A stretch of DNA of 64,000 bases from Quercus robur (taxonomy: Eukaryota > Streptophyta > Magnoliopsida > Fagales > Fagaceae), in NCBI RefSeq assembly GCF_932294415.1, contig NC_065535.1:14341282-14405281 (forward strand). The letters run 5' to 3'. This document shows positions 1 to 64,000 of this stretch, one piece after another. A program made the translations under genes and the position numbers. Position 1 is the stretch's first letter. Each line of letters starts with the position of its first letter. Below the pieces are notes generated by a model. The model saw only the letters and a list, made by a program, of their open reading frames with translations, was not told where the DNA came from and searched no databases.

Positions 1-50
1 CCAAACCCCATCCTAATAGAAGCTCTAGGCCAAAGGAGCAAAAGAATTAC

Positions 51-3000
51 CTTCTGTAGAGGGAATTTGAAGCACTCAGAAGATTCATTATCTTGCAAAC
101 CATCAAAAGACCTTTCAACAGTTGCGTCAGCTAAATCAGAGCATTTGATGTCCCCAGCTACTGAGTCATCAAGAGAGTCAACACTGTTTCCTGTGCCCGT
201 ATCAATCAGCAAAGTTAATTTCAGAATCCAACTTTGAGGAATAAATGTAAATAAATTTATAATAAAAAGGAACACATTTGTATGTTAATAAAAGTTTCTG
301 ATATTGTACAATTAGTCATAGTATGGAACTTAATCTGGAATATATTAGCAAGAGGATTATAGCATCTTATGGATAAAGAATATCCTAACCTTTTTTTTTT
401 TTAAGAATTAAGTAATATAATATTGATCAAAAAGACTTTATGTTCACGAAAATCCCAACCATTTTTTTACTGTTAAATAAAAAGAGAGAGGTACAGCGAG
501 AATAGTTTTCCTGGTACACAGGGAGTGGACAAAGGGAATACTAACCATAAATATATAATTCAATCAGATAGCTTCAAGTCTTCAACAACAAACACACAAT
601 GGCAAAAAAAAATAATTTTCCATAAATATTACAATAATTACAAAACAACTTGGAACTCCACTGCCCTCATATCATTTACCAGGCTTTTAGCTGTACAAGT
701 CGGGAATAAGGATAGAGATAATTGAACTCATCTGAGCAGATTGCTCTGTCCAATACTGTGTACATTTGAAATGGGATACTCAGTTCATACAACAACCGGG
801 CTTTGAATCTTTGCCCCGCAATTTCAATGTCCAGATAAGTAATAACTTATTAAGCAGACAGAAAAACAACAAAGAGCCCCTAGAATTTGCTTCTTTTAGT
901 CATTAAATGGATGCCTCTCCTACCAACAACACCGTATATGCTTTATGTAGACCTATCTCTTCAAGAAACATATTGAATTATTTGTAAGGGGATGATATCA
1001 ACCAAAATTTGTTAACTTTTTTTTTTATAATTCAATAGTTGGGGATGGGGGGATTTGAAATCTGGATGTCTCCACTAGAAACAACAATAGGTGCAGTTGA
1101 GCTATAAGGCTCTAGGCACAAAAAAATTGTAATCATTAGGCACTTGGTCCCCACCATCGCACCCTAAGGTCCAGTAACTGCAAATATCTCAATTTAAAAA
1201 GGAAATAGAAAGTGTTGTTCCTTTTGTCCAGTGAGATAGTGGGCTCAAGGTCAAGACCCAATGGGAGTGTATGTGTAATTACTAATTATCAATCCAGGAA
1301 AAAAAAAGAGGAAATAGAAAGCACAAAGCTCTCCAAATTACAGCTACACAAAATCTGTACAATCAGATAATCTCCCAAATGATAAACCTAACAATTTAAT
1401 TCTGAAAGAACTTGTATAATCATATACCTTAACAAAGCAAATTTGTCTCAATAAATTCTCTTTAGGGATAGTTAGAAACACATCATGATCTTCAAGCTTA
1501 GATCCAAATAAAATAATAACACAAATTAGGTACAGATTATGGCTTTTAAACTTGAAAGCAGAGCAACTAACACAGAATTATAAGGTTTCATTTGTCGCAT
1601 TCATAATGAAACAACAAGACTAAATGGGGTTGATAAAAATAGTCACATGCCTGTTTTTATTCTCTTGCAACCCTGTTTGCTCACTGCTACACTCTGAACC
1701 ACTTTCGAAGCTTTGTGAGAAAATGTCAAACGGATGCGGAAATTGCTTATACCTGATTTACAATCCTGTGAAACTTTTAATTTCATATAAAATAATTGGA
1801 TAAATAAAATTTCAATACATGCTTAACTCTATTCAATCATAGGAAAGTTCAGTGTAAGAAGCAAATCTATACTCACCAACAATGTTTCAAGGGGTTTTGC
1901 TAAAGAGAATTTTAAGGCATCCTTTGCAGATATACTTTGAGAAAATGGCCCTCCTTGGAACCAAGGTTCAGTCCCATACTTTCTTTTCATGTACAACCTA
2001 AAAAAATTTGGAAACTGAAATCATTGTCACCAAATCATATATAGTTATATTAATAGGTAAAAAGAAAGTTAGAAAATAAACCAAAACAGAGAATCACTAG
2101 GTGCACAAATCATAGTGATAAAATCCCCCATTAAAATCAGAATAGTTTCAAGCCTAAAGAATTTTCGAAATTTTCTGACAAGCATAATAAGCAAATAGGG
2201 CTATTTCTTTCCCTTTTCTTTCTTTTATTTTTTTTTTGGAAGAAAAATTATTAACCAAAGGCCAGGCACCCCCGACTTTTGAATTTGAACAGGAGAAGTA
2301 CCATTACTGACACAAGCTCAGAGATTCTACAACATCAGTAAGTCAACAATTCTTACCTAACTGAGTTTTCATTTTCAAGGATAATTGGAGGTACGGACAC
2401 TTCAAGAGAAAAGCTATCAATCTGATAGCCCTCTTGCTTCACCAGCTCAGAAATTGCAACAGCCATATCACTAGCACTTCCTTTTTTCACTGGAATTTCC
2501 TTGTTGTCGCAATAGATGAACTGCAAAATGCCTAAACAAAGGGCGCAGAGTACTTCCTCAAATTCTGATTCCTTAGAATTGGAACTGATGTCCTCATCAT
2601 GTCTTTGTTCTCCAATAACTGAATTCAATATTGATGGCGAGATTGCAGAAATTGAATAAATATTTCCCCGGATCCCAAATAGCCGAAGGATACATCGGGT
2701 GCATACCTACAAACAAAAAAGAAAATCATAAAAAACCAAGACTCATAATTTTTTTTTTTAAATCTATAAATAGCACATAATCTATATCTATGCAGAGCAA
2801 TTAACAAATATCTATCAATGGTAAACCTACTTTTGAATATCATAATGTGGACTTCATAAACCAAGACCTTTCTTTCAAGAATATACTAAAATCCATTCTC
2901 AATGTGAAAATCAGACACGAACACCAACAGTGACCAATTTCACATTAATTAAGTTTCTATTGAAGCAATTATTATCTAGACAAGTAACATTTATTACCGC

Positions 3001-3598
3001 GGGTTCACAATCATATATGTGAATCCCTGTAACTCACTAAATTAACCAGTTAAGGTTCAAAATACTTCATAAATACATTTTTTCTACTCTTCAAAGCAAT
3101 ACAACCAAACTTATCTAATATAGCTTCAAAGCAGGAATAACATTATAATGTGTAAATGACATGAGGCCCTGAAATACAACATGAAATGAAAAGAGAATAA
3201 TGTATCACTGTAAAAAAAAAAAAAAAAGGTAAAAAGATAGTGAGATTTGATGATAAACAACATGAAATTGAAAGAATGATGAAATTTGAAAATCAATAAG
3301 CGACATTTTCAATATTCCTTTGCCAAATTACTACACGAATTCGATATTTGGAACTACAACTAAATTTCGATAAAGTTTGTGCATAATATAGAAACCCTAG
3401 ATTAGACGAAAGAACACGAACCCCGACAGACAACAAGTCCTTCACGGCGTGAGAAGGCAATCCTTTAACGACGTCGTGTAGAGCCCCCACATCATCGTCG
3501 TCGCCGTGGCATTCCACGGCGGAGGAGATAACATGCGCCGCCTCGGAATCAAAGCTAACGTGCTCCGCTTCGGTATTGTTCGTGTTCGCGTTCGCCAT
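51..3598 (-). CDS. PUS10: tRNA pseudouridine synthase Pus10, N-terminal part (5 exons, continues off left edge)
   Basis: Pus10 makes pseudouridine in the T-arm of tRNA. Five minus-strand exons join in one frame: 3598-3422 (ATG at 3598, 59 codons), 2706-2357, 1997-1877, 1765-1651 and 190-51, giving 301 codons up to the left edge. Exon 2 begins VCTRCILRLFGI and later has LCALCLGILQF, the paired CxxC motifs of the N-terminal zinc-binding domain. Exon 3 has LYMKRKYGTEPWF and exon 4 DCKSGISNFRIRLTF, both family-typical. The catalytic pseudouridine synthase domain must lie beyond position 51. The exon 4 donor appears to be GC (CAG|GCATGT). A GT alternative 5 bases downstream would need a different exon 5 acceptor and add about 15 residues. 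An in-frame ATG further upstream (3739) would translate a poly-A tract as lysines, so 3598 was preferred. The 1.46-kb intron at 191-1650 holds no exon that fits. Confidence 0.93.
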
Positions 3599-4598
3599 TT
3601 TACAACGGCTCTCTCGGAGGGCAATGGCGGCACTGTCTCTCTCGGGGAGTTTCGACTTTTTGAGTTTTTTTTTTTTTTTTTTTAGTTCAAAGAGGAGTGA
3701 GTGAGTATAGGGAAAGTGTTGGGTATTTATATGGGACACGAGTCGCTTTTAACATTAGGTGCAAGTCATCGCCATCTTGGTCGTTGGATTCGTTTACCTT
3801 GTTCTTTACCGTTAAAACTCTCCCTCAGGCCCCCTTTTTTTTTTTTTTTTTTTTAAACATATAAAAAAATTTAAAAAAAAAATTAACCCCCCTAATATTT
3901 GGAATTTGATTTGCAGGTGGTTTTCCTTCAACCGGTTTTTCATCCACATAAGAGGTCAAGTCCAACATTTTGTTAAAGTCAGAGATTAAGTTAAGTCTCA
4001 GTCAACTCGTTAGCGTTAAGTTGTCACTTTTATTATGAGCTATAACTTTTGGTGTAGTGGGTAAATGTTTAGCGCTAACAATTGGTATTGGACTAAACTA
4101 ACATAATTTTAGATACTTTTAGTTAATTAAAGTAGTTTTTATGAACTTTTTTAACTTTCTCAAGACAAATTTTACTTCCAACCAAATATATTATGTTAAA
4201 ATGTTAATATACTTATCATAAAATGTTAATACTTGTGTTGGGCTTAGTTGCCACAAGTACAGTGTTAAGGAGGCAACATTTATAACCTCCCTCTCTCCAA
4301 AACAACCATGTCCTCTATCAAAAAAGAAATGTACCATGTCCGCATATGTTGTTTTCTCATCCATGTGCCTAGTAGTTACTTGCTTTTTTTCTTCTTTTTT
4401 TCTTTCTTATTTGAACTTTTTTTAGCATGGGACATATAGAAAATTCAGCATTTAGACTATCAACTCAAGAATTCACTTCAAACTGATTCAAAAAAATTCA
4501 CGTCGAACCTCACATCAGATTTGTGGGGGGTCAAATCGAAGTCAAGGAAGAACAATTAGAAACCGAACTGGAAGGCCGCAAAGGGACCGTCCTCGTTA
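3599..4598. other. Intergenic: PUS10 leader/promoter side and AT-rich spacer
   Basis: This covers the presumed 5' leader of PUS10 (minus strand, about 3600-3750, with a poly-T tract at 3667-3683) and the spacer to the duplicated segment. There are long T runs at about 3834-3854. No gene, tRNA or convincing promoter motif was recognised. Confidence 0.5.
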
Positions 4599-5343
4599 AT
4601 ATCCCATGACAGCGAACACAAGTCCATGTCATTGGATGCATCCAAATGCTTAAAACATGGTGAACTTTGATAGAAATCATTTTATAAATCCTATGAAAAA
4701 TCCTCATATGTACAACAATATCTGGTTCATATTGAACTATCAACTATATTTGATTTAGAAGTCATGTGAACACAATTACTCCCAGCACACTCGTATTGAA
4801 CAGGAAGAGAAAAGTTGGAGTTGAACAAACAAAGATGAACATAGTGCTTTCAATAAGAGCATTTTTTATTACGCACTGCATGCGCCACGGCAGTTAAAAT
4901 CATGTGTTCAAAACACAATTTTCAATTAAATTATGAAGTCGTGTTTTCAAGATATGATTTCACATTTTCAAAATTATAACTGAAATCATGTTTTGAACAC
5001 ATAATTTTTCAAAGCTGTGTGTATGGATGTGTGCAACAAACATTAATCTTTCAATAATGTGCTCACGTATATAGATCCGGACAACCAGTTCCCCTGGTGC
5101 TTGATTATATCATTGAATATTGAGATCTAGCAACATATTTTGGCCAATACATAATATTTTAGTGTGTATCTTTTCATACAGATTATCGAGGTTTATGATT
5201 ATACTCCAATATATCATTTAAATACGGTTTAGGATCTAAATCATAGTTGTTCAAAGTTCAATCACAGACAAAGGTCACAACCAGTTTCAAATTGAAAGCA
5301 AAAGCTAGATAATAGTTCAGTTATAGAATTAAAGGAAGTACCA
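4599..5343. repeat. Second copy of ECH2 intron 9 (partner at 10656-11208)
   Basis: The segment matches 10656-11208 in the same orientation over almost its full length. Both share ATATCCCATGACAGC at the left end and AATTAAAGGAAGTACCA at the right end, with many further stretches such as TGATTATATCATTGAATATT. Similarity stops at 5343, three bases short of where exon 9 begins in the other copy, so almost only intron sequence is duplicated. The copy is interrupted by about 245 extra bases at 4853-5097. It lies directly 3' of the F-box gene. Confidence 0.85.
4853..5097. mobile_element. MITE-like insertion inside the duplicated segment
   Basis: Copy 1 of the ECH2-intron repeat has 245 bases here where copy 2 (10922-10934) has 13. 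The insert has imperfect inverted ends (AAGAGCATTTTTTATT near 4858 against the complement of AATAATGTGCTCA near 5055). It also has an internal hairpin pairing ATGTGTTCAAAACA (about 4902) with TGTTTTGAACACAT (about 4990). No clear target duplication was found, so the superfamily is unassigned. Confidence 0.5.
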
Positions 5344-5446
5344 GTTTACTCAATGGTTGTCACCAACATAAGAACCGATTTTATATCAATTGACTTCATG
5401 AATTTAAGACATTGCCTAAGCCAAATATTAAGCAGCTTTATATCGT

Positions 5447-7057
5447 TTAGCTAAATACAATTTGACAAGATCTAGAATGCCTGGGAAACAACAATAATTC
5501 CTTGAGAACACAAAGCTTCTCCTCTGAATTTAAATTATAAGAAGAGATTTTCATTGTCTTTAAGACCTTTGCCCTTTTTAGGAAATGTTTAACAAGTTTC
5601 AGCTCATTCTTTAACCCTTCAAATCCTTCATAATGAAGAGTTGTAAGGCATGATGACAGACATTTGCGAACAACTTGTTGCAGTGGCTCCTCATACAATA
5701 TCATGTCACAAGTGAAACTCTCTCCCTTTTCACAACTAAAAAAGTTCCTTTCTTCCTAACAACAAAAGACAGTAGTTACTTGAAACAATTCAGGAATGAA
5801 AAAAATAAAAGATAAAAAAGACATTATATCATCATTTGAACTTACATACCTTTTCAACAACAAGTACTGCAAGATTAGGAGTCACTTGAAGCAAGTGCGG
5901 TAGCACATGCAACATACAAGGACCCTTAACCTTTAAGAAAGACAAATTATGAAACACAGGAGGATCAAATTCAGAAGCATTGCAGAGGAACTGCACCACA
6001 ACACAACAATCACAAGTCACAAACAACAATATTACTGCTTGTCCGAGATTGAAGCTCTCAACCATTTAATAATAAAACATGAAAAAACTTGTGCTTGTTT
6101 TACCTCAGTGGTATTTGCTGACAAATGGAGGGACTTAATGTCACAGAGTTCTCCGATGAAGTCCCATGCCCTACTTCCATAGTGTTCATAATAATCAATT
6201 TTAGTTAAATCAACATCAATATCAATGACCACTTCGACCAAGTTAGACAGATCTTCCAACAATATGCTATCCAAATGACCCCCAAAATTAAGGTACTCCA
6301 AAGCTGGGGCCTTTATTTCAAGTTTGTAAGGCAACTCATCAAATTTCATATATAAATGTAATCTTTTCAGCGTAGGCGAAATGAATTTACAATGCCAATC
6401 CGCGTACCAACAATGTACTTTAACAGACAAATCTTGTAGCACCGGACATAAAGTGGGTAGAGTAAAAAGATAGTCGCAGCTATTGAAGTTAAATTCAAGA
6501 TGCAGAATCTTCAGACTCGGGAACACAATGGATGAAGATGGAGGAGTATCATACTCAAAATTGCCACTCAATTTCAAAGCTATTAGTGTTTTACAGTTAA
6601 AGAGGCTACAGGGCAAGTAGAAAGATCGGTTAGAGTTAGGATCGATGTGAAGGTCAATATCTTCCACGCCACGAGCAATCGTAGCGCGGACCCATGTATC
6701 CATGTGTACTGGGTCATAAACTCCATGATCCCAATGGAGACGAAATTTTTGTACATGACTCGCACCGCGAAGAGCCCAGACTCTGGATACTATATGCGCA
6801 AAATTAAAATTGTACCGTTTATGACTTTGCACTTCAGCTGAGGACGACGTCGTTGTGAGTTCGTAGTAGTCGAAGTCAAGCTTTGGCACAAGAGTCCAGA
6901 GTGTCTTCCACCTGCTCGACAAAATGCTCGTGACAACAGCCTCTTTGGTTGTGAGAAACGAAAGGATACGGCAGAGGAGAGACTTCGGTAAATTACTGAT
7001 CCTGTCCGCTTCTTCTGGTTTCTGGCGTTTTGAGGTTGATTCAGCCGAGCAAACCAT
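5447..7057 (-). CDS. F-box/LRR/FBD domain protein
   Basis: Plant FBD-type F-box proteins are presumed substrate receptors of SCF ubiquitin ligases, binding SKP1 through the F-box. Three minus-strand exons join in phase 0: 7057-6104 (318 codons), 5990-5850 (47) and 5755-5447 (102 plus TAA), giving about 467 aa. The F-box is at residues about 20-60 (ADRISNLPKSLLCRILSFL, then SSRWKTLW). A leucine-rich middle follows (FNCKTLIALKLSG, FPSLKILHLEF), and the FBD domain is at the end (TTLHYEGFEGLKNELKLVKH). Splice sites are canonical: GAG|GTAAAA, GTGCAG|TTC, AAG|GTATGT, TTAG|GAA. An in-frame ATG at 7183 would add 42 residues, but 7057 better fits where the family usually starts. The substrate is unknown. 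The family expands rapidly in plants, so orthology cannot be assigned. Confidence 0.9.
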
Positions 7058-7199
7058 TCGGCCTTTGTTGAGGCAATAAGCTTTGGAAGGAGGAGTGGTG
7101 GGTTCGGACTCTATCAATTGAAACCGTCGGAAGTGGGAAAGTCTTTTTTTTTCTAAGAAACCACCGGAAGTAGGAAAGTACATTAGTTTAAACTACCTA

Positions 7200-8613
7200 G
7201 AGCATCCACAATAGCCATAGTATTACTATTTTTTTTTTTTTATGCGAATTGTATTCATTAATACTTAAAATGCATGTTGTAGCAGTGGTGCCATAACTAA
7301 AAAATAATAATTTATACTATTATTTAAGTAACTACTCTTATTTAGACTGGATTTTTTTGTCCAAAATACCCTTATTTCTTTATGTTTAAGTAGAGACATA
7401 ACTAAAGGATAATAAAGTAAAAATACATCTTTAACTCTCACTAAAATATTGCCTACAAAATAGAATTACTCTCCTACTAACCCACTTATTCAGGAACAAA
7501 TTTTATGTTTAAATTTTTCTCTTTCTTTATTTTTTTAATTGGCCGAAATATTTCTTCTTCTTTTTAAACTCACATTAAAAAGTTTTTTTTTTTTTTTAAT
7601 TTTAGAAACCCATGTTAAAAAGTTACTTTTTTTTGGTAAAATTTAATAATCTGCATCGATTATAATTTGGGATTACTACATTTTCCAATCGTAAAAAAAT
7701 CTAGAGATGCGATGAGTGTTATGTGTTTGTACCAAATATTAAATTTAATAATTGATGCAAATTATTAAATTTTACCCAAAAATTAGAAAGGCCTCTAAGT
7801 ATGCATGCTTAGAGGCTAGTATTTTATTAAACTTCTCTCTCTTCACTCATTAAAAAAATATTTTCTCTTTTCTTTCTATCTCTCTCTTCAATCCATCAAA
7901 TGGTCCAAACAAGCTCTGTGGAAAATGTGCTTCTCTCTCTTCTCTTTTCTTTCTCTCTCTTTCTCTCTCTCAACCACCTGATCTCTTCCTCTCCATCAAA
8001 CTCATACGATATCCTGGACCTTGATCACCTCAACATAGCAGATATGAGTTTGTGTTCGGGCGTACAGGTCGGGTCATCCAGCCAAATTGTGTCAGTTTCG
8101 ATGAAATCAGAGAGACCCAGAAAGTTAAAGAGTGAGAAAATGAGGTTTCTGATGAAACCCATAAGGGAAAGTGCTTGGAGAAAGAGGTTTGGGAAGAAAA
8201 CCTCGAAGCTCGCCGACCCACCCCTTCCGCCAACACCATCCTCCTCACCAAAGCCTAGCTTTGTGATTGGTGATTTTTTATTTTGTTTGTGATTGGTGAT
8301 TTTGTTTGGTCTGGGTTGAGGAAAAAGATTGGGGATTTGGGTTGGTGGTTTTTTTTTTTTTTTTCCCTACTATGGACTGTTGGTGGTGGTGGTTGTGGGT
8401 GTGGTTGTGGCTAATGGTGGAGGTGGTTGTGGTTGGTTACTGAAGTTTGATGTGGATGTTTTTATTATTATTCTAATGAGTTATTTGTATTATTTTAATC
8501 AAATAGCTAAAAATATAGATCCATTGATGTTGGGTATGACGAGATAAAATAAATAAAATGACTATTGTAGGTGCCAAATAGCTAAATTTGTAGTTCTACT
8601 GCTGTGGATGCTC
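7200..8613. mobile_element. Non-autonomous TIR DNA transposon-like element
   Basis: The ends are inverted: GAGCATCCACAATAG at 7200 and CTGCTGTGGATGCTC ending at 8613, with weaker subterminal similarity. The inside holds a CT-rich stretch (about 7850-7980) followed by GT/GGT-rich sequence (8370-8440), the same kind of interior as the element at 18317. A 130-codon open frame at 7900-8292 lies within it but has no recognisable domain. No exact target duplication was found (CTA on the left, TTA on the right), so the superfamily is open. Confidence 0.55.
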
Positions 8614-10185
8614 TTAATACATTGTCACTTAAAAAAAATACAAATAAACCTATCATCTATAGTTTAAACTTTTATTTTTTTTAAAAAAAAAAATTATAGT
8701 TTAAAGTTTAAATAAATGGCATTACTTTTTTAAATAAAGTAAAGGATACTTGTCAAAAAAATAAAAAAAGTAAACGGTAAAATAAAGAAATTTATGTATT
8801 ACTTTTAGAAATAATACTTTATTTTGGAACATTCAAAAATAGAATAGAGGGCTAACAATTTCGTTCGAAGGAAGTAGTGAATAACTCATGTAATTGAAAT
8901 AAGTGGAATTAGTCCACTTTTATGAATAGCTAATAAAACCAATAATTCTAATTATCTTAGAAAAATTATCTTATGAAACACTCTCTCACATTATGGGTAT
9001 AGTCTCACACTTGTGGACCTGTGGTTCTCATGAGATTTTTATTATTATTTTTATTGAGATACCTTCTTCATTTTCTCAACCATAATTAAGTTTTCAACAT
9101 ATAAATCTTTAGTTAGTTTAACTACTTAAGCCGGATGAAAGGAAACTTTTTGCTAGGCCCATAGCTAAAAAACATACCTTCTTACAATTAAAGGGTTCCT
9201 CTGTAAGGTTTGTCTACAAAGAGTGTGTCACAGCCTAAGATTAAGCCAAAAGGCATAGTCAATGCTCAATGGATCCCTCCCTTAATACCCATGTCAGAAT
9301 TGACTGCATACCAATTTATTTTTCAATTTTTTAAGTAATTCAAGCTATAATTTATATATTGAGAAAATATATATATATATATATATATATATACAGTGAT
9401 AAAATGAATTGATATTTCTTTAATAAACATTAAAATTTTATAAAATATTTTCTTCTTTAAGATATAGTTTGGAAACAACTTATTTGCATAGTTTTTATAA
9501 TATATATATATATATATACATATATGTAAAAATTTTGGTAATTTTTATGTTAAATGTATAACAAAAAAAAAAAAAAAAACTAAAAATTAACTTATTTTAA
9601 GCAAAAACAAAAAACCATACACAACTATCCTATATATATTACAATTCCACGAATCATTAATAAAGCATTTTTTCCCCTCTTAAGAAACATTTTGTTAGGT
9701 AGTGCCCTAAAAACATTACTTAAGCGTCGGGGTGCATTTTAAAATATTTTGTAAGAAAGTATCTTATGGTCCCTATATATTTAAGAAATTGACTTCAATT
9801 ATATTATATGTCATTAGAACAAGAAACAACAGAATTTAAAATTAAAATAATTAAAAATTTGTACCTGTTGTTTGAGTTATTATACAATATAATTGTCTTT
9901 TGCTAGACTTCTGTTTCGATCATTTCTAATACAACTAAATTTGAGTAAGAATCATATATGTCATAAACAGATCAAATATTGAGACATCTTATTGTGGCAA
10001 CTTATGAAATTAGAATTTAATATGTCACCAACATAAAAGAGAAGAAAAATTATAAGAAATGAGTGCCCCTATATCATCAAAGGTTCTCCTTGTCAATTAT
10101 TATAAAGAACAACATTGAGCTTTTAAGGCCTCCTATTTAATTCAATTGCCTCCAACAAGATATAGTTATGATGAACCTTGTTAAT
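8614..10185. other. Intergenic, AT-rich, no gene seen
   Basis: This is the spacer downstream of ECH2. It contains (AT)n microsatellites at about 9368-9393 and 9500-9518 and a poly-A tract at about 9563-9580. No open frame with a recognisable domain and no RNA gene was seen. Confidence 0.5.
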
Positions 10186-13100
10186 TCACAGTGATGAAGG
10201 CAAACGATGGACATCCACATAGCCAGATAACACTGTCTGGTTTCGTTCTTTCACCTTTGCCTGATATATAACCCTGCAGATTCCAACAAAAATCTCATTT
10301 CCCCAAGCATTTAGAAAGAACACTCATAAAACTTTGAATCGAATATGCGCTGTGGTTAACCACAAAATGAAAAGAAATATAAGAAGAAACTTCATCTAAA
10401 GAATGCCACAAAAAAGGTCTCTACCTTGAGTCATCAAGCCACATTTCAGTGATCAAAGTTTCACCCGGGTACACATGTAAAAGGAAGCGTCCTGTTATGC
10501 TTTTAATCAAGTTTGGGTCTCCTCTGCAGATACATTTAATGATTGCCCTAACTGCAAATCCAAGCGTGCACAACCCGTGCAAAATTGGCCGAGAGAATCT
10601 TTGACAATGTGTTAGAACAAAGTTAGATAAACATAAAACTTTAGGTTGCATCTGGATATCCCATGACAGCAAAATCAAGTCCAGGTCATTGAATGCATCC
10701 AAATGCTCAATATATGGTGAACCTAGATAGAAATCATTTCATAAATGATAAATCCTAAGAAAAACCCTGATATGTACAACAGAATCTGGCTCATATTGAG
10801 CAATCAATTATATTTGATTCAGAAGCTATGTGAACTCAAAATTCCTCCCATCACATTCTTATTGCACAGGAAGAGCAAAAATGTTGGGAGTTGAACAACC
10901 AAAGATGAACTAGTGCTTTCAAGAGTTGACATAATGCTTGATTATATCATTGAATATTGAGATCCAGCTACATATTTTGGCCAATAAATATGACTTGAGA
11001 TAAATTTAGTCAGTATCTTTTCATACTGATTATCTAAGTAGATGATTGTACTCCAAAATATCATCTAAATATGGTTTAGGATCTTAAATCACAGTTATTC
11101 AAAGTTCAATCACAGACAAAAGTCACAAGTTCACAACCACATCAACCAGTTTCAGATTGAAAGCAAAAGCTAGATAATAGTTCAGTTATAGAATTAAAGG
11201 AAGTACCAACCCTGCAATTTTGGCAACCATAGGATCTGAATGCAAAGGATTATAGTCACCAGATAGCCTATACAACAACGCCTGCAGAAGAACATGTCAT
11301 TAATATTTAAATATCTCTCGCTCTTTCCATGTTCCATGGTTCCAAAAATATGGATTTCCATCATCTGTTTTGTTATAGGTATGAAGTTACATAATTATAG
11401 CATATAAACTAAAACACAACAGTGGCTTAAAATAAATATAATTAGCCATTTTGTAATTTCAGTTCCAGCAACTATGAAATTAATGCTACATGCCTGAGAT
11501 GGTTGGGTAGAATCCTCAAACACTGCAAAAGGATGAGTTTTTGGAATTTTCACAGCTGAGGCCTTGTCAGTTTGATAGTTCGAGTAGGAATATGGCTGAG
11601 ATGATTTTGAAAAGCCACCAGCACCTCGCAGAAAGACAGTTGTTCTGCAAAGTGATATACCATGTCATTTACAAGGAGAGTTAATTAAATGTTTAAAAGA
11701 GTCCTTACCGGTTCATGCACAATAATTCACCAGTCTCTTTCTCATAGCTCTTTGTTTCAAACTCAATGATAGCTGCCTTTCCTGAAAACAGAATTAAACA
11801 TGAAAAAAAGCTTAGATCACTGCTTATGATACCACTGATATTGTCTTCAACAAAAATCAAGAAACCACAAAAAAAAAACCAGAGATTAAGTTTACCTATC
11901 AAAGATGTGAATTTCAAGAGAAAAATTAATCTATCAAAGAAAGATGAAGTTTTGACCCTTACTAGACTGTTTTATATTGCTCATTAACACAATGGGAGCA
12001 TTTTTTAGATAATCAACTACTTAGTTTTACAAATGACCGAGTTGTACACATATTACCTCAAGTTGGGGTTCCTTGTGTGCGCGTGTGTGTGTGTGCCACA
12101 CCAAGTTGTTAAATAGTAACGTTTCTGGTAATAATACAAACCTTTATCATGCAATCCTGCAAGACTGACCTTATTATGTATCTGCATCAACAATATAATA
12201 ACATTAAATTTAATATATTTTAAAGATAATAAGTGGCACAGAAATGACAAGAAAAAGAAACCCAAGATGATTTTATAATTTATAGCAGAGCAATTGCTTT
12301 AAAAATAAAGAAGAAGAAAAAGATTAAGAAGAGAGGCTACCAACTTAGTATGCTTATTTTTTATAAATATCAACTTAGTATGCCATGTATGCTCAATAGG
12401 AAAGAAAGGTTTGATTTCCATCAATTACTGTATTATATTATGTTGTGTACTCCTTGGGGAAAGGAAAGAGAGGTGGGAGGGAGAGACAAGACTCTAACCC
12501 TATTTAGACCAGATGTTCCAAAATGGTGGTAAGACCAACATTAAAGAAATTCTAGACTCATTCACATGAAACTGAGGACAAGGAAGCTGAAAGTATTATG
12601 CATTTGGGCAAATCATGAAGTATCATTAATAGGTTCTAGTCAGAAGTCTTACACAAGCACTTGAAGGAAATGGCCGATATAATTCTATGTATTGTTGCCC
12701 ATGCAACAGAAGACGTCGATCATATCTGGTAGAAAGAAACCAGAAATGCCCATTAGTTATCCCTGCATATGCTGAAAACACTAAAATCCATACAAGGGAG
12801 ATTACAATCCAGAAAAGCAGTATAAATTCACACCTAGAGTAAGATTTTGGAGATGGGATAGAATACTAAATCATTCAAAATAAAATTTACATATAAATAT
12901 GTAAAGAAACCCTTAGCCTTTCTCTGATCTGATTGGTACTTACTCTAACCCTGGCAAATTGAAACCATTTGGCAATGATGCAAGTGAAAATAGAGCAGCA
13001 AATGTTGGCAAGACCTATAAAAAGTATATAAATATATATATAAGAAGCATGCACAAACATAAAATTCCATTACTTAGAAACCAAATCCATTTATGATAAA

Positions 13101-14536
13101 GACATGAATATCACCCTTTTCTAATGTCAAACAAAACAAAATAATAATAATAACATCCATAAATATAACAGGCAAACAATACCGAAGCACTTTTTATTTC
13201 AATAATAATTGCCTGGAATTTAACGATACCTGCAGAGATTGTTCTCCATTTGCATGGTAAACATATTTAAGCTCGTCATCATCCACAGCATCCCGTGCGC
13301 ATGCTCCAACACCCAATGCATAGAGCACTGAATCTCTGCTTTCAAAGAGATAAACTGTTAATATCATATGCTATTAAGTGCATATACATCTTCAGTCCCA
13401 CAAACTACAATTCGAAGCAAGTAAAACATCACAAACACTCTGTAACAGTTAAAACTTCACCTTGCGGTATAGGTGTACGTCGTCTGCAGTCCGTCCCCCA
13501 CATGTGCAACAAAATAAAATAAATATTAAATAAATAAACTCCAAAACAAAGCTTGAAAACAAAATTAATTCCAAAAATGTTTAGTCCAAGCTTTTTTTTT
13601 CTTTTCTTTTTTTATAAGTAAGTTTTTGGTCTCAAGGTGAGGGGGAAAGTGAGATTTGAACTAGTGACCTTTGGTTCATAAGAGTGCTACCCAATGTTAA
13701 GTAATATAAAAATAAACAAAAACTTCCACAAACAAAAATAAAAAAATCAACAAAAGTTAAATTGATATACAAAAGATAATATAAATGTAATCTGTAAATT
13801 ATTTGTCATGCCTAGTGTTAGTATAAGCATTACTGTGCCCAAGTTTCTTTATAATCTAAACTGAGTGTTTTTTTTTTCATCTTAACTAAATATAAGAGTG
13901 GTGGAGAATATTTCAAATGGTAAACTTAGATACAATTTTTTAGATACAGTACCTTAGGTTCCTCGATTGAATTTAACCAATACAACAAAAACAACGTAAT
14001 CTTTTCCAATGATTGGACACTTAAATTGAACCATGTTGTTCATCGGTCAATGCAACCACATGGTTGAATTTAATGAAACTACTACTACAACTAAGGAACA
14101 TAGTAAAATGACTCATTTCCTATGTTTGGTTGCGACCTTGAAAACAAGCTAGATAACATTTGCTACCAAACAATTAAATTTGTAAGCGGAAAACGTTTTC
14201 CGCTCTCTCTATTGCTCGTCTTTTCCTTTGACTTGCGTTTTCCACTGTACCAAATAACAGCAGACGCAGGAAAAATGTTTTCCGCTTAAAAAAACGGAGC
14301 GTTAATGTGTAGATCATGTACTTTCTTATTTCTACAGTAAAACAGATGCCACAAAAGCTTGTAAGTTCTATAATCTGCTTCTTTTAGGCGAGCCGAAAAT
14401 AACTGCTAATCTTAGTTGAATTACGCAGAAACAAGAATTAAGCTAAAAAGTTAGGAGTGCGAGAAAAGGGATCAAGTACCTCAGGGAATTTGTGAGAAAG
14501 AGCAAGCTGAGGATCAAACCCTGAAGATTCAGCCAT
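10186..14536 (-). CDS. ECH2: Enoyl-CoA hydratase 2, peroxisomal (complete, 11 exons)
   Basis: ECH2 is a MaoC-type (R)-specific enoyl-CoA hydratase of peroxisomal beta-oxidation. It handles intermediates from unsaturated fatty acids with double bonds at even positions. Exons on the minus strand: 14536-14480, 13483-13461, 13335-13230, 13014-12944, 12725-12653, 12181-12142, 11781-11709, 11644-11494, 11281-11211, 10598-10425 and 10273-10186. They total 927 nt, or 308 aa, as expected for the family. Exon 9 carries the hydratase-2 signature ([17 protein letters not shown]) with the catalytic Asp and His. Exon 10 has [15 protein letters not shown]. The protein ends in SSL, a type 1 peroxisomal targeting signal. 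Two hot-dog folds are expected. All exon phases agree. The intron after exon 8 uses a GC donor (CAG|GCATGT). Intron 9 has a second copy at 4599-5343. Confidence 0.96.
10656..11208. repeat. Copy 2 of the duplicated segment, within ECH2 intron 9
   Basis: This is the partner of 4599-5343. It occupies 553 of the 612 bases of the intron between exons 9 and 10 and ends three bases from exon 9. It lacks the 245-base insert found in the other copy. Confidence 0.85.
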
Positions 14537-15208
14537 CAAGCTGATGCGTTGAGATACCAATCTGAGAATCGGACGGGGTAAACGATATCAATTTCCTTTT
14601 TATTTTTCTTTTTTTAGCGAAGATCATAAGATAAGATCAGCTTTGTTACTTACTCGGAAAATAATAAATGAATAACTAGCCTCGTTTGCGTGTGTAAGGA
14701 TACTTTTTATTTTTTTTATTTTTAGATTTACACATTTTACTCTGACAGATTTATTTTATTTTTATTTTAAGAAAAAATTATATTAGTATGAGAGAAAAAT
14801 ATGGTGGTAGAAAAAAAAATTTAGTGATAAAAAAAATGGAAAGTTCGTGGAAAAAAAAGTTTTATTTTTTTATTTTTTTTCAAACCAAAAAAAAAAAGAA
14901 ATTATATTAATACTTAACCATTAATGTGATTGAGAAATGTGGAGGTAGGAGAAAAAAAAAATTTTATTTAAAATGCTAACGAATGCCATTAAAATATTGG
15001 TTAATAACCCATTTAAAAAAAAGTTTTTATAAGAAAAAAAAAACAATTAATGTTTTGATAGTTTTTTTTCATTTCTCATAAAAATAATGTCAAAATTTTC
15101 CTAAAATAAATTCTTAACTAATATCCTAAAGGCACTCGTTAACATGACTTTTTTTTTTTTTTTTTAATTTAGCTAAAAATTATGAGTTTTTAAATTACTA
15201 ATTTTATA
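14537..15208. other. Intergenic, upstream of ECH2
   Basis: This is the presumed ECH2 leader and promoter, followed by AT-rich spacer with several poly-T and poly-A tracts. No core promoter motif could be picked with confidence, and no gene was seen. Confidence 0.45.
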
Positions 15209-16031
15209 TGTAGGGATATTGGGCCCATGAACTTATTATTTATATATATATATATATATTGGGCCTAGGGCCCAATCTGAGAACGTAAAGTCGTCTGAGG
15301 AGGAGTAAACATTGTCAGAGGAATCTATGTTAGTAAATGAAGAAGTTAGTTTTGGTCATAAGGGCTCAAAAGGGTGGGCCGAGGATGAATGCCTCCTCAG
15401 CTAACCAAAACTAAGGTCAGAAGAGGTAGCCTGCCGTCCAATGGAACGTTCCAGAAAATTCTGTTGATACGGATAAATATCATAGAAACATAGGATAGGG
15501 GGGAGTCCTAAAATATCTAAGGAAAAAGCTGCTACCACTGCATTGAATGCTCTACAGCTAACCTTCTGGCCGCATTAATATGGAAGTGATAACTGAACAA
15601 TGGTTTTCAGCTTTATAACTACTACACAAAGACTTTAGGAAGGTGCTGATGGGACAAGTATTAACACCAACCATCTGGCCTGCACGTGAAGAGTAAAGAT
15701 GAAAGGGGAAAAAAGTATAAAAAAAAGAAGGAGACAATGAGAGAGGGAGATCGAGAAAATAAGAGAAAAATATTGTAACAATCAATAACTGAATTTGTAA
15801 TCAAACTTGAGATATATATATGAACTGATCTCCTCGGACTTTGTCGATGACAATTTTCTTTAGTTCAAACCAGTCTACCTTCCTTTTTTTGTCATCTGAA
15901 TCCATTTTACTTGTTGTCTAACTCATTAAAGCCCAGTTTTCCAACCCACTTTCTATAATTTCATTTTATTGAGTTTTTTGGGCCTAAATTCATCCATCAA
16001 TTGGGCTGGGTACCCAAACTGAGTCTTTACA
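15209..16031 (+). mobile_element. Solo LTR, Ty3/Gypsy family shared with the 33.6-kb element
   Basis: It begins TGTAGGGATATTGGGCCC and ends GAGTCTTTACA. It aligns through its length with the LTRs at 33581 and 43166, including the shared core GGCCGCATTAATATGGAAG near 15570 and the end block around AAGCCCAGTTTTCC. The flanks are TTATA and TTACA, a target duplication with one mismatch. No coding region follows, so it is a solo LTR left by LTR-LTR recombination. Confidence 0.82.
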
Positions 16032-18316
16032 TTACATATCTAACCCTATGATTTAAGTTTTAAAAACAGATGAATTTGAAGGTATTTTGGGCATTTAAAT
16101 TGAGAATCCTAAACAGGAAAAGCCTCTTAAATAGTACTAGCCTCTTAGCACATATGTGCTACTCTTCTATTTTTTGGGTAAGGATTAATTTAGAGAATTC
16201 ATTATAATTTGGGATTACTACATTTTTCAATTACAAAAAAATCTAAAGGTGTAATGAGCATTATGCAATTGCAGGTGAAATAATTTTTCATTACACCCCT
16301 AGGTTTTTTTGGTTTAATGTCATAATTTTCATCACACCTCTAGTGTCTTTACACACGTGTTGCGCGTGCTAAAAAACTCTTCTATTTTTTTTTCGAAAGG
16401 AAAAAACTTTTCAAGGTTGATGTATTTTTCAGTCACAAAAATCCCTAGGAGTGTGATGACATGTAGCACATAATATAAACACATTTGGAAATACATAAAT
16501 CTAATCATATCTCTAGATATTTTCATGATTGGAAAATGAATCGGTCATAAATTATGATAAATGAAAAGTAGTCCCTTAGAGAAAAGTAAAAATAAAAAGA
16601 TGAGTATGCAAGAACGTGCAAAAAGGCTAGTGTCTTCTAATGTGATTGTCAAATTGTTTATATCATTAGAAAATTAGTTTTAGAAACATTACCCAATTTG
16701 AATGCTCCTCGAACTAATGCTTATGTCCAATAGCATAAATGAGCTTCAATGTACATAATAGCTCTTTTGTGCATATTTAGAGACTTTTCTATTTTTTAAA
16801 TGTCAATACTTTATTTATCTTAACTTTTTTCCCATTAAAATACAAATTGTAATTATAATGATAAGATACAAAAAGAACAAACTTTTGTCAATGGATTCAT
16901 CTCTTCCTACCTTTACTTGATTTATAAAGAAAAAATCACCAAAAATTAGTGTATAATTAATCCCAACATCTTAAAAGAATTATGTAAACATGACTATTAA
17001 AATATTCATAATTTTTTTACCACTTTAAAGCCAACAAAACATTTACTATTCAAGTAACAATACTTTGTATTAGTCTCATGATTAATACGATACAAAATTA
17101 AGACTCAACTTCAATTAAAATATTTATCAAACAAAAAAAAGACTTAAACTTTTTTTTTTTTTTTTACATTCTTGGAGGAGAGAATAAAAATCATTACGGA
17201 GAACTTTGCAATTTTTATAGAATCTAAATTCAAATGAGAAAAGAATGGAGGAAATGAAAGGCCTTGAAAGGTAAATGATTTGTATATCTTGCAAAGCTAT
17301 GATATTTTTAAAAGTTTTGAATGCATGCGTGGAGAGACTTTTTTATTTTTGTAAAATTTGTCATTAATGATTTCAACATCAATAAGTGTTTTTTTTTTTT
17401 TTTTTTTTTTTTGGTGTGGGAGATCAAAGCATGCCTTTTAAAATACCACTCGTACTATACATGAATTTGAAATCCACTTTGATTTGTAAGATCTTAGACA
17501 TATTCCCATTCACGGTTTCTCGAAGCCATAATTTGCTAATGAAATTGTATAAGAAATTCTAAAATCTAAAAAGTAAAGGAAAAAAAAAGAATTTCAAAGA
17601 ATAAGTTAGACATGATCATGAACATCAACTCTCAACATGTTGATCCTCACTTAATTGAGTGTAAAGATATTGCTCCAATACCAGAAGGCCTTGTTTGTGC
17701 AAATCTTCTACAAAATATAGAAAACCAGCTGACAAAATTAACATGCTATAATTTCCTGATAGAATTATATAAGAAATTCTAAAATCTAAAAAGAAAAAGA
17801 AAAAATTAAATTAAAAGATCTGGGCGTAATAAAGTTCTAGGCATGCAGAAGAAATGCTATCATGGTCTTGGAATATTTTGGCAAACAGAACCCAGTAAAC
17901 AAAAAACAAAAAATTTAAAAAGAACGTGAAAGAGAGATAAGGATGCTTAGCATATAATTAAAATATTGTATAAGATCTTTGTCAATAAATTCCTGCCTAC
18001 ACAGCACCAAATTTAAATAAATAAATCACAACCCATAAAAACCAAAATTGGGGATCACAACACAAAAACTCAAATGTCAATAACAAAATATAGAGAGAGA
18101 TTAGAGTACCTACCTTTTAAATTCTATTTTGAACGGTGGCACTTTTTTTTTTTTTTTTTTGCACTTTGTCGCTGCCTTTTTTCTAACTTTTTGCTTTGAT
18201 CATGGTCCTCTGTAGCTCTTAACGTAGCAAGGTGGGGTTTTTTTTTTTTTTTTTTTTTGAATTATTAAAGATGGGACGTGAGGATAAGGATGGCCAGCCT
18301 TAAGATAGAATTGTAA
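16032..18316. other. Intergenic, AT-rich, with decayed dispersed repeats
   Basis: No gene was seen. The stretch 16045-16145 resembles 20800-20905 (both contain GGGTATTTT or GGTATTTTGGGCAT and end in TTTAAATAGTA). The stretch around 16200-16260 (TTATAATTTGGGATTACTAC) recurs near 7660. Poly-T tracts lie at 17150-17166, 17391-17413, 18144-18161 and 18238-18259. Confidence 0.5.
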
Positions 18317-19468
18317 GAGCATCAGTAGTGGGCTTGTCATATGCCAAATATAAGATACATTTGGCATACAAGCCCAACAAATGCTCAGCAACTAGAAGGC
18401 CATATGGGAAAAGCCAAATTTTTTTTTAGATTTAGCTACAGTACCATCTCAAATGTAAGATAGTACTGTAGCTGAATGGTATAAAAAAAAAAAAAAAAAA
18501 AAAATTTAATGCTCTCTCTACGTTTTACCCGGCAATTTCTCTCTCCTCTCTCATTTTTTCTCTTTCTTTTCTCTCTCTTCCTTCTCTGTTTCTCATCCCC
18601 TCTCTCTCTCGCCATTGTCAAGCTTCTCTCTCGGAGCTCACGCCGAATCACCAAGCCAGATCGGAGCTCACGCCAGATCAGATTTCTAGATCAGCGTGGT
18701 GGCGAGGTTGGTGGCACGGTTGAGATGAGCGTGGTGGTTGGAGGTTAACGCGGTGGAGATCTGCATAAAGACCAGCGTTTGGTGGGTTTGGTGGTGTTGA
18801 CATGGTGGCCAATTTCTAGGTTTGGTGGCCGGCGTTTGGTTGGTTGGGTTGCTATGGGTTTGCTGGGTTTGTAGTGGGTACATGGTGGGTTTTATTTTGG
18901 GTTTTTGGTTCCGGTGGGATTTTGTTGGGCCGAGGGTGGTGGTGGCACGGTGGGATTGTTGTTTTGAGAGGGTTGTTGTTGTTGTTGCTGTTGGGGCGTG
19001 GTGGTGAGAGAAGAAGGGGGCTTTTGCTTTTTGGGAGGTCGGTCTTCTTCATCGTCGTCAATGTCAACGTCAGCGTCAACGTTTGGTGGTGTTGACATGG
19101 TGGCCGGTTTCTGGGTTTAGTGGTCGGCGTTTGGTTGGTTGGGTTGCTATAGGTTTGCTGGGTTTGTAGTGGGTACTTGGTGGGTTTTATTTTGTTTTTT
19201 TTTTTTTTTTTTTGGGTTTTTGGTTCCGGTGGGATTTTGTTGGGCCGAGGGTAGTGGTGGCTAGTGCTAGAGGTTGAGGGAGAAAGAGAAGAAAAGGAAG
19301 AGAAAAAAAAATAGTAAAAAAAGGAATAAAAAAATTATTTAAATAAAATGGGAAAAAAATAGAGTTTTGGGATGTTGGGTGTATTGTAAAATGGTATGGT
19401 ATAATTGATAAAGTAGCTTTTTGGGATGGTAAAATAAGATGAGATAGCAAAACCGGCTGTGGATGCTC
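18317..19468. mobile_element. TIR DNA element A (left half of a back-to-back pair)
   Basis: The ends are GAGCATCAGTAGTGG at 18317 and GGCTGTGGATGCTC ending at 19468. The left subterminal region contains short hairpins (CATATGCCAAATATAAG with ATTTGGCATAC, and CTACAGTACCATCTC with AGATAGTACTGTAG). The interior runs from CT-rich to GGT-rich and contains a direct repeat of about 165 bp (18791 and 19086). A minus-strand open frame at 18892-19098 looks like a captured coding fragment. There is no transposase, so the element is non-autonomous. Confidence 0.65.
18791..19262 (+). repeat. Direct repeat pair inside element A (offset 295 bp)
   Basis: The stretch from 18791 (GTGGTGTTGACATGGTGGCC) to about 18955 recurs from 19086 to about 19262 with few changes and one poly-T expansion. 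The shared order is GGCGTTTGGTTGGTTGGG, TTGCTGGGTTTGTAGTGGG, then TTCCGGTGGGATTTTG. The intervening 130 bp include a (TTG)n run. Confidence 0.85.
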
Positions 19469-19471
19469 TTA

Positions 19472-20429
19472 GCATTCGCATCAGGAAATGCTATTCTATC
19501 ATATTTTACCATCCCAAAAAGCTAATTTATCAATTATACTATACCATTTTACAACACTCTCAACGTCCCACCTTTTATTTTCCTATCCTACTCATTAAAA
19601 TAATATATTTACGCATCAAAATATATAACCAACAAAATGTACTCCTCTTAGAAAACCCAGAAACCCTGTTCCAAAAAAAGAAAAACCTAGAAACCTACCT
19701 TGCCACCACCACGCCACCGACCAGCAACCACCAGCATAACCAAACTCACCACCAACAACAACCACAAGAAAGAACAACCAAGAGGAAAAGAAACACAAAA
19801 AATTGCCAAAAACCACCACCACCAATCGAGGAAATTGCCAAAAAATTGCCAAGAAACACGAAAATTTGCTAGAAACACACCAAGAGAAAAAACCACTTCA
19901 AACCCACCATGTTGACTCGCCGATCTCCACAAGCCACTGATCAGCAACCCCAATCCACCAATTAGCAAGCCTAAGCCACCGATCAAAAACCCAGGCCGTC
20001 GATTTGAAACCCAGGCCGTCGAAAATACGCTATCATCGATTTGTAACCCACGCCATCATCGCCATGAGAAACACCATCACCGCCACGCCTTCGTCGAACC
20101 TTACTTCGGCCAACAGTGAGTCAAAGAGTGAGAGAGGGTAGATGAGAAAATAGAAAGAGAGAGTTGAGAAAGAAAGAAGATGTCTAGCCCCAGAGAAAAG
20201 AGAATGAGAAGACAGAGGAAAAAGAGAGAGAGAGAAAGAGAGAATAAAAGTGATTAAAAATTTTATACAATAGTGCTACAGTGCCATTCTACATGTAAAA
20301 TGGCACTGTAGCAACATTGTAAAATTTTTTACAATTGTTCCCATTTGGCAGTTCGGATGCTGAGCTCTTTTAGGCCCGAAATGCCAAATTTTCCTTACAT
20401 TTGGCATTTGCCAGGCCCAGTGCAAATGC
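19472..20429. mobile_element. TIR DNA element B, inverted relative of element A
   Basis: It starts GCATTCGCATCAGG at 19472 and ends CCCAGTGCAAATGC at 20429, which are inverted to each other. Its left 80 bp are the reverse complement of element A's right end (shared ACCATCCCAAAAAGCT and TTTATCAATTATAC). Its right 180 bp are the reverse complement of A's left end (TACATTTGGCATTTGCC). A purine-rich block (20120-20250) mirrors the pyrimidine-rich block of A (18530-18650). No transposase is present. Confidence 0.65.
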
Positions 20430-20548
20430 ACTAACTACAAGATTGCTAAGTGCTAAAACTGGTCGACGATAATGGGAAGTTTAATCTTTAAATTTGTACC
20501 TGGTTTTGTACATGGGTGAAATCATGGATGAGGATAACTATAAATAGG

Positions 20549-20579
<31 letters not shown>

Positions 20580-21119
20580 TTTAATAGTCTTTATTTATTT
20601 TTGTTGCGGTAAAAGGCTCACATGAAAAAACTTAAAAGCATTTTTTTAGGAGTACAACATGGGAAGTGAAATTTAAATATAATCAATTGTGAAAGAGGAA
20701 AAAAAAAATTTGATAATTGAAAAAGTGGGAAACGTTATTGGCATGTTAAAACTAAAAGCATGGAAAGTGGAATTCAACTGGCTATTTTTTGTATTTACAT
20801 ATCTATCCTGTTAGTTGAAAAACATGTAAGAGAATAGATCGAGGGTATTTTGAGCATCAAAACTGAGGAATTCAAAAAAGGAAAGCCCTTTAAATAGTAG
20901 TATAGAAAGTATAGAATCTATAGATAATAATTATTATACGAAAGTCTCAGAATTATTACCTACCTTGCTTTAAAATTTAGTAATTTATTATTACGTGACT
21001 TCGATGAAATAATAAATAAAATTTTTATTGTTTATTTAAATTACACATTCCTGGTCACATGAGCAAAGAAAGTAATCAAATTTGTCAAAAGACATTCCAA
21101 TGATTTTCAAAGGTATGTA
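20430..21119. other. Intergenic, AT-rich, no gene seen
   Basis: The stretch contains a long poly-T tract (about 20550-20575) and a stretch near 20800-20905 that resembles 16045-16145. Nothing else was recognised. Confidence 0.45.
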
Positions 21120-21515
21120 TCTTGGGGAAAAATGGGCATTTATCCCTAATTTACGAATTATGCAGCAAAATGCCCTTTGTTTTGAAACTATTTAGCAAAA
21201 TCTCTTTGTTTTTAAAACTTGATTTTAACAAAATCAAGTTACAGATTCCAATGATTTTCAAGTTCTATGCATATTTTACCACTTAAATTTTTTTGAAAAT
21301 TTAAGTGAAACTCGACATTGCTAATGTCGAGTTCGACTTAAAAATATACATAGAACTCAATTTTGAGGATATCAAGTTTTACACAGAACTTGATTTTGTT
21401 AAAATCGAGTATAAAAAACTGGGGCATTTTGTTAATTTCAAAACAGGGGTATTTTGCTGTATAATTTGTAAATTAGGGGCAAATGTTCATTTTCCCATTT
21501 ATCTTGATATCCCTT
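21120..21515. repeat. Palindromic (foldback) element with internal hairpins
   Basis: The left arm (about 21128-21200, ATCCCTAATTTACGAATTAT) is the reverse complement of the right arm (about 21410-21490, TAATTTGTAAATTAGGGGC). The middle is a chain of short hairpins, for example TTGATTTTAACAAAATCAA at 21221 and CTCGACATTGCTAATGTCGAG at about 21312. The right arm recurs as a direct copy at about 22278-22365, on the far side of the solo LTR. Confidence 0.7.
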
Positions 21516-21665
21516 TGTAGTTGCACGATTTTTCTGGTCCAAATCCTACTGATCAGGCCTTGGCCCAAGGCGCAACACACAATAAATTTTTGTAGAGGAT
21601 GGGTCAAAGAACTTAGCCTCAGTGAACTTAGTCGGTCTGATGCATGGACAATGTTATTGCAGAAA

Positions 21666-21715
<50 letters not shown>

Positions 21716-22236
21716 ACAAGAATGGATGTCTAACAGAAGATTCTATTTCCTGGGCACAGATCCTACATTTTTCGTCCCTCTCTTTGAGGGACTCCACTAC
21801 ATTATATAGGTCTCTCATTCTTATCTGAACCTTACACTTGTTGATCATCTAAGCTCCCACTTGAGCACTTGTCCTATCAGACACCCTTATCACTCCCTTG
21901 TGAGTTGCAGTGGCCAAGGTAGCACTGTTCAGGGGTCTTTTCCTCGTTAATGCGGCCAAGAGGGTGGTTGTGACACATTTAATGTGGTGGTGGCAGCTTT
22001 CCATGAGATATTTTGGGTTTTATTCTTTTTTATATGCTTGGAGGATGAACTACAATGGTTGGGGCGAGCTCTTGATCCGGACTTCGTAATGTCCGATGAG
22101 GAGTTACTCCTCGGACAGGTTTCTTTTACCGCAATTGGGTTTAAATAATGTTTGGGCTATGACTTCTCCTCGGACAGGATTTTTCTCGGACGGGCCCGTA
22201 GTTTAATTAGCCCATTATTTTGGGCCGGGCCCCACA
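21516..22236 (-). mobile_element. Solo LTR (minus orientation) with exact CCCTT target duplication
   Basis: Both flanks are CCCTT (21511-21515 and 22237-22241). Read on the minus strand the element begins TGTGGGGCCC and ends CAACTACA. It contains the family core GGCCGCATTAACGAGG followed by CCTGAACAGTG, as in the other LTRs here. A 48-base poly-A run lies at 21667-21714. There is no internal coding region. Confidence 0.88.
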
Positions 22237-22430
22237 CCCTTGTTTATACTTTATTTTATTTTTTTGATTAACTGTTTAATTTGTTTCAAAATATGAGTAT
22301 TTTGCTGTATAATTTGTAAATTAGGGGCAAATGTCCATTTTTCCCATGTGTCTTGATATCCCTTGTTTGGACTTTTTTTATTTATTAACTGTTTAGATGT
22401 TTTGGACTTTGGACACTCACATCAAACATC
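22237..22430. repeat. Second direct copy of the palindrome's right arm
   Basis: The sequence at 22278-22365 (TGCTGTATAATTTGTAAATT, then CTTGATATCCCTTGTTTGG) repeats 21428-21515. The parts flanking the LTR show that it landed inside the first unit of a tandem duplication. Confidence 0.75.
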
Positions 22431-22888
22431 CATCATTTAGAAAGTTCATACAATCTCTTAATTAGTTTGGAAACACGCTATTCAAACCTTCTAGATGAAT
22501 TGAAGAACAATGATTTTTCAGCCAAAATTTTTTTTTGGTGAATCTTAGATATCTACTGTTTGGAGGTTTGAATACCTTACATGCAAGAGATTTCTATTAT
22601 TGTGAATATCAAATATTCACCATTTGGTAATGTGATATACATTTACCATTTGGTAATGTAAAACATTCCCTTAATTAGTTTGTGATATCTAGACCTTTTA
22701 GAGGATTTCTAAAAGTGTATATCTTAGATATCCTCTATTTAGATTTTAGAGGTTTGAATACCCCACATCTAAGAGAGTTCCAATATTGTGTATATAAAAA
22801 ATCCACAATTCGGTAAGGTGATACAATCTCCTAATTAGTTTGGAAACTCGATATCCAAACTTTCTAGAGGGTTTCCAAAATTGTGTAT
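22430..22888. repeat. Decayed tandem array, left part (unit about 170-185 bp)
   Basis: About three diverged units recur. The shared blocks, in order, are TTAGTTTGGAAAC, a TATCCAAACTTTCTAGAGG-type block, a GTGTATCTTAGATATC-type block, GGAGGTTTGAATACC and CCATTTGGTAATGTGATA. The same unit continues at about 24755-25810, so the array is split by the insertion between them. Whether it is a true satellite or serial duplication of an older element is unclear. Confidence 0.65.
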
Positions 22889-23094
22889 CTCTGAAGCTAT
22901 TTGGTTCAAAGAAAAAAGTAATGTATTTTGTTTTCATTTCCAGTTTTATGTGGGACTTACCACTAAAAAACTAGTTTTTTTTTTTTTTGTTACTTAGTTT
23001 TCTTTTTCAGTATCCAAAAATGTGAGTTTGGATACAAAAAATGAATACATATTTTTACCAGTTTCATTTTCACTAAAATGAATACAGTGACACT

Positions 23095-23125
<31 letters not shown>

Positions 23126-24745
23126 ATATATATATATATATTGTGGAGACCAGTTAATTAGGAAGTATTATTAAAACAGTATTAATTGGGCCTATGGCTT
23201 AATCTGAGGATGTTAGACCATCTGAGAAGGCCCAAATAAATGTCATAAGGGGAATGAAATGGAGAGAAGAGTAGAGACAATGTGAGATAGGGCCCAATAA
23301 CCGTCTGAGGACAAAAACCTTCTCGGCAACATGTGTCCGAGGTGAATCTGAGTGCCTTATCATCGCAGACTTACTTCAGGGTTACATCACAACTAAGGGT
23401 AGGACATTGGACCAGGGATAAGAATAAAAAGGTAGACAAATATCTTCAAAAGCCGCTACCTCCCATTAATTGCCTCTCAACCAACTCTCTGGCCGCATTA
23501 ATATGGAAGCGATGCCTGGACAGTGATCAAGCAGCCTTACAGCTACTGGTTGATGGTTCTAGGAAGTGTTGGATGGGACAGGAAGGAATCCCCCAAATCT
23601 AACCTACACGTGTGTGGTAAGGATGACACCAAGATTGCAATATATAACATGGAAGAATGCACTGAGAGAAAGGATCAGAACTCTTGTACAATTTTTGTTT
23701 TGAAGAAAACCATATGAAACAAATAACTTAGTTTGTTTCGAGGATAAATTTGCTAATCTTATTTGTGTTAAACCATCTTGAATTGTTAAGTCTAATCATT
23801 TTTCTTCTAGGATAAATCTAGTTCTTCTATCCACGCTCTACAAATTTATTATTTGGGCCGTTAGCGTTTTAGCCCAATCCGGTTTTGGGACTAATTCAAT
23901 TTCAGTCCTTACATATATATATAAAACAAAGTTTATGGGCCCACACACTCGTCCTTTCCTTTATTACTCCCAATAGCTCTCTCTCTTCCCCCCTACCCAA
24001 CATAACAACGAAGTTCTCTCTCTCCACACCCCTTCGAATCTTCACTATTCCCCCTCTTTTGTCTCGATACCAATAACCGTACCATCAAACACTCTCTTTA
24101 CTTGGTAAGACACCTCTCTCTCTCTCCCCCCTTGGAAAAATCAGTTGCTCTTTTCTCTCTTCACATTGAACGAAGTTCTTGATTATATATATATATATAT
24201 ATTAATTTGCATTAAGCTAATTAGGGTTTGGTGGTGGGTGTGGCTATGATGATGGTAGTATGGGTTTTGATTTGGGTATGAGTGTGACTGTGGTTGTGGT
24301 TATGGTATGGTTGGTTTTGATTTGGGTTTGGGTCTTGTGATAATAGTGTGGGTTTTGAATCCATTTGCATATGATTAGGTGTATCGATGAGAGGATATGG
24401 TGGTGATGGTGTTTGGTGGGGGCAAATGGGTGTGATTGTTTCTCTCTCTCTCTTTCTCTTCCTTTGTAGGTACATATTTGGTGGTGGTGTGGTAATGGAG
24501 TTGGGTTTTGATCAATTGTGATGGGGGATTGAACATGTGGTGGTGATAGATGTGGACGCTGATGGAATTGGTTTTATTGTTAGTGTGGGTGTTATGTTGA
24601 ATTTTTAATTGAAAATACAATGTGAAAACAAACAAAAGGTGGACCAAAAAGGTTGTGTGAAACATAAAATGAGTTGGGAATAAAAATTGAGTACAAAAAA
24701 TGAAAAGTGAAAATGAATATACACCAACACAAACCAAATAGCACC
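22889..24745. mobile_element. Insertion with GCTATTTGG terminal inverted repeats, splitting the array
   Basis: It begins AGCTATTTGGTTC (about 22891) and ends AAACCAAATAGCACC (about 24744), so the ends are inverted. The sequence on each side belongs to the same tandem array. The interior holds the solo LTR at 23142-23913, then a CT-rich stretch (23960-24140) and GGTGGT-rich sequence (24220-24560). The end motif and low-coding interior resemble hAT-type non-autonomous elements, but no clean 8-bp target duplication was found. Confidence 0.55.
23142..23913 (+). mobile_element. Solo LTR with TATAT target duplication
   Basis: It begins TGTGGAGACCAG and ends CAGTCCTTACA. The flanks are TATAT on both sides, though this is weak evidence because they fall in AT microsatellites. 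It contains the family core TGGCCGCATTAATATGGAAG near 23490 and ATTTGGGCCGTTAGCG near the end. No internal domain was found. Confidence 0.8.
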
Positions 24746-25694
24746 TTATATATCCGATATTTTGAGGTTTGGATACCTCACATCCAATAGTTTGGAAACT
24801 TGGTGTCCGTTTGACTTGGACTTATTTGCTTAGATTTTAGTTTTCATGTACAACTTTTTAAAACTTCATTTTTTCTCATATTATTGAAGAATAAGTATAC
24901 TTTAGCACACTTTTAATAAAAAGCTAGATAAATTGTTTCCAAATGAACACTTGATATACAAACAATCCAAAGGATTCCTAGAAGTGTTTATTTTAGATAG
25001 CTACTATTTAAAGGTTTAGATACCTTACATCCAAAATATTTTTAGAACACAAACATCCATCATTTTGTTAAATTACCGATTGTCTCAAAAGATTAAACTA
25101 TTGAGATATGGTAAATTTAATCATTTAACCATATACTTCTAATGTTTCCCCTTATGTGTGGGCTGAAATTACCTTTTAATAGGTGAGGCCTAACACATGA
25201 GAATTTAAATGGGAGGTAGAGTGGAGGACACAATGATCGAACTTAGGATCTCATGCTCTGATACCATGTTAAATTATCAATTGTCTAAAAATGTTAAGCT
25301 ATTGGGATATGGTAAATTTAATCATTTAACCATATACTTCTAAGTTCTAACACATTTGTTAAGGTGATACAAACTTCTAATTAGTTTGAAAACTTGATAT
25401 CTAAATCTTCTACAGGATTTCTAGAGGTGCGTTTATTAGATATTCCCACTTTTTGGAGGTTTGGAATACCTTGCATGTAAGAGATTGGAAACTTGATATC
25501 CAAACATTTCAAATGATTTCTTGAAGCATGTATCCTAGATATCCATCATTTGGATGCTTTGACACCTCGCATCCAAGAATTTATAGTATTGTGTATATCA
25601 AACATCCAACTTTTGTAAGGTGATGCATTCTCCTAATTAGTTTGGAAACTTGATATCCAAACTTTATGGAGAATTTTCAAAACGGTGTATTAGA

Positions 25695-25725
<31 letters not shown>

Positions 25726-25810
25726 TAAGGTTTGGATAACTCATGTTAAAAAGATTTTTAGTATTGTGTATATCAATCATTCACCATTTGGTAAAGTGAT
25801 ACAATATCAT
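24746..25810. repeat. Decayed tandem array, right part
   Basis: This continues the units described at 22430. Recurrent blocks include TTAGTTTGGAAACTTGATAT, GAGGTTTGGATACCTC and GTAAGGTGATACAATCTCC. It is interrupted by the TRIM element at 25066-25352. Confidence 0.65.
25066..25352 (-). mobile_element. TRIM (terminal-repeat retrotransposon in miniature)
   Basis: The element is 287 bp long with direct terminal repeats of about 86 bp (25066-25151 and 25267-25352; shared GGTAAATTTAATCATTTAAC). The target duplication is an exact CATTT (25061-25065 and 25353-25357). On the minus strand the 5' LTR is followed at once by TGGTATCAGAGC (25266-25255), the primer-binding site for initiator methionine tRNA. 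A purine tract AAGGGGAAA precedes the other LTR. No coding capacity is expected for a TRIM. Confidence 0.93.
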
Positions 25811-26496
25811 ACTCGTTGAAAAAGTTTTACCTTTTGGCTTATGGTTTAGTTTTAGTCTTATTTTTGGGGCAAAAAACCTAGCTTTTAATTTAATTGATTT
25901 AATTTGATTATTTTGAAATAAATTAGTTTTAAGACTTTTTAAATATATTTAACATAAAAATTACTAGATTTATTTTTTTGATAAATACTATGTAAATAAA
26001 TTACAAAAGATAAGTAATTTCCGAATGAACACTAAAGTTTTGTGTGTTATTTGTCGTTGGTGAAATAAAGTGTTTAATTCTATGCCTTGTAAGTTTGAAA
26101 TTCATTTCAAATTTGATATTCTAATTTATAAAATAATAATTTTTTTTTTCTTTCAAGAATCTCAAAAATGGTATAAACTTGTTAAAAAAAAAGAAGAAAA
26201 AGGAATAAACTTAGCATTTTCTGGTTAATTCGCGTTCGCGAGACTTCGCCAAAATACTTTGAAACAGTTAAAAATATTCATATAAATGAGAGTCAAGTAA
26301 CCACACTTCTCAGTCCACTATGCGCTCGCTTTGGCTCACCACAATCAAACCGTTAACAATACGATTATTCTCTTATAAGACCTACAGCTGGAAAGTGAAG
26401 CAACAGTATCGTTGATTAGACCATCGAGTCCATCAAGAAAAATAAGTACCACAACCACCATAAAACCCAAAGCCTCATAGTCCCTCTCTACACTAC
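25811..26496. other. Intergenic; CCT2 upstream region
   Basis: This is AT-rich spacer passing into the CCT2 promoter, with GC-richer sequence around 26230 (CGCGTTCGCGAG). No separate gene was seen. Confidence 0.45.
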
Positions 26497-26504
26497 TATA
26501 AAAA
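26497..26504 (+). promoter_or_regulatory. Probable TATA box of CCT2
   Basis: TATAAAAA lies in an otherwise TATA-free CT-rich stretch, some 120 bases before the inferred 5'-leader intron. Transcription would then start near 26525-26535. This is inference from position and sequence only. Confidence 0.5.
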
Positions 26505-26617
26505 CAAAGCATCGTGCAACGCCGTGACTAGTTTTCGGCGGGATCCAAAACTCTCAAAATCTCAATCGAAAACCCCTCTCTCTGTCTGCCTTCGCACTTC
26601 TTCAACATCAGGTTCAG

Positions 26618-26923
26618 GTAACAAAGGCTTTCTCAAAACCCTATGGTCTCGTTTCCCTTTCCAAGATTTAGGGTTTTACTTCATTTTCATTTCCATTTTC
26701 GTATCGAAACCTTTTTAGCTTATATCTCACACTATTGCATCTTAATAGTATGTTCATTTCTAATCTGTTTGGTTCATGGGAAAATGAAAGAAAGGAGGGG
26801 AAATGTTGACAATCGCTTTGTTATTATTTATGATGGTTTGCGAAGCGTTAAAGTTCCGATTAAAATGTGTTTATGGGCTGAAGATGTTGCTTATACAAGT
26901 TTATGGTTGTTATTCTTGTTTTA
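26618..26923 (+). other. Inferred intron in the CCT2 5' untranslated leader
   Basis: A donor-like TTCAG|GTAACA at 26617/26618 and an acceptor TTGTTTTAG ending at 26923 would join two leader exons ahead of the ATG at 26978. No ATG occurs between the TATA box and this donor. Position and splice motifs support it, but transcripts are needed to confirm it. Confidence 0.5.
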
Positions 26924-26977
26924 GGTTAATTGATTTGAGTAAACCGGTTTGGGCTAACCTCGTTTATATCGGTTTTC

Positions 26978-29900
26978 ATGGCGGTATGTTAAATGCAGCT
27001 AAACTCATTTGGTGTATGATCTGTTGTTTTAATTACTTTTTTTTTTTTAATATTGTTTTTATGATTTTTCTATGTGTTTTGCTTGCTTGGAAATCTTGCT
27101 AGGTCGAGAGGATTCTTAAAGATGAAGCTAGTGAAGAAAAGGGGGAGCGTGCCAGAATGGTGAGTCTGTGTATGCATTTGTGAAATCAATGAACCAAAAT
27201 TGTAGAAGTTAGTTGCGTAAATTTGGATATTCATAGTTTCATACGACTGAGCTTCTTCATAATTTTGAAGTTTTAATATTCTGAACCGTGCGAATCTGTG
27301 TTATTAGATATTTAATGTGAACAAAATGTGTAAATTGATTTCTGTGTTGTATATAGGCATCGTTTATTGGAGCAATGGCGATTGCTGACTTGGTGAAAAC
27401 TACCTTGGGGCCAAAGGGAATGGTAAAAATTTCTTCAGACTTAAGTGTGTTGTTAAATGAGACTTGTTAAATGAGACGATGCTGTTCTTTTAGGAATGCA
27501 GCCTCTGGGAGGAACTTAAGTTACAGTGTGCTTGTTGCTTTATGTTTTTCAGGATAAAATTTTGCAATCAACGGGTAGGGGACGTGAAGTCACTGTTACA
27601 AATGATGGTGCCACCATTTTGAAGTCCCTTCATATTGACAACCCAGCTGCTAAAGTTCTTGTTGGTATCCTTGTCTTTTGCTTAATGACATGAACTACAA
27701 TTGTCATGGATTAAGAATTATCTTTGATTACGTTTTACTAGCTAGAGGCGAGTCCAAAGGGATCTTCTTTAGAAAGGTTCCCTGCATTATTGAAAAATTT
27801 GGGGGGTGGAGGTTTGTATGAGCATCTGTGTGATGGCATTTATACTATTGTAATCTACGATGGTAACATTAAATATAGTCATATAACAACTATGAGTTTA
27901 TTGAATAAATGTTGTTCATTGGTCATCCTTAATTTAAGCATCAGACATTTCTAAAGTTCAAGATGATGAGGTTGGTGATGGGACAACTTCTGTTGTTGTT
28001 TTGGCTGGGGAACTCTTGAGGGAGGCAGAAAAGCTTGTTGCAGCAAAGATACACCCGATGACGATAATAGCAGGTCTGGGTATATTTGAATTATATGCGA
28101 TCTTTCCAATCTTTTGCTTGTTTAGTGAAGTCATATTTGTATACTAGGCATGTTTTTAATTTTAGTTAACTAAAAATTGAATATTGCATTTTACTTTCTA
28201 TTTTTGGCTGAATAATATTGCATTTTACTTTATTCTCTTCATGTGTTTAACAATAAAAATGGAGCTATATTTTTTCAGTCATGTCATTGTTTCTTGAAAT
28301 CTTTAAGGACATGCTTCCTTCGTCCTAGGTCATGTCATTTCCTTGAATTTAGGTCAGCTAATGATCTGTGCAATGATGACTGAAACTATCCCGAAAGAAG
28401 GATGGCATTTGCTTCCATGATGTATTCACTTTCTTTTTTCATACTAATATTCTATTAATTTGGCATATTTACTTATATAAAAAAAAAATTCTATTTATTT
28501 GGCATATTTGAGGGCTTTAGAATTGCTTGTGCAGTCACGTTTCTTGACATAACTCTTGCCTCCTTACCTTACTCTAGTGAAGCAAAGCAAGAGTTATATG
28601 TTGCATACTCTAGTGAAGCATGCCTTCATTATGTAGTCAGAATTGCTCTCAAGCTATATTTTTAGAAGAAAAAAAGTTTATATTTGGAGAATATTTTAAT
28701 AGTTGCTTCTTTTGGCTGTCAGCTGTAAATGAAATGCTGCCAAGCTGATGGATTGGTCTCTCTCTCTCTCTCAATAAGAATTGTTCTTTTGTCTGAACTT
28801 CTCAATTATGTGGTCAATTTTCATTGTGTTTCTATATAGAACTCCTTGTCCCACCCAGCTTGCAGTTTGACCTGAAAGTTTTGTAAAGTTCTTCCAGTTG
28901 ATTTTACTGCTTATAAAAAAATGAAAAAAGTAGTTTTCCATTTGTTTCTTACCATGTTAAATATGTGAAATACGAGAGTTTCTGATGACGTATTTTATTT
29001 AGGTTATCGAATGGCAGCGGAGTGTGCACGCAATGCTTTGTTGCAGAAAGTTGTGGATAATAAAGAGGATCCAGGTACTGATTATTGTTGTATATTGACT
29101 ATATTCACTTTTTATATCCTTCTTCCCCCTTCAACGGTTTCTTTATTGCGGGATCTTCTGTACTACTCCCCCTTTTTCCTTGAATCAACATTGTTGTTTC
29201 TTGAGAACTTTTTGATACAATCTGTTCTTGACAATGATGATTACTTATAGACTAAACTAGATGTATAAGAATGGCACTTTATACACTTGTACATGGATGG
29301 GAATTTCTAATTTGTGTGACCATGCCTTTGCACCATGCCTTGCATAATTACATTCTTAATGCTTGTCATTACTATATTTTGCAGAGAAATTCAAGTCAGA
29401 CTTGATGAAGATTGCAATGACTACTTTGAGTTCAAAGATTCTTTCACAGGATAAGGAGCATTTTGCAAAATTAGCTGTGGATGCTGTTATGAGGCTAAAG
29501 GTGAATTGTATGGTTCATTATATAGGGAAAAGGCTCTGATTTTGTCATGCAATCCATCCTTAATTTGAGTGTTAAGGCATTTATCCATGCCAATTTGTTG
29601 GATTAAGGCTTAATTGAGTTGAGTTGATTTTTCAGTTTTTAGCCACTTTGTCTCCTTGTTGGCTTTCAAATGGTGGTTTTTAGCTTTAAATATGTATTAT
29701 ATTATATTTTCTGATAATGCTTTTGGAAATGACAGGGCAGCACAAACTTAGAGTCTATCCAAATTATTAAGAAGCCTGGAGGGTCTCTAAAGGATTCGTT
29801 TTTGGATGAAGGGTGAGGCAATATAAACTTGCAAGTTTCCATTATGTAACTATGGTCTGTGCTTGAAATAAGTAGGCATCCTTTGCTTTTGCTAGACTAG

Positions 29901-32738
29901 TGAATTGGTATAGTTTCCTTGTTTTAGGATTAACTTAGGCTTTTATGAATCATCAAACGTTCCATTGATTTGGAAGAGCAAGGATTTTTCGTGGGAAGTT
30001 GCTACATATGTTGGATCCATTTTCTTCTCATATATAGATATATTGTATACCACTTTAAAGGAGGATTAGCTACTTTAAATATCTTAATGTTGCTTTTGGT
30101 TGTGTATTTTCTTCTTGATGACATGTACGTTTTCCCATTAAATGTTTGTTCTGAATGGGACTTGCATGCTTTTTCAGATTTATTCTTGACAAGAAAATTG
30201 GTATTGGACAACCTAAACGCATCGAAAATGCAAAGATTTTGGTGGCAAACACTGCGATGGACACAGATAAAGTTAAGATCTATGGGGCACGTGTCCGTGT
30301 TGATTCAATGTCTAAGGTTGCTGAGATTGAAGGAGCTGAAAAGGAAAAGATGAGAGAAAAAGTGCAAAAGATTATAGCTCATGGGATCAACTGTTTTGTC
30401 AACAGGCAGTTGATCTACAATTTTCCTGAAGAGCTCTTTGCAGATGCGGGTATACTTGCAATTGAGCATGCAGATTTCGATGGGATTGAGCGCCTTGCTT
30501 TAGTTACTGGTGGTGAAATTGCATCAACTTTTGACAACCCAGAATCAGTTAAGCTTGGACATTGCAAGCTCATTGAGGAAATTATGATTGGTGAGGACAA
30601 GTTGATCCACTTTTCTGGTGTTGAATTGGGTCAGGCATGCACAATAGTACTTAGAGGTGCAAGGTATGTAATCTGATTTCCCTCTTGCAAAAAGGTAGCT
30701 TGCATTCTGATAATGTGGTTATGTTGTCATAAGTATTTTCAATGCGACTCCAAAAGAAAAAAAAGGTTGTTTTAGTGTGTGTGCATCTTGTCTGATTAGG
30801 GGTAATTATTGGGTACTTACAGAGTACCATAAATGTGTACTTCTCTCTCTCTCACACATAACTGTGGGTCCCACTAATTAAATTTATGGCGGGACCCACA
30901 ATTCATGTGAGAGAAGGGAGTACGCATTTATGGTACTTCCAGAGTATTCAATAATTTTCCTCTGATTAGACGCATAATATGGATTGCAATACTTAAGTCA
31001 TTAGTTTGAATTATTACACCAAGCCTTGAAGCATCTATTTTTACCGACCTTATTTTTTAAGCTTGAAAGTTTAATATCAGAGTTCAAATCATAAAATATA
31101 CTGGTAAAAAAATCCCTTTACTAAAATTGCATGTTGCCATTCAATTTTGACGGAACCACACTAGGTGTTCTATTTGGGGAATGCTGCATACAGTTGTGCT
31201 TTGATGTTGGATCATGTTTTCCCTTGACTTCCCTATGAAGCTAATAGAATGCATGCATGCTTCCATTAGTATTTACCCTTGGTCTAGCTAATATTTATTT
31301 AGTTTAATGGTTTGTGGGGTTTATATATACACTGCTTTTGTATAGGCATATTTTCCTTTTTCCAAGTACCAGACATGGTATTCACATGATTGTGTTCTCT
31401 GTCAACTCTTTTTTTTTTTTTTTTAATTATGTTTTTGTTTGGAATATTATAGATTAACTTCTGTTATAACATTGTTGTTGAGATAACCATTCTTTTGATT
31501 TAGTTTCTGACATGTAAACTGGTGTGCAGCCACCATGTGCTTGATGAGGCTGAACGGTCTCTTCATGATGCCTTGTGTGTGCTGTCTCAGACTGTGAATG
31601 ACAGTAGGGTTTTACTTGGAGGTGGGTGGCCCGAGATGGTGATGTCAAAGGATGTGGATGAGCTGGCCCGGAAGACTCCTGGGAAGAAGTCTCATGCTAT
31701 TGAAGCCTTTTCACGGGCACTTGTGGCCATTCCAACAATCATTTCTGACAATGCTGGTTTGGACAGTGCTGAGTTGGTTGCTCAGCTCCGTGCAGAGCAC
31801 CAAAAGGAGGGATGTACTGCTGGGATTGATGTCATCTCTGGATCTGTAAGTAACTTATACCCAAAAAATTAATAATAATAAAAAATAAAAAATCTATGGA
31901 TCTCTAATGATCTTAAATGGAAATCTATATTATGATTATATGTGATGCATCTAGTATTAAATTTTAATATGGCCTAGCTTAATATATTGTGAGATTTGGC
32001 TTCAAGGGATCTCAACCCCCCCCCCCCCCCCCCCTCCCCCCCTCTCTCTTTTTTTTTTTTTTTTTTTTTTTTTCTTTTCCATCAGGATTACATATAGTTT
32101 GCTTATTTGAGGATTAAAATCAAGTGATTGGAAGAATAATTGATAGTATAAATTGCTTGATACAAATTTAACAACACATGATGTGAGCTTTTTGAGAATT
32201 TTGCTCAAACAAAAACACTTGTGATATCATGGATATAGATTTTCTGAAAAAAATTTCAGCATTTTCTATTGTTTCAGTGGTTGTCAAGCTAAAAATGCCA
32301 GTCAACCTGAAAACAATTTTAGTTTGACTAGAAAAAAAGCTGTATGGGATGGAAATTGATTAGTGCATCACAGTTTCGGCCTCTGTTTTTTGGTTTCAGT
32401 TTGCTTAAATTGTAGTTGTTGCCTGCATGTCCATGAATTTGCTTCCCCCTTTTTATGATTTCTAGGTGGAGGGTGAGCAGGTGAGGTTGTGGGTTCAAGA
32501 CTTATTGTGTAATCTACCCATCAAAATGACTAAATAAATAAATAAAGTTGCTTCCTTAGTTGACTCTTGGTGGCAATTGATATTTTGACAGGTTGGAGAT
32601 ATGGCACAGCGGGGAATTTCTGAAGCATTCAAAGTCAAGCAAGCCGTTTTGCTCTCTGCCACTGAGGCTGCTGAGATGATTCTCAGAGTCGATGAAATCA
32701 TCACTTGTGCTCCACGGAGGAGAGAAGATAGAATGTGA
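26978..32738 (+). CDS. CCT2: T-complex protein 1 subunit beta (CCT2), complete, 11 coding exons
   Basis: This is one of eight paralogous subunits of the cytosolic TRiC/CCT chaperonin, which folds actin, tubulin and other proteins using ATP. Exons: 26978-26983, 27103-27159, 27357-27422, 27553-27664, 27945-28073, 29003-29074, 29385-29500, 29736-29812, 30178-30663, 31530-31845 and 32592-32738. They total 1584 nt, or 527 aa, the usual length. The first coding exon is only ATGGCG, then GTATGT; exon 2 starts [19 protein letters not shown]. Nucleotide-binding motifs are present: [15 protein letters not shown] and [16 protein letters not shown], with [10 protein letters not shown] towards the C-terminus. 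The protein ends [10 protein letters not shown]. All phases agree and all donors are GT. Intron 9 carries a 161-bp MITE (30800-30960) and intron 10 a long pyrimidine tract. A housekeeping role is expected. Confidence 0.97.
30800..30960. mobile_element. 161-bp MITE with 9-bp target duplication, in CCT2 intron 9
   Basis: The exact flanking repeat is TCTGATTAG (30791-30799 and 30961-30969). The ends are inverted: GGGTAATTATTGGGTACT against the complement of AGAGTATTCAATAATTTTCC. Inner arms pair AGTACCATAAATG with CATTTATGGTACTT and TGTGGGTCCC with GGGACCCACA, so almost the whole element folds into a hairpin. A 9-bp duplication points to the Mutator-like group. Confidence 0.88.
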
Positions 32739-33580
32739 AGATCCTGTAGACCATTTGGCTAATTAAGAAAATCTGTTGTAATGCAATCCCTTTTGTGATT
32801 GCCTACTGTATTGCTATGATGGATAGGACACAGGTTATGGAAAGAGTGTCGACATGGTCTGGTTGCAAAAACTGAGTTTTTGGCATTTTTTATTTTGTAG
32901 GGGTAGGGTAATTTTTGGAAAGACTAATCATCTCTGCTGTTTTCATTTTGTTGGTGAATTTCTTCTTTGTGTTGCTTTGTTGAGCTAATGGCAGTTAGAT
33001 GTGCAATTCTGATGTATCTCTCTTTTTGAGAAGGGTCTACTGAAATGGGGCTCCTGAGTCCTATGTATGAGAATCCAACAGCTCAAGATAAGTTATGCAT
33101 GCATCTTCTGATGTGTTTTATACAGTTTTAAATGTTGCCCTATCTTGCATCCTGTGACTATCAGCAACCCGTCTAAGTGCAGAAATTTTCCAATGAGACT
33201 GATGTTAGCTGTTATTCTCTTTGTGGGATGGCAATGGCGCGGTTCTGTGATAAGTTTCTCCTTATTCTGGCCTGCCCCTAATTTAATGAGTATGCACAAA
33301 TTGCCTACTTTGCTATTGATAAGTATAAGAAGTTACCATTATTTTATTTTAATATTTAAAAATTTCTCATATTTTTACTATCACCTCTAACTTTAATACT
33401 CCTCTATTAATTCTGTTTATATTTTTATTCTCATTTAACGTTTTCAGTCAATTCTTGAAAAAAAAAAGAAGGAAAAAAACATTTTCAGTCTATTGGCAAA
33501 ATTTAAATCCTAACAACAAAAGACTTAGTACCAAAAAAGAAAAGAAAAAAGTCGAGAATAAATTAATTCTCCATTACTAT
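32739..33580. other. CCT2 3' region and intergenic spacer
   Basis: Probable CCT2 3' untranslated sequence to roughly 33,000-33,100, then AT-rich spacer to the retrotransposon. The five bases before the LTR (ACTAT, 33576-33580) are its target-site copy. Confidence 0.5.
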
Positions 33581-34381
33581 TGTAGGGATGTTAGGCCTAG
33601 TAGATTATATTGGGCCAAGGGCCCAGTCTGAGAACACCTAATAGTTCGAGAACGAGTAAACGTGTTATAGAGGTAAGTACTAATAAATAAAGGAAGAGAT
33701 CTAGACATGATGTTCTAGGGAGATAATCCAAGGAGGAATACTTCCTTGGCTAAGCAAGGCTGAGGTTAGAAGGTGTGGTCTGACATTAAGAGTAACATTT
33801 CAAACAATTCCACTAATGATGATAAGTATCAAGAAGGAACAGGATAGAGAGAGGTTATGAAATATCTAAAGAGAAAGCTGTTATCATTGCATTAAATGCT
33901 TTGCAGCTAACTCTCTGGTCGCATTAATGTAGAAGTGATACCTGAACAATAGTTTTCAGCTTTACAGCTACTCTTAGAGACTTCAAGAATGTGCTGATAG
34001 GACAAGGATCAAAACTATCAATCTAATCCACACGTGGATGGCAGAAATAAAGGGAGGATGATAGTATAAAATAGAAGGGAGGCCTTGAGAGAAAGAGATC
34101 GGAAAATTAAGAAAGAAACACTGTAGTAATAAGAACTATACTTGTAATCAACTTCAAGAAAGATATACAAGAACTGATCTTCTTGGACTGTGCCGAATAC
34201 GATTTTCATTAGATACAACCAATCCACTTTTACTTTATTGTCATTTGGATTTATTTTAATCGTTATCTAATTCATTAGAGTCTAATTTTTCTAACCCACT
34301 CTCTACAAATTCATTGTGTTGGGTTCTTTGGGCCTAGATCCTTTTAACTTTTGGACTTAGGACTCAAACCGTGTCATCACA
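33581..34381 (+). repeat. 5' LTR (801 bp)
   Basis: It starts TGTAGGGATGTTAGGCC and ends GTGTCATCACA, next to the primer-binding site. By eye it differs from the 3' LTR at roughly one base in seven over the first 200 bp, mostly by transitions, so the insertion is old. Confidence 0.93.
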
Positions 34382-34383
34382 AT

Positions 34384-34401
34384 TGGCGCTGTCTGTGGGA
34401 A
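34384..34401 (+). other. tRNA primer-binding site of the retrotransposon
   Basis: TGGCGCTGTCTGTGGGAA lies two bases after the LTR end. It begins with TGG (complement of a tRNA CCA end) and matches the TGGCGCCGTCTGTGGG-type site common in plant Gypsy elements, with one change. The tRNA species is not assigned. Confidence 0.8.
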
Positions 34402-34435
34402 ATTCTGGTGTTGTGGTGAGTTCAACGATTCAATT

Positions 34436-35540
34436 ATGGTAGGTTCAGGTTCGAATCGGAAGAAATCTATTAGATCCCAACGTCAAGATCATTTTATTAA
34501 TCTTGAGCGGAGAAGGGATCGGGAAGTCAGTGTGCATACCACCCATACTAGTAGGAGCCAGTCTTGAGGTGGGAGCCACCTTTCTCATGAGGAGAATACC
34601 AGAGCTATGCAATTGGAGATTGATTATCTGAAGAGGAAGTTGCGCCACGAACGGCAAAGGCGAACTCCATCCAATTTTGATTTCTCTTCTGGCGATGAAG
34701 AGGATGGTAGTTATAGATCCAGATCAAGGATCCCCTCAGTGAATCCTTCTCGTGTGAAGGGGACTACCACCATGGGGGTAGGAATAAGAGTCCATCTTAC
34801 AAAGGCTTGAGAAATGACACTATGAGCAAGGCGTTAAATCAAATTTCCAGATCACATTTCACGTGTAGAATTGAGGGAGGGAGACTTCCTCGGCGGTTCA
34901 CTCAGCCAATGTTCACCATGTACAATGGTTGAATAGACCATGTGAAGCACGTGAGCCATTTCAACTAGAGAATGACTGTACACTCTAAGAATGAGGCCCT
35001 AATGTGCAAAGTATTCCCATCCAGTTTGGGGCCTGTGGCCATGAGGTGGTTTGATGGCTTGGAAGCAGGTTCTATTGATTCTTTTAAAGAACTCACCCGG
35101 GTGTTTGGATCTCGTTTTATTACATGCAGTAGAGTTCCTCGGCCTTTGGTGGATCAAGGCAGTAGGGTAGAGATTATGTACCCTGATTTATACAACGGAC
35201 TGGGTTTGAAACCTAAGGACTTGACAGCTTATGATTTGCCTTTGGTAAGCTTCGACGGGAAAATTGTTATTCCAAGGGGTTAGATTCGACTTCCCATACA
35301 AGCAGGGTTAGAGGTGGTGGAAGTAGATTTCATTATAGTGGATGCTTATTCTCCCTATACGGCCATTATAGCAAGACCCTGGCTTCATGCCCTGGGAGCC
35401 ATTTCCTCCACTTTGCATTTGAAGGTGAAATATTTGTCTGGGGACTGGATTAAGGAGCTTGTTGGGAGCCAGTCCGTGGCAAGACAGTGCTTGGTTGCTG
35501 CAATAATGCATCAGCCAGAAGTGGAGTCTTTGGCCTCTAC
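34436..35540 (+). pseudogene. Retrotransposon gag and protease remnant (fused by deletion)
   Basis: The frame opens at the ATG at 34436 and is broken by stops at 34565, 34930, 34966 and 35281. The segment from about 34960 is a gag domain (MRWFDGLEAGSIDSF, FITCSRVPRPL). It runs at about 35142 straight into the protease region (VDQGSRVEIMYPDLY), where the usual active-site D-S/T-G reads DQG. The rest of gag, including any CCHC knuckle, is missing. This suggests an internal deletion. Confidence 0.82.
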
Positions 35541-35689
35541 TGAAGGGAGCTTATAGTAATTAAGGACTCTAAGGTTATCCGTGGAGGGGACAGCCTAAGG
35601 GGCAGAGTGTGAGAATTTAAATAAGATTATGGTAGATAATGATTCGGAAAGGTTTTTTCAGGTCGGAGCTCAGCTGCCTTCTTAGGAGA

Positions 35690-38600
35690 AGGAAGAGCTG
35701 ATAGAGTTTCTCAGGAGGGACATTGATGTGCTCGTGTGAAGTCCTTACGAAGCTCTTGGGGTGGATCTGAACTTCATTTGCCATCATCTGAATGTCAATC
35801 CATCCATTATTCCTAGAAAACAACCACCTTGGCGTTCATTTAAGGAGTATTCTGATGCCGTCAAGGATGAGGTGATCAAATTTAAGCAGGCTGGAGCTAT
35901 TAAAGAGATTTTTTTACCCCGAGTGGCTAGCCAATACTGTAGTGGTGAAGAAGAAAATGGAAAGTGGCGGGTTTGTGTGGACTTCACAGATTTGAATAAG
36001 GCCTGTCTAAAAGACCCTTTCCCCATGCTTCAGATTGATTAGCTAATGAACACAACTATAGGCCATCATCGGATGAACTTTTTGGATGCCTTTTAGTGAT
36101 ACCACCAAATACCACTGGTTTTGAGTGATCAGGAAAAGACAGCTTTTGTCACTCCTACTGGAAATTACCACTACAAGGTAATGCCCTTTGGGTTGAAGAA
36201 TGCAGGGTCTATCTATTAGAGGATGATGACCAGGATGTTTGAGCCGTAATTAGGCAATAATATTGAAGTTTATATTGATGATATGGTGATGAAGAGTAAG
36301 GTGGTGTGGTGTCCAGGCATGTGGGAGACCTCAGTTATATTTTTGGAATATTGAGGAAACACAAGCTACGCCTTAATGCTTTTAAGTGTTCTTTTGGGGT
36401 TGGTTCAGGGAAATTCCTCGGGTACATGGTCACTCATCGCGAAATTGAAGTCAATCCTGACCAGATTAAAGTAATTAATAGTTTGCAGCCACCTCGGAAT
36501 CCCAAAGAGGTCCAAAGGTTGACAGAGATGATTGCTGCTCTAAACCGATTCATTTCTTGATCAGCAGATAGGTGTAGACCTTTCTTCCGATTGTTGAACA
36601 AGTGGAAGAGATTCGAATGGAATGAGGAATGTGCCCTGGCCTTCCAGCAATTGAAGGAATACCTTTCTCGGCCACCTATTATGTCCAAACCCGAGGTAGA
36701 TGTTTTGTTTGCTTACATCGCTGTGGCTCCCAATGTGGTGAGCTTGGTGTTGGTACGGGTTGATAGTGGTGTGCAAAGGCTGGTTTATTATGTGAGTAAG
36801 TCGTTGCATGAGGTCGAGGTGCGTTACCTACCGTTGGAAAAGGCCATTTTGGCAGTGGTACATACTACACGTAAGCTCTCCCACTATTTCTAATCTTACA
36901 CAATAGTTGTTTCAACTCAACTTCCACTTAAATCACTTTTTTGGAGTGCTGACTACACTGGGAGGGTTACTAAGTGGGGTACGATCCTAGGGGTTTTTGA
37001 TATCAAGTACATGCCTCGCATATCTGTCAAGGGTCAAATTCTCGTAGATTTGGTGGTCGAGTTTGCTGAATCCCCATTAGAAGAGAGAATAGAGAAGCAG
37101 GACATGGATGGAAAATTAGTTGGCATGATCTCTTTACAAGAACCTTTATCCTGGAGGGTATATGTTGATGGTGTAGCGAATCACAGAGGATTTGGAGTGG
37201 GGCTAGTTCTGATATCTCCTAAGAGGATCATAATTGAGAAATCCTTGAGGTTGGGCTTCTCGGCCACAAACAATGAAACTGAGTATGAGGCTCTGTTGGT
37301 AGGGATGACCATAGTCTAGAGAATGGGGGGAAAGACAGTGGAGATATTCTCAGATTCAAGGCTGGTTGTGGGCCAGGTTTAGGGAAAGTTGGAGGCCAGG
37401 GATATGAGAATGCAAGAATACTTAAATTAGGTCAGGCACTTACAATCAGGGTTTGAATCTTTCAGTTTACTGTACATCTTTAGAAGCGGAAACACCCATG
37501 CTGATTCTCTGGCCACTCTTGTAACCTCCTCGGTTTAGAGTTTGCCTCGGGTTATCCTTATTGAAAACTTATGTAAGCTTACAGAGATGAAGAAGGAGGT
37601 GGTCTATATTCATCAAATTAGAGTGGGGCCTAGCTGGATGGATTCTATTGTGCTATTCCGTAAGGAGGATATCTTGCTCGAGGGGAAGTTTGAGGCTGAC
37701 AAGGTACGAAGAAAGGCTCATCGGTTTTGGCTATTCGATGACCAAAAGTTATACACGCGCTCTTTTTCGGGACCATATTTACTATGCATACACCTCGAGG
37801 CATCAGAGCTACTTCTGGAGGAGTTACATGAAGAGATTTGTGGAAGCCACACAGGTTGCAGATCCTTGTCTCATAAAGCCCTTACACAGGGATATTGGTG
37901 GTCGAACATGCAGATTGAAGCACAAGAATATGTGAAGAAGTGTGACCAGTGCCAAAGATTTGCCCCAAACATTCATCAATCAGGGAGAGTCCTTAATCCT
38001 CTGTCTAACCCTTAGCCATTTGCTCAATGGGGCTTAGATATTGTTGGACCTTTCCCTAAGGCAGCAAGGAATAAGAGATGGTTGTTGGTTGGCATGGATT
38101 ACTTCACCAAATTTGTTGAAGTTGAACCATTGACAAATATCAGGGATGTGGATGCCAAGAGATTTGTTTGGAAAAATATTATCACTCAATTTAGGATCCC
38201 ACACACCCTTATCTTTGATAATGTTCTTCAGTTTAATAGCAAAGCCTTTAAGAGGTACTGTTGCGACCTGGGAATTACAAATAGGTATTCCACTCTTGTC
38301 TATCCACAGGGGAATGGATAGGTCGAGGCTGTCAATAAGGTCATTGTGAGTGGACTTAAGAAGAGGTTGGATAATGCGAAAGGAAAATTGGGGGAAGAGC
38401 TGTCACACGTCCTATGGACATATTGGACCACACCTCATAGATCAATAGGGGAGACACCATTTTCAATGACTTATGGAGTTGAGGCTGTTATTCCTCTAGA
38501 GACTGGAATCCCAACACTGAGAATGAGTTCTTTCACTTCGAGCAACAATGATGGGCTGTTAGGGAATAACTTAGACTTAATTGAAGAGCAAAGAGAAAAT

Positions 38601-38957
38601 GTCATAGTCCAATTGGTGTATTATCAACATAAACTTAAGCAAGGGTATGATGCCAATGTAAAGCTAAGGCTATTAGCACTTGGAGATCTGGTATTAAGAA
38701 AGGTATTGGGTATGGCAAAGAACCTAGCGTGGAGAAAGTTAGGGCCCAACTGTGAAGGGCCATATCGCATCACCTCGGTGGCTGGAATATGTGCATATTA
38801 TCTTGAAGTTCTAGATGAAAATGTTGTACCACGCCCTTGGAATGTAAACAACCTGAGAATGTATTATTATTTCTTTGCCATATTTTGGTTTATTACATTA
38901 TGCGTTATGCATCCTACTATTTATTTGAATATCAAACAGAACCTTGGTCATGTCTAG
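35690..38957 (+). pseudogene. Retrotransposon pol remnant: RT, two RNase H domains, integrase
   Basis: Reverse transcriptase spans about 35760-36560 with the YIDD active-site motif kept at 36271-36282. A Ty3-type RNase H lies at about 36591-36893 and a second RNase H at about 37130-37330 (VYVDGVANHRGFGVGLVL, NNETEYEALLVG). The integrase has an HHCC zinc domain (about 37830-37970, ending CDQCQ) and a core (38070-38560) whose second Asp lies in FDN and whose Glu is in VEAVNK. Stops interrupt the frame at 36040, 36094, 36097, 36217, 36247, 37317, 38013 and 38319, with at least one frameshift near 36300. Confidence 0.9.
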
Positions 38958-39590
38958 ATCCTCGGACCACATACCTTGAGTAAATTGATATTTTAAGTTA
39001 TTTTCCTAAGTGTTAAATAGAACCTTAGTTATGCCTGGCTTCTCGGACCACATACTTTGGGTAAATTAATACTTCAAATAATTTTTCTAAGTATTAAACA
39101 GAACCTTGGTCACGCCTGACTCCTCAGACCACATACCTTAGGTAAATTGATATTTTAAGTTATTTGTCTAAGTATCAAACAGAACCTTGGTCATGCCTGG
39201 ATCCTTGGACCACATACCTTGGGTAAATTAATATTTTAAGTTATTTTCCTAAGTGTTAAACATAACCTTAGTTATGTCTGGTTTCTCGGACCATATACTT
39301 TGGGTAAATTAGTACTTCATATCATTTTTCTAAGTATTAAACAGAACCTTAGTCATACGTGACTCCTCGAACCACATACTTTGGGTAAATTGATATTTTA
39401 AGTTATTTGTTTAAGTATCAAACAGAACCTTGGTCATGCCTAACCCCTCGGACCACCTACCTTAGGTAAATTGATATCTTAAATTATTTGTTTAAGTTTT
39501 AAATAGAACCCTAGTCATATCTAGTTCCACGGACTACATACCTTAGGCAAACTAGTACTATCTGGTATTCATCTAAGTGTTAATAGAACC
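38937..39590 (+). repeat. 81-bp tandem array with three-unit higher-order pattern
   Basis: Units start at 38937, 39018, 39099, 39180, 39261, 39342, 39423, 39504 and 39584 (the last partial), giving a period of 81 (the last step 80). Each has a YAGAACCTTRGTYATGCC-like start, GGACCACATACCTT and GTAAATTGATATTTTAAG. Units 1 and 4, 2 and 5, and 3 and 6 resemble each other most (for example CTAAGTATTAAACAG follows only units 2 and 5). The repeat therefore amplified as a trimer of 243 bp. Confidence 0.92.
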
Positions 39591-40076
39591 AATCGTGTTG
39601 GATGGCAGACATCTTCATTGTAATAACATGATAAAATGGACACTCATGAGCACCACTTAAAGCATTTGAAAGTATATCTATGATCTGTTTAAGAGTTGAT
39701 TATCATCTCTAGTTCTTTAGACTTACTAATAAGTGGAAGGTTAAGTGGAATCAAACATGGATGGATACTTTTACCATTGTGTATGTTTTTGGAGTAAAGG
39801 ATATACTTTGTTTGGATTTCAAACACATCATCATTTACACAGATAATTAAGTGAAATTATGTCTCATTTTCAAATTGGGTAAAGTGCTAAATAAGATAAG
39901 AATCATATCAAGACTTATATGAATATCACAAGAATAAAGGAAATGTTCCTAATTTTCATTAAGTTAAGCCTTAGAAAAAGGCAGATTAGTTACAAAAGGG
40001 TAACTTCATTACAAACTTTGAAAATAAAGACAACAGTTAAAAAAAAGAAAAAAGAAAAAAAGAACTACACTGAAAA

Positions 40077-42637
40077 CTATTTCTTTTTTATTACAATTTT
40101 TTCTTTGGCTAGGGCCTTGGTGGGCTGAGTGGATGTTGTTTCTGAGGCCTCAGGGCCCTTGCTTGCGAGGTCACCCTTGGCAGGCACGGGAAGAGTGGCC
40201 AGGACTATCTCCATCTTGGTAGGAACTTCTTTCTCTGTGAGGAGGTCCTGGGGAGCAGTTGAGGGCTTCGTGGCATTGGGGGCCACTCCCTTGGTTGTGT
40301 TTACTTCCTTTTCAACAACCCCAGACTGCTCGGTCACCTTGGAAGGGTTGTCAGAGGAGGTTAGGGCCTTGGTGGGACTAGCCTTGCCCACGTCTGCCAC
40401 CTTGGGAACGATATCAGTCTCAGAGCTGGCAAGGCCAGATGCTCAGATGGCAGGAGGGTAGTATACACTCTCTGTCCTCCTAAGTACAGAAGAAGCCTCA
40501 ATCCTAGTTTGGTTGAGAGCCTCATTTCATACTTGGAGGCAGTAGTTCTTACATACCTCCGAGACCTCAGCCTTCAGTCTCTGCCACTCCTATATCATAC
40601 CCTTCCTATTCGGCCTGATCCTTGGCTTTTTCTACCTAATCCTGGGCCTTCTCGGCCTCCTCCAATTTTTTCTTTAAGACCACAATTTGCTCCTTGGAGG
40701 TGGACAGATGATCCTCAGTCTGGCGAAGTTGCTTTCACTGACTTTCAACTTGCCTTTTTGCCCCTTCCAAGGTGGCATCGACACTCTTTTTATCCCATTC
40801 TACCTCGACCAATTTAGCCTTTAGCTCCTACACACTCTTCTTGGCCACGTGGTAGGCGTTTACAGCCGCGATGTGCCTTCCCTCCTCCTCCTTCATCATC
40901 TGATGGGAACTATTCATCTTCTCCTCTGCTCTGAACATGGCTTGAATGGCCTAAGAGGGGAAGGAAGTACACTTAAAAAAAAAAAAAAGACTAAGAGACT
41001 TACCCTAGCAAGGTCCCTTTTCAAGCCGAGGAATACCTCGTGCTTCCTCATGGATTTGAGGTCAGTCATATCATTGGGCAGCAACAGGGATTACTCCACT
41101 GCATATGCCATGTATCCAACCTTGTCCTGCTGGAAATCTCGGATGGAGGTATCGCTGGGGAAAGGAGCTCCATCCAGCACCAAGGGTGGGGCCTAGGTTG
41201 GGACTGCAGCTTGTTGGTCACCCCTCCTCTCACCCTCACTAGATGACCTCGTCTGCATACCTCTAGCCTGTTTGGCCCCCCTCTAGGGATCATCCTCCTG
41301 GGAGGGGTGGGTTTTTCCTACTTCCACCACCTCCTTACCCTTCTACTCCCTCTTCCTCTTGTGATCGATGGGATTAGATTAGAAGGGTTGGGTGGGTGGA
41401 AGGGTGGGAAGCCTGGTCTAGGCTACCTTCCCAGGTGCGTTTCCCTTAGGTTGGGACTCCAATAGCTCTTGGAGAGTTGACCTCGGCTTGCGCTGTATCC
41501 TTATGGCGTCTGGTATGTTAGTGACTTCTTGGTTATGGCTAGCTTAGACTGGGAAAGGATGGTTGAGGTCACCAGTTGGGATTTCTGGGGACAAAGGTTG
41601 ATTAAAGAGGTATTCGTCCTCTGAGTTCGGGATTTCTACTATCTCTTCTTCTTCTTCTTCTTTGATAACAGGATGAGAATGGTGGCCTCTTCGTTTGTAT
41701 ACTGAAGTGGTTGAGTTGCTAAAGGTATGCCTTTTGGGATAAGGCCGGTGGTAAGGAAACCAGGAGTTGCAACGCTTATTTGGTGCAAGCGCGAATCCCT
41801 TGCATTTATTTGGCACTTTGGCGCTTAGAAGCTAGACGACAAAGGCCTGTAGCTGAGGATCAGGTAGGTCGCTCTCAGTTGACTGTCCTTGTGAACAAAC
41901 CCCTCGGCTTGGAGTATCTTGTCTAGGCTTGGCTGGTTGACAGGGTTGAAGTTCGGGACGGTGGCGTGATGATCTCCAAAACCATTAAGAGAAACAATTA
42001 GAGAAGGGAATGGTGCAAATCAAAGGAAATTTCAAATACTGACACAAAAGGAAGAAAATAGGGATAGAATGTATCAAAGTAAAGAAAAGGTAACTTAAAA
42101 GAAATAAATCTAGACCTAAAACCCCACCTGGTTGCCCCTCTCTTGTCGAGCAGGGGAGGCCATCGTGCCACTCCCCTGAAATGATCAGAAAATCTTTGTT
42201 CATGCCTTTGTTGGAATTAGGAAGGTATGAAATAAGTTTGACCTCGGGGTGCCTAATTTTTAAATAATACCCCTGCCCCTTTAGGTGGTGAAGGTTGTAA
42301 ACCCAGTTAACATCGTGGTGGGTGAGGTTTAAGCCCATTTTCTCATTAAGGGCGTTTACACTACCTAAAATCATAAACATGTTGGGGGCACACTGGGTGG
42401 GAGCTAACCTATGAGTCCTTAGGTAATCCCTAGTGACTGTACCCGTGAAGATTCTCATCCCCCCCCCCCCCCCTTTATGAAGGTGATCATTAGGATTACC
42501 ACTTCTCCCTCCTGCCTATTGGTGTGCCAATCCCCTTCTTTACAATACCTAATGGAGACTCCTGGCGGGATTCTGCATTGAGCTTTAAAGTTCTCAATAC
42601 TTTCCGCGGAGTCTACCAAGAAAGCAAATCTACCCAT
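40077..42637 (-). pseudogene. Decayed antisense ORF of the retrotransposon
   Basis: On the strand opposite gag-pol, protein-like frames run from 42637 down to 40077. They are: a start MGRFAFLVDSAESIENF (42637-42455), a block with YLRTHRLAPTQCAPNMF and HHDVNWVYNLHHLKGQGYY (42458-42120), an acidic block (EEEEEEIVEIPNSEDEY, near 41640), a lysine/glutamate-rich coiled-coil-like part (about 40820-40660, LKKKLEEAEKAQD) and an alanine/threonine/proline-rich end with a lysine tail (40400-40077). Stops and frame changes separate them. Extra antisense ORFs between integrase and the 3' LTR are known in plant Tat-lineage elements. The protein's function is unknown. Confidence 0.7.
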
Positions 42638-43127
42638 TTAGTTGGAGGTAGGTAAAAGTGAGAAGAAGAGAAAGGGAAATTAAGAGGGCCGAGGAGGAAA
42701 GAACTATGTGAAAAGAAAAATAGAAGGAAAAGTAAATAGAAAGGGTTAAAATGACTTACGTGAAATAAGAAACTCTTCTCGAACTAGCTCTTGGTATTTA
42801 TGAGTGCAAAGGTTCAGTTTATGAGTGTAGAGGTTCAGGGTATGAATGCTAAAGTGAGGTAAATGGGGTGTTTGGGCAATATTTATATCAGAGAGAGAGT
42901 GACGAGTGGGAAAGTTCCCGCCTAAGTTCCAATAAAATCTCCAGCCGTTGGATCAATATCGCACCGTAGAACGTGGGAAATATGGAGTCGCAAAAGTTTA
43001 ATAAAGGCGCATCTCAGATGTCGAAGTGTCAAGAGCGTGCGTTGGGCAGTTAAAAAGGCACCTGAGCAGACATATGTGATGTATGATGAGTGCAGAATGG
43101 TTGTGGCGATATCAAAATCCTCCTTTT

Positions 43128-43165
43128 TGGCCGAGGAGCAAAGGAGGGGAATTTCGAGGGGTTAT
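43128..43165 (+). other. Polypurine-tract region before the 3' LTR
   Basis: The purine-rich sequence GAGGAGCAAAGGAGGGGAA, followed by TTTCGAGGGGTTAT, precedes the LTR at 43166. This is where plus-strand DNA synthesis would be primed. The exact priming end cannot be fixed by eye. Confidence 0.6.
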
Positions 43166-43947
43166 TGTAGGGATGTCAGGCCAAGTAGATTATATTGGGT
43201 TGGGGGCCCAGTCCGAGAATACCTAATAGTCCAAGGACAGGTAAACATGTTATAGAGGTCAGCATTAATAAATAAAGGAAGGGATCTAGGCATGATGTTC
43301 CAGAGAGATGATCCGAGGAGGAATGCTTCCTCGGCTGAGCAAGGCCGAGGTCAGAATGTGTGGTCTGACATCAAGAGTAACGTTCCGAACAATTCCACTA
43401 ATGAGGATAAGTATCAAGAAGGAATAGGACAGAGGGAGGCTATGAAATATCTAAAGGGAAAACTGCTACCACCGCATTAAATGCTCTACAGCTAACTCTC
43501 TGGCCGCATTAATGTAGAAATGATACTTGAACAGTAGTTTTAAGCCTTACAGCTACTCTTAGAGACTTCAGGAAGGTGCTGATGAGATAAAGATCAAAAC
43601 TATCAATCTAATCCACACGTGGAGGGCAAAAATGAAGGGAGGAAGATAGTATAAAATAGAAGGGAGGCCGTAAGAGAAAGAGATCGGAAAATTAAGAAAG
43701 AAACACTGTAGCAATAAAAACTATATTTGTAATCAACTTAAAGAAAGATATACAAGAATTGATCTTCTCGAACTGTGTCGAAGACGATTTTCATTAGATA
43801 CAAACAGTCCACTTTTACTTTATTGTCATTTGGATCCATTTAATCGTTACCTAACTCATTGGAGCCCAGTTTTTCTAACCCACTCTCTACAAAATTATTG
43901 TGTTGCCTTTTAACTTTTGGGCTTAGGACTCAAACCGTGTCCTTACA
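43166..43947 (+). repeat. 3' LTR (782 bp)
   Basis: It starts TGTAGGGATGTCAGGCC and ends GTGTCCTTACA, followed by ACTAT. It keeps more C and G at transition differences than the 5' LTR does (for example CCTCGGCTGAG against CCTTGGCTAAG). Confidence 0.93.
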
Positions 43948-43952
43948 ACTAT

Positions 43953-45090
43953 TATTCCCGAACATTAATTCTCTTATGCATAGTTTTTTAATTTAACATT
44001 TTATGTCTAAATCAAGCATTGGAAAATAACTTGAAATTAAACAATGAAAGACTTTAGTCCCAAATATATAGCTCATTATTTGAACTCAAAAACCAAAAAT
44101 CAACTCACCAAATAAGAGAGGAATAAAATATAAAGGGATAACTCTGCTTTCATGTTATTGATAATTATTTTTTGGAGACCGCCTACTAACTATTCAATTC
44201 ATTTTTTTTAAGGGGGTGAGAGGACTTAATTTTGGTTTCTAATATTTGTTAATAAAAAACTATATATGTTAGGTAACTTTTTAAAAATTCAAGGTAAAGT
44301 GTGGCTTTACCCTTAACGTAACTCTTTGCAATGTTACAAAAATCCATTACTTTTTATTGGATTAATATTTTAAAATATAATCGTTAAATTACACATTTTT
44401 GTTATTTTTAACATTACTTATTCAACTAAGTTGTTTAGAAATATATATTTTTGACCTTTTTACCATAATTTCTAAGATGCGTGTTTTTTTTTTTCTTCCA
44501 ATGATGCTCCGCATGTCAAATAAGCTATAGGAGAAAATATAACTGCAGAAATGTTCGATAGTAATAATGAATCAAATGCAAATGTATAGGGTCTAGTGCT
44601 TCGAATTTTTTTTTTTTTAATTTTTTTATTTTGCTGAGACTAGTGCTTAAATTTTATACTTTTTATTTTTATTTTTTATATCATATTCAAGAATAGAAAG
44701 AATGAAGAAAAATGATACGTATAGCCGGTCTTAACTAATCTCTTGAGGATTCATAGCTGTCCCCAAAATTTGGGACTAAAACTTGCTTCTTCTTGTATTC
44801 AAAAGTAGGAATAACAAATTGACAAAAAAACTTGAAAGGCGACTAGAGAATCACCTCCCTTAATATAAATAGCAATGCTATTATGTAAACTTGAATGATA
44901 ACAAACGAGATACAGTAGATTTTAGAAAAGAATGTGACCTTGAGCTAAGGTCATTTAGAGTTCTAATTATATATTTGCTTTATATTAAATTCACCCATTA
45001 ATAAATTATAGAAGCAACAACCTACTCTCATTCAACTAAGCTAGACAGGCCTTCCCTACCCAGCAGTGGATCCTTTTATTGTTTGATAGC
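43953..45090. other. Intergenic, AT-rich, no gene seen
   Basis: Spacer between the retrotransposon and the 3' end of the SKU5-similar gene. Some of it may be that gene's 3' untranslated region. No other feature was recognised. Confidence 0.45.
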
Positions 45091-48000
45091 TTAGAGAGGT
45101 CGTGTGTGTCGACCCTTTGCCCTACCACAAAGCAGTGCATTCTTTGGAATTGGGAATTCATCTCTAATTGAAGTTGATGGAGTATAAACTCGCAAATAGA
45201 ATTGTTGTCCAAGATATTGTCGTGCCCAAAACTCAGATCTCAAGTTCCACATTCCAACATTGTCAAGTGCCAAATATATAGCAGTCCATGACTTGGGATA
45301 CACCTGCACTCACCAAAGCATGAAACATTAGATTTATAAACTTTCAAGCTTTCTTCAGGTTAGGCAAAGCAAAAATGGCATTGAACCTAACCTGAGTGGT
45401 GACACGTGAAACTGCGTCTCGAAGATTGTACTGATTTCTACTAGCCGTAGTCCACAGCCCTCCATCCATACTACATTACCAAAGTTTTTCAATATTAATC
45501 AAAGTAAGAGAAACCAATCCAAGAAAGAAGCAACAAATGATTGCAAGTGAATCTCATGAAGCAAATACACACGCCAATTATATATGTAAATAGTGAGCTT
45601 ACCCAACCACCCAAAAAGAGTAGCCATCAAGGTGCCAACTCTGAATTATATCCTCAGTGTTTTCAAACACAATCTCAATGAATGCTCTGTAGTCAGCACC
45701 CATTACTGCTGTGTCAAGGTAGATTCCACCACCAGTAGGGTTGCTAGATATACTTCCAACTCGGAAAACTCCTTGAATTTGGAAGTAATCGGCAATCTTT
45801 AGGGGAGTGTCTGCGGCGACATATGATACACTGTTAACTGCATATCTTTGCTTGCCGTCGACAAGACCAGCAGAATTTTGTAGCCTGATGGTTTTGGTTG
45901 TGTTAATGAGACCATAGTGATACGAGCCTTGTGGGTTTGGCCTTGGTCCACTTGCTGTAAGATTAGTCCTGGAATGGAAGTGAAAATTAGGCTCATATAC
46001 TTAAGAAAACAAACATCTAGCGTGTGACAAGGTGACAATTTTATAATCAATTTGCAAATTTTCTAGCCAACAAGGGCTATTTCTCTTTCTCCAAGTATCA
46101 ATATTTAGACATCCATCACTTGAGTGAGGAGCTCTTTTGTTTCAGGAGTTATATATATATGTGTGTGTGTGTGTCATAACTTTTGCTCAGATGATTCCAC
46201 ACCCAATCCTCTAGAAGCCCTGTGGATCGACAATGTGGTGAATGAAACTTGAAACTCCTAGGTTTACAATATGTCCTTCAAGTTTATTCAACCTACCATC
46301 GGTGTGCCCCGAAGGAAAATTGTTTCAAAAGTTAATACTCCTGGAAGCAAAGAGACAAGACAATATTGAGGGGTGTTTTCGATAAGATGAAGTACTTTGC
46401 TGATTTGTTAAATTATCTTAGAAAAAAATATAGTTCTGAAAAGTCGTATACATAAGTCAATAAATTAAAAAGTACACCTAAAAAAAAAAAGGTTTTTTAA
46501 AAAAGTTATTGGCAAATGGACACCAGGGCCCAGGGGGCATAGATGGTTGGCTGAATGTCCAAAAGACCATACGCCTGAAACAGTAACTTTAATTGTGGGC
46601 CTCTGGCTACACTAACCTTCTGAGCAAGGGCCCAAGGAAGGAATATAGACCAGTGTTATTCCAAAACACAAAAGCAGGCTTGGAAAAAATGGCTTGACAA
46701 TTTTTCCAACCGACAACAGAGAAATGACAATTGACAAAAGAGCATACCTAATAGAGCGGGCCTGGTTCAGAGACCAATCAACTTGGATGGTAGGTCCACC
46801 AGGAGGTGGGCCTGAGACTGGGCCAGCAGAATTACTGTAATGAAGAACTCCAGTAGTGGTGAGGATTGGAGTGGTGAAACGACTGGAAACCACAATGTAG
46901 TAGTCTTGTCCGGGCTGATCCATCGTTACGAGGACGGAGTAAGACTGCCCAACATGAACATCAAGGGAGGAGTAAGAAGTCTGAAGGGTGTGAGTTCCTT
47001 CTACTTCTGCCAATGTCAACCTGTGGCCTTGAATGCGGAAGTTGAGTGAATGTTGTAACCCAACATTTGATATTCTAAACCTGTAAGTTTTTCCTGTGAT
47101 ACATAATAGCAGGATATATGGTTAGGCATGAATGGTAATCAAAACCAAAGTAATCATTAGTCACAACAAGCTCATCAAAGCAGGCTAAGCAGCAAAGTTA
47201 TTGGAGTATTTGATGCTAATATTGATGAACAGAAAAATGTCGGTTTAAAGAAATTTTGGGTTGAGTTAGGATTTGAGAATTTAAAATTAAGGGACTTGAA
47301 GAATAATTACTAGTATAAATTTGTGGGCCTTAGGGAGTTTGCTCAAACAAAAATATCGGAGATATTATAGATTTGAAATGACACCTTATTTTTGGTTTAT
47401 TAATATCATTTCATAAATTACATCAATAGAAAAGACATGTCATTTTATATCTTTATTCAAGTACATTCAAATTAAAGATTGATATCTAAATTATTCTCTC
47501 TAAATTTCTTAGTCCAAATGAGTAGTAGGTGATTTTTTCGCAAGATTTTTAGAGGGAGGCGGTTGATTTAGGAATCAGGACATTGTAAATGCAAAAATAT
47601 CCATATCAAGTGCATGCCATAAAGTAATCCTAATTATAACAAAAATTGAATTGCGCCATCGCACTCGGATATTTATCTTACATTTTTCCACACATGCAAG
47701 TCCAAATTTCGGTGGGGTAAACGAAAACTTCTATTGTTTTTTTGCGTGGCAGACATGAAGAGTGGGGTAGAGTTTTTTTTATTGACAACAATAAAATGTG
47801 AAACGCAAGTAATGACGTACAAAGGCAAAACAAGCAAAATACAAAATATGTTACAAATTGGCTAAAAGCTTTACCATCCAACCAAAATTTATGAAATAGA
47901 CGTAAACAAAGAAACAATCAAGCCAGAAATTTCGTATAACTCGTATATATACGACAAAATCAAAATCATTTGGTAGAGACTTAGATTGAGGAAGAGTACA

Positions 48001-51000
48001 CACCTTGTTCAACTGTATAAGCAGCACCACCGGGCCCGCGACCATTGATGAGGATTCCGTCAGGAAAATGCAGCTTTTTACCACGATCTAGAAGAGCTTT
48101 CAAGTCCTGTGCACAATGAAATAAACACGTGTAAAATCAATAAAGAATGTACAAGTACGAATAAAGATTGTGCAAATCAAGAGTAACGCAACCGACACTA
48201 GCTTATTAAATTTAGGTTGTGACAACCATTAAGTTCCATCAACTTCATTAACCAACACTTACTGGTCCATTAATATGTATATGTTGGATATGTACATGAA
48301 CAACCTAGCTACATGGTCCACGAGACCTGTATTTGAACATTCCAAAGATACCATAGTGTTTTGGAAACTGGGATTCAAGTGTTTTGGATTTATTGATGTT
48401 ATAGAGACAGCAAGTGTTACTCACAATGTATTATGTATAATCCGATAAAAGCCGTGTCACCATGTATGCTAGACATCTATAGAATTTGTGGTCCGAAATG
48501 TATAGAATTTGTGGTCCAAGGCAAACCATCAAGTGCATGTACAAAAAAATAATAGGATCACAAAAATTTACACATAATTATGAGTGATAGGAAAAAAAAT
48601 GTTGAACTGAACAAGGGACAATTGATTTGTAAATTGTTCGGACGGCAACAAAAGAAAATAAATAGTATACAGTGTGATTCTCAAAAGAAAAAAAAAAAAT
48701 ACAGTGATTTATAATTTTATGAATTTAAAATTCATTAAATTTAAGATTGATTCATCCCTGAAACAATCTTTGACATTTTTAGTGAAAAAAATAGTGGGTC
48801 AATTCATTTGGGACTTGTTCAATATCAGGCTATGAGCTGGTTTAACAACCATAAAGACAAAAGGAAACTAGCTGGCCAAAAAGGAAGTAGTGACGTCAAA
48901 AAGCAAAATATTTTTGTTCACAGCGATGGACCCACCGGTTTACCGACGCAAACACAAGGTCACAATCCAAAGGATCCCCGCCAAGACCACTTTAATACCT
49001 CAAAATTTAAAATAAATAAGTATTGTCGTTTCAAGTATTAATTCATATGCTTTTAATTCATTTGTAAAAAATTTTGTAACTCAATTAGTTGACATGTATT
49101 GATATTTTGGTTTCAAATTTCTTATTCAACTATGGAGTTATCAAAATAGTTCGATGCAACAAATGAGGAAAAATGATTACCGTGTGATTAGCCTTGTACC
49201 AATCTCCAATAAGAACGGTGTAATCACCTGCGGGGTCTGGAAATGGGACAGGAATTCTTGGCCTACTAAGAATCCTGATTCCTCCAAAACCACCAGCAGC
49301 CTTGTGAAATGCAAGAGAAGGGAAATAGTAAAAGCTTCCAATCTGATCCTTCACTTGGAGAATGTAGGTGAAATTCTGCCCCGGGGGAATTGGGCATGTT
49401 GTTCCATTTACACCATCCTCAAACGAATTCCTCCTATTTTGAATTCCATTCCTATATTTTTCACACCCCAAAAAAAAAAAAAATTACAGTTATAATAAGA
49501 TACTACTATAAATTTTGTATTGCAAGCAATGTTATAGTTCATTTTGTCAATAATATTCCTACAATGATCATTGCAATTGTGATAATGTAAAAACACATAC
49601 AACACACGGAGTGTGGTTTGATGGTACACATGGTATTATCCATTGTCATCATGTGCCATGAGATTGATGAGTCCACACCAGAGACCTCCTTTTTTTAATT
49701 CAGAAAAAAAAAAAAAAACACATACATGATTTAATTTTACTCCAACCACATTATAGAGTTAGAAATACAAATGACTCTATTCTATCTTATCACAATTTAC
49801 AGTTGTTAATCCTTGTATTTCATACTCTGTGGTTATCACATTATAACAATTGTAATGCAGATGGATTAGATGTGGGCTAGCTCTTATCCTTAACAATATC
49901 GAGCCTCCTTTTTCCATAAAGGACGTAATTTAATATTGATGGAGAGGTTAATGAACGTAGTTTTCAACTTTTTGCACATGTCTAAGTTCAATGAGCACTA
50001 AATTTTCCTGGTGCGAGGTAATGAATGGGACCACTTAGCGTCCTAATCAGTAAGTTAGTTGCTTGCAGACTTTGAAGTCACCTAATCAAGCAAATGTAAA
50101 GGGCAAAGCCAGAGAGATATGTTCCCATATAATCAAATGATTAATCAAGAATAAAAGAGAAAATATTTTGTTAAAATATGCCCTAAATACATTTGTTAGT
50201 GAACAATTTAAGAAAATTTGTATGAAAAAAAAAAAAAGGTGATTTTTTAGACAGTTTTTTCTATTTTTTATAAAAATGATATTAAAATTTTTTAATAATA
50301 ATTTTTTAATAAATATCTTAAACGCACCTTTAACTAGAACAGAGAGAGAAGGTATCGTATTTGTTCTCGTTGTTGGTTTGTTGCGTAACATTTACGGAGA
50401 TTAACCCTATCCCCATTCCCTGCTGGGTTTATCCTATGCAAGTCCTCTTGTGGAAGACAGCTATAAATGGACCACTGAAGTCTGAAACTTCGTTTTCCAA
50501 GTGAAGTCGGTAAACAAATATTACACTAATTGATTCCAATTTCCAAAAAATAAAAACAAAATCTTTCCGATAAATCTCTCATCCATTGCTGTCCCTTTCT
50601 GTTTATAGAAAGCTCATTACTAAGCTAGTAAAACAATTAATTCTCAACAAAAAAAAAGGCTAATAGAACAATTGATAATGACTCTGAGAAAATGATTAAT
50701 AGGGATCATATTTATGACCTCCAAAACAGACTCTTCTCCACTCATCACGGGTAGTTTATACCGCGACATAGCAAACCATAATGTTTTTTTTTTTTGGAAC
50801 ATATAATAAACTATAGGATTAATAAAGAGAGAACATATAAAAATTACCATGAGAATCCGACCCAAGTATCCGGATCTAGATTAAGATCAATGTCCAGCAC
50901 AGAATGTGAGAAGAAATATTGAAAAAAACAAGGTAATGTGAAAAAAGTTAACCAATTAAGGCTTTTAGACATTCTGTTAATCCTTTTTAAAAAAAAAAGA

Positions 51001-51562
51001 AAAAAAGAACGTGCAGGTATTAGGACAGGTAAATACATATATGCCCTTACACTGCAGCTTAGTACACTGTACAAAGACCAAAAAAAGGAAAGGACAAATG
51101 TGGCAGTTTTGTCTTTTAATCTAGGGCGCGCAAATCACTGCGCATAATTTTTGTAAAGAGGAAAAGTTCACGAGCGAAAAAAGAGAGAGTGTTTGTGTAT
51201 ACGTACCATGAGAGAAGGAAAGGCTCGTTTAAGCTGTTAAAGACATTGATAATGAGATTGTCATTGGTAACAGAATGAATATCTGGACCTGGGAATTGAC
51301 CATTGATGAGTATTCCCTACACAACACAGAGTTTTCATTAATCAAGCAAAACCCAGATCACAAAAATTGAAACAAAAAAAAAAAACCAATCAGATCTGAA
51401 TTGAGAACAAACCTGTTGGCGAACACCAAGTGGGTATATGTCACCATAAGTGACATTCCAGTTGAAGAACCTGTAAGGATCTTCAGCCCCAACAGTTGCA
51501 AATAGAAAAACTGTGATGCATAGCACAGCACTAAGTACACTTCCCGCTATGTTTAGCGGCAT
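45091..51562 (-). CDS. SKU5-similar (SKS) multicopper-oxidase-like protein, complete, 8 exons
   Basis: SKU5/SKS proteins are secreted, wall- or membrane-associated relatives of ascorbate oxidase and laccase, tied to directional growth and pollen-tube or root-wall processes. Minus-strand exons: 51562-51413, 51316-51207, 49451-49181, 48106-48004, 47093-46748, 45968-45603, 45470-45392 and 45303-45091 (1638 nt, 545 aa). A signal peptide (IAGSVLSAVLCITVFLFATVG) is followed by three cupredoxin domains: GILINGQFPGPDIHS and YYFPSLAFHKAAGGFGG in the first, GKTYRFRISNVGLQHSLNF in the second, and QSWHLDGYSFWVVG in the third. True oxidases have HxH copper-ligand pairs where this protein has FHKAAGG and HLDGYSF, so it is probably not an active oxidase. 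The end VYPKSWTAIYLALDNVG to GRHTRPL is typical of the SKS4/SKS5-like group. All splice sites are GT-AG and the phases agree. Confidence 0.95.
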
Positions 51563-52881
51563 TTTCTCAATCAACAAATCAAATTCAGAGACTCTTTCTA
51601 GTTTTTTCCAACTTTGTGGAACTGAGAGAGAGAGAGAGAGGAGAGAGAATTTAAGGAAAGTGTGAGGTTAGGAAATGATGAAAGAAATGTCACATATTTA
51701 AGTGCGGTACAGAACAGAGTTTCTGAATTGGTGATGTATGTGTAGCCGTAAAAAAGAAAAATAGAGGGAAAAATATTAGAGAAAAAGAAAATTTGGGGGT
51801 GTCGGTGGTGGGGTCCAAGTGAATAGCTTAGTTTCACATTTGATCTGTGTGCTAGTGTATTTTATGTCTGCCACATGGGGTGGGTTTTGTTTTTTGGTTT
51901 TGCAATTGGTTTTTGTTTGGACGTGCGAATAGTAGTGAGAGAGTAACAGTAGAGCACATGTGATGAGTTTTAACACACAGGGCCCGGCCCGGCCCGGCTC
52001 TCCTTTTGTATTTACACTTTCTAGTTTCTACCAATTTTTTCTTTGTCCAAAATTAAAGTTTGTTGTGTGTGCCAAATTAAAAGCATTTTTTGAAGCTCCC
52101 GCGCCTTCTCTAATTAGTGTGCGAACTGCGAATAACTGCAGATTTCCTTGACAAATTTAGGGGCAGCAGCAATAAGTCAAGTTGGTGAGAATAAGTATGT
52201 ATACATGGACAAGGTTTTAGTTCAATATTCTCATACACTAGACCCAACACGATGCGAATCTGTCACTCGTGGTAAGTTTTGAACACATGTTAGCATCGTA
52301 TCGGGTCAAGCATACAGAAGCACTGGGTCCAAATTGTGTCTTATATTCGATGTTGAGATAATTATTAGGTATTGAGAATTGAATTAAGATAAGTGAGGAT
52401 TGTACTCTACTACTATGTGGGTGAAGTTGCCAAGACAAAGCAATTAGGATGAGAGGTATGTTTGTGCCAAGGACACGGATATTGCTTCACTTATAACACC
52501 ATTGAACATATTTACGCAAACAAGATGCCAATTATTGCATTGATAAGGTTAGTTAGTGTGATGCACTTTTCCTTTCCAATATTCAAAAGAAGGGTAAGAA
52601 TCTCCTTCCTATAGAAAAAGCCCATTATTTGACGGAATCAACTTTGGAATGAAATACAGAAATAAACACTTTCCTGTAACTACCAATTGGACAATGTAAT
52701 CAGGGTGTGTGAGTGTGAACCTTGCGCAGGAAGCCTTTTATTAGACCAGTTTTTATTATGATGAAGTAAATATCCTTTAAAATTTTTAACCACTTTCTGT
52801 AATGTGTGAGCAGTACGTAATTGCCATGATTAGTTGCAGATTAGGTTTGTGGACCAGCATGACAGGCTCATTAGCATTAAA
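51563..52881. other. Upstream region of the SKU5-similar gene and spacer
   Basis: On the minus strand a CT-rich leader patch (51622-51650) lies about 60-90 bases before the start codon, and an AT motif (TTAAATATG, about 51691-51699) could serve as a TATA box. The spacer contains a (CCCGG)-type run at 51981-51998. No other gene was seen. Confidence 0.4.
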
Positions 52882-53165
52882 ATGGAAGAAAGAGAAGTCA
52901 TTCAACGATAAATTTATTTTCAGTTTTTTAGCGTATCGATCGGGGTATATAGACTGAGATGCACATGAACATTTTTTGTCTTCTGGCTTGAAATAAGAAA
53001 GATCAAAAGCATATGATTATGAAATGGAAGAAAGAGAAGTCATTCAATGATACATTTATTTTCTGTTTTTTAGCACATCGATCGGGGTATATATATTGAG
53101 ATGCACATGAACATTTGTTGTCTTCTGGCTTGAAATGAGAAAGATCAAAAGCATATGATTATGAA
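52882..53165 (+). repeat. 142-bp tandem duplication (two units)
   Basis: Unit 1 (52882-53023) and unit 2 (53024-53165) are direct copies with few mismatches. Each contains ATGGAAGAAAGAGAAGTCAT, ATCGATCGGGGTATATA and GATCAAAAGCATATGATTAT. Confidence 0.93.
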
Positions 53166-55349
53166 ATTGGGAAATATAGCAAAGTTTTCTGTTCCTAGTG
53201 TGTCCACGGGTCTGTTGGATTTGGGTTTGGGGTAAAATCTACAGCCAACCCGTCTCTATTGGATTTTAGGAAGCTAGGATTGCTGCAGACTGTCGATATA
53301 TAGGTAGTCGACTGATTGGTGAGCATAAATCATTGGTTGGATCGGTATTTTAGTTTGAATAATTTTTTTCTCAGAAAATAAAATTGAATAACTTTGGGGA
53401 TTTGTTAAGGTTATTTCACTTATTTGTTGGATTTTCTCAATTCACATAAGACTAGATTGTGGCTGATCAATAATGATTAAGAGAATTTTTAAAAATAATT
53501 TTAATCAATTCACAAAATATTCTAACAAAAAACCATAACATCAAATTCGAAAACATTTACTATAATAAAATTTATTACAATATTTTCTCAAGTTTATATC
53601 CAAAATTATTTCTCAAAAAAAAAAAAAAGTTTATATCCAAAATTTAAGCTCACAAAAATACTATTGTAGTAGCATGTATTAAAATGATATTTTGATAAAA
53701 TAATTAATAAAAACGTTGGAAAGTTAAATGAGAAGATATGAGAGTTTAATTTGATAAATGAAGGGTGTATAAGTGTAACGTAGGAGGAAATCAGTCGAAC
53801 ATGAAAGCAAGTGGGAAAGTGAAGGGAAGAGGTTTGTTGCCCAGTTTTAGGGTTTGTCAATTGAGAGGGCTTGAATCTCCTTAAAAAGAGCGAGATACTC
53901 GCTCTCCAATTCAATTGTGTTAAAATTTCTGTAATTTTTATTGTATTGCACCAACAACTTACATTACATCTCAAAGAATTAATCCAAATTGATTTGAGAT
54001 CTTCACGGTGGATACTACAACACTTTGTGGTTTCAACTTTCAACACCCAAAAAAAAAAAAAAAAAAAAATCTCATTATAGAGAAAAACCCAAAAAATTCT
54101 TGTATTTCTCTCTGCTAAAGAAAAACTCATCTTTTTTTTTTTTTTTTTTTTTTTTTTGCTCTCACCCACATGTAGGTTTTTTGTTTTGTTTGTCTCACGC
54201 TATAGAACTAATTTAAGTCTTGCAAATTCTACTTGATTTACGTACTTTTCAAAAAACCCAAAACTAGCTATCTTTCTCCTTGCCGCCAAGCAAAAACTAT
54301 TTTTTTCCTCTTAATTTTACGTCTCATCAAGTGTGAGAATCCTTGGACAGGGAGTTCAACTTATCACTTCTTTAATAAGAAATATCAATTATTTTTATGA
54401 TAAGAAATATTTTTCTTATATAGCAAGGAAATTCAAAGGTAATCAATTTAATTTTATTTGCCAAGAGCCTTGTAATTCAATTAATTGGCAACTTCTAGTA
54501 TTTCCTAAAAAAAAAATCTAAGGTTCAAATTCCCTCTCCTCTAACTATCAAATTATTAATATATATTTATTTATTTGCTAAGAAAACTCAAGCGGATTAC
54601 TAATTCATAAAAGAAATTAGAGGCAATTTCCCAGTTGTTACAATGACTAGAATTCGATTCTCTCACAGTTGATGGATCAGATCTTACAAATTTTAATCAC
54701 CTGAAAAAAGAAGATATGAATGGTATGTGACTCACCCGAACACCAAACCTATCACATTCGTATCTTTTGCTTTTCTGAACTAGACACACTAGTAGGCATG
54801 CAACAATTTATCATTATCCTTTAACCTTACGCCTAGTGTCAGTCACATGCTACTTTACCATGATCTTAATTTTCTAAGGCTTTGACATGTCATTTTCCTA
54901 TATTATTGCAGATGGAATTGACTTGGGCTTTGCCAGTCTTTGATTTATTTAAGTGGAAGCATTTTGAAGAAAGAATATAATTTGGTCTTTTGCTTTGTTG
55001 ACCTCCTTTTTTTGTTTTTGTTTTTGTTTTTGTTTTTGTGGACTTTGTTTTCCATTTGTATTTTATATAAACACTTGTTCTATACTTAAGGATTTATTTT
55101 GACAAGCCCAAAGTAAATCAAAGTTTGCTAGATGTTACAGGCTCCTTAGTAAATTATTAGTTTTTTGTTTCAAAGGCATTCTCGATTATAGTTACAACAA
55201 TAATTCTATCTAAAAATATAGGGCAAATGTGGATTTTACTCCCCCAAAGTTAAGAGCTTGCAATTATGTTTTGCAACTATTTAAAATTTAACAATTAAGT
55301 CATTTCATCCATGTTCCATGACTTCAATTAAATTTTTGTTTTCCTCAAA

Positions 55350-55389
<40 letters not shown>

Positions 55390-58300
55390 TATTGCTTTAA
55401 AAAAAAAAGTAAAATAGAAAAGAAAGAAGAGGTGGTCTTTATTTGACATTGTAATTGAATCATTCTCTTTATTTTCCCCCCTTTCGTCTATTCACTTCAT
55501 TCTCTTTTTCCTCTTACCCAAGCCCCTTTTATCTCTTCTCCCTCGATTGAACTTTGCCAATCCTCCTCTTTGGGCGTTGGGTTGGTATAGTTGGCAGATT
55601 TAGCAGTTAGGAATTTTTGGTGTAGATATTAGAGAATGTATAAATGATTAATGTCGAAATTGTGGCTGACACTGGATTCATGGTGATGTTCTAGTGATGA
55701 TTGAGTTCAGTTGCCTGTGCATGGCATGCTTAAAAGTGGGACTATAATCAACAAGCTGTATATACATGCCTGTGCATGGCAAGTATATATATATTGTTTG
55801 CTCATATATATATACACACACTGATGTGACTACATTAACCCCTTTATCTATTAAGGAACCAATACGACAATACCTGAGATGGGAATAAAGAGTTATGAGT
55901 ACTCCATTAAATGAATTATAACTTGACCTCAGTCTCGCTCAGAGAACTAGCAAACTAGCAACTTCGAACCAATAGTCTTTTAGTCTAACTAGTGTCATCG
56001 ATATAAATGTTCACACTCAAGACTTACCCTCTAACCAAGATCCCAACCACTTGACCATGACTCTAGGTGGTCATGGGTATTGGTGGTAGACTTGGGCTAG
56101 CAATTTGGTGTTTGTATAATAGGCAAGCAGTTTGGGATTTGATTTTAAGAAGTGAATAGGGAACCTAAGAGGCGTGATTGTCTCAACCTTGGTAGGTTTC
56201 AGCTATGGTGGCATTTGAATTGTGCATATGAAGGTTAATTTAGTTCATGTGAATTTTAATGGGAGTTGGTGTGAAGCCTATAAATGTGATGAAGAACAAG
56301 CACAAGGTTAGTATGTATTATTATATACAGTATAAAACTTGTGCTTTGTGGGTCTCATATGTTGATTAAGTACAAGCCCAAGGTTAGTATGTATTATTAT
56401 ATTATATATAAAACTTTGTCCTTGTGGGTCTCACATGCTAATTGACTTCCCCCTAATAAGTGAATAATTACAATTTTATCACAAGTCATCAACTTATCAT
56501 TGCAGAAAATTATTCGATGAATGATTTAGTATCTAATTAAAATCACTACATTAAGGAGCCATATTGACCTATAACGCGACATTTGTTTTCAATAAAAAAT
56601 ACCTTATATTATAATTGTATTTTTACGCACTTCAAATTGAGTTGCCAGGCAGCTTAGAAGCCAACAAAATTAATGAAATATCTGATTATCTGTCTTGTTA
56701 ACACGTTCAGTTTGGTGTGTTTGTTGGTTCGCAGGAACCATCCATTTCAATCAGTGGCCATGTTACACTGAAACCATACATAGTACATACAAGCAATAAT
56801 CATGCAACACGGCTTTTCAGACAATGGGCATGCAGAAGTTACAGCTCAATGTATCAATAATTTAAAGATAATAATAATAAGGAGAGAAAAAACAAGTTTT
56901 AGTCCTTTTCCAAATATTAATAGAATGAGTTTAGAGGGTTTGGGATGAAATTTGAGCCAGAGAATGAGGAATTGATTGATTGCATTTCTATCAAAATTAT
57001 GAGTACTTCAGTATTATTCTGCAAGCTTTTTGGGTGACCTGCTTTGATTTTGAGGTTTTTTTTTTTCTTTTTTTTCTTTTTCATACTCATTTCTTTTCCT
57101 TTCTCTTCCCTCAGTTTTTACCATACAAAGCTTTATAAAGAAGAAGAGAGATATAGTCTTTGTTTAACCGAGTTGCTTATTTCATCTTCAAAGGCATTGC
57201 AATTTAAATCATTCAAAAGCTACCGTTGGAAAGTAGTAAATTCACGCCAAACTAAGTATGAAAGTATTGTAATGACTGCTAGTACATGAGATGAGATAAC
57301 ATAGCCATTCCACTTCCCTGTCTTTCAGGGGTAAAAAACATATAAAATTCGCAACAAAGAAGAAAGTTACAAATATTAGCAGTTGTTCATGAGGCATTCA
57401 TCTTTTGATTAGTGTTGATAGACAAATGTGGAAATCTTGTTAGACAACACAAGTTTTTGCAAAATTTCCTGAGATTCATCAATCGGATTTGAACATGTAC
57501 TACCGAGCAGGCAAGTGGTGATGGCTTATTGAGGGACTAAATCTGTGACAGCTACCCACCCAGAATGAGAGCAACTTTGATGAAAATGTGCTTGATTTTG
57601 GTCAAGTCAATGGAAATGATTTATCTAATTAGTTTACATAGTTTAGCTGTATGCCTGACTCTATCCATGATATGAATTAACAAGTAAAACTTCCGTATCC
57701 AGTAAAAATTATGAGTTTTATGACAAACAAACTTCTGTTTCAGTCAGCTGAAGGCACTAAAATATATTCTTTTATTTTGTGATTTCTTCAATTCTTTCTG
57801 AGAAGCCAGAACTACTTTAAGGTTGTGTTACATCTTCATGAGATTGATTGCCTACCTATATGATCTCATTTCACACATTGAATTAAACAACAACATGAGC
57901 TGCCCTGCAACTCACATAATAATGAGATTAACTGATTAACCAAGTCCATAGACTCCATAAAAATTACCAACTTTAAAGTGTAGAATCAAGAATCCATTTG
58001 ATGGCCCCAGTTAGATGACCAATTGAACAAAAACATGAGGCAATAGAATATATACCGTGACCATGAGGACCAGCTTCATTCATAATCGGTTATAGCAAAT
58101 GGCAATAAAAATATCCTACAAGCCAGCCCCTAAGTATTATTTGTCAATTCAGCCAATTTGCAGGTTTAGTACTTATTCTGAAAAGAAAGAAAAGACTAGG
58201 GCAACAAGAGTTCTGGAAAGATTCAGCAAGTAAACCAGAAAAGTTAGCAACAAGCTTCAGCACCAATGAGATACAAAATTGGATTGTTATTTAGTACTAT

Positions 58301-59417
58301 TATTTATTTATTTATTATTAGTAAGTTACACATGCATGAATGAGTCACAAACCTGCTATCTCACCCTCCATCCCACTATTATAAATGGAGGTAGTGCCAT
58401 TGAACTAGAGCTCATTACTCAAACTGTTATTTTATGATCGTATCAACATTCATTAAGAGCCATCTGTCATGTAGCCCTAACTCTAGCTAAGTTAAATGAA
58501 AAGTTATACTAAATATTCTAAAAGAGCCATCTCGGATTCTCGATTCCCATCTACATCTCATCCCCAACTCACTCTTTAATCCACCAAGAGGAGAACCAGT
58601 TGGGGAGTACATGCATCTAATAAAGAACCCGCAGGGAGTATCTCCAACCATGTTGTAGTGTCTCTCATCTTTCCTATTTACTGAACCACATTAGATATTT
58701 TATTCATTTATTTGCACCTGGTGAGTCTTGAACCCATAATCTCACTCTTTCGGGAGGAGGTGTCATTTAATCTACAATTCATTGAACATGTTTATCAATG
58801 ACAGAAGGCTCTGTGCACCTACACTTATGAGCTGAAGATATGAAAATTCAGCTACTAATAGGCCCCATGAATTTTGTCCATACAGTTGAATAGCTTCCTT
58901 GGGCAGCTCTGGTTCTTCTTACTTTCATCATTTTCCAAAGCTTCTGTTATTTATTTATTTATATGACGACAATACTACATTTTGATTCAATACCTATGAA
59001 ATTTTGCCAAAAAGAACAGACTTTTTTTGACAAATTTATATCCCAATAATCTTCTTAGAGAATTAATAACACCCTAAACCAAACATCAAATGACAAAGAT
59101 TCTACATTATAACATATTCTAAAATAGAAGACAAAAAAAAAAAAAAGGAAGAAAAAAGAAGAAAAAAAAAAAAAGAGCCTACTCTCTCACCAAAATCACA
59201 CACAAACTTTTTCGTTTTTAGAAGCTAACTCAGAGTATGGGAGAAAAATTTTAGAAACCCTAAAAGCCTTTAAATTCATGGATTTTAGACTCCAAATAGT
59301 TATATATCATCTGTAGGACATTTCACTGACCTCTAAGGAGCAAAAACCCTAAACTCAAAACGAATCAAAAATCAAAAAAATCCGAAACTCACAGTACAAT
59401 CGCTATTTCGGTTCCGA
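53166..59417. other. Large intergenic region without a supported gene
   Basis: Six kilobases of AT-rich sequence contain only short or low-complexity open frames. They hold (TTTTTG)n at about 55010-55038, poly-A followed by (AT)n at 55350-55392, a poly-T tract at 54131-54157, and a 77-bp tandem duplication at 56303-56456. A tRNA-like or SINE-like fragment around 54465-54540 was considered but not accepted. Confidence 0.5.
56303..56456 (+). repeat. 77-bp tandem duplication (two diverged units)
   Basis: CAAGGTTAGTATGTATTATT occurs at 56303 and again at 56380. Each is followed by a TATATA..AAAACTT stretch and GTGGGTCTCA. The units differ by several substitutions and small indels. Confidence 0.8.
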
Positions 59418-59744
59418 TCAGTCTTGATCGGAGAAGAGAAGGCGAAGCCTGGCGGCGAAGCGGCCGGTGCGGTCGAGAGAGGCCTCGTGGAGGAGAGATT
59501 GCTTGATGTTGTTCATGCGCTCGGTTAGGGATTGTTGCTCCTCCCTGAGCGCTGACGTGTCCTCCTCGAGGTCCTTGATGCGGTACTTCTGGCCCAGCGA
59601 TCTGGCGCTCAAGAGCAAAATTCCCGCCATGGCGGCGAACTGAATGAAGCTGTCTTTGCGCTTCATTGCGTTTGCAAATAAACCCAGCGATTTCTTAGGG
59701 TTTTGGACGACTGTGCCTGGGCTTGGCGGTGCTGGGGAAGCCAT
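59418..59744 (-). CDS. Small membrane-anchored protein of unknown function (108 aa)
   Basis: A single uninterrupted exon encodes MASPAPPSPGTVVQNPKK and ends RLRLLFSDQD. Residues about 33-51 (SFIQFAAMAGILLLSARSL) form one hydrophobic, probably membrane-spanning, segment next to a basic stretch (ANAMKRKD). The following part (about 54-90) is charged with a heptad-like pattern, so a short coiled coil is likely. It looks like a conserved plant protein, but its function is not known to me. An in-frame ATG upstream (59918) exists, but the shorter start fits the clean Met-Ala-Ser beginning and the CT-rich leader just before it. It could be an organelle or ER membrane protein; nothing in the sequence decides this. 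Confidence 0.8.
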   Translation of the reverse strand: MASPAPPSPGTVVQNPKKSLGLFANAMKRKDSFIQFAAMAGILLLSARSLGQKYRIKDLEEDTSALREEQQSLTERMNNIKQSLLHEASLDRTGRFAARLRLLFSDQD

Positions 59745-59957
59745 GGTTGAGCTTGAGAGAGAGAGAACCCCCAACTGAAACTGAAATGAGTATTGGACTA
59801 TTTGACTATGCATATTTGGTATTGGTCCTATTGGATAAGAGAGTAAGAGAGTCGTTGCAGCTCGAAACGGTGCGTTTTGATGCACCATTGGTTGGACCGT
59901 TCGAATGAAAGAGAGCACGTTTTTTTTTTAGCAATGTTAAAACGTCAAAAAAATTCA

Positions 59958-60757
59958 GGATTTTTTTAGAAAATAACTATAAAATTCAAATAATATCATT
60001 AGTTAGGAAACGTTTCAAATTAATTTGGTTTCTAACAATTCGAATTCAGAGGGGTCGATTTTTGAATTATAAAATCGAGTGTATTTTACTCGAGTTTTCT
60101 ATTTTGCCAGTAGTTGAGGTGGGTCCACGTAGGCCAAAAATCGAGTTCATTGGACTCGTTTTGTAAGACATTACCTGAGAGTGTTGTGTGAGATGAGTGT
60201 TCTGTGAGTGGAAGTGAGTTTAGGAAAGTTGTTTCATAGAGGTTTCTGAAGAGAAGAGCTGAGTTTCTGAATATAGAAAATATATTCACAATACAGAGAA
60301 GCTGTGAGACCCCACGGCTAGGAGGGACAGGTCCAGCTGGGACCCACGGACACGTGGAGGGATGGGGACTGATGCTGCTGTAGGAGGACTGATACGCCCA
60401 CGTGATGTTTCTGCTGTGGGGAACTGATGCTGCTGTAGGATGGGAGTGATGAGACAGGAACTGATGGAACTGATGCTACTCATTTTTTATACAAAGAAAC
60501 CGAGTTCAGAGGACTTGATTTAAATGTATAAAAATCGAGTCCAATGAACTCGGTTTCTAGGCTTAGAAACCGAGTCCATTGGACTTGATTTCTCGCCTAC
60601 GTGGACATTCTGGCCACCTCAGCTGCTGGCAAAATAATAAATAACAAACCCAGAAATCGAGTCCTCTGAATTCGAATTGCTAGATACCAAATTAGTTTGA
60701 AACGTTTCCTAACTAATGATATTGTTTGGGTTTTGTAGTTATTTTCTAAAAAATCTC
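59958..60757. mobile_element. Mutator-like non-autonomous element, 800 bp, long TIRs
   Basis: It is flanked by the exact 9-bp repeat AAAAATTCA (59949-59957 and 60758-60766). The arms are inverted over about 190 bp: 59958 onwards (GGATTTTTTTAGAAAATAAC, AGGAAACGTTTCAAA, GAGGTGG) against the complement of 60575-60757. The interior has repeated short inverted motifs around ATCGAGT/ACTCGAT and GAGTCCAATGAACTCGG, and an open frame at 60286-60483 (minus) without a recognisable domain. Long TIRs plus a 9-bp duplication indicate the Mutator superfamily. Confidence 0.92.
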
Positions 60758-60766
60758 AAAAATTCA

Positions 60767-61679
60767 CCACATTTTTTTGCTTTTCCACAATTTCTTAGTA
60801 TAATCAAATGAGATTACTTTAAATCATTAATCATAATCCATCACGTTAACAGTTGTGAAAAATTGCATCATTAGATTTATTGTATCTGACATGTCAAAAG
60901 ATAGTGGTTCAACAGTTGTGAAAATTCTTGTCACTATATATTTCTTATGCTTTTTACGCCAACTGATGACTGAAGATGTTTGCGAAAATGAAGTAAAACT
61001 GCAATGTCTTCACTCTTCCAGATACATTTGGTTTAAGTGCCGATTGAGGTAGATAGCTAGATCAGGGCCTTTCTGTATAGTAATGAGGCCAACCAGAGTC
61101 CAAGAACACTAGAGTATAGATGGGCGTACCAACGAGTCCATTGCTAGTGCAAAGAAAAATGATGAGAGATTGACCACAGAAAAAACCCAGCTAAATATTT
61201 GAAACAAATCCAAAATAGAAAATTACATTGTTCAAAATTGCATAACTAGCAAAAAGAATTTGTAAAGATATAAAATTACTACCATCCAGAAATCAAAACA
61301 ACCACAACTGTCGTGTAACCATTAAAAATGACTTCATCCTGCACAAAATGATTTGGTGCCGACAGAAAAGAAACTTTCACAATCACTACAGCTAACTAAT
61401 AAAGGGGAGTTTCTACTTTCTCCATGTTAATTCCATTCATCTCTACCAAAAGACTTCCCACATAATTTAACTCTACCATAAAAAAGAAAGATGCTATCCT
61501 CTAATTGGTTTCTTTTCTTTTTCTGTGCTGTTCATTTTAGTCCCGAGACCAACGGTCTCAGTTCAATCAACAGGGTGGATATCCCTTCCAAGAGATTGAA
61601 TAACTATCACTTTTGTTGCCTTAAAGTGAAACTCAGACCCTGAGCTCATGAGAGCTTTAAGTGATCTATACGTGCTACA
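60767..61679. other. Intergenic and CTU1 3' region
   Basis: This spacer includes the probable CTU1 3' untranslated sequence (minus strand, immediately left of 61680). No other gene was recognised. Confidence 0.45.
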
Positions 61680-63893
61680 TTAGAAGTCCAAAGTTCCACA
61701 TTGCTTGCTCTCAATACTCTTTGCTTCATTAGTTTCTTTTGTTCCCTTCTTACGATCATTATTAGGGCCTCGACTCCGCCCAATGCCCAGCTTTGGCAAA
61801 CCCCGATTTAGTCCCTCAAGCAGAACACAAGCTTTACACCATTTCTGCACAATAACACAAGGATGATGAATACTCAGATGCCCTAATGGGTAGCACATGC
61901 ATGTTCACATGAACGGTCATTCCTAAAGCGCATACATGCAGGGGAAAGAGATTGGGGGGGGGGGGGGGGGGGTGGGGGGTGGGAAGCTGATGGAAATGGC
62001 AATGGCAATGTTGGATAATGATAACAAATTGATTCCCTGACCCATCCAAAGGAAGTGCTGGTTCACAGAAGAAAATTACAAGCAAATGTAGGAATTGGTA
62101 TCATGAAAAAAAAAAGGCCATAACTGAGCAAATGTGTTTGATATTTTCTTACTGCACATGAGGCTGCCTCACACAAGATAGCTAAACAAAACTAAAGCAT
62201 TCCATCAATGTTGTAATTGCAGAAACTCTCCCCACTCTAGGCCATAATAAACATGTTTGTCTAATAGGCAGATAACTACTTTTATAAATGAGCTATAATT
62301 TGCAAATCATGTTTATAAAATCTTTCTGTAATTGGGAAATAAAGTGAAGCTTGAATTTTGCGTTAGACAACAAAAGCACGGGTTATATACTACTGAGTTT
62401 TGGTCAAACATATCAGGTCATGGAATATGCATATCAATGCTGCAAATAGAATCTAAGTGATAAATAAATTCCATGAGATATAAGTATCCAAAATTTTCTG
62501 GTTAGATGGAAATAGAAGCAAAACTTACCTGGCTTGAAATGTAGCCACAGCGTTCACAAGTCCCTTGTTCTGGCATTTTTGTAAAAGTAGAAATCCTGAA
62601 ATCCTCCCCTGATTGGATGATGTCAAGTATGGCCCTAGGTCTGCATCAGTAACATGAGAGATAATATGTCATACTAATAAAACAACTAAAATGCCAACCA
62701 TTGGGGAAAGTCTCAACTAAATAAAAACCTGATTCTTTCCAAATCCTTTATGAACTCACGAGCAAAACCACGATATGCATTTGGAGAGTAAATGCCTGCA
62801 GTTTCCATAAAAAGAACTCAGTAATTAGTTCAATTGAAAACCCAATTAACAGAAACAAAGGTAGGACACAAAAAGGACCAGCTCGTAATTGATTGACTTT
62901 ACTGCAGACTATTATACATTGGCAAGAAAAGTTGCGAACTTGCAAATAAATACTGCAACTTGTTAAGCTGCAAAAAACTATTCAGAGTTTGATAGAAACA
63001 TGCTAAGTAGGTCCTATAAACTGCACAAGGAAACTAAAATGAGTCATTGAAAAGAGCATTCATGAGAAGTGGAATAATAAACATACATTCGGTGGAGAAA
63101 TAGTCCAGCCTCTTGAAATATGCATACGTGTATATCTCGTTAAGGATTTGTAAATAATACCAACAAATATTTATAGGATAACACATTACAAGACTTTCAA
63201 AACCATTGAGAATTTCAATAACAAGGATATATAACAATCTCCTTTTCATATGTGTACTTGAAAGGTTTGCATCTTGGAATTGGTCCATCTTCACCAGTGA
63301 CTATTGAAGTGCATCTACTCAATCTACAAAGCAAAAGCATCAATGAGTTTATACACAAAACTTTATAAGAAACAAGATGGAAGAGTGGACAAATGTATTC
63401 ACCTAGCAATATCACCTCGTAGAATATTCAAAAGAACTGTTTCTGCAATATCATCTGCATTATGTCCGGTAGCGACCTTGTCTACTTTCAACAATGCAGC
63501 ACCTCGATCAAGGGCCTTAGAAATAAAGCAATCAATCAATTGAATCAAATCCCACTTAATTTTCATAACTGATAAAACATTAACCCTTGTGGTTAAAGAC
63601 TATGTAATTATACAACAGAAATTGTGCTTGATATATCAAATCATTGTGTGCATGCCCAGCGCTAATCCACAAAGCCAAGTGTCTGCCACCAACAGCATAA
63701 ATGGCAGGGCTAGTCGAAAATACATGATGAACATATGTGTGCCTATAATTTTAGAGGAGGTCATGTCCTATACCTGGCGTCGGAAAACACCACAAAATGT
63801 GCAATTATTCTTTAAACCTATCATCTTCACTATCTCGTCCATCGTCCATCCATACAGATCCTTGTATGAGACAATTTTAAGTGGCAGTCCATA
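61680..63893 (-). CDS. CTU1: Cytoplasmic tRNA 2-thiolation protein 1, C-terminal part (7 exons, starts off right edge)
   Basis: CTU1 (NCS6; ROL5 in Arabidopsis) with CTU2 thiolates the wobble uridine of tRNAs for Lys, Glu and Gln. Minus-strand exons: 63893-63774, 63515-63403, 63323-63231, 63127-63087, 62795-62729, 62640-62529 and 61844-61680 (TAA). They give 236 residues in one frame. Visible motifs are [54 protein letters not shown] and the C-terminal zinc cysteines [12 protein letters not shown] and [18 protein letters not shown]. The N-terminal ATP-binding PP-loop (SGGKDS-type) would lie beyond the right edge. The intron 63230-63128 looks like a U12-type AT-AC intron; all the others are GT-AG. 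Intron 62528-61845 contains a 19-G run. Confidence 0.95.
63128..63230 (-). other. Putative U12-type AT-AC intron of CTU1
   Basis: On the minus strand the intron starts ATATCCTTGT, against the U12 donor consensus ATATCCTTT. It has ATCCTTAAC as branch site, 10-15 bases before the end, and ends in AC. Splicing there gives EIVMYAYF, the conserved CTU1 sequence. The competing GT-AG reading (ATT|GTTATA to CGAG|ATATAC) stays in frame but gives EIIYTYAYF, one residue longer and less like the family. Confidence 0.88.
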
Positions 63894-64000
63894 CTGAAAA
63901 TGGAATATTAAAATAAGAGTCAGTCATCAGAATAATAGAAAATGACAAAGCAAACATATTCAAAAAAGATAAATAGACAACTGGGAAAGGAAACTAACAG

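Follow-up and report, generated by a model that had tools for sequence, protein, structure and literature searches.

In the minor spliceosome, U11 and then U6atac recognize the 5' splice site of a U12-type intron, for which the consensus is RTATCCTT (the form also used in the earlier note on this DNA), and U12 recognizes the branch site. Published statements given below are those of excerpts of the papers named. For plants, the excerpted text of PMC5932401 gives a U12 branch consensus of TTCCTTRAY, describes the pyrimidine tract as lacking, and lists TA content and an A as the upstream purine as influences on how efficiently splicing proceeds; the AT-AC intron of the CBP20 gene that it treats was found in ten species that range from liverworts and mosses to dicots. 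More generally, PMC3584512 puts the optimum distance between branch site and 3' splice site at 11-13 nt and counts it as a hallmark of U12-type introns that they have no distinct pyrimidine tract. As for the share of introns with AT-AC ends, PMC7367187 gives 26% of the U12 introns of A. thaliana and 23% of those of soybean, and PMC5932401 quotes 4.8% as the AT-AC figure.

Here we describe an intron from a 64-kb stretch of plant DNA (the window, meaning the whole of the stretch that was analyzed). From its splicing signals and the fit of the spliced protein we are highly confident that it represents a genuine U12-type AT-AC intron in a plant CTU1 gene.

Results

The CTU1 gene at the end of the window

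At its right-hand end the window contains the 3' part of a CTU1/NcsA-type tRNA thiolase gene, encoded on the minus strand. Seven exons, all taken in the spliced frame, join to give 236 residues and a stop: exon a (63774-63893, reading YGLPLKIV...CGVFRRQ), exon b (63403-63515), exon c (63231-63323, whose final AT begins a split Met codon), exon d (63087-63127, whose first G completes that codon), exon e (62729-62795), exon f (62529-62640) and the last exon (61680-61844), which ends in LDF and the stop codon. Exons upstream of exon a presumably lie beyond the window.

When the first 182 of the 236 residues were compared with solved structures, they matched 6scy over residues 1-180 (E 5.8e-25) and TtuA, 5gha, over residues 2-179 (E 1.1e-16). 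These residues also scored just above the cut-off of Pfam PF01171 (30.1 bits against 27). The NCBIfam models, which serve prokaryotes and were here confronted with a partial protein, gave 106.6 bits for the best of them, NcsA (cut-off 500), and 54.4 for TIGR00269 (cut-off 62.75). Homology places this gene among the CTU1/NcsA-type tRNA thiolases. It is presumably the orthologue of ROL5.

That the window holds only a part of the gene would be compatible with a gene copy in decay, for which intact splice sites would have lost their importance. Against this, the seven exons join without frame breaks all the way to the stop and the protein matches solved thiolases over the 182 residues tested, so that we regard decay as having a close to negligible chance of being correct.

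U12-type splicing signals of the 103-nt intron

The intron that separates exons c and d occupies 63230-63128 of the minus strand and is 103 nt long. Read in that direction it starts with ATATCCTTG and ends with TCCTTAACGAGATATACAC, its final stretch being TACAAATCCTTAACGAGATATACAC. It is a phase 2 intron, interrupting the Met codon between its second and third bases: the exon sequence before it reads GAG ATT GTT AT and that after it G TAT GCA TAT TTC, for a spliced peptide of EIVMYAYF.

Scored as consensus matches, the signals within this intron are those of the U12 class. The 5' splice site ATATCCTT (63223-63230, minus strand) agrees with RTATCCTT at eight of eight positions, and the branch site TCCTTAAC (63139-63146, minus strand) agrees equally completely with TCCTTRAC. 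Compared with the plant branch consensus in the excerpt of PMC5932401, TCCTTAAC matches eight of nine positions, differing only at the first base, and it carries an A at the upstream purine position. The branch A itself is at 63140 (minus strand), 12 nt from the end of the intron, a spacing that counts in favor of a U12-type intron since PMC3584512 gives 11-13 nt as optimal. By eye there is no pyrimidine tract ahead of the 3' splice site, the exon being preceded by AACGAGATATACAC, and the intron terminates in AC (63128-63129, minus strand). Thus all five of the U12 features tested were found (donor, branch site, 12-nt spacing, lack of a pyrimidine tract, and AT-AC ends supported by coding sequence). 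The intron as a whole is 74% A+T. The earlier note had claimed a 103-base intron with a U12 donor, a branch site near the acceptor and a terminal AC, lying in the tRNA-thiolation gene CTU1; the first part is borne out by the two complete consensus matches and the 12-nt spacing, with the minus strand as the strand concerned, and the second by the homology to solved thiolases together with PF01171.

How often such signals would arise by chance was estimated in several ways. We defined a strict pair as RTATCCTT followed by a TCCTTRAC whose branch A precedes an AC or AG by 8-16 nt. In 200 first-order Markov sequences, strict pairs separated by less than 300 nt are expected 0.045 times per 64 kb, both strands included; when the separation is extended to less than 3 kb the chance expectation rises to 0.535 per window-sized sequence. 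For both motifs to occur at the fixed position of this intron, the first-order model gives a joint probability of about 1.5e-8, but this overstates the surprise because the site was pre-selected, and the window-wide value of 0.045 is the fairer one. Among 20,000 dinucleotide shuffles of the CTU1 intron none kept both motifs, while five kept the donor and six the branch site.

Choice of the splice junction

We scored alternative junctions by their fit to a protein profile of relatives. These came from 54 loci in genome contigs, all prokaryotic (viral contigs yielded none), from which 21 with short matches (L034-L054) were dropped to leave 33 aligned relatives. The relatives had been searched for with the proposed spliced peptide, and one of the six search patterns crosses the junction; that pattern, YEKEIVMY, occurs exactly in none of the 33. 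With identities of 28-43% in their best segments, the 33 relatives are not close enough to settle the choice of one residue. Across the junction, all 33 are gap-free.

The candidates comprised 5,133 in-frame donor-acceptor pairs with any dinucleotides at their ends and an intron of at least 20 nt, which reduced to 2,008 distinct open peptides; both cut points of each candidate lay at least a few codons inside the scored segment. Scores were computed with the profile of the 33 relatives after removal of the plant row. Since the first alignment had been built with the plant row in place, the scoring was repeated with a fresh alignment that never held it. The AT-AC splice giving EIVMYAYF ranked first of the 2,008 with 172.3 bits, and this peptide comes from a single pair of cut points. 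With the fresh alignment its score was 173.6 bits, again at rank 1. No GC-AG splice was present among the open alternatives.

The earlier note had named one GT-AG junction as refuting its proposal. Taken as an ordinary U2-type intron it occupies 63235-63136 (ATT/GTTATA to AACGAG/ATATAC, minus strand), and it would yield EIIYTYAYF and make the U12 motifs a coincidence. This reading has some appeal, as it is open and in frame, adds just one residue and is of the usual type, GT-AG being used by all five of the other CTU1 introns in the window, none of which starts with RTATCCTT. Nevertheless, it is the best GT-AG splice only at rank 18 of 2,008, with 165.0 bits (166.3 with the fresh alignment, at the same rank), which in both alignments is 7.3 bits below the top score. 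In 100 profiles built from half-subsamples (16 of the 33 relatives each) it fell behind every time, by a mean of 7.0 and a minimum of 6.0 bits, so the alternative named in the earlier note loses. Its additional residue is placed exactly where the 33 relatives have no gap, its donor GTTATATA is a poor match to the U2 consensus, the AG at 63136 has no pyrimidine tract ahead of it, and a perfect and correctly spaced set of U12 motifs is left unexplained. On the strength of the protein fit, the missing pyrimidine tract and the unaccounted U12 motifs we rejected this junction, and consider it very unlikely to be the one used.

A second competitor is much closer in protein score. If both cuts of the AT-AC intron are moved two bases upstream (63232-63130), the product is EIVTYAYF, which ranked second with 171.8 bits, 0.5 bits below the best; with the fresh alignment it was again second with 173.2 bits, a difference of 0.4. 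In the half-subsamples EIVTYAYF came first in 15 of 100 and EIVMYAYF in the remaining 85. The shifted reading ends at a further AC (63130-63131, minus strand), out of frame with the donor at 63230, and its branch A lies 10 nt from that AC. However, ATATATCC, the donor that it would use, is no match to RTATCCTT, and a 10-nt spacing falls short of the 11-13 nt given as optimal in PMC3584512. We therefore judge this shifted junction to be extremely unlikely, even more so than the GT-AG one. The claim in the earlier note that only the AT-AC splice at 63230-63128 restores EIVMYAYF is, in view of the 0.5-bit difference, slightly too strong, although that splice does rank first. Taken together, the protein fit prefers AT-AC to GT-AG, and the exact AT-AC pair is chosen only by the U12 donor motif and the branch distance.

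Window-wide scan for U12 motifs

A looser scan of the whole window, pairing RTATCC[TA][TA] donors with TCCTTRAY branch sites, detected three donor-branch pairs less than 500 nt apart where 0.655 were expected by chance; at least three such pairs also turned up in 5 of 200 random sequences, so the scan is not very selective. One of the three pairs is the CTU1 intron. Another, at 27665-27944 on the plus strand, has the donor GTATCCTT, the branch site TCCTTAAT 12 nt from the 3' splice site, and the end CATCAG. It sits exactly between two coding stretches of CCT2, its removal restores the reading, and the peptide across the splice is gap-free against the two solved TCP-1 beta chains that were examined. 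This is a probable second U12-type intron, of the GT-AG subtype, in the gene for the CCT2 (TCP-1 beta) chaperonin. The third pair (29114-29576) crosses a coding stretch that runs from 29360 onward and was taken as a chance occurrence. Two of the three candidates defined by motif are accordingly introns with coding support.

As regards the remaining content of the window, no Rfam family, those of snRNA genes included, reached its gathering score within the 64 kb. By eye, open frames at 36561-38957 (plus strand) resemble an LTR retroelement polyprotein with reverse transcriptase/RNase H and integrase-like parts, those at 45599-49483 (minus strand) resemble a multicopper-oxidase-like protein of the SKU5 type, and an open frame at 6032-7192 (minus strand) resembles an F-box/LRR protein. 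Judged by its genes, namely the spliced CTU1, CCT2 and the retroelement-like stretches, the window is eukaryotic and most probably of flowering-plant origin.

Discussion

The interpretation put forward in the earlier note, that of a U12-type AT-AC intron in CTU1, is supported by these sequence comparisons. What we observed here is the set of motifs with its spacing, and that the spliced protein fits best; from this we infer that the splice sites would be used as follows. In the minor spliceosome ATATCCTT would be read by U11 and then by U6atac, TCCTTAAC would be recognized as the branch site by U12, and the joining of AT to G would rebuild the Met codon within a conserved part of the thiolase, E-(I/V)-x-x-Y.

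If the intron is retained, the reading continues as EIVIYPCY and terminates after five codons at a TGA (63217-63215, minus strand), with loss of the C-terminal part of CTU1, including its cysteine pairs. Because retention leads to a stop so early, efficient expression of CTU1 should need the minor spliceosome, and we can fairly infer that CTU1 output, and hence wobble-uridine thiolation, would be dependent on minor splicing. If the intron is spliced as predicted, tRNA wobble thiolation joins the processes that defects of minor splicing could touch in plants. As to how severe the effect might be, PMC10863982 reports, in its excerpted text, Arabidopsis rol5 knock-outs that are hyper-susceptible to a pathogen; since such knock-outs exist, loss of CTU1 is tolerated in Arabidopsis and the effect is likely to be graded and not lethal.

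The AT-AC ends may perhaps add a further requirement. According to the excerpted text of PMC11039992, AT-AC splicing in Arabidopsis depends on DROL1, which makes the link between CTU1 and minor splicing directly testable, and splicing of CTU1, its intron ends being AT-AC, may also rely on DROL1. One could go on to imagine thiolation as a controlled output of an AT-AC-specific branch of the minor spliceosome (with factors of the DROL1/CENATAC type), such that the level of thiolation and the decoding of codons would track the capacity for minor splicing; we think this unlikely.

A practical consequence of splicing as predicted concerns annotation, as gene finders restricted to GT-AG introns would misplace the CTU1 junction by one residue. 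A search of full-text literature, directed at the texts of papers as distinct from the gene lists in their supplements, gave no report of a U12-type intron in CTU1/ROL5/ATPBD3 among the matches listed, which is weak evidence. Two matches were set aside on the wording of their excerpts: in one that combined 'CtU1' with the minor spliceosome the string stands for a cycle term in PCR instead of the gene, and one that combined thiolation with U12-type concerns oligonucleotide backbones. AT-AC U12 introns are a standard and well-known class, and the CTU1 gene very probably contains one of these rare introns, a sound but fairly ordinary result on gene structure.

Set beside known systems, both the enzyme and the intron have counterparts. 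The CTU1/ROL5 tRNA 2-thiolation enzyme of Arabidopsis (AT2G44270; excerpt of PMC10863982) belongs to the same family by homology to NcsA/TtuA, and the plant U12 introns collected in the IAOD/intronIC catalogue (excerpt of PMC7367187) are of the same class as the intron described here. The CBP20 intron of plants, in the excerpted text of PMC5932401, lies in a different gene and its splicing has been tested experimentally. The two have in common their AT-AC ends, a U12 branch consensus with an A at the upstream purine position and an AT-rich composition, and the CBP20 intron, at 76-284 nt, is in some species also short.
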